This document shows, in pieces, positions 1 through 42,616 of a DNA stretch of 42,616 bases. The DNA is taken from NCBI GenBank assembly GCA_012269745.1, contig JAAXJR010000033.1:19551-62166 (forward strand), in the 5' to 3' direction. The DNA comes from Flavobacteriales bacterium. Lineage in GTDB: Bacteria > Bacteroidota > Bacteroidia > Flavobacteriales > Schleiferiaceae. The translations under genes and the position numbers were made by a program. The notes under the pieces are model-generated. The model did not search any database. It was not told the DNA's origin and worked only from the letters and a program-made list of their open reading frames with translations. The stretch's first letter is position 1. Every line of letters starts with the position of its first letter.

Positions 1-710
1 TGATGAACATGTCTACGTACTTCACAAAGAAGAATCTTGCGAAGCTTGATGAGCCCGTAGATAAGAGTGAATGGGGCATGGGAGCTCACATTGTAAATGC
101 TTACTACAACCCACTGAACAACGAAGTGGTTTTCCCAGCTGGTATCTTACAGCCGCCATTTTACAACCCGGATGCAGATGCAGCGATCAACTACGGTGCA
201 ATTGGTGGTGTCATCGGTCATGAATTCTCCCACGGTTTTGACGATCAAGGAGCGAAATACGGTCCGGACGGTAACCTAGAAAACTGGTGGACAGCAGAAG
301 ATAAGGCACAGTTCGACTCTTTAACGACACAGTTGGCAGATCAATACTCGTCATACGAAGTATTGCCGGGTGTAAACGTGAACGGTCGTTTGACTTTGGG
401 TGAAAACATCGCCGATTTGGGTGGCTTGACCCTTGCATATTACGCTTACCAAAACTGGAAAGGGGATAAAGAAATAGAGCCGATTGATGGTTTCACCGAC
501 GAGCAACGCGTTTTCTTAGGCTGGGCACAAGTTTGGCAAAGCAATGGTCGCGATGAATACTTCAAGAATCAGGTTACTACAGATCCACATAGCCCTGCAG
601 AATTCCGCGTTTCTGGAACTGTAAGCAACATGCCAGAATTTAAAGCGGCCTTCGGTTGTGAGGACGGTGAAAACTTAAAACCAGCAGGAGAGGAAATTAC
701 TATTTGGTAA
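1..710 (+). CDS. M13 family zinc metallopeptidase (neprilysin/PepO type), C-terminal part
   Basis: The reading frame is open from the first base, so the gene starts upstream and only the last ~235 residues are visible. It carries the M13 zinc signature HEFSH (HExxH, nt 219-233) in the context VIGHEFSHGFDDQG, and downstream GENIADLGG, which in this family supplies the third zinc ligand (Glu) and a conserved Asp. These peptidases hydrolyse small and medium peptides, usually outside the cytoplasm, and Bacteroidota members are often lipoproteins; the N-terminus that would show this is missing. The usual C-terminal Cys is present near the end (FGCEDG), but the protein ends ITIW rather than in the classical CxxW tail. 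No terminator is apparent in the 68 bases before the next gene. Family assignment is secure. Confidence 0.95.
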   Translation, partial: MNMSTYFTKKNLAKLDEPVDKSEWGMGAHIVNAYYNPLNNEVVFPAGILQPPFYNPDADAAINYGAIGGVIGHEFSHGFDDQGAKYGPDGNLENWWTAEDKAQFDSLTTQLADQYSSYEVLPGVNVNGRLTLGENIADLGGLTLAYYAYQNWKGDKEIEPIDGFTDEQRVFLGWAQVWQSNGRDEYFKNQVTTDPHSPAEFRVSGTVSNMPEFKAAFGCEDGENLKPAGEEITIW

Positions 711-749
711 ACGTGACTCAAGTTCCACTTCTTTGGGGAAGGAGCATCG

Positions 750-757
750 TACCTTTA
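750..757 (+). promoter_or_regulatory. Possible -7 element for the rhodanese operon
   Basis: TACCTTTA matches the Bacteroidota -7 consensus TAnnTTTG at all but the last base and ends 21 bases before the ATG at 779. No convincing -33 TTG lies at the expected spacing. This is a weak call based on one short motif. Confidence 0.3.
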
Positions 758-778
758 AGCCATTAAATATTGAACCAG

Positions 779-1057
779 ATGACAATCAACGAAGCAATCA
801 ACCACGAAAACGTAAGTTTAGTAGATGTAAGAACACCCGCTGAGGTTGCTATGGAGCCAGTTCCAGGAGCAGTAAACATTCCTTTGGATGAAGTACCTGA
901 GCGCTGGGAAGAATTCAAAGAGATGTCTCGACCATTAGTAATCTTCTGTCGCAGTGGAAACCGTTCAGGTCAAGCCATTGAATTCTTGGGTTCGAAGGGC
1001 ATTACTGACGGTATGAACGGCATGGGCGCTTCTGATGTTTTAATCAACCTGATGTAA
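779..1057 (+). CDS. Single-domain rhodanese-like sulfurtransferase (cytoplasmic)
   Basis: A 92-residue single rhodanese domain with the DVRTPAE motif near residue 16 and the active-site loop CRSGNRSG, whose catalytic cysteine is Cys57. It is likely to carry persulfide sulfur or act in redox chemistry. There is no signal peptide, so it should be cytoplasmic. The frame also allows a TTG start at 770, three codons earlier; ATG at 779 is preferred because it is the standard codon and fits the domain start. The stop codon overlaps the next start (TAATG at 1055-1059), so it is probably co-transcribed with a second rhodanese and a thioredoxin. The physiological sulfur donor cannot be told from sequence. 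Confidence 0.9.
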   Translation: MTINEAINHENVSLVDVRTPAEVAMEPVPGAVNIPLDEVPERWEEFKEMSRPLVIFCRSGNRSGQAIEFLGSKGITDGMNGMGASDVLINLM

Positions 1058-1461
1058 TGCGTAAGTTATTGCTCAGCATATCACTAGTTATGGGCTTGGT
1101 AACCGTAGGTTGCCAAGCCCAAACTGCTTCTAATGAGGTGGTGAATATTGATGTTAATGTTGCAGATTTCGCAGCGGGTTTAGACACGGCAGATAACGCT
1201 TTGTTACTAGATGTGCGCACTGATGCAGAGTTTGCAAGTGGCCATCTAAATGGTGCTACTCAGATAGATTTTTACAGAAAAGATTTCGAAGAGGCAATAG
1301 CAGCATTAGATAAAGACCAACCTGTTTTCGTGTACTGTCGCAGTGGCAATCGCTCTGGTAAAGCTGCCAAAAAGATGAAGGCGATGGGTTTCAAAGAAGT
1401 TTATAACCTCGAAGGCGGCATAGGTGCATGGTCACGACGCAACCAACCTATTTCAAAGTAA
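1057..1461 (+). CDS. Rhodanese-like lipoprotein
   Basis: A 134-residue protein with a lipoprotein signal peptide whose lipobox (VTVGC) places the lipidated cysteine at residue 19. A single rhodanese domain follows, with DVRTDAEF and the loop CRSGNRSGKA (catalytic Cys94). The catalytic loop is almost identical to that of the preceding gene, so the pair looks like one activity placed on both sides of the inner membrane. The start overlaps the upstream stop by one base and the thioredoxin gene begins directly after its stop. It is likely anchored to the periplasmic face of a membrane. The pairing with thioredoxin suggests thiol/persulfide exchange, which is inference. Confidence 0.9.
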   Translation: MRKLLLSISLVMGLVTVGCQAQTASNEVVNIDVNVADFAAGLDTADNALLLDVRTDAEFASGHLNGATQIDFYRKDFEEAIAALDKDQPVFVYCRSGNRSGKAAKKMKAMGFKEVYNLEGGIGAWSRRNQPISK

Positions 1462-1770
1462 ATGGCAAGTTTTAAAGAGATCATCTCAAGCGATAAACCC
1501 ACCCTAATTGACTTCTTTGCTGAGTGGTGTGGCCCTTGTAAAATGATGCCCCCTATACTCCAAGAACTCAGCGACCAAATGGGCGATTCTGTGCGCATCA
1601 TAAAGGTGGACGTTGATAAGAACCAAGAGCTCAGTCAAGCATTGAACGTTCAAGGAGTGCCTACTCTTGCACTGTTTCAGTCTGGACAAATGCTTTGGCG
1701 TCAAAGTGGCGTTATTCCTGCATTTCAATTGGCTCAGATTATCAAGGAAAAAGCAACCTTAGAGGCTTGA
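1462..1770 (+). CDS. trxA: Thioredoxin
   Basis: A 102-residue protein with the classical WCGPC active site (Cys23, Cys26) and the cis-proline segment GVPTLALF. It has no signal peptide, so it is a cytoplasmic dithiol/disulfide exchange protein. ATG follows the stop of the lipoprotein rhodanese with no spacer, so translation is very probably coupled. Its own TGA overlaps the ATG of the next gene by one base. The symbol is given for the family; other thioredoxins of this genome may be the main housekeeping one. Neighbouring rhodaneses suggest it may reduce persulfidated or oxidised rhodanese, which is inference. Confidence 0.92.
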
Positions 1771-2762
1771 TGAAAAGAGTATTTCTTCTTCTACTTCTTG
1801 TTCTGACGAGTTGCGGCTTGAGTCTAGATTTAGTTGAAAAAGAAATACCTGCGCCCGACTATGGCGATCTTAATTATTGGGTCGCGCATCCTGAAAAACT
1901 GGACCTCTCGGATTCAGTCTTTACCTCTCGATCCGCGAATCAATTTGGCATCCCGGTCTTCTTCGTAAGTCCGACTATTTACTTTCCAAAGAAAGGCGGT
2001 TCGTGGAATCTTGATCCTTCAAGTATTACTTCTGCGCACGCCTTTGATACCCCTGTAAAATACCAAAGCACCGCTTTTAACGTCGCGGGGCCCGTGTATT
2101 CTCCTGCCTACAGACAGAGTGCCTATCAAGTATACAATGTTGCGCCAAATGCTGCCACTGCAAAGTCATACGCCATTGCTTATGCGGATGTGCGTGAGGC
2201 TTTTAGGGTTTTTCAAAAACAAATTGGACCTCAAAGCCCGTTTATACTGGCTTCACACAGTCAAGGTACAGATCATCTCATTCGATTGATCCAAAACGAC
2301 CTCAGGAAGGATGAGCTCGATCGACTCGTGGTTGCCTATCTGGTGGGTATGCCGGTGAACGATTGTGATATGAAAATCCCAGTCTGTGAATCTCCATCTT
2401 CTACCGGTTGTTACACTTCTTGGCGTACCTACCACACTAAGGCTAAATTTCACAACAAATATCCAGTCGAGTGCATAGGGGTGGTTAATCCAATTTCATG
2501 GGCGATTGCTCCTGAATATGAATCGGCTGCCAAGAATCTAGACGTCCTCATCAGCGATTCCAAGCCACTTTTCCAAAACTTAGTGAGTGCTAAAATTCAA
2601 AATGGGGTGGTGGTTACCGAGCGCCCGCAATTTCCGGGAAGCATTCTGATTAGAACTAAAAACTACCACAGAGGAGATATCAACCTTTACTATGGTAATA
2701 TCCAGGAAAATGTGCTTACTCGTTGTCTTCAGTATCTGAAGGAGCAAGGGCGTCAGGAGTAG
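1770..2762 (+). CDS. DUF3089 family lipoprotein (alpha/beta-hydrolase fold)
   Basis: A 330-residue protein starting at ATG 1770, which overlaps the thioredoxin stop by one base and gives a clean lipoprotein signal ending LTSC (Cys15). The frame is open further upstream (from 1695), but that part would lie inside the thioredoxin gene. The segment DLNYWVAHPEK and a nucleophile elbow SHSQGTDH (GxSxG-like, candidate catalytic Ser) followed by AYLVGMPV fit DUF3089, a family with an alpha/beta-hydrolase fold and no assigned substrate. The protein should sit on a membrane facing the periplasm or surface. Its last 47 bases overlap the convergent SPOR-like gene on the other strand. The reaction is unknown; an esterase or lipase is the natural guess. 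Confidence 0.85.
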   Translation: MKRVFLLLLLVLTSCGLSLDLVEKEIPAPDYGDLNYWVAHPEKLDLSDSVFTSRSANQFGIPVFFVSPTIYFPKKGGSWNLDPSSITSAHAFDTPVKYQSTAFNVAGPVYSPAYRQSAYQVYNVAPNAATAKSYAIAYADVREAFRVFQKQIGPQSPFILASHSQGTDHLIRLIQNDLRKDELDRLVVAYLVGMPVNDCDMKIPVCESPSSTGCYTSWRTYHTKAKFHNKYPVECIGVVNPISWAIAPEYESAAKNLDVLISDSKPLFQNLVSAKIQNGVVVTERPQFPGSILIRTKNYHRGDINLYYGNIQENVLTRCLQYLKEQGRQE

Positions 2763-3165
2763 GCAACTCATACCAAGGCACCATTGTTTTTAATACAAAA
2801 GCATCTGGATAAGAGCTCTTCCATTGCATTAAAGCCCTTTCTGCTGAACTGGCATCAGGGTAAGAGCCAATGTGAATCTTAAAGTTTGGTTCTCGATAAA
2901 CCATGCGTGCCTCACTCTCAAAACCTAGAGATATTATGTTAGCACGAACTGCATTTGCACCGCTGCGATCACCACTGAAAATTTGAATTGTATACCCCTC
3001 AAACAGAGTGCTTTTAGTGTTTTCAGTGTAATGCGCATAAGCGCTATCTAGATCCATTGCAACGTTCAAGGTATCGCCTTCAGCGACGAACAAAGAGTTG
3101 GAACTAGAAGCACTGCTAATACTTACTGTAAGGCACGCTAATGCTGAAAGGAGGAGTTTTCTCAT
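2716..3165 (-). CDS. SPOR-like domain secreted protein
   Basis: A 149-residue protein with an N-terminal signal peptide (MRKLLLSALACLTVS..., likely cut around residue 20). A ~75-residue region beginning YTIQIFSGDRSGANAV and containing FKIHIGSYPDASSAERALMQW matches the layout of a SPOR repeat, which in other bacteria binds denuded peptidoglycan glycan strands. An acidic tail (SDTEDNE) ends the protein and is encoded in the region shared with the convergent DUF3089 gene. It is divergent from the act operon, with a 180-base gap between the starts. A role at the septum or cell wall is family knowledge, not shown here. Confidence 0.75.
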   Translation of the reverse strand: MRKLLLSALACLTVSISSASSSNSLFVAEGDTLNVAMDLDSAYAHYTENTKSTLFEGYTIQIFSGDRSGANAVRANIISLGFESEARMVYREPNFKIHIGSYPDASSAERALMQWKSSYPDAFVLKTMVPWYELPTPDALAPSDTEDNE

Positions 3166-3179
3166 GAATTCAAAAGTCG

Positions 3180-3208
3180 CAAAAAATCAGCACTTTATCG
3201 GCGGTCAA
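3180..3208 (-). promoter_or_regulatory. Candidate promoter of the SPOR-like gene
   Basis: Read on the minus strand, TTG (3208-3206) is followed after 18 bases by ATTTTTTG (3187-3180), close to the Bacteroidota TTG-N17-20-TAnnTTTG promoter. The -7 element ends 14 bases before the start codon, implying a very short leader. The first two bases of the -7 element are AT, not TA, so this is tentative. Confidence 0.4.
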
Positions 3209-3306
3209 CGGTAGAATTGGTTTTTTTGTTCAAACAAGTAGTTATTTAGAATCAATTTAAATTGAAAATTAGCAGGATATACACGAGACATTCGGGGTCT
3301 GTACCT

Positions 3307-3314
3307 TATTTTTG
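3307..3314 (+). promoter_or_regulatory. -7 element (TAnnTTTG) upstream of actA
   Basis: TATTTTTG is an exact TAnnTTTG match ending 31 bases before the ATG at 3346. Transcription starting just after it would exclude the in-frame TTG at 3262, supporting ATG 3346 as the start of actA. No good -33 TTG is seen at 17-20 bases upstream. It would drive the whole act-cox operon. Confidence 0.55.
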
Positions 3315-3345
3315 CGCGACAGTGAATAGCTATATAAAGCCGTAT

Positions 3346-4617
3346 ATGTACACTACTTCTAAACTCAAGAGATTTGCATCACTTTTTGCGGTGATTGCAC
3401 TCATGCTCTTCTCTTCTGTTGCGCAGGCCTTTGAGGGCGATGCCAAGAACGGGAGAAAGCTTTTCAAGCAAAATTGTGCGAGTTGTCACAAGCTCGACAA
3501 AAAATTAGTTGGTCCGGCCCTCACTGGGGTCACTGACAAGTATTCTGAGGAATGGTTGCTCAAGTGGATTCGCAATAATGCGGAACTACGTGCCTCTGGT
3601 GATGAGGATGCAATCGCAATTTTTGAAGAATACAACGGTTCAGTGATGAGTGCATTCCCTGCACTTAGCGACCAAGACATCTTTGACATCTTGCAATACA
3701 CGATCGACGGTGATCCTAAGCCGGTCGTAACTACTGCCGGTGGCGGTGGTGGAGTTGCAGCAGCTCCTGCCAAAGATTATTCTAAAGAAATTGTAATCGG
3801 TCTTGGATTGTTACTTTTTGTGATGATCTCATTGCTCGCAAGAATGAAGAATACCCTTCGTCTTGTGAACGGTCAAGACCCAGTAAGCATCCTTGATGAA
3901 GCGGGATGGTTCTGGGGCCGATTAATCAACAATAAAGGTTTTGTAACCGTAGCTACAATTGTAGTTACGATAGCCTTCCTGAATCAATTGTATTGGTTCA
4001 TGATGGGTGTTGGTGTAGAGCAGAACTACCAGCCAGAGCAACCAATCGCATTCTCTCACGCGCTTCACGCAGGTGAGAACCAGATTGATTGTAACTACTG
4101 TCACAGCTCTGCTCGTCACTCAAAGCATTCAGGTATTCCATCTGCAAACGTTTGTATGAACTGTCACATGTACGTGGACGGCTCTGAAATCAAGGACGAT
4201 GCAGGAAACCTTAAATATGACGGCGAGCGTTCACCGGAAATCGCAAAAATCTATGCGGCTATCGGTTGGGATGCTGACGAGCGTGAGTACATTGAAAACT
4301 ACGAGCAACAGCCAATCAAGTGGGTGCGTATCCACAACCTTCCAGATTTGGCGTACTTCAACCATAGCCAGCACGTAAACGCAGGTCAATTAGAGTGTCA
4401 AGAATGTCACGGTCCTGTTGAGACTATGGAAGAAATGTACCAGTACTCAGAACTTACGATGGGATGGTGTATCAACTGTCACCGTGAAACTGAGGTGCAG
4501 TTTGAGAAGAACGGTTACTACCAAGACTTCCACGAAGAATTAACTGAAAAGTACCACGGAGAAAAAATCACTGCTGAAAAGATTGGTGGTTTGGAATGTG
4601 GTAAGTGTCACTACTAA
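3346..4617 (+). CDS. actA: Alternative complex III subunit ActA, multiheme c-type cytochrome
   Basis: A 423-residue multiheme cytochrome. After a signal-like N-terminus (cut near AQA, residue 28), an N-terminal cytochrome c domain carries CASCH (Cys44). Two hydrophobic segments follow (about 150-165 and 205-225 residues in), then five more CxxCH motifs: CNYCH, CMNCH, CQECH, CINCH and CGKCH at the extreme C-terminus, six in all. In alternative complex III the heme chain of ActA carries electrons from quinol oxidation towards the oxidase. ATG 3346 was chosen because it gives the signal sequence directly; the longer frame from TTG 3262 adds 28 unlikely residues and spans the -7 element. It is the first gene of the operon, 13 bases ahead of actB. 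Confidence 0.93.
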   Translation: MYTTSKLKRFASLFAVIALMLFSSVAQAFEGDAKNGRKLFKQNCASCHKLDKKLVGPALTGVTDKYSEEWLLKWIRNNAELRASGDEDAIAIFEEYNGSVMSAFPALSDQDIFDILQYTIDGDPKPVVTTAGGGGGVAAAPAKDYSKEIVIGLGLLLFVMISLLARMKNTLRLVNGQDPVSILDEAGWFWGRLINNKGFVTVATIVVTIAFLNQLYWFMMGVGVEQNYQPEQPIAFSHALHAGENQIDCNYCHSSARHSKHSGIPSANVCMNCHMYVDGSEIKDDAGNLKYDGERSPEIAKIYAAIGWDADEREYIENYEQQPIKWVRIHNLPDLAYFNHSQHVNAGQLECQECHGPVETMEEMYQYSELTMGWCINCHRETEVQFEKNGYYQDFHEELTEKYHGEKITAEKIGGLECGKCHY

Positions 4618-4630
4618 TCGAGAAGTAAGA

Positions 4631-7600
4631 ATGACTGAGAATAATAAATATTGGAGAGGGATTGAGGATCAATCTAATCCAGAGCTCACAGAAAAGCTAG
4701 CGCAAAACGAATTCTCGAACGAGATTTCAAGTGCAGACTTCTTAGGTAATGACGAGGTTGCCGAAAGCCAAACATCTCGCCGTGATTTCCTAAAATTCAT
4801 GGGTTTCTCTACAGCGGCTGCAACACTAGCAGCTTGTGAGGCGCCTATCGTAGAAAGTATCCCTTACGTGGTTAAGCCAGATAGCTTGACTCCAGGTCTA
4901 CCTTCTTACTACGCTACGTCAATGTTCGACGGTATGGACTATGCTTCTATTCTTGTGAAAACAAGAGAAGGACGTCCTATCAAGGTTGAGCCAAATACGG
5001 AAGCACCTTTCAACGGTGGAACTAATGCGCGCACTCAAGCGTCAGTTTTAAGCTTGTACGACGGTGCTCGCCTAAGAAATCCGAAAGTGGGTGGTGAAGA
5101 TGCCTCTTGGGGAGATGCTCTAGCAGCAGCAAAAGCAGTGTTGACTGAAAAGTCTGTGCTTTTGACTTCATCAGTTATCAGCCCTGCATTGAAAACGGCT
5201 ATCGTGAAACTAGGTTTGCGTCACTTAAGCGTTGATGCGGTTAGCGCTAGCGCTCGTCTAGATGTATATGAAGGGTTCACTGGTAAACGCGGTCTTCCAA
5301 CAGTAGATTTAGATCATGCAACTACTGTATTTGCTGTAGGCGCAGACTTCCTCGGAGATTGGGGCGGTCAAAACTTGATGGCTTCTTATGCTGAACGCAG
5401 AAAGCCAGGACAAGGCATGTTGCGTCACTTGCAAGCTGAAGCGGGTCTATCTATTTCTGGTTCTAACGCAGATGTTCGTGTTAAGGCTAGAGTAAGTGAA
5501 TACGAAGCAGTCCTTGCACACGTATACAATAAGGTTGCAGCTTCTGCAGGTTTGTCGAAAGTAAGTGCACCTGAACTGCGTGAAGATATTGCTTCTAGCA
5601 TCGATGCTGCCGCAACAGAGCTTATCAAAGCTGGATCAGGTGCTTTGGTACTTAACGGCTTGAATACTGAGAATGCAGAGCGCTTAGCCCTAGCAATTAA
5701 CCTTGCTCTTGGTTCTAAAGCTTTCAATACTTCAAAGTTTGTTTACACGGCTAACGGAAACGACAAGGCTGCTGCAGCATTAGTTTCTGATGTAGCTGCA
5801 GGTTCTGTGGATACGATAGTAACATTGGGTGTTAACCCAGCGTATCAAATGCCTTCAGTGGACCTATCAGGGGTAAACGTAGTTGCAATTGCTGACCGCG
5901 AGGATGAAACAGCAGCTAACGCGAAGGTTGCACTTCCAGTAAGCCATTACTTAGAATCTTGGTCAGACTTTAGTGCAGTAGATGGTCACTATGCGGTAGG
6001 CCAGCCAACTATTAGTCCACTTTTCGACAGTAAGAGCGCTGTTGAGATAGTGAATGCATTGGCTGGAGGTTCAGAAAGCGCGAAAGCTTTGGTAGAAGCA
6101 AGTGCCGCTGCAAATGCTGGTTCTACTTCTTGGAACGCACTTCTTCACGACGGCTTTGCATCTACGGAAGCTGCTGAAGTAAGCATGAACGGTTCTATGG
6201 ATGCGAGTATGATTGACGTGAGCGGAATCAATGTGATGAAGCCTCAATCAGGACTTGAATTCTATACATATACTAAAACGGGTATGGGTGCTGGCGAAAA
6301 CGCCAATAACCCATGGACGTACGAATTACCAGATCCAATCACACGCTTGTCTTGGGACAACTACATTACTATGTCTGCTGCTGATGCTGTAGAACTTGGT
6401 ATCGAAGTAGCTCCAGAGTCAAACGGCGCGATGACGGGTAATACACTAAACATTACGGTTGACGGTAACACACTAGAAAACGTTCCAGTATGGATCCAGC
6501 CAGGACAAACGATGGGGACCTTAGGTCTTGCCGTTGGTTTTGGTCGTACTGCAGTGGGTAAGGTCGGTAACGGTATTGGTGTTAATGCCAATACATTACT
6601 TCCAGCCTCAGCAGCAGTAAGTACTGAGGTAAGTGCTTCAGCTTCAGAAGTTGAGCACGGCTTTGCATCAGTGCAGTTGGCACATACGATGATGGGACGT
6701 AAAATCGTAAATGAAATTTCACTTCCTACTTTCATGAATGTTAGTCACGAGGAGTGGAATGAAAAGCCAACGTTCGAGACGCATAGAGGTCCTTTGAGTG
6801 CCTTTGAAGCGAATCTATGGGACGATCACGATCACGAAACCTCACACATGTGGAACATGTCTATTGACTTGAACTCGTGTACAGGTTGTGGTGCTTGTGT
6901 TGTTGCGTGTTCGTTGGAAAACAACGTGCCTGTGGTAGGTAAAGACGAGGTTCGTCGCCACCGCGATATGCACTGGTTGAGAATTGACCGTTACTACTCT
7001 TCAGAAATGACAGCTGAAAGAGCGGAAGAAGAAGGTATCGGTGCTATTGAGAAATACGCGAAGATGGAAGTTCCTTCTGAGAGCCCATCGGTAGTATTCC
7101 AGCCGGTAATGTGTCAGCACTGTAACCATGCTCCGTGTGAAACTGTATGTCCTGTAGGTGCTACGGTTCACTCAAGAGAAGGTTTGAATCACATGGCTTA
7201 CAACAGATGTATCGGTACGCGTTACTGTGCGAACAACTGTCCGTACAAAGTGCGTCGATTCAACTGGTTCAACTACAAGGGCAATGAGAAATTTGCCGAT
7301 GTAAACCCATCACAAGACGATTACGGACGTATGGTATTGAACCCAGACGTGACGGTAAGAGCACGTGGTGTGATCGAGAAGTGTTCTTTGTGTATCCAGC
7401 GTATCCAATTGGGTAAACTAGAAGCGAAGAAAGACGGTAGAATGTTGACGGACGGCGAATTCACCACAGCTTGTGCCCAAGCATGTGGTTCGAATGCCAT
7501 CGTTTTCGGAGACGTGAACAACCCAGATAGCGAGGTAAGCCACTTGAAGCAACAAGGACGTGCATACCACCTATTGGAGGAAGTAGGTACACAGCCTAGC

Positions 7601-7636
7601 GTGTTCTACCAGACTAAAGTTAGAAACAGAGCCTAA
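4631..7636 (+). CDS. actB: Alternative complex III subunit ActB, molybdopterin-oxidoreductase-like iron-sulfur protein
   Basis: A 1001-residue protein. A 49-residue lead precedes a twin-arginine signal (SRRDFLKF, Arg50-Arg51), followed by LAAC with Cys69, which looks like a lipobox. The body up to about residue 740 resembles a molybdopterin oxidoreductase domain; in ActB this domain is known to lack the cofactor. From about residue 750 a ferredoxin-like domain carries four cysteine groups: CTGCGACVVAC, CQHCNHAPCETVCPVG, CIGTRYCANNCPY, and CSLCIQ with a later CAQACG. This fits the three 4Fe-4S and one 3Fe-4S clusters of the family. ATG 4631 was taken 13 bases after the actA stop. The frame is open upstream (from 4583), but that part lies inside actA. 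Electrons from quinol are thought to pass through these clusters to ActA. Confidence 0.95.
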   Translation: MTENNKYWRGIEDQSNPELTEKLAQNEFSNEISSADFLGNDEVAESQTSRRDFLKFMGFSTAAATLAACEAPIVESIPYVVKPDSLTPGLPSYYATSMFDGMDYASILVKTREGRPIKVEPNTEAPFNGGTNARTQASVLSLYDGARLRNPKVGGEDASWGDALAAAKAVLTEKSVLLTSSVISPALKTAIVKLGLRHLSVDAVSASARLDVYEGFTGKRGLPTVDLDHATTVFAVGADFLGDWGGQNLMASYAERRKPGQGMLRHLQAEAGLSISGSNADVRVKARVSEYEAVLAHVYNKVAASAGLSKVSAPELREDIASSIDAAATELIKAGSGALVLNGLNTENAERLALAINLALGSKAFNTSKFVYTANGNDKAAAALVSDVAAGSVDTIVTLGVNPAYQMPSVDLSGVNVVAIADREDETAANAKVALPVSHYLESWSDFSAVDGHYAVGQPTISPLFDSKSAVEIVNALAGGSESAKALVEASAAANAGSTSWNALLHDGFASTEAAEVSMNGSMDASMIDVSGINVMKPQSGLEFYTYTKTGMGAGENANNPWTYELPDPITRLSWDNYITMSAADAVELGIEVAPESNGAMTGNTLNITVDGNTLENVPVWIQPGQTMGTLGLAVGFGRTAVGKVGNGIGVNANTLLPASAAVSTEVSASASEVEHGFASVQLAHTMMGRKIVNEISLPTFMNVSHEEWNEKPTFETHRGPLSAFEANLWDDHDHETSHMWNMSIDLNSCTGCGACVVACSLENNVPVVGKDEVRRHRDMHWLRIDRYYSSEMTAERAEEEGIGAIEKYAKMEVPSESPSVVFQPVMCQHCNHAPCETVCPVGATVHSREGLNHMAYNRCIGTRYCANNCPYKVRRFNWFNYKGNEKFADVNPSQDDYGRMVLNPDVTVRARGVIEKCSLCIQRIQLGKLEAKKDGRMLTDGEFTTACAQACGSNAIVFGDVNNPDSEVSHLKQQGRAYHLLEEVGTQPSVFYQTKVRNRA

Positions 7637-7652
7637 TAAATAAGAAAGCGAC

Positions 7653-9041
7653 ATGCATTACGAATCGCCTGTTAGAAATCCGCTCATTCTTGGAGATAAG
7701 TCTTACTCAGACATCACCAACGATATAGCGAAACCGGTAGAGTCAAAAGCACCACGTGCGTGGTGGATTGCCTTCTCTATCGCATTTGTCATGTTCCTAT
7801 GGGGTGTAGGATGTATCCTATACACTATTGGTACCGGTATCGGTGTTTGGGGACTTAATAAAACTGTTGATTGGGCCTGGGATATTACCAACTTCGTTTG
7901 GTGGGTAGGTATTGGTCACGCGGGAACGTTGATTTCTGCGGTACTTCTTCTCTTCCGTCAGAAGTGGAGAATGGCTATTAACCGCTCGGCAGAGGCAATG
8001 ACTATCTTCTCAGTTATCCAAGCGGGTCTATTCCCGTTGATCCACATGGGTCGTATCTGGATGGCTTATTGGGTAATGCCTATTCCGAACCAATTCGGTT
8101 CACTTTGGGTGAACTTTAACTCACCGCTTCTTTGGGATGTATTTGCGATCTCGACCTATCTAACTGTAAGTACTGTGTTCTGGTACGTTGGTTTGATTCC
8201 AGATTTCGCAATGATTCGCGACCGTGCAATCAACCCAGTACAAAAGCACATTTATAAGATCCTTTCTTTCGGATGGGGCGGTCAGGCAAAGCACTGGCAG
8301 CGTTTCGAAGAAGTATCGTTGGTACTTGCTGGTCTAGCAACGCCACTTGTACTTTCTGTACACACAATTGTATCGTTTGACTTCGCAACTTCTGTGATTC
8401 CTGGATGGCACACTACCATCTTCCCACCGTACTTCGTTGCCGGTGCAATCTTCTCAGGGTTCGCGATGGTACAGACACTTCTTTTGATTGTACGTAAGAT
8501 CTTCAAAATGGAAGATTACATCAACATCGAGCACATTGAGATGATGAACATTGTAATTATGGTTACAGGTTCTATCGTAGGTGTTGCTTACATCACTGAG
8601 CTTTTCATCGCTTGGTACTCTGGTGTTGAATACGAGCAATATGCCTTCTTGAATAGAGCTACCGGTCCTTACTGGTGGGCATACTGGTCGATGATGACTT
8701 GTAACGTGTTCTCTCCACAGTTCATGTGGTCGAAGAAACTTCGTACAAACTTGATTTTCACTTTCGTGATTTCAATCGTTGTAAACATCGGTATGTGGTT
8801 CGAGCGTTTCGTGATTATCGTAACCTCTATCCACAGAGATTACTTGCCATCTTCATGGTCAATGTTCTCTCCAACCTTTGTTGACATCGGTATTTATATC
8901 GGTACTATTGGGTTCTTCTTTGTATTGTTCCTGCTTTACGCTAGAACGTTCCCGGTAATCGCACAAGCTGAATTGAAAACCATCTTGAAGTCTTCAGGTG
9001 AAAACTTCAAAAAACACCACGACGAACATGGGGCACACTAA
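7653..9041 (+). CDS. actC: Alternative complex III subunit ActC, NrfD/PsrC-like quinol-binding membrane protein
   Basis: A 462-residue polytopic membrane protein of the NrfD/PsrC family with about ten hydrophobic segments, starting with WWIAFSIAFVMFLWGVGCIL. In the Act complex this subunit and ActF form the membrane core; ActC carries the quinol site. Characteristic stretches include WWVGIGHAGTLISAVLLLF and FPLIHMGRIWM. The C-terminus is cytoplasmic-looking and His-rich (KKHHDEHGAH). It begins 16 bases after actB and its end overlaps actD by 14 bases, so translation of the two is likely coupled. Confidence 0.95.
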   Translation: MHYESPVRNPLILGDKSYSDITNDIAKPVESKAPRAWWIAFSIAFVMFLWGVGCILYTIGTGIGVWGLNKTVDWAWDITNFVWWVGIGHAGTLISAVLLLFRQKWRMAINRSAEAMTIFSVIQAGLFPLIHMGRIWMAYWVMPIPNQFGSLWVNFNSPLLWDVFAISTYLTVSTVFWYVGLIPDFAMIRDRAINPVQKHIYKILSFGWGGQAKHWQRFEEVSLVLAGLATPLVLSVHTIVSFDFATSVIPGWHTTIFPPYFVAGAIFSGFAMVQTLLLIVRKIFKMEDYINIEHIEMMNIVIMVTGSIVGVAYITELFIAWYSGVEYEQYAFLNRATGPYWWAYWSMMTCNVFSPQFMWSKKLRTNLIFTFVISIVVNIGMWFERFVIIVTSIHRDYLPSSWSMFSPTFVDIGIYIGTIGFFFVLFLLYARTFPVIAQAELKTILKSSGENFKKHHDEHGAH

Positions 9042-9561
9042 ACACAATCCTATTGTACGCGCGCTATTCAATGACGACGATGTCGTATTGGGCGCTGTAA
9101 AAGATCTCCGTTCTAACGGTTACCACGTGAGTGAGGTTTATTCTCCGTTCCCAATCCACGGATTGGACGAAGCAATGGGTCTTAAAAGAACTCGCTTGAG
9201 TACAGCTGCATTCTTCTACGGTTTGACCGGTTTGTTTTTCGCTTCATGGTTGACGTACTACACGATGACCTTGGATTGGCCACAAAACATCGGTGGTAAG
9301 CCAAATGCCTATTGGTTCTTAAATATGCCGTCATTCATCCCAGTAATGTTTGAGTTGACTGTATTCTTCGCTGCGCACTTGATGTGCTGGTCTTACTTCG
9401 CAGTAAACAAGCTATATCCTGGTGCTAAAGCACAGAACCCTGATCCTCGTACCACAGACGATCATTTCCTTATGGAAGTTGAACTTGAGGGTGAAGAGGC
9501 AGATTTAACTAAGAAGCTCCAAGAATTGGGTGCTCTAGAAATTTCAAAAGTCGAAGCATAA
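9028..9561 (+). CDS. actD: Alternative complex III subunit ActD (DUF3341)
   Basis: A 177-residue protein of the DUF3341 family. A soluble N-terminal domain (about 1-55, including VYSPFPIHGLDEAMGLK) is followed by two transmembrane segments (AAFFYGLTGLFFASWLTYY and a second near PSFIPVMFELTVFFAAHLM) and a soluble C-terminal part. ATG 9028, inside the last codons of actC, matches the usual start; a longer reading from 8998 would overlap actC more and adds a low-complexity Lys/Thr/Asn stretch. ActD is a small membrane subunit of the complex without cofactors. The gene ends one base before actE. Confidence 0.92.
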   Translation: MGHTKHNPIVRALFNDDDVVLGAVKDLRSNGYHVSEVYSPFPIHGLDEAMGLKRTRLSTAAFFYGLTGLFFASWLTYYTMTLDWPQNIGGKPNAYWFLNMPSFIPVMFELTVFFAAHLMCWSYFAVNKLYPGAKAQNPDPRTTDDHFLMEVELEGEEADLTKKLQELGALEISKVEA

Positions 9562-9562
9562 G

Positions 9563-10123
9563 ATGAAAAGAATTACTACCATCATAGTGCTTACAGCTTC
9601 AGCCGCACTAGCTAGCTGTAACTTCGATAAATCTACACCGGGTTACACGTACATGGACGACATGTACCAGAGCCCATCTCTCGAAACGTATGAGCCTTCA
9701 GCTCAATTTGCAAATGGTCTAAGCGCTCAGTTACCTGTTGAAGGTACTGTGCCGCGCGGGTACCACCCTTACGAATTTGCAAACAGCAATGAAGGATATG
9801 AAGCTGCTCGTACCACCTTGGCACTTCCTACAGAGTTCGATTCTGAAGAAGCGCTTGCTGAAGGAAAAGAATTGTACAACATCTTCTGTGACCACTGCCA
9901 CGGTGAGAAAGGAGATGGTAACGGTCCTTTGGTAATGCAAGAGAAAATCTTGGGTGTTCCTTCGTATGCATCTTCAAGACTACCAGATATTACTCCTGGT
10001 TCTATGTACCATGTAATTATGCACGGTAAAGGAATCATGGGTTCACATGCTTCACAACTTACTTACGACGAGCGTTGGAAAATCGTTCGTTACGTTGTGA
10101 AACTTAGAGCTGATCAAGAATAA
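9563..10123 (+). CDS. actE: Alternative complex III subunit ActE, monoheme cytochrome c lipoprotein
   Basis: A 186-residue protein with a lipoprotein signal (ALASC, Cys19) and one heme c site, CDHCH, within a class I cytochrome c domain at about residues 100-180. Candidate axial methionines lie in MHGKGIMGSH. In the family ActE sits on the periplasmic face beside ActA and can relay electrons to the oxidase. The conserved PRGYHPYEF segment precedes the heme domain. It starts one base after actD and is followed after 15 bases by actF. Confidence 0.94.
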   Translation: MKRITTIIVLTASAALASCNFDKSTPGYTYMDDMYQSPSLETYEPSAQFANGLSAQLPVEGTVPRGYHPYEFANSNEGYEAARTTLALPTEFDSEEALAEGKELYNIFCDHCHGEKGDGNGPLVMQEKILGVPSYASSRLPDITPGSMYHVIMHGKGIMGSHASQLTYDERWKIVRYVVKLRADQE

Positions 10124-10138
10124 AACCGCAGAGTAGAA

Positions 10139-11551
10139 ATGTTTGAGTTTAAAACAAAGACAAAACAATTGGCAATCGCACTTACGGTAGTAGGTGCTAT
10201 CCTTTGGGTCGTTGGATTTGCCCTAAATGGTTCGTCATCTCACGATGCGGGACACGGTCACGATACGCATGCTACTGAAATGCATGCCGATGCTGGTCAC
10301 GATGCACATGCTGAAGATTCGCACGACGATCACGGTCACGACGCACATGCTGAAGAAGCGCATGCTGATCACGGTCATAATGCACATGCTGAAGAAGCAC
10401 ATGGCGATCACGATGCACATGCAGCGCATGATGCTCACGCCGAGCACGCAGCACACCAAATTGCAAACCGTCCTTGGTCTGCATTGTATGTTGCAGCAAT
10501 CTTCTTCCTAGGTCTTGGTCTAGGTCAGTTGTTCTTCCTAGGAATCCAATATGTAGCACAAGCTGGATGGTCAGCGGGTCTATTGAGATTGATGGAGGCA
10601 CAATCTTTCGCTATTGTAGCACCTTTAATTGTAATCGCAATCATCACTTTCCTAGGTTTTGGTCATGTACACCATATGTTCCACTGGATGGTTGAGGGAA
10701 TTAACGTTCCTGGCCATGAGAACTATGATGCAATTATTGCTGGAAAGCGTGGTTTCTTGAACCCAGTTTTCTTCACCATTCGTATACTCATCTACATTGG
10801 TGGTTGGATCTGGGCAGCGAAGCTTCTTCGTAAGAATTCATTGCTTTCAGACAACGGCGATGGTGTGGCGATGTGGAACAAGAACCGCGGAATAGCTGCA
10901 GCCTTTACAGTATTCTACGCTGTAACATCTTCTACTAGTGCATGGGATCTAATCATGTCTATTGACACACACTGGTTCTCAACGCTATTTGGATGGTACA
11001 CATTTGCAGGTATGTTTGTGAGCTCTTTCGCTGCATTGATCCTATTGACCCTTTACTTGAAAGGTCAAGGTCATTTGGAGTGGGTTAACGAAAACCACTT
11101 GCACGATTTGGGTAAGTTCATGTTCGCATTCTCTGTATTCTGGACCTACCTGTGGTTCTCTCAGTTCGTACTTATTTGGTACGCAAACATTCCAGAAGAG
11201 GTAACGTACTACATGCAACGTTTCGAGCAGTACAAGGTACCGTTCTTTACCATGTTGGTATTGAACTTCATCCTTCCTGTTTTGGCTGTATTAAGCCGTC
11301 CAGCGAAGCGTGTTCCAGGTACTGTAGTTATGGCCGCAGTATTTGTTCTAGTGGGTCACTACATGGACCACTACGTTATGATTATGCCGGGTACGGTAGG
11401 TGATCACTATGGCTTTGGTTTGGTAGAATTGGGTCCAATTCTATTCTTCGCCGGGTTGTACATCTACGTAGTTCTATCTGCAGTGGCTAAAGCGCCATTG
11501 TTGCACAAGAACCACCCAATGCTAACGGAGTCTAAAAACTTCCATCAATAA
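10139..11551 (+). CDS. actF: Alternative complex III subunit ActF, NrfD-like membrane protein with His-rich insert
   Basis: A 470-residue polytopic protein paralogous to ActC. It has one hydrophobic segment at residues 10-29, then a strongly His-rich, acidic stretch (residues 35-106, 22 histidines), then about nine further hydrophobic segments starting at PWSALYVAAIFFLGLGLGQ. Motifs such as NKNRGIAAAFTVFYA and HWFSTLFGWYTFAGMF fit ActF. The His-rich stretch is partly a 13-residue tandem repeat (DHGHDAHAEEAHA-like). His-rich N-terminal parts occur in other Bacteroidota ActF proteins as far as I recall, so the insert may be a lineage trait rather than unique. It precedes coxB by 19 bases. Confidence 0.94.
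   Translation: MFEFKTKTKQLAIALTVVGAILWVVGFALNGSSSHDAGHGHDTHATEMHADAGHDAHAEDSHDDHGHDAHAEEAHADHGHNAHAEEAHGDHDAHAAHDAHAEHAAHQIANRPWSALYVAAIFFLGLGLGQLFFLGIQYVAQAGWSAGLLRLMEAQSFAIVAPLIVIAIITFLGFGHVHHMFHWMVEGINVPGHENYDAIIAGKRGFLNPVFFTIRILIYIGGWIWAAKLLRKNSLLSDNGDGVAMWNKNRGIAAAFTVFYAVTSSTSAWDLIMSIDTHWFSTLFGWYTFAGMFVSSFAALILLTLYLKGQGHLEWVNENHLHDLGKFMFAFSVFWTYLWFSQFVLIWYANIPEEVTYYMQRFEQYKVPFFTMLVLNFILPVLAVLSRPAKRVPGTVVMAAVFVLVGHYMDHYVMIMPGTVGDHYGFGLVELGPILFFAGLYIYVVLSAVAKAPLLHKNHPMLTESKNFHQ
10328..10444 (+). repeat. Imperfect 39-bp tandem repeat encoding a His-rich 13-residue unit
   Basis: Two near-identical 39-base units (10328-10366 and 10367-10405) encode DHGHDAHAEEAHA and DHGHNAHAEEAHG, followed by a degenerate third (from 10406). 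The repeat lies in frame within actF between its first and second hydrophobic segments. Confidence 0.85.
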
Positions 11552-11570
11552 TTAGAAAAGACACTAAATA

Positions 11571-12596
11571 ATGAGTGCAGTTTCAATCATAGTATTAGTT
11601 GTTTTAGTCATCCTCACCTTGGTACAGGTGATGAGAATCTCTGAGATTTCTTCCGAAATCCAGAAAGGCAAAGACAACGAGGTAAGTCCAAAGGACAATG
11701 ACACCCAAGGGCGTCTAATGTTATTGGTAGGTTTCGGTTTCATCATCAGCGTTGTAGTGATGTACATCGCTTGGGGAAGACACAGCCTTCCAGAACCATC
11801 TTCAGCGCATGGTGCAGAGATTGATAGCCTTTGGAACCTAAGTATGTTGATCATCAACATCGTTTTCTTTATTGTACAGCCTATCCTTTTCTATTTCGCG
11901 TACAAGTACAGAGGTAAGAAAGGAACTAAAGCTACCTACTACGAGCACAACAACCGTCTTGAGCTTTTCTGGACCATGGTTCCTGCGCTTGCATTGGCAG
12001 TATTAATCATCTGGGGTCTAAACGTTTGGAGCACCTTGATGATGCCTGAGAATGAAGAAGAGCCAATTCTTGTAGAAGTATATGCGCAGCAGTTTAACTG
12101 GACCGTTCGTTACAGTGGCGGCGACAACGAGTTGGGTTATGCTACCGTACATGAGATTGCTGGTGCAAATATCTTGGGTGTAGATACGCAAGATCCAGCT
12201 TCTGCAGATGATATCGTAACAAAGGAGTTGCACTTACCAGTAGGAAAGCCAATTCAGTTCGCATTCCGCTCACAAGATGTGATCCACTCAGCGTACTTCC
12301 CTCACTTCCGTGCACAGATGAACTGTGTTCCTGGTTCGGTAACAAATTTCCAGTTTACTCCTACTGTTACCACAGCCGAAATTCGTCAGAACAAAGACGT
12401 AAAGGCACACGTTGAAGAAGTAAACGAGATTAGAAAAGCCAAGGGTGAAGACGTTTGGGATTTCAACTACGTACTCCTTTGTAATAAGATTTGTGGTGCG
12501 GCGCACTACAACATGCAAATGGACATCATCGTTGAAACGCAAGATGAGTTTGATGCCTGGTTAAAAGAACAAAAAACCGTCGCTGAGACACTGTAA
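11571..12596 (+). CDS. coxB: Cytochrome c oxidase subunit II
   Basis: A 341-residue protein with four hydrophobic segments: two extra ones at the N-terminus (residues 3-22 and about 45-65) and the canonical hairpin (about 85-115 and LFWTMVPALALAVLIIWGL). A periplasmic cupredoxin domain follows. The copper A site is seen as HSAYFPHFR with its His, and CNKICGAAHYNM (C-x3-C-x3-H-x2-M). The usual Glu between the two cysteines is Lys here. No heme c domain is fused. It accepts electrons from the cytochrome c part of the Act complex and passes them to subunit I. It sits 19 bases after actF and 23 bases before coxA. Confidence 0.95.
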   Translation: MSAVSIIVLVVLVILTLVQVMRISEISSEIQKGKDNEVSPKDNDTQGRLMLLVGFGFIISVVVMYIAWGRHSLPEPSSAHGAEIDSLWNLSMLIINIVFFIVQPILFYFAYKYRGKKGTKATYYEHNNRLELFWTMVPALALAVLIIWGLNVWSTLMMPENEEEPILVEVYAQQFNWTVRYSGGDNELGYATVHEIAGANILGVDTQDPASADDIVTKELHLPVGKPIQFAFRSQDVIHSAYFPHFRAQMNCVPGSVTNFQFTPTVTTAEIRQNKDVKAHVEEVNEIRKAKGEDVWDFNYVLLCNKICGAAHYNMQMDIIVETQDEFDAWLKEQKTVAETL

Positions 12597-12619
12597 ATAG
12601 AAGTAATAAACATTTAGCT

Positions 12620-14422
12620 ATGTCAACTACAACGACAACTGAAAAAAACAACCACTTCCAAGATCACTTGATGGAGCACCACCACGAGGAGAACTTCTTC
12701 ACGAAGTACCTCTTCACGATGGATCACAAGATGATTGGGAAGCAGTTTTTGATTACTGGTATGTTCATGGGAATCATCGGTGTGATGATGTCAATGCTAT
12801 TCCGTTTGGAGATTGCATACCCGGAGCAAAGCTTCCCAATTCTTGAATTTTTCTTGGGTAAATGGGCACCTGATGGTGTGATGGATCCAAACATCTATTT
12901 GGCTCTTGTAACCATTCACGGTACCATTATGGTATTCTTCGTATTGACTGCGGGTCTATCAGGTACTTTCTCGAACCTACTTATTCCGTTGCAGATTGGT
13001 GCACGAGATATGGCCTCAGGCTTCATGAATGCATTATCGTACTGGTTCTTCTTTGCGAGCTCAGTGGTAATGGTCACCTCACTTTTTGTAGAATCAGGTC
13101 CTGCAGCGGCCGGTTGGACAGTTTACCCACCTTTGTCTGCACTTCCACAAGCAATGCCGGGTTCAGGAGCAGGTATGACCCTTTGGTTGATCTCAATGAC
13201 ATTGTTCATCGTATCGTCTCTATTGGGTTCTTTGAACTATATCGTGACTGTATTGAACATGCGTACTAAAGGGATGAGCATGACGCGTCTGCCATTGACG
13301 ATCTGGGCATTCTTCGTAACAGCAGTTCTAGGGGTACTTTCATTCCCTGTACTTCTTAGTGCAGCATTGCTTTTGATGTTTGACCGTATGTTGGGTACTT
13401 CATTCTACCTAAGTGATATCTTCATGGGTGGTGAGGTATTAAGCTACAGCGGTGGTTCTCCCGTATTGTACCAGCACTTGTTCTGGTTCTTGGGACACCC
13501 TGAGGTATACATTATCCTTTTACCTGCTTTGGGTATTTCATCTGAAGTAATTGCAACAAACTCACGTAAACCAATCTTTGGTTACCGCGCGATGGTAGGT
13601 TCAATTTTGGCAATTGCCTTTTTGAGCTTTATCGTATGGGGTCATCACATGTTCGTAACAGGTATGAACCCGTTCCTAGGTTCTGTATTTACCTTCACAA
13701 CCCTATTAATTGCGATTCCATCAGCAGTTAAAGCCTTTAACTACATCACTACACTCTGGAAAGGGAACATCCAGTTCACACCAGCAATGCTTTTCTCGAT
13801 TGCATTGGTGAGTACGTTCGTTACTGGTGGTTTGACAGGGGTTATTCTTGGTGATAGTGCTTTGGATATTAACGTTCACGATACCTACTTCGTAGTTGCT
13901 CACTTCCATATTGTAATGGGTCTAAGTGCGATTTACGGTATGTTCGCAGGGGTATACCACTGGTTCCCTAAGATGTACGGCCGTATGATGAACAAATCAA
14001 TGGGTTATGCGCACTTCTGGTTGACCTTCATTACCGCTTACGGTGTATTCTTCCCAATGCACTTCTTGGGTATGGCAGGTTTGCCACGTCGTTACTACAG
14101 CAACACAGCATTCCCAATGTTCGATAATTTGGCGGACATCAATGTATTGATTACCTACTTTGCCATCATTGGAGGTGCTGCACAGTTGATCTTCATCTTT
14201 AACTTCTTCTACAGCATTTGGAGAGGTCCTAAGTCGAAGCAGAACCCATGGAGAGGTAACTCTCTAGAATGGACAACACCTGTAGAGCACATCCACGGTA
14301 ACTGGCCTGGTGATGTACCAGTTGTTTACCGTTGGGCATACGATTACTCTAAGCCTGGCGCTGAGGAAGATTTCGTTCCTCAAAACGTGCCATTGGCAGA
14401 AGGCGAGGAGAGCGGTCACTAG
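12620..14422 (+). CDS. coxA: Cytochrome c oxidase subunit I (heme-copper oxidase, A-type)
   Basis: A 600-residue polytopic catalytic subunit. It contains GHPEVY with the CuB His and cross-linked Tyr, WGHHMF with the two further CuB histidines, and VAHFHIVMG with the high-spin and low-spin heme histidines. The XGHPEVY form is typical of A1-type proton-pumping oxidases. An N-terminal soluble stretch is His-rich (MEHHHEENFF). It reduces oxygen to water using electrons from subunit II. It is the last gene of the act-cox operon; a strong hairpin terminator follows 27 bases after its stop. Subunits III and IV are not here but in a second cluster at 34.8-36.6 kb. Confidence 0.97.
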   Translation: MSTTTTTEKNNHFQDHLMEHHHEENFFTKYLFTMDHKMIGKQFLITGMFMGIIGVMMSMLFRLEIAYPEQSFPILEFFLGKWAPDGVMDPNIYLALVTIHGTIMVFFVLTAGLSGTFSNLLIPLQIGARDMASGFMNALSYWFFFASSVVMVTSLFVESGPAAAGWTVYPPLSALPQAMPGSGAGMTLWLISMTLFIVSSLLGSLNYIVTVLNMRTKGMSMTRLPLTIWAFFVTAVLGVLSFPVLLSAALLLMFDRMLGTSFYLSDIFMGGEVLSYSGGSPVLYQHLFWFLGHPEVYIILLPALGISSEVIATNSRKPIFGYRAMVGSILAIAFLSFIVWGHHMFVTGMNPFLGSVFTFTTLLIAIPSAVKAFNYITTLWKGNIQFTPAMLFSIALVSTFVTGGLTGVILGDSALDINVHDTYFVVAHFHIVMGLSAIYGMFAGVYHWFPKMYGRMMNKSMGYAHFWLTFITAYGVFFPMHFLGMAGLPRRYYSNTAFPMFDNLADINVLITYFAIIGGAAQLIFIFNFFYSIWRGPKSKQNPWRGNSLEWTTPVEHIHGNWPGDVPVVYRWAYDYSKPGAEEDFVPQNVPLAEGEESGH

Positions 14423-14449
14423 AACCCGTCTCACTTTAAAATATTAGGT

Positions 14450-14478
14450 CCCCTTACCTCCCGGTAAGGGGATTTTTT
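14450..14478 (+). terminator. Rho-independent terminator after coxA
   Basis: A perfect 9-bp stem (CCCCTTACC 14450-14458, GGTAAGGGG 14463-14471) with a TCCC loop is followed by ATTTTTT. It ends the act-cox operon. The T run continues into a possible -7 element (ATTTTTTG, 14472-14479) for ruvB. Confidence 0.93.
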
Positions 14479-14479
14479 G
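14472..14479 (+). promoter_or_regulatory. Possible -7 element of ruvB embedded in the terminator T tract
   Basis: ATTTTTTG ends 17 bases before the ruvB ATG, a spacing close to that of clearer TAnnTTTG elements in the window (16-20 bases). It has TTTG but lacks the leading TA. A second candidate, TAATTTG (14483-14489), is one base short of consensus. Confidence 0.3.
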
Positions 14480-14496
14480 TGGTAATTTGTAAAACT

Positions 14497-15525
14497 ATGA
14501 ACGAGCACTTAGATCCTACTGGAGGAAACTTCACGAATACGGAACGCGAGATCGAAAAGAAGTTGAGGCCATTGAGCTTTGACGACTTTACGGGGCAAGC
14601 GGCGGTATTAGAGAACCTCAAAATCTTTGTTGAGGCTGCTAAGATGCGCGACGAAGCGATGGATCATGTGTTGTTACACGGTCCACCGGGATTGGGTAAG
14701 ACGACCTTAAGTCATATTCTAGCTAACGAGCTCGGTGTTGGAATTAAAGTCACTTCAGGCCCAGTATTGGATAAGCCCTCTGATCTTGCGGGTCTACTCA
14801 CGAATCTTGAGCCGAATGATGTGCTGTTTATAGATGAGATTCATCGACTATCCCCAGTGATAGAGGAGTACCTGTACAGTGCGATGGAGGACTTCAAGAT
14901 TGATATCATGATTGATTCTGGTCCGAGCGCGCGAAGTGTACAGATCAGTTTGAATCCATTTACCCTAATCGGAGCAACTACGCGTTCAGGACTTTTAACC
15001 GCTCCGCTGCGTGCACGTTTTGGTATTAATGCGAGGTTGGAATACTACGATGTCGAACTATTGAGTACTATCGTTGAGCGAAGTGCGGAAATTCTTGAGG
15101 TTCCTGCCGAATATGAAGCTTGTATTCGCGTAGCTTCTCGTTCTCGCGGAACACCGCGTATTGCAAATGCACTTCTGAGAAGGGTTCGCGATTTCGCCAT
15201 GGTCAAAGGGAACGGAACCATTGATGTGGAAATAGCCGAATTTGGTTTGAATGCCTTGAACGTGGACAGCAAAGGACTGGATGAGATGGATAATAAAATC
15301 CTCACTGTATTGGTCGATAATTTTGCTGGAGGACCCGTTGGACTCAATACTTTGAGTACGGCCATAGGGGAGCAGGCAGAAACGATTGAAGAGGTATACG
15401 AACCGTACTTAATCAAAGAAGGTTTCTTACTCAGAACGCCGCGCGGTAGAATGGTTACGGAAAAGGCCTACAGTCATTTGGGTTTGAATCGTCCACAAAA
15501 GGGCAGTACGGGTTCCCTATTCTGA
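14497..15525 (+). CDS. ruvB: Holliday junction branch migration helicase RuvB
   Basis: A 342-residue AAA+ ATPase, full length. Walker A is [10 protein letters not shown], Walker [11 protein letters not shown], and sensor/arginine-finger region [18 protein letters not shown]; the C-terminal winged-helix ends in [17 protein letters not shown]. It drives branch migration of Holliday junctions together with RuvA, which is encoded 6.8 kb away. ATG 14497 begins the usual MNEHLD-type N-terminus; the frame is open from 14479, but those six extra codons overlap the terminator tail. Its stop overlaps the queG start by one base. Confidence 0.97.
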
Positions 15526-16448
15526 TGACGCAGACTGAGGCATCTCAGATTGTAAAACGCCTTGCCAAAGAGCAGGGCTTTGATGCCTGTGGTATTTCGG
15601 CTGCAGGATTTCTAGAAGAAGAAGCGACAGGATTGGAGAATTGGCTCAAGGCCGGATACCACGGTACGATGAGTTGGATGGAGAATCATTTCGATGCTCG
15701 TTTGGATCCACGGAAGCTTGTACCCGGTGCGAAATCTGTCATCAGTGTAACGCTGAATTATTTCCCAGAAGAAACACAAGAGGAGGGCACACCAAAGATT
15801 TCTAAATATGCGTACGGTCGCGATTATCACAAGGTGGTTCGCGGTAAGCTCAAGCGCATGTTGCAAGGCATACAGGCTGAGATAGGTGAGGTAGAAGGCA
15901 GAGGATTTGTCGATAGTGCTCCAGTAATGGACCGGGCATGGGCGCGCAAAAGTGGCTTAGGCTGGATAGGAAAACACAGTTTGTTGCTCAGTAAGGGAGC
16001 AGGAAGCTTTTTCTTTATTGGTGCATTGATTGTGGATTTAGAATTGGAACCGGATGGTCCCACAACAGATCATTGTGGTACGTGTACTGCATGTATCGAT
16101 GCTTGTCCAACCGAGGCTATTATCGCACCGACAGTTGTCGATAGCAACAAGTGCATCAGCTACCTGACGATAGAATACAAGGAGGCGCTACCAAATGAGT
16201 ATCAAGGTAAAATGGAGGATTGGGTATACGGTTGTGATATCTGCCAGGATGTTTGTCCTTGGAATCGGTTCTCTACGCCCCACCAAGAAAAGGATTTTGA
16301 CCTACGAACGCCCATTAAAGAGAACGATTGGGAAGCGTGGGAGGAAATCACTCATGAGCTCTGGGACGAAATCATGAAGGGCTCAGCCATCCGAAGAACA
16401 GGCTTCGAAGGATTCAAGAGAAATCTAAGTTTCGCGAAGAAGTCTTAG
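15525..16448 (+). CDS. queG: Epoxyqueuosine reductase QueG
   Basis: A 307-residue protein of the cobalamin-dependent QueG family, which reduces epoxyqueuosine to queuosine in tRNA anticodons. Conserved segments include FDACGISAAG, SVISVTLNYFP, DSAPVMDRAWARKSGLGWIGKHS and two 4Fe-4S groups, CGTCTACIDACPTEAI and CDICQDVCPWN. The C-terminal HEAT-like extension found in some homologues is absent, as is common in Bacteroidota. It overlaps ruvB by one base, so the two are likely co-transcribed. Its stop overlaps the stop of the convergent Omp28-type gene by 4 bases. Confidence 0.95.
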   Translation: MTQTEASQIVKRLAKEQGFDACGISAAGFLEEEATGLENWLKAGYHGTMSWMENHFDARLDPRKLVPGAKSVISVTLNYFPEETQEEGTPKISKYAYGRDYHKVVRGKLKRMLQGIQAEIGEVEGRGFVDSAPVMDRAWARKSGLGWIGKHSLLLSKGAGSFFFIGALIVDLELEPDGPTTDHCGTCTACIDACPTEAIIAPTVVDSNKCISYLTIEYKEALPNEYQGKMEDWVYGCDICQDVCPWNRFSTPHQEKDFDLRTPIKENDWEAWEEITHELWDEIMKGSAIRRTGFEGFKRNLSFAKKS

Positions 16449-17287
16449 TTGATTGGAGCTTCCACCACCTGCAGTATGCGGTAATTCTCTGGGTTGAACA
16501 CGTAAACCACCACGGCACTATTGGCTTGTACCCAATCTGTATTCCAGGCAAGAGTAAAAGACGAAGTCAACTCATCTCCCGGTACCATAGGACTCACTCC
16601 AATTTCTTCGCCCCACGTTGGGGTCACGAAGTCGCGAAGAACATTGTTGTGGACATATTCAGTATCGCGAGTGTCATCAGGCATCAGCTGTGGGCTTACA
16701 ATACCGCTCTCTTTCACCATGACTACGACGTCAAGGTCGTGTAAAATGCTTACTTGAGGTAGTGCACTAACATCAACACTTAATGTGCCGCTGCTCACTG
16801 CCGCTTCTACTTGAAGTTCGACGCGTAAGGTGCTGTCCATAGCCTCAGCGCTTAGGGTAGGCCAGTTGGAGTAACTCGACCAGTGTGAGTTGCCTGAAGA
16901 AGTCCAATTCTCACGATTCACCATGCCCACAGGTAGGAAGTTCGTTCCAAAGAAACTTTGAATGTCCTTTCCTTCTTGTGTGGTAAAATCTGTAGGGTAA
17001 TCAGCGTTGGTGTTTGTGAAGTTTCCGGGACCTGCATGGATGGCAAGACCAATAATTCTGTCCGCCCCAAAGGCGTCTACCAATGCTTCAATTTCCTTTG
17101 AGGCTTTTGGACAGTTTTTGCAACGGTGCCCGGTGAAATCCTCAATGAGTACATTTCTGAGCTGGGCTGTAGATGTAGTGTCCTGTGGACCACCGTTTTT
17201 AAACGGCTGGTCGATCACATCACACTGTGTGGTCATGAGGCTTAAAAGAAGCGAAGCAAAAAGGAATTGGACCGTCTTTCTCATCAT
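16445..17287 (-). CDS. Omp28-type thioredoxin-fold envelope protein, probable lipoprotein
   Basis: A 280-residue protein matching the Omp28-related family: VLIEDFTGHRCKNCPKA with a CxxC (Cys56, Cys59) starts a thioredoxin-like region, followed by TNFLPVGMVNRE (the VPxG-like loop opposite the active site) and a C-terminal beta-rich domain. The N-terminus is a signal peptide ending MTTQC (Cys22); Gln before the cysteine is atypical for a lipobox, so lipidation is probable, not certain. The start at 17287 overlaps the DUF6029 stop by one base (TAATG); ATG at 17284 is equally possible. The frame runs upstream to 17344 inside the DUF6029 gene. It is the last gene of a TlpA-DUF6029-Omp28 cluster. 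The function of this family is unresolved; CxxC suggests thiol redox activity. Confidence 0.85.
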   Translation of the reverse strand: MMRKTVQFLFASLLLSLMTTQCDVIDQPFKNGGPQDTTSTAQLRNVLIEDFTGHRCKNCPKASKEIEALVDAFGADRIIGLAIHAGPGNFTNTNADYPTDFTTQEGKDIQSFFGTNFLPVGMVNRENWTSSGNSHWSSYSNWPTLSAEAMDSTLRVELQVEAAVSSGTLSVDVSALPQVSILHDLDVVVMVKESGIVSPQLMPDDTRDTEYVHNNVLRDFVTPTWGEEIGVSPMVPGDELTSSFTLAWNTDWVQANSAVVVYVFNPENYRILQVVEAPIN

Positions 17288-18975
17288 TAAAAGCTTGTAG
17301 TTAGGGAGAAGCTCACACCGTTTGATGGAGGCACAACACGACATACACCACCTACACAGAAGATACCGCGCTGTTGGCGCCCGTAGGAGAGTTGGAAGCG
17401 ACTAGTGCCTGCGGTATAGACTACAGAAGCCAATGGATAGTGCAGTCTCTGCGCCTCGTCCGGGTTGCCGTAGTTGTAAATGTCTTGTACGCTGAAGAAC
17501 CAGTGCGGGGCAATGCTATACTCCGCCAATGCCATAGCCATAGAGCCACGATCGTCTTTGGTACTCAAGTGTTGAAATTCCGTGCGTAGGTAATGCTTGC
17601 GCTTCACCTTGTAGAGGCTTTCCAAAATGAAAATATCCCCGCTCATCAGTTTCTGACCGTCAGGATTTAGTAAGATGCTTTCATCGCCCAACCCGTCTTC
17701 CAACACGCTTCGGTTGTAGAATAGATTGAGGTACATGGCATTTACTTTGAGCTTCTTATTGATCTTCTTGCTTAGGGTCACATTGAAGTCGTGGAAATAG
17801 GGAATGTCTCCGCGTATCATAGGATCGCTGTAGTAGCCTTGAAGTGTTCTCAAGGTATCCAAGGCAGGATCTACATAATCCTTATCGATGCTCTGTACGA
17901 CGCTGTAGTTCACACTGAGTAGTGTACCGTATTTACCGCCTAAGGTGGTGTTGCGTTTGAATTTGTAGTTCGCCTCTAGTTGAATGCCTTCTTCCCCATT
18001 AATCTGTGTAGCATATTGATACAACGCAGGTAGGGCATAGGTGTGTACTTGAGCGGTAGGGCTTAAATAGTTTACTAGCATATCTATGGTAGAACCGTTT
18101 CGGTCCGTTCTAAACGACATGTTGTCGATGCGCTTAACGCCAGCAATAATGCCAAGACCGTTCTTGCTGTAACTCACATTTGCCAGAATGCCGTTCCCGT
18201 CTTTATAGATGTAGCCGTTATCGGCAGAAGGATCATTAGCCTTGTAGGCATATTCTACTTGCATCGCCCAAGGACCTTTCGAAACTTGCGTTCTGATACC
18301 GCCAGCGGCGACGTTTTCGGGCAGTACTAAAAACGGATCATTGGCACGTTGGTATTTACTCATGTAGCTACCGCCGACAGTCCATCGTAGACCTGCTGAA
18401 TCTAGTTTAGGGAATAGCTCTTTACTGAGGTTGTACTCTGCATCAATTCCTCTAAGGAGTCCCGGACTTTTCTCAAAGTAAAAACGCTGACGACCCATCA
18501 CTGCCTTCAAGCTTAAGCCACTTACTGGATTTACCTTAATGCGTACGCCGTCCATCGCATTATCATACCCTAGGCCACGCTCTTCATAGGAACGGAAGAC
18601 CATACCTGTTCCGAACTGCTCGTAGAAATTCCCAACGGTAATGTCCAATCCGTCTTGTTTGAATTGTAAGTAGCGGTAGGTGATGCCTTCGCCACGGTAC
18701 CCTTCCGGAAAACCGAGCATTACATTTTGATAGTTCTCATAACGTAGGCCCGAAGAAAAGTTGCCGTCAGTGTACACGAAATTCGCGTAGCCCTGTCCTA
18801 AGAAGCGTTCATCAGGATAAAACTCACCGGTTGGGTCAATGCTTTCGTCACGGAGATACAACTGACCGTCCAGTTGGAAGTTCCCATGAAGTTGGCCGCC
18901 AAAAGTATTTTGATCTTGTGCCAATGCAGGAACAGCGCTTAAGGCGAGTGCTCCTAGTACGAATAGTTTCTTCAT
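17287..18975 (-). CDS. DUF6029 family outer-membrane protein
   Basis: A 562-residue protein with a signal peptide (cut at ALAQ, residue 20). The mature part is rich in alternating aromatic/polar beta-strands and ends in LTTSF, an aromatic C-terminus typical of outer-membrane beta-barrels. Segments such as GNFYEQFGTGMVFRSYEERG and YDNAMDGVRIK fit the DUF6029 family of Bacteroidota, which has no assigned function. It lies three bases after the TlpA-like gene and overlaps the Omp28-type gene by one base. That arrangement suggests an outer-membrane pore or scaffold working with two thioredoxin-fold proteins; this is inference. Confidence 0.8.
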   Translation of the reverse strand: MKKLFVLGALALSAVPALAQDQNTFGGQLHGNFQLDGQLYLRDESIDPTGEFYPDERFLGQGYANFVYTDGNFSSGLRYENYQNVMLGFPEGYRGEGITYRYLQFKQDGLDITVGNFYEQFGTGMVFRSYEERGLGYDNAMDGVRIKVNPVSGLSLKAVMGRQRFYFEKSPGLLRGIDAEYNLSKELFPKLDSAGLRWTVGGSYMSKYQRANDPFLVLPENVAAGGIRTQVSKGPWAMQVEYAYKANDPSADNGYIYKDGNGILANVSYSKNGLGIIAGVKRIDNMSFRTDRNGSTIDMLVNYLSPTAQVHTYALPALYQYATQINGEEGIQLEANYKFKRNTTLGGKYGTLLSVNYSVVQSIDKDYVDPALDTLRTLQGYYSDPMIRGDIPYFHDFNVTLSKKINKKLKVNAMYLNLFYNRSVLEDGLGDESILLNPDGQKLMSGDIFILESLYKVKRKHYLRTEFQHLSTKDDRGSMAMALAEYSIAPHWFFSVQDIYNYGNPDEAQRLHYPLASVVYTAGTSRFQLSYGRQQRGIFCVGGVCRVVPPSNGVSFSLTTSF

Positions 18976-18978
18976 GAA

Positions 18979-19479
18979 TTAGTGGCTTGGATCGTGACCT
19001 GCTGCTACCTCTTCAACAACTTCAGCAAGTTCTTCTTCATCACCTGGAGAGTATCCACTGTGTTTCCAAACAACCTCACCTTCTTTGTTTAATACTAGTG
19101 TGAATGGTACATTAACAATACCTAGGTTACGCTTCAAATCTTGGTTTTCATCCAAAAGAACCGTGTACTCCCAGCCTTGTCCCTGTACCATAGGAGCAAC
19201 ACGCGCTGAATTACGAGAATCATCAATGCTTACTGCGAGGACTTTAGCACCCACCTCTTCTTCAAGGTCAATGGCGTAATCCATAAATGCCGTCAATTCT
19301 TTGATGCAAGGTTTACACCAAGTCGCCCAAAAGCTAATAACTGTTGGTCCGTCCTCACTAATGGCATCTTTGATATCAATGCTTTGACCATCTAAGGTCT
19401 TAAGTGTTGTGCTCGGTAGCTCTTGTGCGCTAAGCTGGAATAGACCGAAAAAGGCGATTGCGGTAAGAAGTTGTTTCAT
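18979..19479 (-). CDS. TlpA-like periplasmic thioredoxin (AhpC/TSA-Redoxin family)
   Basis: A 166-residue protein with a signal peptide (cut after LSAQ, residue 19) and a thioredoxin fold of the TlpA/ResA type. The active site is WCKPC (Cys55, Cys58), followed by LAVSIDDSRN and the cis-Pro loop VNVPFTLVL. Such proteins reduce disulfides in the envelope, often during cytochrome c or copper-protein assembly. It is the first gene of a minus-strand cluster with DUF6029 and Omp28-type genes. The start at 19479 lies 16 bases after a terminator T tract that could double as its promoter -7 element. Confidence 0.9.
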   Translation of the reverse strand: MKQLLTAIAFFGLFQLSAQELPSTTLKTLDGQSIDIKDAISEDGPTVISFWATWCKPCIKELTAFMDYAIDLEEEVGAKVLAVSIDDSRNSARVAPMVQGQGWEYTVLLDENQDLKRNLGIVNVPFTLVLNKEGEVVWKHSGYSPGDEEELAEVVEEVAAGHDPSH

Positions 19480-19495
19480 GTTCTCTAGGGTATAT

Positions 19496-19503
19496 CAAAA
19501 AAA
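19496..19503 (-). promoter_or_regulatory. Possible -7 element of the TlpA cluster at the end of the terminator T tract
   Basis: On the minus strand TTTTTTTG matches TAnnTTTG except for the second base and ends 16 bases before the TlpA start codon. It is the end of the U tract of the preceding terminator. No -33 motif was found, since the expected place is inside the hairpin. Confidence 0.3.
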
Positions 19504-19527
19504 ACGGGGAGCCTCTCGGCCCCCCGT
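19497..19527 (-). terminator. Rho-independent terminator after the T9SS-sorted Omp28-type gene
   Basis: On the minus strand a 10-bp stem (19527-19518 with 19513-19504, one G-U pair) with a GAGA tetraloop is followed by seven or more T residues. It lies 20 bases after the stop at 19548 and separates that gene from the TlpA cluster on the same strand. On the plus strand the same position would be an A-C mismatch, so the structure is better on the minus strand. Confidence 0.92.
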
Positions 19528-19547
19528 AAAAATAACATATTTAATGC

Positions 19548-21428
19548 TTAGTGAGCAACGTTCAAACGCAAGGTCTTGCTTACGCCGTTAACGTTAACAT
19601 TCACAAAGTATAGACCAGCACTCAATGTGCTTGTAGGAAGCTCAACTTTCTGAGTTCCTGCATCCATAGATTGAGCATCAGTGTATACTGTTTGACCCAT
19701 AGCATTTACTACGTTCAAAGTCACATCAGAACGATCGATCAGATCGATCTCAACACCTGCAAATTCGTTTGCTGGGTTCGGGTATACTGCGATGTAACGC
19801 GCCATGTCATCCATTTCGTTTACACCTGAAGTAGTGTATGCAGCATACGCACTCTGTAGAACTTCACCAGTTGTATTGTCTTGCAACCAAACGATGATGT
19901 CCATGTTTGAAGTACCTACCCAGAAATCGTATGAACCTTGCGCTGGCGCAGAGTTTACAGAGATCGTAGAGTTTGCATAGTGCGTGTAGGTGTTACCTGC
20001 CATCATGTTCGCCATAGTGTGACCAGCAGAACCGTCCATGAACTTACGGAATACGTGGTAGAACGTAGTTTCACCGTTCGTTTGAACGTTGTGAGAGATT
20101 TCTTTTTCAATCATAGCCATGTGCAATACAACGTTTGCACCAAGGTCAGCCAATGCGTCTACCGTAGCATCACACTGAATGTAGTTACCTGTAGCGCTCC
20201 ATTCAGCATCTAGCTCAACAACAGCTGGAATACCTTTAACGATATCGATGTTGCCTTGAGAAGTAGGGATGTTAGAGCCGGAGTATACAACATCTGGTAC
20301 ACCGTTGATGCCGTAAGCAACACGACGATCAGCTGCCTCTTGGTTGTAAGCAGGATCGTTACCTGGAGCTGGCCAGTTCATTTGATATTTTACAGAAGTT
20401 ACACGACCCGTAGCAGTATTTGCATCGTTATCGTCCAATAGGTCTTTGTAACCTGGGTTGAAAGAAGCACATGGGCCACAAGTTGAAGAAGTAAATTCCT
20501 CAGCCAATACCACACGGTCAGCAGTAGCTGTCAATACTTCGATTGCAGCGCTCAACGTATCATTTGAGTTGTTTTGATCGAAAGTTCCGTTTACTGGAGA
20601 AGCGTAGATATCTACCGTGTAGTTACCCGTTGAGCTAGGTGTCCAGTTTGTAGAGTGCGTCCAAGTGTAGCTATCATAAGGAGCAATACTTAGTCCTGTT
20701 AGGTTCGCTGTAACTGCGGCACCACCGTTTACTGAATAGTTGATGGTCGCAGAAGTAATGGTCGAACCACCGTAGTTTTTCAAAGTACCTTCAAGAGTGA
20801 AAGGTGCGTTGTTCAATCCAATAGTAGCAGGCATGTCCAAAGACTCAACAGCTACATCAAAGTTGTAAGGCGCGAATACAGCGAAGTCGTCGATACCCAA
20901 TCCGTACAACCAACCACCACCGTCTTGGTAGTTGAATGCAAACTGAACGTTCGCACTACCACAAGCAGCACTTACATCAATCCACTGGCTTATCCAATCA
21001 CCTGCAGGGTCAAGAGTAGCAAGTGTAGTCCAAGTAGTACCGCCATCTGTAGTGTACAAGAATTCAGCTACCTCTGTTGCACCGCTATAGGTTGCTCCGT
21101 AGTAGAAAGATTTGAACGTAGCGTGCATAACTGAGTAATTGCTCAAATCAATGGTATCAGTAATTAGGTATTCGTCTGCTTTGTTACAGTTACAACCGTC
21201 GTCGTTTGTTGCAACGAAGTTTGATCCTGGATCAGTAATAGTGAAGTAGCTTGAGCTCAAAGTAGAAGCTGAACCACCCAAGAAACCACCATCAGTTGCT
21301 TGAGTAGATTGCGTCCATCCTGTTGGGATGCCGCTGTTAAAATCAGCAGAATAGATAACGCTTTGTCCTTGCGCCATCGCTGCTGTTGCAGTACATACTG
21401 CAAATAGGGATAGTAAAAGTTTTTTCAT
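19548..21428 (-). CDS. Secreted T9SS cargo protein with Omp28-type thioredoxin-like domain
   Basis: A 626-residue protein. Signal peptide MKKLLLSLFAVCTATAAMAQ; a jelly-roll/MAM-like adhesion domain at about 23-195 (SADFNSGIPTGWTQ ... GLGIDDFAVF); a CARDB-like beta-sandwich (about 200-290); an Omp28/thioredoxin-like domain starting VVLAEEFTSSTCGPCASF with CxxC near residue 317; and a C-terminal T9SS type A sorting domain (IAVYPNPANEF ... GLYFVNVNVNG ... KTLRLNV). ATG 21428 gives the signal peptide; the frame is open up to 21494. The protein should pass the outer membrane through SprA, encoded nearby, and be released or anchored at the surface. Its exact activity is unknown; the CxxC suggests a surface thiol enzyme. 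Confidence 0.88.
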   Translation of the reverse strand: MKKLLLSLFAVCTATAAMAQGQSVIYSADFNSGIPTGWTQSTQATDGGFLGGSASTLSSSYFTITDPGSNFVATNDDGCNCNKADEYLITDTIDLSNYSVMHATFKSFYYGATYSGATEVAEFLYTTDGGTTWTTLATLDPAGDWISQWIDVSAACGSANVQFAFNYQDGGGWLYGLGIDDFAVFAPYNFDVAVESLDMPATIGLNNAPFTLEGTLKNYGGSTITSATINYSVNGGAAVTANLTGLSIAPYDSYTWTHSTNWTPSSTGNYTVDIYASPVNGTFDQNNSNDTLSAAIEVLTATADRVVLAEEFTSSTCGPCASFNPGYKDLLDDNDANTATGRVTSVKYQMNWPAPGNDPAYNQEAADRRVAYGINGVPDVVYSGSNIPTSQGNIDIVKGIPAVVELDAEWSATGNYIQCDATVDALADLGANVVLHMAMIEKEISHNVQTNGETTFYHVFRKFMDGSAGHTMANMMAGNTYTHYANSTISVNSAPAQGSYDFWVGTSNMDIIVWLQDNTTGEVLQSAYAAYTTSGVNEMDDMARYIAVYPNPANEFAGVEIDLIDRSDVTLNVVNAMGQTVYTDAQSMDAGTQKVELPTSTLSAGLYFVNVNVNGVSKTLRLNVAH

Positions 21429-21503
21429 GCATTTGAAATTTGAATGCGGGAATTTAGCAAAAAAGAGCCGAAAAACAGCATGCTGAGGTTGCATAACATT
21501 GGT

Positions 21504-21511
21504 TATCTTTG
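21504..21511 (+). promoter_or_regulatory. -7 element (TAnnTTTG) upstream of the small T9SS cargo gene
   Basis: TATCTTTG is an exact consensus match ending 19 bases before the ATG at 21531. It lies in a 102-base divergent intergenic region shared with the minus-strand T9SS cargo gene. The nearest upstream TTG is only 12 bases away, so the -33 element is unclear. Confidence 0.55.
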
Positions 21512-21530
21512 AGACTCAAAATTTGTTGAC

Positions 21531-22208
21531 ATGAAAAGAATCCTACTACTCCTAGTTTTCGGTTTAACGACAATGAGCCTGAACGCTCAATCTCTCGCAG
21601 TCCATGAAATGGATACGCTCTTAGAGGTGAATTCAACTGCAACTGCGGATTACGGTTTTTCAATTGATATCAAAAACGTCAGTTCAACAGATGTAGACGT
21701 TTATGTCCGCCGTGCCTACCATGCCATGGATTGTGCTTACGACAGCGGCTATTTTTGTTGGGATTACTGCTACGATAATGTAACAACAAATTCAATCGGC
21801 TACGTGAATATTCAGCCGGGAGTTGTCAAAGGAGATTTTTCTGGTCACGTTTTTTCGCCTTCTACTGGAGCGACTTGTACAGACAGCACTCGTTATGTGT
21901 TCTACAACGGCAAGGATAACAATGATTCATTAAGTGTTTGGGTAACTATCGCTGCTGGACCAACTGTAGGAACTATTGAACTTACAGTTAGTGAAAGTAA
22001 GGTCTACCCAAATCCTGCAATCAATGTTTTAAATATTGAAACTCAGAAGGAAGGTGTATTTAGACTCTTCAACACTTTAGGTGAGGAAGTGAAACGAGCT
22101 AATTTGATTCCTGGTCAAAACGCAGTTTCAGTAGCCGATTTCGCAAATGGTATTTACCTCTACAGCATAGATGGTTCTACCTTTAAAAGAGTGGTCATTA
22201 GTCACTAA
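21531..22208 (+). CDS. Small secreted protein of unknown function with T9SS type A sorting domain
   Basis: A 225-residue protein with signal peptide MKRILLLLVFGLTTMSLNAQ. The N-terminal ~120 residues form no domain I recognise; they contain a cysteine/tyrosine cluster (MDCAYDSGYFCWDYCYD) and a later ATCTDSTRYVFYNG, so disulfides are likely. The spacing of beta-like stretches suggests an immunoglobulin-like sandwich. The C-terminal ~75 residues are a T9SS sorting domain (KVYPNPAINVLNIE ... GIYLYSIDGSTFKRVVI). It is flanked by its own -7 element and a terminator, so it is probably a single-gene unit. It is predicted to be exported by the SprA translocon. Confidence 0.82.
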   Translation: MKRILLLLVFGLTTMSLNAQSLAVHEMDTLLEVNSTATADYGFSIDIKNVSSTDVDVYVRRAYHAMDCAYDSGYFCWDYCYDNVTTNSIGYVNIQPGVVKGDFSGHVFSPSTGATCTDSTRYVFYNGKDNNDSLSVWVTIAAGPTVGTIELTVSESKVYPNPAINVLNIETQKEGVFRLFNTLGEEVKRANLIPGQNAVSVADFANGIYLYSIDGSTFKRVVISH

Positions 22209-22230
22209 TAGAAATACCTATTGATATTTT

Positions 22231-22254
22231 GCCGCGCTCTTTGCGCGGCTTTTT
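22231..22254 (+). terminator. Rho-independent terminator after the small T9SS cargo gene
   Basis: A perfect 7-bp GC stem (GCCGCGC 22231-22237, GCGCGGC 22243-22249) with a TCTTT loop and a run of five T. It ends the 21531-22208 unit 22 bases after its stop and insulates ruvA. Confidence 0.93.
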
Positions 22255-22293
22255 CATTTAAGGCGTACGAAAGACCGATTTACGACGTTTTCT

Positions 22294-22301
22294 TAAGATT
22301 G
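22294..22301 (+). promoter_or_regulatory. Possible -7 element of ruvA-sprA
   Basis: TAAGATTG differs from TAnnTTTG by one base and ends 11 bases before the ruvA start. It follows a terminator, so a promoter is expected in this 58-base stretch; this is the best match seen. Confidence 0.3.
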
Positions 22302-22312
22302 AAACATCAAAT

Positions 22313-22897
22313 ATGATTTACTACGTTAAAGGCAATTTTGTTGAGAAGACCGCAACCAATGTGATTGTGGACTGCGCAGGAATTGGTTACGACGTTCAGA
22401 TCTCTCTGAATACTTTTGCAGAAATCGAACCGTTGGCTGAAGGAATGCTCTTCACCTATCATTTGGTTCGTGAAGACGTTGAGATGCTTTTTGGATTCTC
22501 TAGTAAGCGAGAAAAAGCGCTTTTCGAATTGCTCATTTCAGTAAGTGGAGTGGGAGCCAACACGGCGAGAGTCATATTGAGTTCGCTCTCTCCCGCGGAG
22601 GTAGAGCAGGCCATTATGAGTGAAGATTCGGCTACATTGCAAGGGGTAAAAGGTATTGGTGCAAAAACAGCACAACGTATTGTTATTGATCTTCGCGATA
22701 AGGTTGCCAAAGTTGCTGCTTCTGGTGATTCACCGATGCTCGCAAGGTCGGGCGGTGCTCGTGCCGAGGCGCATGCAGCATTGACCACACTTGGTATTTC
22801 TGCAAAACAAGCTGAAGGGACGCTCAACAAACTACTTAAGCAAGATCCAGCGATGAACACTGAGGAACTGGTAAGAAAAGCTTTGCAATTGCTGTAA
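22313..22897 (+). CDS. ruvA: Holliday junction branch migration protein RuvA
   Basis: A 194-residue protein, full length. It has the N-terminal OB-fold (MIYYVKGNFVEKTATNVIVD), two helix-hairpin-helix motifs (SVSGVGANTARVIL and GVKGIGAKTAQRIVIDLRDK) and the C-terminal RuvB-interacting three-helix domain (HAALTTLGISAKQA ... EELVRKALQLL). It binds four-way junction DNA and loads RuvB. Its stop is directly followed by the sprA ATG with no spacer, so the two genes are almost certainly in one transcript. The ruvA/sprA neighbourhood is, to my knowledge, common in Bacteroidota. Confidence 0.97.
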   Translation: MIYYVKGNFVEKTATNVIVDCAGIGYDVQISLNTFAEIEPLAEGMLFTYHLVREDVEMLFGFSSKREKALFELLISVSGVGANTARVILSSLSPAEVEQAIMSEDSATLQGVKGIGAKTAQRIVIDLRDKVAKVAASGDSPMLARSGGARAEAHAALTTLGISAKQAEGTLNKLLKQDPAMNTEELVRKALQLL

Positions 22898-25800
22898 ATG
22901 CTAGGTAATTGGAAGAAATATGTAAGTAGAACGGTTCTCGCTCTACTGTTTATTCCAGTGATGAGCTACGGACAGGATAGCTCGGACACTACCGGAAACG
23001 GTGGTCTTGAGGTTTCTTTACCGGAACCTTCCAATTACGCCAAAGAGATTATTTACGATCCTGCTTCAGGTAACTATTTGGTGTATAAAAAGATTGGCGA
23101 TATCCGCCTTCCTATTCCGGAAGTTTGGACTGTGGATCAGTACCGTCAGTACATGTATGATCGAGCGGAGGAAGAATATATGGCTAATAAAGCCTCGATG
23201 TACAACCCTACCGGAGATAATCCTAGAGATAGTGAAGGCCTCGTGCCACAGATTCAAACGGGTAATGAAGCTCTTGGAAAGGTATTCGGGAGTGATCTTG
23301 TGGAAATTCGTCCGCAGGGTATGGCTGAAATCCGATTCGGTGGCCGATACCAATACGTTGAGAATCCTGGAATTCCTGTACGTAACCAAAAGACCTTTGC
23401 CTTTGATTTTGGCCAGCGCATTCAGATGAATGTTAAGGGTAAGATTGGCGATCGCTTGGAGCTCGGCGTGAACTACGATACTGAGGCATCTTTTGCTTTT
23501 GACAATCAAATGAAGCTGGATTTCGAGGGCGAGGAAGACGACATTATCAAGCGCCTTGAGATGGGTAACATCAACATGCCCCTCAACAGTTCTCTAATCA
23601 CGGGTGCGCAGAGTCTTTTTGGTTTAAAGGGTCAATTCCAATTTGGTAATACCACGGTTACCACGGTCTTCTCTGAGCAGCGTTCACAAAGCCAGAGCAT
23701 CAATGTACAGGGTGGGGGAACGACCACTGAATTCTATATCCAAGGCGACCAATACGAGGCGAACCGTCACTACTTCTTGGCGCAATTTTTCCGAGAACAT
23801 TACGAAGAATATCTCGAGAACATGCCGCTCGTTACTTCGCCAGTCCAAATCACCAAGGTGGAGGTATGGGTAACCAACGAACGAAGCTCGACTCAGAATT
23901 TACGCAACATCGTTGCTTTCATGGATTTGGGTTCTGACGACGAGTATGCCTACCGTAATTCGAATGCAAATTTACCAGGAGTGAGCATCTTCCCAGGTTC
24001 GAACGTAAATATCGAAGGATATCCAAACAACGCGAACAACCAATTAGATCCGCTTACTCTCGAAGCCAACATCCCTGGGGTTAGAGATATCGCCACGGCG
24101 AACCAAGATTTGAGTACCTCTGGTTTTGCTGAAGCGAGAGAATATGTTGAGCTCGCCAATGCTCGAAAATTGGACCAGAACCAATATAAATTCCACCCAC
24201 AGCTCGGATATATTACCTTGAATCAAGCGCTGAACCAAGATGAGGTGCTTGCGGTAGCATTCCAATATACCGCTGGAGGCCGAACCTACCAGGTTGGGGA
24301 ATTCTCGAACGATGGTGTCACTCCGCCAAAGACCTTAATCCTCAAACTCCTTAAGAGTACGGTGCTCGATGTGCGCATGCCAACTTGGGATTTGATGATG
24401 AAAAACATCTATGCCTTGAATGCCTTCCAGTTGGACCGTGAAGACTTCTACATGGACGTTTTGTACATGAACGACGAGACGGGAGTGCCTATTCCGTTCC
24501 TTCCGGATGGAAATTTGAGTGATACCTTGCTTGTTGGGGTGATGGAGTTGGACCGATTAAACAACAACAATGACCCGTTCCCGGATGGAATATTTGACTT
24601 TGTTCCCGGTGTGACCATCGACCAGCAGCGCGGTCGAATTATTTTCCCTGTTATTGAGCCATTTGGTTCTAACCTCGAAGAAAAATTGGACACGGAACAG
24701 GCAAGAAATAAGTACGTCTACAACGCGCTTTACGACAGTACCCGCTTCCGTGCTCAAGAGCAAACCCAAAAGAACAAATTCATCCTCCGTGGCCAGTACA
24801 AGAGCGCCTCGGGGTCAGAGATTTCCCTCGGTGCCTTCAACATCCCTCGAGGCTCAGTTACCGTAACAGCGGGCGGTCGAACTTTGACTGAAAACCAGGA
24901 CTACACGGTGGATTACTCCTTGGGTCGCGTACGCATCATCAACGAAGGGGTGATGAATTCTGGTTCTCCAATTAAAGTGAATTTTGAAAACAACACCTTA
25001 TTTAACGTTCAGACCAAGACGTTCTATGGAACGAACATAGACCACAAAGTCAACGACCATTTGAATGTGGGTGGGACTTGGTTGCACCTAACCGAACGTC
25101 CATTGACCCAAAAGGTGAACATCGGCGACGAACCTATTTCGAATACGATTTGGGGGATGAACACCAACTATAGCAACGAGGCACCCTACCTCACGCGTTT
25201 GATGGATGCACTGCCGTTTATCGAAACCAAGGAAAAGAGTAACCTCCAATTCCGAGGTGAATTTGCCCACCTCATTCCGGGATCGCCTCGCGGTATTCGA
25301 ATTACTGGATCGGAGACTACCTATTTAGATGACTTTGAGAGTTCACAGACGACTATTGATTTGCGCAGTTTGAATGCTTGGAACCTTGCTTCGACTCCAG
25401 GAAATCAAGACGAATTGTTCCCCGAAAGTTCTTTGAATAACGATCTGGCTTATGGGTACAATAGAGCAAAATTGGCCTGGTACATCATTGATCCATCGCT
25501 ATACACTGGAGGTAGTGCAGTGCCAGAAAATATTCGCAACGATCCTGAAATCACTTCTGATCAGCGTATGCGTGAGGTTCTTGTGAAAGAGGTCTTCCCA
25601 AATTACTCTTTGGCGCAGAACGAAGCACGCAACTTGGCGATGTTTGACCTTGCCTACTATCCGAATGAGCCGGGCCCCTACAATTTTGATGTAGAAGGTG
25701 AGCCTGGTATTAGTGCGGGTCTGAGTGCAGATGGGAAACTTGTAGACCCTTCTTCGCGTTGGGCGGGTATCATGCGTCCGTTGCAGATCAATAACTTTGA

Positions 25801-28800
25801 GGAGCAGAATATTGAATTCATCCAGTTTTGGGTGATGGACCCCTTCTATGAAAACGACAACGCTCCGGACGGTGGAGATCTGTATTTTAACCTCGGTAGT
25901 GTCAGTGAGGACATCTTGAAGGACGGTCGACAAAGTTTTGAAAACGGTATTCCGGCCAACGGTGATAAAAGCCAAATGGACAGCACACGCTGGGGCTACT
26001 TGAGTGAGATTCAACCCATCACAGAATTCTTTGATAATGCAGCAGGTGCACGCGATGCGCAGGATGTAGGATTTGATGCATTGCTCGATAGTGAAGAGCG
26101 CACTTGGGCACCAAGCGGTTCATCGAGCTATTTGAACAGAATTACCAATGCCTACGGTACCGGTTCGGTGGCGTACCAAAGTGCCTATCCTGACCCGTCT
26201 CGCGATAACTTCCATTTCTATCGCAGCGACAGTTTAGATGCTGAGAGTGCAGATATCATGGAACGCTACAAGGCCTTTAACGGGACGCAAGGAAACAGCG
26301 CCACTGTTACGGTAAATGGAGCGCCCGCATCGGCCACTAACGTTCCTGATAAGGAGGATGCCAACCGCGATCAAACGTTGAGTAAAACCGAGAGCTACTT
26401 CCAATACCGCGTGTCTATGCGTCCTGAGGATTTAGTGGTAGGTCAGAACTACATCACTGATATTTACGAAACCAATAGCCACGATCTTCCAAACGGTATG
26501 TCACGACCAACCCGATGGATACAGTTCAAGATTCCAGTTTTTGAACCTGAGAAGAAGGTAGGTGGGATTACGGATTTCCGTTCCATCCGATTCTTAAGAA
26601 TGTTCCTTCGTGAATTTGAGGACCCTATTGTTATGCGTTTTGCGCGTTTTGAATTGGTTCGTGGAGAATGGAGAAGATTCCCATTCTCATTGGACGATGT
26701 ACGTGATAATGTGCCTATCGATGAAGACGATGAAACTTCATTTAATGTCAATGCAGTAAACCTAGAGGAAAACGGCGGTCGTACTCCTATTCCTTATGTC
26801 TTGCCGCCAGATATTGAGCGTCAATTGGTTTATGGAGGTACTCAGATTATTCAGCAAAATGAGCAGAGCATGTCCCTTGAAATATGTGGGATTGAGGACG
26901 GCGACGCTCGTGCGGTATTCCGCAACTTTAACTTTGACATGCGTATGTACAAGCGTCTTCGAATGTTTGTTCACGCCGAGGCTGCCGGTGAATTTGAGGA
27001 TCTGAACGATGGTGATTTAAGCATTTTTGTCCGATTGGGTTCCGATTATAATGGAAACTACTACGAATATGAAGTGCCATTGAAAGTCACGCCTTGGGGT
27101 GAATTATTACCAGAGGATATATGGCCGACAGACAATAATATAGATGTTGTCTTTGAAGACCTGAAAACCTTGAAGCTGACTAGGAATGCTGCAATGGAGA
27201 GCGATCCTACGTTAAGTCTGGTCAATAAATACACCGTTACAACGCCTGAAGGACACAAGCTGTCCGTAGTGGGGGCGCCGAATCTAGGGAATATCCGAAC
27301 CCTACTCATTGGTATCCGCAACCCGAAGAAACGCTCAGCAACGGATGGTGACGATGGTCAGGCGAAGTGTGCCGAAATCTGGGTAAATGAATTACGCTTG
27401 AGCGATTTTGATAATAGAGGAGGTTGGGCAGCTACTGCTACAGCGAGTGCGAAGCTAGCTGATGTTGCTAATGTCAACCTTACCGGTACGATGAGTACTA
27501 TTGGCTTTGGGTCTATTGACCAGACCGTCAACGAGCGAAATAAATTTGCAGAACGCTCTTACGGCGTACAAACCAACGTGAATCTTGACAAATTCTTGCC
27601 GCAAGAAGCCGGGGTGAAATTCCCGATGTTCTTCAGTTTCAACGAGAGTTTTAAAAATCCTCAGTTCAATCCTTTGGACCCCGATATAGACTTCAAGGAA
27701 TCATTGGCGGCTGCAGAGACTCAAGAGGAACGCGATAGTCTCAGGTTTGCAGGACAAGAGTATCAGATGCGCAAGAGTATCAACTTTACCAACGTTCGCA
27801 AGGAGAAAGGCTCAGGGGGTGGTGCTGGCCGTCCTGCAGGGCCTAGAGCGGCGCCCAAAGGCGGTGGTAAAGAAGGAGGAGTAAGCAGCAAAGGCATCAA
27901 TTGGGCCAACTCACCATTCGCTATCAGCAACTTTAATACTTCTTATGCCTTTACAGAAAGCGATCGTAGAAACATCAATATCGTGCAAGATCACCGTGTG
28001 ATGCACACGGCATCGTTGAATTACAATTACCAAACGCGCCCTAAGAATATTGCACCGTTCAAGAATAAAATTCAGAACAAGCAATTGGCACTCATTAGAG
28101 ACTTCAATTTCTACTACCTGCCTTCTAAGGTGAGTATGCGTACTGAGCTCAGACGCCAACTAGCGACCATGCAAATGCGCAATACGTTCGATCCAGCTAT
28201 TTCGTTGCCGGTTACCTATAATAAGGCTTTGACTTCGAAGCGCATGTACGATGTGGCGTACGATTTATCTAAAGGTTTGAAGCTAGACTACAATGCTACA
28301 GCACAGAGTAGAGTTGATGAGCTTCCTGGTGATCCTAAGACGCAGGCAAACAGGGATACAATTATTGCGGGTTTGTCTAGCCTCGGTCGTCCTACCCAAT
28401 TCCATCAGACGCTGAATGTGAATTGGCAAGTACCAATTAATAAGTTCCCATTTATGGATTGGACCTCTGCGAGTGTTCGGTATTCAGGAAACTATGATTG
28501 GCAGACCAATTCCACAGCGGCACTAAATCCTCAAGCAAAACCTGAGCTTTACTTTGGAAACCGTGCGCAGAATTCGAACAATATTCAGCTCACTGCGAAT
28601 GCGAACTTTATCAACTTCTACAACCAGATTCCTTTCTTGCGAAAGGCAAATCAAGGCGGTAGGCCCCAACCTGTAGCTCGTCGCGGAGCGCCACAGCGTC
28701 GTGGAGCGCCGAAAAAAGAGGGTAAGGAAGAGGAAGAAAAAGAAAAGAAGGATAGCAAGATTTTGTTGGGTGCAGCACGCGTTGCCATGATGGTGCGTTC

Positions 28801-30199
28801 GGTGTCTTTGACCTATTCTCAGACCAACGGTACTTTATTGCCAGGGCTTATCACCAACCCGACCTATTTTGGCTTAGACCCAAGTGCACTAATGTCACCA
28901 GGGCTAGATTTTGTATTAGGTCGTCAGAGTGATATCAAAGCCCTAGCAGCGGCTAATGGTTGGTTGACTCAGAACACAAAACAGCCAAATCAATTCCAAA
29001 AGACCTTCACTGAGAATTTAAACTTCCGCGCGACAGTAGAGCCTTGGCAAGATTTGAGGTTACAGATTACGGCCACCAAAGTGGCTGGTTTGAATAGCTC
29101 ATCGATCTTTAGATACCACGATCCACTTATCGATACTACGCTAGGTTTGCCGGCAGGTTTCTACAACTTTAATCCAATGGATAACGGGAATTATTCTATT
29201 AGTTTCTTGTCCATAGGTAGTGCGTTTGAACCGATTGATTCGTCTAACTCTCCGGTTTACAATCTCTTCTTGGCGAATAGAAATACCATCTCTCAGCGTC
29301 TAAGAGATAACAAGGTTACCAATGATCCGACCTATGTCGGTAATTTCATCACGGCCGCAGACGACAGTACGGGTACACGAGAAGGATACGACGGGTACAG
29401 CTACAACAGTGCTGAGGTGCTCGTACCGGCATTCTTGGCGGCCTACGGAGGTATGGACCCGAATGAGGTAGTCTTAAACGGTCGCCCGAATTTACCAATG
29501 CCGAATTGGAACCTGAACTTCAATGGACTGATGAAAATTCCATGGTTTAAGAAGAACTTCCAATCGTTCACATTGACCCATACTTACAAGAGTTTGTACA
29601 CGATGAATTCGTACCAGAGCAATATGCTTCTGCAACAGCGCATTCAGAACGGGGAGCCGCCGAACAACATTCGAAATACCAACGGTGATTTCTTACCGAT
29701 TGAGCAAATTTCTCAGGTGAGTATTGCCGAGAACTTTGGTCCTTTCGTAGGGCTAAACATGCGTATGAAGAATCAGGCGAGTTTACGTTTGGACATTAAG
29801 CGCAACCGTCAAATGAACCTATCTCTGGTGAACAATCAATTGAGTGATACTCGAGGTATGGAAGTCGTAATAGGAACGGGCTACATAATAAAAGATGTTA
29901 GCTTCAATATTGTTAGCGATGGGCGCCCACAAAAGATCACCTCTAATCTCGATTTAAAACTGGACTTTAGTTTACGTGATAACCAAACGGTAATTCGCCG
30001 TATCCAAGAGGGCGTGGATCAAGTAACGGCAGGTCAGCGCATCTGGTCATTGAAGGCAAGTGCAGATTATATGCTTTCTTCGAAATTGACCGCTCGACTT
30101 TATTACGATCAAACGGTGAGTAAGTTTAAGACATCGAATGCATTCCCAACGTTGAACACCAACGCGGGTATTGCGTTTAGATTTAATCTTGCTCAATAG
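22898..30199 (+). CDS. sprA: Type IX secretion system outer-membrane translocon SprA (Sov)
   Basis: A 2433-residue protein, in the expected size range for SprA, the giant beta-barrel (36 strands in the solved Flavobacterium structure) that translocates T9SS cargo across the outer membrane. It has a signal peptide ending SYGQ (residue 25), a conserved N-terminal segment (YDPASGNYLVYKKIGDIRLP) and SprA-family features throughout such as RGEFAHLIPGSPRGI and SETTYLDDFESSQTTIDLR. The last residues are strand-like (AGIAFRFNLAQ). Two low-complexity inserts occur: Gly/Pro/Lys-rich at about residues 1635-1662 and basic/acidic at about 1918-1953. The start directly abuts the ruvA stop. It should be essential for export of the sorting-domain proteins in this window and, in motile relatives, for gliding. 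Confidence 0.96.
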   Translation: MLGNWKKYVSRTVLALLFIPVMSYGQDSSDTTGNGGLEVSLPEPSNYAKEIIYDPASGNYLVYKKIGDIRLPIPEVWTVDQYRQYMYDRAEEEYMANKASMYNPTGDNPRDSEGLVPQIQTGNEALGKVFGSDLVEIRPQGMAEIRFGGRYQYVENPGIPVRNQKTFAFDFGQRIQMNVKGKIGDRLELGVNYDTEASFAFDNQMKLDFEGEEDDIIKRLEMGNINMPLNSSLITGAQSLFGLKGQFQFGNTTVTTVFSEQRSQSQSINVQGGGTTTEFYIQGDQYEANRHYFLAQFFREHYEEYLENMPLVTSPVQITKVEVWVTNERSSTQNLRNIVAFMDLGSDDEYAYRNSNANLPGVSIFPGSNVNIEGYPNNANNQLDPLTLEANIPGVRDIATANQDLSTSGFAEAREYVELANARKLDQNQYKFHPQLGYITLNQALNQDEVLAVAFQYTAGGRTYQVGEFSNDGVTPPKTLILKLLKSTVLDVRMPTWDLMMKNIYALNAFQLDREDFYMDVLYMNDETGVPIPFLPDGNLSDTLLVGVMELDRLNNNNDPFPDGIFDFVPGVTIDQQRGRIIFPVIEPFGSNLEEKLDTEQARNKYVYNALYDSTRFRAQEQTQKNKFILRGQYKSASGSEISLGAFNIPRGSVTVTAGGRTLTENQDYTVDYSLGRVRIINEGVMNSGSPIKVNFENNTLFNVQTKTFYGTNIDHKVNDHLNVGGTWLHLTERPLTQKVNIGDEPISNTIWGMNTNYSNEAPYLTRLMDALPFIETKEKSNLQFRGEFAHLIPGSPRGIRITGSETTYLDDFESSQTTIDLRSLNAWNLASTPGNQDELFPESSLNNDLAYGYNRAKLAWYIIDPSLYTGGSAVPENIRNDPEITSDQRMREVLVKEVFPNYSLAQNEARNLAMFDLAYYPNEPGPYNFDVEGEPGISAGLSADGKLVDPSSRWAGIMRPLQINNFEEQNIEFIQFWVMDPFYENDNAPDGGDLYFNLGSVSEDILKDGRQSFENGIPANGDKSQMDSTRWGYLSEIQPITEFFDNAAGARDAQDVGFDALLDSEERTWAPSGSSSYLNRITNAYGTGSVAYQSAYPDPSRDNFHFYRSDSLDAESADIMERYKAFNGTQGNSATVTVNGAPASATNVPDKEDANRDQTLSKTESYFQYRVSMRPEDLVVGQNYITDIYETNSHDLPNGMSRPTRWIQFKIPVFEPEKKVGGITDFRSIRFLRMFLREFEDPIVMRFARFELVRGEWRRFPFSLDDVRDNVPIDEDDETSFNVNAVNLEENGGRTPIPYVLPPDIERQLVYGGTQIIQQNEQSMSLEICGIEDGDARAVFRNFNFDMRMYKRLRMFVHAEAAGEFEDLNDGDLSIFVRLGSDYNGNYYEYEVPLKVTPWGELLPEDIWPTDNNIDVVFEDLKTLKLTRNAAMESDPTLSLVNKYTVTTPEGHKLSVVGAPNLGNIRTLLIGIRNPKKRSATDGDDGQAKCAEIWVNELRLSDFDNRGGWAATATASAKLADVANVNLTGTMSTIGFGSIDQTVNERNKFAERSYGVQTNVNLDKFLPQEAGVKFPMFFSFNESFKNPQFNPLDPDIDFKESLAAAETQEERDSLRFAGQEYQMRKSINFTNVRKEKGSGGGAGRPAGPRAAPKGGGKEGGVSSKGINWANSPFAISNFNTSYAFTESDRRNINIVQDHRVMHTASLNYNYQTRPKNIAPFKNKIQNKQLALIRDFNFYYLPSKVSMRTELRRQLATMQMRNTFDPAISLPVTYNKALTSKRMYDVAYDLSKGLKLDYNATAQSRVDELPGDPKTQANRDTIIAGLSSLGRPTQFHQTLNVNWQVPINKFPFMDWTSASVRYSGNYDWQTNSTAALNPQAKPELYFGNRAQNSNNIQLTANANFINFYNQIPFLRKANQGGRPQPVARRGAPQRRGAPKKEGKEEEEKEKKDSKILLGAARVAMMVRSVSLTYSQTNGTLLPGLITNPTYFGLDPSALMSPGLDFVLGRQSDIKALAAANGWLTQNTKQPNQFQKTFTENLNFRATVEPWQDLRLQITATKVAGLNSSSIFRYHDPLIDTTLGLPAGFYNFNPMDNGNYSISFLSIGSAFEPIDSSNSPVYNLFLANRNTISQRLRDNKVTNDPTYVGNFITAADDSTGTREGYDGYSYNSAEVLVPAFLAAYGGMDPNEVVLNGRPNLPMPNWNLNFNGLMKIPWFKKNFQSFTLTHTYKSLYTMNSYQSNMLLQQRIQNGEPPNNIRNTNGDFLPIEQISQVSIAENFGPFVGLNMRMKNQASLRLDIKRNRQMNLSLVNNQLSDTRGMEVVIGTGYIIKDVSFNIVSDGRPQKITSNLDLKLDFSLRDNQTVIRRIQEGVDQVTAGQRIWSLKASADYMLSSKLTARLYYDQTVSKFKTSNAFPTLNTNAGIAFRFNLAQ

Positions 30200-30223
30200 A
30201 GTCTACGGAAATAAAAATCAGTT

Positions 30224-30231
30224 TACATTTG
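30224..30231 (+). promoter_or_regulatory. -7 element (TAnnTTTG) of gcvH
   Basis: TACATTTG is an exact match ending 16 bases before the gcvH ATG, in the 48-base gap after sprA. The mRNA leader would be only about ten bases. No -33 TTG is visible at standard spacing. Confidence 0.55.
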
Positions 30232-30247
30232 TCAAAAACATACCCGA

Positions 30248-30625
30248 ATGAACTACCCAGATAATTTAAAGTACTCGAAGGATCACGAATGGATCCGCGT
30301 TGAAGGCGATGAGGCCTTTGTTGGAATTACAGCATTTGCAGCAAGCGAATTAGGTGATATCGTATTTGTTGATGTTGATACAGAAGGCGAATCTTTAGAC
30401 CAGGATGAAGTTTTCGGTAGTGTAGAGGCAGTAAAAACGGTAAGTGATTTGTTCTTGCCAGTTGCAGGGGAGATTTTGGAGTTCAATGAAGGATTAGAAG
30501 ATGCTCCTGAGGCTGTAAATGACGATCCATACGGTGAAGGCTGGATGGTTAAGATTAAAATTAGCGATGCGTCTCAATTGGACGGATTGATGGATTCAGC
30601 AGCATACCAAGCAATGCTTGGGTAA
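30248..30625 (+). CDS. gcvH: Glycine cleavage system H protein
   Basis: A 125-residue lipoyl carrier. The lipoylation site is Lys63 in [10 protein letters not shown], preceded by [12 protein letters not shown] and followed by [11 protein letters not shown] and [14 protein letters not shown], all standard for GcvH. It shuttles the aminomethyl group between the P, T and L proteins of glycine cleavage in the cytoplasm. The other components are not in this window. A terminator-like hairpin follows 25 bases after its stop but lies inside the next coding region. Confidence 0.97.
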
Positions 30626-30629
30626 AGCC

Positions 30630-31007
30630 ATGCGAAATCCTTGGATATATAGAGCCCCTGCCATTGGTTGGGGCTTTTTAATTTTTTACGCTTGTCTCGC
30701 ACCGGTGAGCGATCTCGATCCAGGTTGGGAGATTGAGATAAGCGACAAATTAGTTCATTTCATCCTCTATTTCTCATGGACTATTTTACTCTATTTCGCC
30801 TCTTCACGTGGATACAGAAGGCCCATTAAAAAAAGAAAGGCTCTCGTTTATTGGCTCGCAGCGGTAGTGCTTGGTGGACTTATTGAGCTACTTCAAAGTT
30901 GGATGGGCCTAGGTCGTTCAGCAGATCTTTTGGATGCCATAGCAAATACCGCTGGTGCAGTTGCTGGTATGGTTGCCTCTAGAGTGTTTCATAGAATCTT
31001 GGCATAG
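30630..31007 (+). CDS. VanZ-like family small membrane protein
   Basis: A 125-residue protein with about four hydrophobic segments. Segments AIGWGFLIFYACLAPVSDL, DKLVHFILYFSWTILLYFA and GRSADLLDAIANTAGAVAG match the VanZ-like family (conserved DxxHF and DxxAN-x2-G patterns). The family name derives from teicoplanin resistance, but the general function is unknown, and resistance should not be inferred. ATG 30630 is four bases after the gcvH stop; an in-frame TTG at 30618 would overlap gcvH. A hairpin with T tract (30651-30687) lies within the first 20 codons. Confidence 0.8.
   Translation: MRNPWIYRAPAIGWGFLIFYACLAPVSDLDPGWEIEISDKLVHFILYFSWTILLYFASSRGYRRPIKKRKALVYWLAAVVLGGLIELLQSWMGLGRSADLLDAIANTAGAVAGMVASRVFHRILA
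30651..30687 (+). terminator. Terminator-like hairpin inside the 5' end of the VanZ-like gene
   Basis: AGCCCC (30653-30658) pairs perfectly with GGGGCT (30670-30675), extendable by a G-U and an A-T pair, with an 11-base loop. It is followed by TTTTTAATTTTTT (30675-30687). It starts 25 bases after the gcvH stop, where a gcvH terminator would be expected, but codes for residues 8-20 of the next protein. Confidence 0.6.
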
Positions 31008-31050
31008 TTTTTTGGCTCTAATTCTCATAATCCCTAAAAATGAGAAGTTT

Positions 31051-31779
31051 ATGAGCCTAAAAGTCAGAAAAACTGCAAAAGCAGATTTAGAGAACAAACG
31101 TCCCTTGTTCTTAATTCTAGGATTGGTTTTATCTCTAGGTGCTGCCTACACCGCACTCGAGTGGAGTGTCATAGAGCGTCCATTAATGGTTGTCGATAAC
31201 GGTGACGGTGCCTTTATAGATGAAGAGGACTGGGTTGTGCCCATCACCCAGAGGTCTATGCCAGCGAAGCCGTTGGCCGCAAGTATCCCGAAAATAGATC
31301 CGAATATCATAAAGATTGTTTCTAATACAGCTGTTCTTCCGGCGATAGATCCAAATCTGTTAACAGGTATTATTGACGACGGTATCGTCGAGATCATTGA
31401 TCCGGATCCTATAGATAATGATATATACAAGTTCACAGCTGTAGAGTCTAGACCTGTTTTTAAGGGCTGTGAAGGATTGGCTACCGATGATGATCGTTTC
31501 GCTTGTTTTCAAAAAGAGCTTTTAGGCTTTGTAGCCAAAAACTTTGAGGTGAGTGAAGAGATGATGATGTTCTCTTCTGGCGAGAAGGTTTTTGTAGAAT
31601 TCATCATTGAAAAAGATGGATCGGTACGTAAAGCCAAAGTGGTGCGCGGAGAAGATGAGCTAATCTCAAACGAGGCTGTACGCATGGTGAAGAGCTTGCC
31701 GGAATTTGTGCCTGCAAAGATCAATGGTAAGCCCGTCAGAATGTCGTACATTTTGCCAGTAAACGTAAAGCTTCAGTAA
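31051..31779 (+). CDS. TonB-like energy transducer without a proline-rich linker
   Basis: A 242-residue protein with a short cytoplasmic N-terminus, one transmembrane anchor (LFLILGLVLSLGAAYTALEW), a periplasmic linker, and a C-terminal TonB domain (VESRPVFKGCEGLA ... VFVEFIIEKDGSVRKAKVVRG ... MSYILPVNVKL). It is clearly paralogous to the third TonB gene in this set, including the N-terminal charged motif (ADLENKRPLF versus ADAENKKNLF), but lacks the polyproline stretch, and the usual P-x-LA-x4-I-x-GKVYV segment is altered (SEEMMMFSSGEKVFV). ATG 31051 gives the usual N-terminus. It may be a divergent TonB; whether it couples to ExbB/ExbD is unknown. Confidence 0.82.
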   Translation: MSLKVRKTAKADLENKRPLFLILGLVLSLGAAYTALEWSVIERPLMVVDNGDGAFIDEEDWVVPITQRSMPAKPLAASIPKIDPNIIKIVSNTAVLPAIDPNLLTGIIDDGIVEIIDPDPIDNDIYKFTAVESRPVFKGCEGLATDDDRFACFQKELLGFVAKNFEVSEEMMMFSSGEKVFVEFIIEKDGSVRKAKVVRGEDELISNEAVRMVKSLPEFVPAKINGKPVRMSYILPVNVKLQ

Positions 31780-31780
31780 G

Positions 31781-32170
31781 ATGAAAATGAAATTGGTATT
31801 CGCATTAATGGCATTAATTAGCCTTCCATCCATGGCACAAGAACAAGTGGCGCCCACTTTTGAAAATTGCCAACACATTGAAGCCAATGGTGATATGCAA
31901 GTGTGTTTCAATAGAACGCTAATGGAACATGTTGTAACCTCTTTGAAATATCCTGCTGGACTTGAGGAAGAAGGACGCGTTTTTGTAGAAATTACTTTTG
32001 ACGAAAATGGTCAATTGCAGGAGCCACAGGTGATGAAGAGTTTTTCGGAATTAGCCTCTAATGAAGCAGTTAAGGTGATGAAATCATTACCACAGGTTGT
32101 AATGCCGGCGACAGAAAACGGAAAGCCCGTTGCAATTACCTACACCATTCCTGTACAATTCAAGAAATAA
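31781..32170 (+). CDS. Secreted stand-alone TonB C-terminal domain protein
   Basis: A 129-residue protein with a cleavable signal peptide (MKMKLVFALMALISLPSMAQ) and essentially only a TonB C-terminal-like domain (GRVFVEITFDENGQLQEPQVMKS ... EAVKVMKSLPQ ... PVAITYTIPVQF). There is no membrane anchor, so it should be free in the periplasm. It keeps the two cysteines found at the domain start of both neighbours (FENC ... VCFN). It begins one base after the previous stop. It could be a regulatory or adaptor fragment of TonB; I know of no defined function. Confidence 0.75.
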   Translation: MKMKLVFALMALISLPSMAQEQVAPTFENCQHIEANGDMQVCFNRTLMEHVVTSLKYPAGLEEEGRVFVEITFDENGQLQEPQVMKSFSELASNEAVKVMKSLPQVVMPATENGKPVAITYTIPVQFKK

Positions 32171-32187
32171 CTAGTAAAAACTCATTT

Positions 32188-32218
32188 GTGCTAACGGTAG
32201 ATTTGGCTATTTTAGCAC
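32188..32218. promoter_or_regulatory. Inverted repeat bracketing the tonB -7 element
   Basis: GTGCTAA (32188-32194) and TTAGCAC (32212-32218) form perfect 7-base arms separated by 17 bases that contain TAGATTTG. It could be an operator. With arms this short, chance is a real alternative. Confidence 0.35.
32198..32205 (+). promoter_or_regulatory. -7 element (TAnnTTTG) of tonB
   Basis: TAGATTTG is an exact match ending 31 bases before the ATG at 32237. It indicates that the third TonB gene can be transcribed independently of the two upstream ones. Confidence 0.5.
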
Positions 32219-32236
32219 CTCAATTAGTTCTAACGC

Positions 32237-32944
32237 ATGAAGAATAGAAAATCCTACAATGCAGATGCAGAGAATAAGAAGAATCTCTTCTTATTGATCG
32301 GTCTTACGTTGTCATTGGCGCTGACTCTCTTCACATTGGAATACAGATCTTACGAATCAGGTCCTGGTGAGCTGGGTAAGATGAGTTATGAAGATGAAGA
32401 CGAGATTGCGATTATTACAAACAGAACTCCTCCTCCGCCACCTCCACCACCACCTCCTGCACCGCCAGAGGTTATCCAGATTGTAGAGAACGATTTGGAG
32501 ATCGAAGAGGTTGAATTTGAATCTACGGAAACTGACGAGAGCGAGGAAATAGAGATCGTTGAAGAAGTAGAAGAGGAAGAGGATGAAATCTTCAACTTTG
32601 CAGTCGTTGAGAATAAACCAGTATTCCCAGGTTGTGAAAAGAAAGCAACTGAGGATCAGAAGTTCTTGTGTTTCAACCAAGAGATTATGAAGCACATTGG
32701 TAAAAACTTCGAATTCCCAGAATTGGCCCGCCAAATGGGTATTCAAGGTAAGGTATATGTGAACTTCGTAATCGAGAAAAACGGTAAAGTAAGTTCAGTA
32801 ACGATCGCCCGTGGAGTGGATAAGTTGATTGATGACGAGGCTATCCGCGTAATCAAAAAACTACCTACATTTACTCCAGCAAAGCAGCGTGGTAAACCTG
32901 TGCGTATGCAGTACACGGTTCCAATTAATGCAAGATTGCAGTAA
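32237..32944 (+). CDS. tonB: Energy transducer TonB
   Basis: A 235-residue canonical Bacteroidota TonB. N-terminal cytoplasmic stretch, membrane anchor (LFLLIGLTLSLALTLFTLEY), a run of ten prolines then Ala-Pro-Pro (about residues 59-71), a highly acidic linker rich in Glu (about 75-118), and a C-terminal domain starting VVENKPVFPGCEKKA with ELARQMGIQGKVYVNFVIEK and MQYTVPINARLQ. It transmits proton-motive force from ExbB/ExbD to outer-membrane TonB-dependent receptors such as SusC-type transporters. It has its own promoter element and is closed by a strong terminator. ExbB/ExbD are not in this window. Confidence 0.94.
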   Translation: MKNRKSYNADAENKKNLFLLIGLTLSLALTLFTLEYRSYESGPGELGKMSYEDEDEIAIITNRTPPPPPPPPPPAPPEVIQIVENDLEIEEVEFESTETDESEEIEIVEEVEEEEDEIFNFAVVENKPVFPGCEKKATEDQKFLCFNQEIMKHIGKNFEFPELARQMGIQGKVYVNFVIEKNGKVSSVTIARGVDKLIDDEAIRVIKKLPTFTPAKQRGKPVRMQYTVPINARLQ

Positions 32945-32963
32945 TTCGGTAATAGATAATTCA

Positions 32964-32991
32964 AAAAGCCCGGGCCTTGGTCCGGGCTTTT
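32964..32991 (+). terminator. Rho-independent terminator after tonB
   Basis: A 10-bp stem (AAAAGCCCGG 32964-32973 with CCGGGCTTTT 32982-32991) and an 8-base loop; the T residues continue into CTATTTTTA. It lies 19 bases after the tonB stop. Confidence 0.92.
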
Positions 32992-32992
32992 C

Positions 32993-33000
32993 TATTTTTA
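32993..33000 (+). promoter_or_regulatory. Possible -7 element of cysQ next to the tonB terminator
   Basis: TATTTTTA matches TAnnTTTG except for the last base, directly after the terminator stem, and ends 18 bases before the cysQ ATG. Confidence 0.35.
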
Positions 33001-33018
33001 CACCTTCAAACAATAACT

Positions 33019-33819
33019 ATGACCAACCAAGATTTAGATAAACTGGTTCTTATCGCCGCTCAAGCTGCACTTGATGGTGGAGTTGAAATTCTAGAAGTAT
33101 ATAATAACGAGGAAACCCAAGTTGAGGTGAAAGGGGACGATAGTCCGCTGACTCAGGCCGATACTCGTGCGCACATGGCGATCATGAGGTTGCTCGAATC
33201 AACGGGTATTCCAGTACTCAGCGAAGAGGGCAAACATTTACCTTTTGATCAAAGATCTTCTTGGAAACAATTGTGGATAGTTGATCCTTTAGACGGTACA
33301 AAGGAATTTATCAAGCGCAACGGTGAATTCACAGTGAACATTGCCTTGGTTGAAAATGGCGCACCTGTTATGGGGGTCGTATATGTTCCAGTTACAGGCG
33401 AGCTGTATGTTGGTGTAGGTGCGTATGGCTCATTAAAATTGACCATTGAGGCCCATTCGACTATTACAGGAGAAGATTTAGGTAAAGGTGCTCAGTTGCC
33501 TATTAATATTGATCGTCCGTTTACGGCAGTAGGTTCTCGTAGCCATATGAATGAAGAGACCGAAGAGTTCTTAAAGGGATACAGAGAGGAGCACGGTGAG
33601 GTAGCTATACTTTCGAAGGGATCATCATTAAAAATGTGTATGGTCGCCGAAGGCTTGGCGGATGTATATCCGCGTTTCGCGCCAACTATGGAATGGGATA
33701 CGGCAGCTGGACAAGCGGTAGTTGAAGCTGCTGGTTTTAAGATGGTAGAAAAGGAAAGCAGGACTCCGCTGAGATACAATAAGGAAGACTTATTGAATCC
33801 GCACTTTATTGTGCTATAA
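33019..33819 (+). CDS. cysQ: 3'(2'),5'-bisphosphate nucleotidase CysQ
   Basis: A 266-residue protein of the lithium-sensitive inositol monophosphatase superfamily. Metal-binding motifs are present: DSPLTQADTRAH, SEEGK (metal Glu), WIVDPLDGTKEFI and EWDTAAGQAVVEAAG. It removes phosphate from PAP/PAPS, by-products of sulfate assimilation and sulfotransfer. ATG 33019 is used; the frame runs from 32977, but that part contains the terminator loop. It stands alone between the tonB terminator and the ctaB promoter element. Confidence 0.92.
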   Translation: MTNQDLDKLVLIAAQAALDGGVEILEVYNNEETQVEVKGDDSPLTQADTRAHMAIMRLLESTGIPVLSEEGKHLPFDQRSSWKQLWIVDPLDGTKEFIKRNGEFTVNIALVENGAPVMGVVYVPVTGELYVGVGAYGSLKLTIEAHSTITGEDLGKGAQLPINIDRPFTAVGSRSHMNEETEEFLKGYREEHGEVAILSKGSSLKMCMVAEGLADVYPRFAPTMEWDTAAGQAVVEAAGFKMVEKESRTPLRYNKEDLLNPHFIVL

Positions 33820-33846
33820 GTCTCAGTAAATCACAATGCTGTATCT

Positions 33847-33854
33847 TATCTTTG
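33847..33854 (+). promoter_or_regulatory. -7 element (TAnnTTTG) of the second oxidase cluster
   Basis: TATCTTTG is an exact match ending 20 bases before the GTG start of ctaB. It supports transcription of ctaB and probably the downstream genes from here. No good -33 TTG is seen. Confidence 0.55.
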
Positions 33855-33874
33855 CACCCTGTAAAATAAACTAG

Positions 33875-34753
33875 GTGTCTGAAGTAAAGAAACCATCACT
33901 TTTCAAGGAGATAGTAAGGCTAGGGAAACTCCGTTTGGGTATTTCAGTTGTCTTCAGCTCTGTTGCTGGCTACCTTCTAGGTTATCAAGAGTTTTCGTGG
34001 TTTGATCTAATCATGCTCTCAGTAGGTGGGGTGCTCGTTGTAGCGGCATCGAACGCATTCAATCAAATTTATGAGGTGGAGCAAGATTCTTTAATGAATC
34101 GTACCAAGAATAGACCTCTTCCTGCAGGCACTTTAACTATAGCTCAAGCTTACACTGCTGCCATCTCTGCATTGTTAGTCGGCTTGTTCATGCTGTACAG
34201 CATCAATGTGCTTGCAGCCTTCTTCGGGGGCATCAGTGCCTTACTTTACGCTGCTATTTACACGCCATTAAAAGCACGAACTTCACTAGCTGTATTTGTA
34301 GGAGCCTTTCCAGGGGCTATTCCATATATGCTCGGCTGGGTTGCCGCGAGAAATGATTTCGATATTGAGACGGGTACTTTGTTTGCGCAACAGTTTTTCT
34401 GGCAGTTCCCTCACTTTTGGGCGATTGCTTGGTTCTCATTCGAAGATTACAAAAAGGCCGGATACAATCTATTACCATCAGGGGCAAAGGACAGGTCTAC
34501 CCAGTTGTACATCATTGTTTACACCGTTTGGATGATAGCCGTAGGCATACTTCCTGTCTTCGGCATCACAGGAGACTTAACCTTGAGTTACACAGGAGCA
34601 GCTCTTGTGCTCTTGCTAGGACTTTGGGTTTTGTCAAATGGTGTCCGATTATTGAAAAGTGGCGATGATAAGGTCGCAAGAAAACTAATGCTGAGCAGTA
34701 TTGGTTATCTCACAGGAATGCAGATTATATACGTCATTGATAGATTTATCTAG
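33875..34753 (+). CDS. ctaB: Protoheme IX farnesyltransferase (heme O synthase)
   Basis: A 292-residue UbiA-family membrane prenyltransferase with about eight to nine hydrophobic segments. The first Asp/Glu-rich motif is NQIYEVEQDSLMNRTKNRPL and the second region is WQFPHFWAIAWFSFEDYKKA. It farnesylates heme B to heme O for the oxidase. The start is GTG 33875 (reads MSEVKKPSLF); no ATG is near and the next Met lies within the second membrane segment. The -7 element ends 20 bases upstream. No heme A synthase (CtaA) is in the window, so heme O versus heme A cannot be decided here. It is followed two bases later by a subunit III gene. Confidence 0.94.
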   Translation: MSEVKKPSLFKEIVRLGKLRLGISVVFSSVAGYLLGYQEFSWFDLIMLSVGGVLVVAASNAFNQIYEVEQDSLMNRTKNRPLPAGTLTIAQAYTAAISALLVGLFMLYSINVLAAFFGGISALLYAAIYTPLKARTSLAVFVGAFPGAIPYMLGWVAARNDFDIETGTLFAQQFFWQFPHFWAIAWFSFEDYKKAGYNLLPSGAKDRSTQLYIIVYTVWMIAVGILPVFGITGDLTLSYTGAALVLLLGLWVLSNGVRLLKSGDDKVARKLMLSSIGYLTGMQIIYVIDRFI

Positions 34754-34755
34754 GT

Positions 34756-35334
34756 ATGGAAACATTAGCACAACAACGAAGAAAAGCATCTAAACCACTC
34801 TTGTGGATTGGTATTGGTTCAATCATCATGGCCTTTGCTGGTTTAACATCAGGGTATGTGGTTAGCAGAACGACATTAGTTGAATCTGGTAATTGGCTCG
34901 TTTTTGAATTGCCATCAGCTTTTAACTATAGCACTGTAGCAATTATAGGTTCTTCGTTGACACTTTGGATGGGTAAAAAGGCGATTTCAAATGGTGAGGA
35001 AGGGCGTCTGCGACTCTTCTTATGGTTAACAATTTTGCTAGGGGTCATCTTCGCGGTACTTCAGGTTAGAGGTTGGGGAGAATTGATTAACGAGCAAGTG
35101 TTTTTTACCGGTCCAGGCTCTAACCCAGCCGGGTCTTGGGTTTACGCCATATCACTCTTTCATCTCGCTCACCTAGGTGGCGGCATTATTTCACTACTTT
35201 ACACTACAGTAAGAGCATACGGTGGAAAGTATTCTAAGGAAGATCACCACGGTGTTCAGTTGGCTTCAATCTACTGGCATTTTGTGGACCTTTTGTGGAT
35301 ATATTTATTCATCTTTTTGACTCTTATTCGTTAG
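34756..35334 (+). CDS. Cytochrome c oxidase subunit III family protein (short, 192 aa)
   Basis: A 192-residue protein with five hydrophobic segments (from PLLWIGIGSIIMAFAGLTSG to IYWHFVDLLWIYLFIFLTL), matching the core of heme-copper oxidase subunit III. The closing motif YWHFVDLLWI is the family signature. It begins two bases after ctaB. A second, longer subunit III follows, so one of the two may serve the act-linked oxidase and the other may be an assembly or accessory version; which is which is not clear. Confidence 0.9.
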   Translation: METLAQQRRKASKPLLWIGIGSIIMAFAGLTSGYVVSRTTLVESGNWLVFELPSAFNYSTVAIIGSSLTLWMGKKAISNGEEGRLRLFLWLTILLGVIFAVLQVRGWGELINEQVFFTGPGSNPAGSWVYAISLFHLAHLGGGIISLLYTTVRAYGGKYSKEDHHGVQLASIYWHFVDLLWIYLFIFLTLIR

Positions 35335-35339
35335 ATTTG
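35332..35339 (+). promoter_or_regulatory. -7 element (TAnnTTTG) upstream of the long subunit III gene
   Basis: TAGATTTG is an exact match that begins in the stop codon region of the short subunit III gene and ends 27 bases before the ATG at 35367. A TTG lies 12 bases upstream, which is too close for a standard -33. It suggests an internal promoter. Confidence 0.45.
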
Positions 35340-35366
35340 CACGAATCATAATTCAAAACACTCGTT

Positions 35367-36287
35367 ATGTCTTCTAATGCTGATTTAATCCAAGATACCA
35401 ACCATTGGGGCGGAGGATCGAGACCTATGGGCGCTCGATACGGTAAGCTCATGATGTGGTTCTTCTTGTTATCAGATGCATTGACCTTCTCGGGCTTCCT
35501 AACCGCCTATGGTTTAATGCGCTTCAAGTATGAAAGCACTTGGCCAATTGCTGAAAACGTATTTACTCACTTTCCTGGTCTAGAGGGCGACCAGCCATTG
35601 CTCTATGTGGCCTTGATGACGTTCATTCTGATCATGTCTTCAGTGACTATGGTATTGGCAGTAAATGCTGGTGAAAAAATGAACAGAGGTGCCGTTACGA
35701 ACTGGATGTTATGGACCATCGTAGGTGGTTTCATCTTTGTTGGCTCGCAGGCATGGGAGTGGTACCACTTCATCATGGGAGATAGCGGTGCAGTTGAAAC
35801 AGCACGTCAAGAAATTCTACATGTGTACAATGCGGAAGGTGAGCGCTTGAGCTTCAGCCAGATTGTACATGGCATGGAAGAAGGTCACGCGAGCAACCAT
35901 GGTGAGACATTTACTAAAACAGAGGTTCTTTCTTCGATGAAAGGAGATGCTTCTCTTTATTTAAAGGAACCAGGAAAAGCAGGTCGTGCTTTTACCCACG
36001 CGGAAAGTGTTGCTTTCCTAGAGGCTGGTGATGTTGTTCAGGGAGCAAATATGATTCACAACGAATACGGAAGAAAGCAGTTCGCAAACTTCTTCTTCTT
36101 CATCACAGGATTCCACGGATTCCACGTATTCTCTGGGGTAGTCATCAACTTCGTAATTTTCTACAACGTTCTACTAGGAACGTACGAGAGAAGAGGTCAT
36201 TACCGCATGGTTGAGAAGGTTGGTTTGTACTGGCACTTCGTAGACCTTGTTTGGGTATTCGTATTTACATTCTTCTACCTCGTTTAA
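35367..36287 (+). CDS. coxC: Cytochrome c oxidase subunit III (long form)
   Basis: A 306-residue subunit III. Hydrophobic segments begin at LMMWFFLLSDALTFSGFLTA; the C-terminal half has FFFFITGFHGFHVFSG and LYWHFVDLVWVFVF, the family signature. Between them, at about residues 139-235, is a hydrophilic stretch of ~95 residues (VYNAEGERLSFSQIVHG ... FTHAESVAFLEAGD) not part of the standard subunit III core. Subunit III stabilises the catalytic subunit and its proton uptake. It has its own -7 element and is followed 11 bases later by subunit IV. Confidence 0.92.
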   Translation: MSSNADLIQDTNHWGGGSRPMGARYGKLMMWFFLLSDALTFSGFLTAYGLMRFKYESTWPIAENVFTHFPGLEGDQPLLYVALMTFILIMSSVTMVLAVNAGEKMNRGAVTNWMLWTIVGGFIFVGSQAWEWYHFIMGDSGAVETARQEILHVYNAEGERLSFSQIVHGMEEGHASNHGETFTKTEVLSSMKGDASLYLKEPGKAGRAFTHAESVAFLEAGDVVQGANMIHNEYGRKQFANFFFFITGFHGFHVFSGVVINFVIFYNVLLGTYERRGHYRMVEKVGLYWHFVDLVWVFVFTFFYLV

Positions 36288-36298
36288 AAAAAGAAATC

Positions 36299-36607
36299 AT
36301 GGCAGAACACAATGGAACATGGTGGATTTGGAAAGTTTTCTGGATCCTTTTAGTAATCACCGGAGTCGAGGTGGTACTAGGTATTATCAAGCCTGAGTTT
36401 TTGTTGACTCAGGTTATTGGAACGTCTATTTTGAATATCTTATTCATCCTATTGACGTTAGTAAAAGCAGGATACATCGTACAAGTATTCATGCACGTGA
36501 AGTATGAAAAGAAAGCGATGAAGTACGCATTGTACCTTCCTAGCTTGATTCTTATCCCGTATTTGACATTTATCTTATTGACCGAAGGTTCATACCTTTT
36601 TAGTTAA
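36299..36607 (+). CDS. coxD: Cytochrome c oxidase subunit IV family protein
   Basis: A 102-residue protein with three hydrophobic segments (WIWKVFWILLVITGVEVVLG, the segment ending in LLTLVKAGYIVQVFMHVKYE, and the last ending at LLTEGSYLF). This fits the prokaryotic subunit IV (CyoD/CoxD-like) family; the KAGYIVQVFMH motif is typical. ATG 36299 follows the coxC stop by 11 bases; the frame is open upstream from 36251 but lies inside coxC. Its stop overlaps the SCO1 start by one base (TAATG). Confidence 0.88.
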   Translation: MAEHNGTWWIWKVFWILLVITGVEVVLGIIKPEFLLTQVIGTSILNILFILLTLVKAGYIVQVFMHVKYEKKAMKYALYLPSLILIPYLTFILLTEGSYLFS

Positions 36608-37320
36608 TGAAAGCGATAACAGTATTTCAACGGGTAGCACTAATCGCAGTATTAGTGCTACCCGCTTTAGTTTATATCATCTTTGTTTACGGACAGAATG
36701 AGGTGTTTTTTCAGACACTTGACTATGTAGGCGAAAAGACCTATGATGAAGCGTTAGGGGATACTGTGTATTACGAAATCCCAGAATTTAACCTCACCAG
36801 TGCTCAAGGCGAAGAGATTAATAAAGAGGTAATGGATTCTACTATCTATGTGGTGAGCTTCTTCTTTGCAACTTGCCCTACTATTTGTCCGGCGATGAAT
36901 TTTCATCTAAATGATATCGAGAGCAGATTCAAGGGGTATCCAGATTTTAAGCTCTTGAGTATTACCGTGGACCCAGAGAAGGATTCGGTTGAGGCGCTAG
37001 CCGTTTATCAAAAAGAGAGGAATTACAGAGAGGGTAAATGGATTTTTACCACGGGTGATAAAGAGCACATCTATTCTTTAGCGAAGAGTTTATTTTTAAA
37101 TGCTTTCGAGGACCAGACTGCTGAGGGAGGCTTCTTGCACAGCACCAATGCCATTATTGTGGATTGGAACGGGCATATTAGAAGTAGAAAAGACGATTTA
37201 GGAAACATTGTCGGCTCCTACGATGTTCTAGATGTGACACAATTGAATGATCTAGAATCGGATATTAAAGTATTAATTGCGGAATACGAACGCGACAAAC
37301 ACAATTTGTTAGATGACTGA
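36607..37320 (+). CDS. SCO1/SenC family copper chaperone
   Basis: A 237-residue protein anchored by one N-terminal membrane segment (residues 11-28), with a periplasmic thioredoxin-like domain. The copper site is CPTIC (Cys90, Cys94) with the partner His178 in FLHSTN. SCO proteins deliver copper to, or reduce, the copper A site of oxidase subunit II. It is translationally linked to coxD (TAATG) and overlaps the DUF420 gene by 8 bases. Its codons for residues 9-20 form a perfect 14-bp inverted repeat (see the separate entry). Confidence 0.93.
   Translation: MKAITVFQRVALIAVLVLPALVYIIFVYGQNEVFFQTLDYVGEKTYDEALGDTVYYEIPEFNLTSAQGEEINKEVMDSTIYVVSFFFATCPTICPAMNFHLNDIESRFKGYPDFKLLSITVDPEKDSVEALAVYQKERNYREGKWIFTTGDKEHIYSLAKSLFLNAFEDQTAEGGFLHSTNAIIVDWNGHIRSRKDDLGNIVGSYDVLDVTQLNDLESDIKVLIAEYERDKHNLLDD
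36631..36664 (+). repeat. Perfect 14-bp inverted repeat (hairpin) inside the start of the SCO1 gene
   Basis: CGGGTAGCACTAAT (36631-36644) and ATTAGTGCTACCCG (36651-36664) are exact reverse complements with the loop CGCAGT. It begins 24 bases after the SCO1 start codon and encodes part of its membrane anchor. It is followed by CTTTAGTTTATAT, only loosely T-rich. It could be a terminator, an mRNA-processing or stabilising hairpin, or a protein-binding palindrome. Confidence 0.9.
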
Positions 37321-37861
37321 TGTGGTACAGGACAAGAAGGTCCTAAATTTTATTTATATCGTAAGTGCGGTAATTCCTGTGGCGGTAGGTCTATTAATGA
37401 TCATGCCCTCAGAGTGGAAGGTGAATTTAGGTATGACAGAAAATGCCTCTGTCAGTAGCCTGCCTTTGATCCATGCAGTGCTAAACGGTTTGACATTTGT
37501 TTTCCTTCTGTTGGCTTTGTTTGCTATCAAGAATAAGAAAATCGCCATTCACAGGACCTTTATGATTATTGCATTAGTGTTGTCTTCAATTTTCTTGATT
37601 TCGTATGTCATTTATCACACTACTCATCCTAGTGCGAAATTCTTAGGCGAGGGTAGCATTAGATATGTGTACTTTTTTATCCTCATCTCGCATATCATTC
37701 TTAGTATCCCAGTCATTCCTCTAGCATTACTCAGTATTTGGAGGGGATGGACAAATGATATCGAAAAGCACAAGAAGCTTACGAAATACTCTTTTCCAAT
37801 CTGGCTTTATGTAAGCCTTACAGGAGTATTAGTCTACATCTTTATGCAGCCTTATTACTAA
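37313..37861 (+). CDS. DUF420 family membrane protein (CtaM/YozB-like oxidase assembly factor)
   Basis: A 182-residue protein with five hydrophobic segments and conserved histidines in LIHAVLNGLTFVFLLLA, HRTFMIIALVLSS, YVIYHTTHPS and ISHIILSIPVIPLALL. This pattern fits DUF420, whose firmicute member CtaM is needed for heme A-containing oxidase maturation. It overlaps SCO1 by 8 bases and the next gene by one base (TAATG), which supports an oxidase assembly role. The exact step is not established. Confidence 0.85.
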   Translation: MTDVVQDKKVLNFIYIVSAVIPVAVGLLMIMPSEWKVNLGMTENASVSSLPLIHAVLNGLTFVFLLLALFAIKNKKIAIHRTFMIIALVLSSIFLISYVIYHTTHPSAKFLGEGSIRYVYFFILISHIILSIPVIPLALLSIWRGWTNDIEKHKKLTKYSFPIWLYVSLTGVLVYIFMQPYY

Positions 37862-38070
37862 TGAGGAAGTTCTACGCAGCCCTACTATTATTAGTTTCAC
37901 CTCTTCTGAGTATTGCGCAATGCAGTATGTGTAAGGCTGTTGCTGAAAGTGCCGATGGTGGTGGTTTTGGTGCAGGATTGAACTATGGGATTTTGTATCT
38001 GATGATATTTCCCTACCTCATTATTGGAGGAATTGCATATCGCTTATACCGCGCTAAAAAAGCCAACTAA
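37861..38070 (+). CDS. 69-residue secreted/membrane protein with CxxC motif, function unknown
   Basis: A 69-residue protein: signal-like N-terminus ending SIAQ (residue 20), then CSMC (Cys21, Cys24) at the start of the mature part, a Gly-rich stretch (GGGFGAGLNYG), one membrane segment (ILYLMIFPYLIIGGIAYRL) and a basic end (RAKKAN). The cysteines would face the periplasm. I do not recognise a named family. The one-base overlap with DUF420 makes it part of the oxidase cluster; copper or heme handling is a natural inference from CxxC plus neighbours. Confidence 0.75.
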   Translation: MRKFYAALLLLVSPLLSIAQCSMCKAVAESADGGGFGAGLNYGILYLMIFPYLIIGGIAYRLYRAKKAN

Positions 38071-38076
38071 ATCTAC

Positions 38077-38084
38077 TATCTTCG
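38077..38084 (+). promoter_or_regulatory. Possible -7 element of the tolC-hlyD-tsaB operon
   Basis: TATCTTCG differs from TAnnTTTG by one base and ends 28 bases before the ATG at 38113. An imperfect inverted repeat (38087-38110) lies between it and the start codon. Confidence 0.3.
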
Positions 38085-38086
38085 GT

Positions 38087-38110
38087 GTACCACTAAACCT
38101 AGAGTAGTAC
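38087..38110. promoter_or_regulatory. Imperfect inverted repeat upstream of TolC
   Basis: GTACCACT (38087-38094) and AGTAGTAC (38103-38110) pair at seven of eight positions around an 8-base centre, ending two bases before the TolC start codon. It may be an operator or a leader hairpin that covers the ribosome-binding region. Evidence is limited to symmetry. Confidence 0.3.
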
Positions 38111-38112
38111 CG

Positions 38113-39546
38113 ATGAAGAAATCCCTTTTTGTTCTGTCGCTCCTTTGTTTGAGCACGACCGTGTTGGCTCAAGAGCACTGGACACTTAATAAATGTATTG
38201 AGCACGCTCGTGAGCATAGTATAGATATTCAACGTGGTCAAAACGCGCTAGCTAATGCAGAATTGGCGCAAATGCAAAGTAAACTAGCCTTCTTGCCAAC
38301 AGCGAATATTAATGGTGGATACTATTGGAACTTTGGTCTTACCATTGATCCTATCACTAATACGCGTCAGCCAGGTTCTCGTCAAACGTTGAGTACTACG
38401 GCTTCCGGGAATTGGACACTGCTTTCGGGTGGGCGTAATTTATACCAGTTACAGCAGGCAAGAATGTCAAGTGTAGCGGCACTCTATCAGCTGGAAGAAG
38501 TAAAGAACAACACCTTCTTGAACATTGCTTCAGCATACTTACAAATCATCGTCAATATGCAACTCGAAGCTGTGGCTGATGGCCAACTCAAGACTTCGCT
38601 TCAGTCTTTGGAAAGAACGCAGCTGTTGTTCGATAATGGTGCTATTTCAAAGGACAATTATCTTCAGAGTGTTGCGCAGACCAAAAACGATGAGGGTAAT
38701 CTGACCAGTGCTCGTAATGCTGTGCTCTTAAGTAAGCTTCAACTTTTTCAGCTGTTGCAGTTGGAAAGCGATTTTGAAGACTTTGAGATCGCAATGCCCG
38801 AGGTCAATCTGGCCGAATTGAGTTTGAATGATTACGGTAGAGACGACCTCAAAGAGGAGGCCGTTCGAAAGCAGCCTTCGGTAAGAGCAGCGGAAGCTTC
38901 ATTGGAGAGCGCCCAATATGGAATTAAGCTTGCCAATGCAGCGAGGTACCCTAATTTATTCTTCCTCGCTCAGTTGAATTCGAATTACGTACAGGGACTG
39001 CCTTATTTCACAGATTTTGTCGAGTTGACTACCTATACCCTCGTGGAAAATCCAATTACTGGAAATATCGAGCAAGTACCGCAAGTGGTGAATGTTCCAG
39101 ACCCAAATTCGCAAATTGACTACACCATAGGAAATCAATTGGCAGATAACTGGAACCAATTTATTGGTTTTGGCTTCCAAGTGCCTCTGTTCAATGGCGG
39201 TCAAACACATGCCGCAGTCCAAAGAGCGAAGATTCAAGAAAATAATGCTGCTCTAGATAAAAAGGCTAGTGAGCTCGCAGTGCGCCAGACTATTGAAAGA
39301 GCATTAGTAGATGCAAAGAATTCGCTGGCGCTATATAATGCTGCTAATGCGTCTTCAGAGGCGGCGGAATTGGCATTAAATAATGCACAGCTGAATTATG
39401 ATCAAGGCGTCATTAGTGCCTTTGATTTAGGGCTGTCGAAAAATCAATTCTTGGCCGCTAAAAGCCAAGAAATTCAGACCAAATTCGATTACCTCTTCAA
39501 GGTGAAAGTCCTTGAGTTTTACTTATTCAACCAAATCACCCTTTAA
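38113..39546 (+). CDS. TolC family outer-membrane efflux protein
   Basis: A 477-residue protein with signal peptide MKKSLFVLSLLCLSTTVLAQ. Two related long helical halves with many Ala/Gln/Leu heptads (QNALANAELAQMQSKLAF and SELAVRQTIERALVDAKNSL ... NAQLNYDQGVISAFDLG) match the TolC fold, in which a trimer forms an outer-membrane channel and periplasmic tunnel. It is followed 12 bases later by an HlyD/MacA-type adaptor. No inner-membrane transporter is adjacent, so the substrate is unknown. Confidence 0.93.
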   Translation: MKKSLFVLSLLCLSTTVLAQEHWTLNKCIEHAREHSIDIQRGQNALANAELAQMQSKLAFLPTANINGGYYWNFGLTIDPITNTRQPGSRQTLSTTASGNWTLLSGGRNLYQLQQARMSSVAALYQLEEVKNNTFLNIASAYLQIIVNMQLEAVADGQLKTSLQSLERTQLLFDNGAISKDNYLQSVAQTKNDEGNLTSARNAVLLSKLQLFQLLQLESDFEDFEIAMPEVNLAELSLNDYGRDDLKEEAVRKQPSVRAAEASLESAQYGIKLANAARYPNLFFLAQLNSNYVQGLPYFTDFVELTTYTLVENPITGNIEQVPQVVNVPDPNSQIDYTIGNQLADNWNQFIGFGFQVPLFNGGQTHAAVQRAKIQENNAALDKKASELAVRQTIERALVDAKNSLALYNAANASSEAAELALNNAQLNYDQGVISAFDLGLSKNQFLAAKSQEIQTKFDYLFKVKVLEFYLFNQITL

Positions 39547-39558
39547 CCTCACAGACCC

Positions 39559-40803
39559 ATGAAATTGAATTATAAAATAATCGTTCCAGTAGTTCTATTA
39601 ATCGTTCTGGCCATAGTAGCTAAAAAACAAGGCTGGATTGGCTCTAATACAGATGCTATTGAAGTGGAGATCGGCTATGTTCACAAGCGTACGGTTGTTG
39701 AATCGGTAACCGCTAGTGGAAAAATTCAGCCGGAAGTAGAGGTGAAAATGAGTCCAGAGGTCAGTGGTGAGATCATTGAAGTGAATGTCGTAGACGGTCA
39801 GTATGTGGAGGAGGGAACCTTGCTAGTTAAGATTAACCCTGATCTTTATGAAAGTGCCATAACTCGTTCTAGGGCTGCGGTGAACAGTGCAAAAGCTGGA
39901 TTAGCACAAAGTAAGGCGAGCTTGATAGAAGCGAACAAGCTATGGGATAGGAACAAAGTACTCTTTGAGAAAGGTGCCATATCACAACAAGAGTTTGATG
40001 CAGCGCAGCGAGCAATCACCGTAGCGGAATTGCAGCAAGAGAGTGCTCAGTACAATCTACAGAGTGCGGAGGCCAACCTAGATGAGGCGTATAAAAATTT
40101 AAAGCGTACTTCTATAGTAGCACCAATCTCTGGAACGGTGACACAATTGAATGTGGAGCTTGGAGAAAGGGTAGTGGGTACAGCGACTATGACCGGTACA
40201 GAAATGCTGCGTATTGCGGAGTTGGACACCATGGAAGTACTGGTGGAAGTCAATGAAAACGATATTGTTAAACTTGTTGTTGGTGATACCGCATTGATTG
40301 AACTGGATGCTTTCTTGGGTGAAAAGTTTGAAGGCGTGGTTAGTGAGATTGCCAACAGTGCAAATCTAGCCTTAGGTGCATCAGCCGATCAAGTGACCAA
40401 TTTCGAGGTGAAGATTCGCATCCTTAACAGCAGCTATACACATTTGAAGGATACCTATGGAGCTAATCCATTCCGCCCTGGTATGACAGCAACGGTAGAA
40501 ATCATCACGAATAAGGTGAAGGGAGCTATTGTTGCGCCAATCCAAGCCGTTTCAGTTCGTAAGGACACTACTGCGTCAGCAAAGCGATACGGATCTGATA
40601 GCGAAAGCGATGAAAGCTACGAAGTAGTATTCTTGCCAAATGGGGCGAAGGTAGACTTGAAAGTTGTGACTTCAGGAATACAAGACGATGAGTACATTAT
40701 ACTCGAGGGCGTAGAGGATAGCACGGAGATTGTTGTAGGACCTTACAGTGCAGTATCGCGCGAGTTAAAGATGGGGTCTGCCATAAAATCTAAAGAAGAT
40801 TAA
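39559..40803 (+). CDS. HlyD/MacA-type membrane fusion protein
   Basis: A 414-residue periplasmic adaptor with an N-terminal anchor (IIVPVVLLIVLAIVAKK), a lipoyl-like half motif (VSGEIIEVNVVDGQYVEEGT), a coiled-coil hairpin (about residues 105-180), the second half motif (IVAPISGTVTQLNVELGERV), and beta-barrel/membrane-proximal domains. An Arg/Ser/Asp/Glu-rich stretch (RYGSDSESDESYE) interrupts the C-terminal domain near residue 350. It resembles MacA adaptors, which normally work with a MacB ABC transporter; none is adjacent here. The stop overlaps tsaB by one base. Confidence 0.92.
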   Translation: MKLNYKIIVPVVLLIVLAIVAKKQGWIGSNTDAIEVEIGYVHKRTVVESVTASGKIQPEVEVKMSPEVSGEIIEVNVVDGQYVEEGTLLVKINPDLYESAITRSRAAVNSAKAGLAQSKASLIEANKLWDRNKVLFEKGAISQQEFDAAQRAITVAELQQESAQYNLQSAEANLDEAYKNLKRTSIVAPISGTVTQLNVELGERVVGTATMTGTEMLRIAELDTMEVLVEVNENDIVKLVVGDTALIELDAFLGEKFEGVVSEIANSANLALGASADQVTNFEVKIRILNSSYTHLKDTYGANPFRPGMTATVEIITNKVKGAIVAPIQAVSVRKDTTASAKRYGSDSESDESYEVVFLPNGAKVDLKVVTSGIQDDEYIILEGVEDSTEIVVGPYSAVSRELKMGSAIKSKED

Positions 40804-41474
40804 TGATCCTTTGTCTCGAGACGGCTACTAAAAACTGCAGCGTTGCTTTAGTATCTAAAGGCGCTGTGGTGCATTCTCGTAGCGAACATGCAGATAAATT
40901 TGTCCATGGCGAGCGCCTGCACCTCCTAATCAAAGAGTGTATGGATGAGGCCGGGATTTCATTTGATGAGCTCGATGCCGTTGTCGTGGGTAAAGGGCCG
41001 GGTTCGTATACAGGCTTGCGAATTGGAGTGAGTGCGGCAAAAGGAATCTGTTATGCTTCTAAATTGCCGTTGTTTAGCCTTCCTACACTGGGTTGTTTCA
41101 ATTTTGATAATGTTCAAGAGGACTTGGTGATTACCGTTATTGATGCACGTCGTGATGAAGTTTTCGCGCAAAAATGGCTGCGCGAGGGATCTGTATTTAA
41201 GGCATATGGTGAAGTAGAGGCCGTTGTAGTCACTACTCAGTCTTGGTCTGAATGGAACACAGAAAAAGTGCACGTGATGGGGGATGCTACAGAAAAGGTC
41301 AGTGAGTTGCATGGGAATACTTCATGGGTGTATGCCAAGAATGAGTACCCTAGCGCTCTTCAGATGCCTCGGTTTTTGGATACATCCGAAATGGTCCGAG
41401 AAGATGTGGCTTATTTCGAGCCGTTTTATCTGAAAGATTTCGTCGCGTTGAAATCTTCTAAAAAACTACTCTAG
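40803..41474 (+). CDS. tsaB: tRNA threonylcarbamoyladenosine biosynthesis protein TsaB
   Basis: A 223-residue ASKHA-fold protein. The N-terminal MILCLETATKNCSVAL and the segment VVGKGPGSYTGLRIGVSAAKG are diagnostic for TsaB, partner of TsaD in making t6A on tRNA. It overlaps the adaptor gene by one base (TAATG), an odd functional pairing. Its last nine bases overlap the convergent tagA gene, with no hairpin terminator between them. Confidence 0.94.
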   Translation: MILCLETATKNCSVALVSKGAVVHSRSEHADKFVHGERLHLLIKECMDEAGISFDELDAVVVGKGPGSYTGLRIGVSAAKGICYASKLPLFSLPTLGCFNFDNVQEDLVITVIDARRDEVFAQKWLREGSVFKAYGEVEAVVVTTQSWSEWNTEKVHVMGDATEKVSELHGNTSWVYAKNEYPSALQMPRFLDTSEMVREDVAYFEPFYLKDFVALKSSKKLL

Positions 41475-42041
41475 ACATTCTGCGTGAGCCGGGCAGGAAA
41501 TGAGGTGGTCATTGACCATACCACTAGCTTGCATGTGCGCATACATGGTAGTAGGACCAATAAATTTGAAGCCTATTTTCTTTAAATCCTTCGAGATTGT
41601 AGTGGCCAATTCTGTCACCGCAGGCACCTCGGCCATCTCTCTTCTTTTATTATCAATAGGTTTTCCATCTACATAGCTCCATAAAATATCTACGAGTCTT
41701 TTGCCTTCAGAGTGAAGCTCTTGCAAAACTCTTGCATTGTTAATGGCAGCTTCAATCTTTTGTCGGTTTCGAATGATGCCCTTGTTCTTTAGAAGCTCTT
41801 CTACATCTAAGTCATCCATGGAGGCTACCTTTTCGATGTCGAAGTGGTGAAAGGCAGCACGAAAATTCTCTCTTTTGTTTAATATGGTAATCCAGCTCAG
41901 TCCTGCTTGAAAAGTCTCGAGAATTAGGAATTCAAACATCTTTTGTTCCTCCCTTACTGGTCGACCCCATTCGTTATCGTGGTAATCCCTGTAGAGTTGT
42001 GAACTGTGGCACCATGAGCACCGGTTATCTATTCCATCCAT
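41466..42041 (-). CDS. tag: DNA-3-methyladenine glycosylase I
   Basis: A 191-residue base-excision repair glycosylase. It has CSWCHSSQLYRDYHDNEWG with the zinc Cys8 and His21, then FEFLILETFQAGLSWITIL and KRENFRAAF, and near the end NDHLISC giving the second zinc pair (His-x3-Cys). It removes 3-methyladenine from alkylated DNA. Its start overlaps the end of the upstream DUF255-type gene by 13 bases, so the two are probably co-transcribed. Confidence 0.95.
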   Translation of the reverse strand: MDGIDNRCSWCHSSQLYRDYHDNEWGRPVREEQKMFEFLILETFQAGLSWITILNKRENFRAAFHHFDIEKVASMDDLDVEELLKNKGIIRNRQKIEAAINNARVLQELHSEGKRLVDILWSYVDGKPIDNKRREMAEVPAVTELATTISKDLKKIGFKFIGPTTMYAHMQASGMVNDHLISCPAHAECLE

Positions 42042-42616
42042 AGTTGAGTGGCAGTTTTAGAATCACCGGTAGGCAGATGACAAGCACCGTGCTTACAGAT
42101 GAAGTATTGGGTTTTATCGGTGATACGACCGCGTGTTAAGGGAAGTTCACCGGCTTTTACACTGGAGAGATACAGCGTGTTTGGGCGGTAATTATTTGGT
42201 GTGATTGCGCCGATGGCTGTTCTAGCTTCATCACCAATAGTTACGACCTCTTTCGCGCTATAGGTATGACTTAGAGCTAGGTTGAGCCAATGTGAAAAGT
42301 TCTGGCCGTGTTTGAAAACTTTGCCATGGACGCTTTCTACCATGATTTTACTTTTTTCGAGCCAATTCATCTGCCCAGAATAGTTCCCAAGCTCATGGAA
42401 AAAATGCGCAACGAACGAATTTGCGCTGGGTATGACATTATCTTCAACTTCCATTACTTCCTTCCAATCTTCACTTTTCGAACGATTGTATCGGTAGAAT
42501 GGACTTTCAGGTTGCGCGAAGTCTTGGTCAATAACAACGGCTATTTCTAAAGCTTTATGGCAATACGATTCATCCCCTGTCAACGCATATGCTCTGAGTA
42601 GTGCTAATCCCATGGT
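42029..42616 (-). CDS. YyaL-type thioredoxin domain-containing protein (DUF255), C-terminal part
   Basis: The frame is open to the window edge, so only about the last 195 residues are seen; the N-terminal thioredoxin-like domain lies outside. The visible part resembles the alpha/alpha-barrel portion of YyaL/spermatogenesis-associated-20-like proteins: ALLRAYALTGDESYCHKALE, EDNVIPSANSFVAHFF, and the conserved tail YFICKHGACHLPTGD with two cysteines. The function of this family is not well defined; a carbohydrate- or redox-related role has been suggested from its domains. It precedes tag with a 13-base overlap. Confidence 0.85.
   Translation of the reverse strand, partial: TMGLALLRAYALTGDESYCHKALEIAVVIDQDFAQPESPFYRYNRSKSEDWKEVMEVEDNVIPSANSFVAHFFHELGNYSGQMNWLEKSKIMVESVHGKVFKHGQNFSHWLNLALSHTYSAKEVVTIGDEARTAIGAITPNNYRPNTLYLSSVKAGELPLTRGRITDKTQYFICKHGACHLPTGDSKTATQLWME

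Follow-up and report, generated by a model that had tools for sequence, protein, structure and literature searches.

The window analyzed here, a 42,616-nt stretch from a marine-type Flavobacteriales bacterium, carried three TonB-domain genes in tandem (T1, T2, and T3), all on the plus strand. The gene order was gcvH, VanZ, T1, T2 and T3, then genes of the inositol-monophosphatase and UbiA families (as named by Pfam); we take cyoE and cox3 to be the names of locus neighbors and the long upstream gene to be sprA. The genes and associated signals were as follows:

30248..30625, plus strand: gcvH, a conserved neighbor (GCV_H, 141.8 bits)
30618..31007, plus strand: VanZ-like gene, a conserved neighbor (VanZ, 41.5 bits)
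31051..31779, plus strand: T1, anchored divergent TonB paralog of 242 aa (ATG at 31051, stop codon end at 31779)
31781..32170, plus strand: T2, exported TonB C-terminal domain without an anchor, a precursor of 129 aa
32185..32215, plus strand: candidate own promoter of T3 (TTTG, 19-nt spacer, TATTTTAG)
32188-32218: dyad GTGCTAA-N17-TTAGCAC, which overlaps the T3 promoter candidate and occurs once in the genome
32237..32944, plus strand: T3, canonical TonB of 235 aa with anchor, ten-proline run and acidic linker
32964..32991, plus strand: strong intrinsic terminator after T3 (12-pair stem, then a T-rich tail)

The three consecutive TonB-domain genes of the original prediction were recovered with exact coordinates, each scoring above the Pfam TonB_C (PF03544) cut-off of 24.6 bits: T1 at 40.4 bits (E 4.1e-10), T2 at 40.6 bits (E 3.6e-10) and T3 at 72.5 bits (E 4e-20). 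With NCBIfam TIGR01352 (cut-off 27.1), T2 (28.2) and T3 (46.4) were above and T1 (22.1) was below the cut-off. TonB-dependent receptors are numerous in Bacteroidota, in which several TonB paralogs are also common. The PF03544 search of the genome that holds the window (2.27 Mb, completeness rating 100%) found no TonB_C genes besides T1, T2, and T3, and the same genome had 23 plug domains of TonB-dependent receptors and three ExbD genes. Two of the ExbD genes lay close together on contig C38 (L063, L064) and the third (L062) on the contig of the window. There was no sign of a mobile cassette, as a tblastn search with T2 against plasmid records matched eight records, all at <60% identity; among the matches listed (five of the eight), the genera are presumably Bacteroidota. 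A contig scan with T2 yielded five loci, every one of them from a member of the genus.

The genus was sampled with 25 genomes, 23 of which had TonB_C matches; none were detected in G003 and G020, assemblies 86% and 88% complete. T3 was present in all 23, although cut by contig ends in G002 and G024 and interrupted by N in G009. T1 was found in 20 of the 23 (a partial copy, cut by a contig end, in G009) and was absent from G004, G010, and G014, while T2 had an intact copy in 19, a broken one in G014, and none in G010, G011, and G012. In all, five of the 23 genomes lacked T1, T2 or both in intact form. A T1-like tail remains in G010; VanZ is broken and T1 reduced to its last residues in G004; T1 is joined directly to the T3 upstream region in G011 and G012; and the first part of T1 is continuous with the middle part of T2 in G014, where an assembly fault is possible because the assembly is only 58% complete. 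Since each side of the genus tree has members with T2, its absences are best read as losses. The two genes do not form an obligate pair, with T2 found without T1 in G004 and T1 without T2 in G011 and G012. T1 and T2 are old and kept in most relatives, yet dispensable. No relation between receptor number and the loss of T1 or T2 was visible, the five lacking genomes having 15–19 plug domains against 11–24 over all 25 (by inspection, uncorrected for completeness).

In G023 (L085), T1 and T3 group with those of G001, and T2 and both spacers are of the G018/G005 type, a pattern that suggests that T2 was exchanged through recombination. Another TonB_C protein, standing alone, occurred in G008, G018, G005, and G009 (L087, L088, L089, and L090) and formed a clade of its own (100/100); three of the four had a lipobox-like start, and at L088 and L090 the gene precedes deaminase-like and protease-like genes (names by eye).

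T3 had a hydrophobic segment from residue 17, ten consecutive prolines and 29 D/E in the 83 residues taken as its linker, bearing out its description as the canonical copy with a ten-proline run and an acidic linker. The beta3 strand of TonB pairs with the receptor TonB box, and a region near residue 160 is also in contact, according to the available text of PMC11658791; in T3 this strand had 0.00 changes per site over 20 orthologs (conservation counts left out the rows G009_T3, G014_T2, G002_T3, and G024_T3, and the G009 T1 row is partial). Outside the genus, 34 loci (L091–L124) were sampled from among the matches listed. At 21 of the 21 gcvH-tonB loci examined there, one TonB had a run of 5–11 prolines. 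At least two TonB_C genes stood in a row at nine of these 21 loci, and at seven of the 11 in the same family, although nine of 21 is not an unbiased rate because the loci were chosen for their match to T2. T3 is an ordinary TonB and a general energy transducer, the conserved member of a gcvH-VanZ-tonB arrangement that recurs throughout the order; the tonB slot of this arrangement appears susceptible to duplication in tandem.

The gap between T2 and T3 measured 63–77 nt across the genus genomes. The box TATTTTAG was seen by eye upstream of T3 in 23 of 23 aligned genus genomes, preceded by TTTG in eight and by TTG in the others, and a TATCTT(T)A-like box, also noted by eye, precedes tonB in several further members of the family. 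The candidate T3 promoter resembles the Bacteroidota -33/-7 boxes, with TATTTTAG similar to the -7 element. The overlapping dyad was recognized by eye in 16 of the 23 genomes, as GTGCTAA-N17-TTAGCAC in nine and as GCGCTAA-N17-TTAGCGC in seven, a matched change in both arms; the left arm differs in the other seven genomes. This dyad may be an operator or a hairpin. A promoter of its own would explain why T3 survives the losses of T1 and T2.

T1 was described in the original prediction as an anchor joined to a TonB domain, and both parts were recognized. The N-terminal hydrophobic anchor was scored by hydropathy in the T1 orthologs and judged by eye in the T1 of the window, where the upstream start cut the hydropathy scan short. 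The accompanying claim that T1 has no proline linker is correct for the polyproline run alone: the longest run is a single proline, but 10 scattered prolines occur in the 91 residues taken as its linker (13 in T3), which is similar in length to the linker of T3. The altered P-x-LA segment ascribed to T1 is real, as the [FYW]P proline was found in none of the 20 T1 orthologs, compared with 19/19 for T2 and 20/20 for T3. The beta3 strand of T1, on the other hand, was conserved at 0.40 changes per site, or 0.29 times the domain mean (p = 0.003; this and the other beta3 p values come from random column draws over eight regions per gene and are uncorrected).

An alignment of 11 sequences of the window's sub-clade showed that T1 and T3 have a common N-terminus, K.RK...AD.ENK..LFL..GL.LSL, and a common ED....IT.R segment after the anchor; the N-terminal and post-anchor segments were loosely alike in many other TonBs of such loci (by pattern and eye, no control). 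By analogy with the strand predicted after the anchor and named the motor box in the available text of PMC12204202, we infer that the ED....IT.R segment of T1 is a motor box. The AlphaFold2 model of T1 was poor (mean pLDDT 48.3). Most likely, T1 is an alternative energized transducer, with a putative coupling to the motor and a putative receptor choice of its own.

T2 began like a signal peptide and was otherwise free of hydrophobic stretches, with neither anchor nor linker (hydropathy and eye); together with its TonB_C score of 40.6 bits, this agrees with its earlier description as a TonB domain preceded by a signal peptide alone. The AlphaFold2 model of T2 had a mean pLDDT of 85.9, and 6sly was its only Foldseek match at E ≤0.001. 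VIA gave Z scores of 9.6 to 6sly (rmsd 2.7, 86 residues), 9.2 to 9ddz and 6.6 to chain B of 2gsk (rmsd 2.5, 75 residues); structures of TolA domain III, which has a related fold, reached up to Z 9.0 (1lr0) against the same model. T2 is predicted to adopt the fold of a TonB C-terminal domain, the class that gave its best structural matches; because the AlphaFold2 input alignment included T1 and T3 rows, the model depends in part on the family assignment. In the window, T2 starts 1 nt past the T1 stop codon, and the spacing was 1–4 nt in 17 of the 18 genomes with both genes; in the 18th (G013), the listed frame begins upstream and overlaps. Such spacing suggests that T1 and T2 are translationally coupled.

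A matching pair of cysteines at the start of the domain, also noted in the original prediction, was present in every ortholog of all three types (T1 20/20, T2 19/19, T3 20/20). The same pair was carried by 49 of 52 sequences outside the genus T1–T3 set, which rules it out as a mark of local origin; being general to these TonB domains, it is no evidence for local duplication.

Phylogenetic analysis of the TonB domains was based on 93 rows and 118 columns, with long branches and bootstrap values still short of convergence. G009_T3 (N stretch), G014_T2 (broken) and G039_p1 (end unaligned as a TonB domain) were left out, as were the G044 and G057 rows, by choice and without a strong reason, and the near-duplicate genus genomes G002, G006, G013, G014, G016, and G022 were thinned from the tree. 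Each type formed one genus-wide clade (bootstrap/SH-aLRT 100/99 for T1, 99/97 for T2, and 98/99 for T3), which rules out a recent local duplication; on this tree, the duplication predates the genus. No member of the T2 clade from outside the genus was found among the sequences placed in the tree.

T1 and T3 were 39% identical over their whole length, anchor and linker included. Constraining the two as a clade in the domain tree gave a better likelihood than the free search by 7.2 log units (p-AU 0.68). Among the full-length anchored proteins, they fell into one group (95/92) with TonBs of four other family members, and forcing T1 and T3 alone into a clade cost 0.33 log units. A clade of T1 with the non-polyproline paralogs found beside tonB in G027, G032, and G036 was neither supported nor rejected (AU p = 0.28 for domains, 0.25 for full length). 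Given the adjacency of T1 and T3, their identity and the constrained trees, local duplication is the natural reading for these two, so that the proposal of local duplication followed by divergence stood for T1 and T3. It was less clear-cut for the origin of T2, since a clade of T1 and T2 was allowed as well (better than the free search by 2.75 log units, p = 0.58).

The decay of the first two copies, considered earlier as the contrary outcome, was not found in the window's genome, where the frames are intact and dN/dS is far below 1. NG86 estimates of dN/dS were 0.02–0.11 for T1 (15 pairs), 0.05–0.36 for T2 (12 of 15 pairs, the other three being saturated) and 0–0.075 for T3 (16 pairs); YN00 estimates, where run, reached 0.16, 0.42, and 0.15, respectively. 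By these ratios, T1, T2, and T3 are each under purifying selection. The mean number of changes per site was 1.38 for T1, 2.15 for T2, and 0.38 for T3.

Other unanchored TonB_C genes, with exported starts judged by eye, were present beside tonB in G033 and G049 and elsewhere in the genomes of G025, G036, G040, and G048. The exported copy of G033 was sister to the local tonB (100/96) and is, as judged from the tree, an independent case of duplication into an exported form. At positions 3858–6154 of a G040 locus (L108), three exported TonB_C proteins were encoded in tandem, two of them with a second cysteine pair near the N-terminus, which suggests doubled domains.

We interpret the cassette as a division of labor, with a rough probability of 0.6, in which the general work falls to T3, T1 serves as an alternative energized transducer and T2 is an unpowered periplasmic accessory made with T1. 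The TonB locus would have widened to three paralogs before the radiation of the genus. T3 would be moved by ExbB/ExbD, its C-terminal domain pulling on TonB-dependent receptors. T1 would act as a second anchored transducer, probably still engaging the motor and still offering a receptor-binding beta3 strand; with its YP region and linker remodeled, it would most likely serve a subset of receptors or partners. T2 would be made together with T1 and, lacking an anchor, could not pass on force; it would most likely be a periplasmic accessory that binds a partner of the Ton system, either the TonB box of a receptor or the domain of T1 or T3. Arguing against this reading are the T1 score below the TIGR01352 cut-off, the poor T1 model, the occurrence of T1 and T2 apart from each other in G004, G011 and G012, and receptor counts that show no visible shift where these genes are missing.

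A narrower role for T2, and an unlikely one in our estimate, is that of a natural soluble competitor, which would occupy receptor TonB boxes but exert no pull, thereby damping or timing the uptake powered by T3 and T1. Its predicted TonB C-terminal fold and the YP-type proline kept in 19 of 19 orthologs are in line with such a role, and artificial soluble TonB fragments bind receptors, as stated in the available text of PMC11658791. The receptor-binding strand of T2, beta3, was invariant at 13 of 15 columns in the window's sub-clade (6 T2) but at only four of 15 in the other sub-clade (13 T2). Competition for TonB boxes is therefore possible in the former and fits poorly in the latter. Over all 19 orthologs, beta3 showed no extra conservation relative to the remainder of the domain (2.73 changes per site, 1.27 times the domain mean, p_low 0.92), and the absence or breakage of T2 in four of 23 genomes also argues against this role. 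A more speculative form of the idea, which we consider improbable, is that T2 serves as a built-in governor, made in step with T1, which holds receptors TonB-occupied but unpulled and rations uptake; if so, the unanchored TonB-domain genes beside tonB in G033 and G049 would be further cases.

The close spacing of T1 and T2 (1–4 nt in 17 of 18 genomes) and the single T1 and T2 clade that the trees did not reject could also point to a T2 that works only with T1, in a complex in which T2 alters the receptor choice of T1; but an intact T2 without T1 in G004, and an intact T1 without T2 in G011 and G012, make this reading distinctly improbable. T1 and T2 could, finally, be ageing duplicates on their way out, with little or no function. 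The remnants or absences in G004, G010, G011, G012, and G014 are what would be expected of such genes, as are the changes per site of T1 and T2 (1.38 and 2.15, against 0.38 for T3) and the T2 dN/dS of up to 0.36 (NG86) or 0.42 (YN00) in some pairs. Nevertheless, dN/dS was <1 in every computable pair, T1 was found in 20 of 23 genomes (in one of them truncated by a contig end) and T2 was intact in 19, so that we regard loss of function as very unlikely. The division of labor among T3, T1, and T2 remains the preferred interpretation. This cassette makes the role of extra TonB paralogs in Bacteroidota testable: with three distinct builds side by side in a small genome, three genes suffice to ask what an anchored TonB without polyproline and an unanchored domain contribute.

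Compared with known systems, the kinds of components are known and their combination is unusual. T3 resembles the TonB energy transducer (PF03544; Bacteroidota tonB) in every tested feature. T1 is like it in the anchor, the post-anchor segment, the length of the linker, the TonB_C domain and the beta3 strand, and unlike it in having neither polyproline run nor YP motif; T2 differs from it in lacking both anchor and linker. In the literature searched, in which subscription papers were thinly covered, we came across no report of a natural TonB domain that is exported and has its gene next to tonB, a weak negative.

The available text on Riemerella anatipestifer (PMC4446302) likewise describes several TonB paralogs (TonB1–TonB3) in one Flavobacteriales genome, and one of these TonB genes has no exb neighbors and could not be deleted by the authors of that study, which we list as a likeness. 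All three proteins are reported to lack the YP motif, and disruption of tonB2 lowers hemin uptake; loss of YP is therefore not equivalent to loss of function, and the motif is not strictly defining. Unlike the cassette of the window, the Riemerella genes are dispersed, two of them in exbBD operons, and that text does not describe an exported TonB domain comparable to T2. The closest counterparts of T2 are the soluble periplasmic fragments of TonB made in the laboratory (available text of PMC11658791), which consist of the TonB C-terminal domain without an anchor and bind receptors; those fragments are artificial, whereas T2 is naturally encoded and begins with a signal-peptide-like segment.
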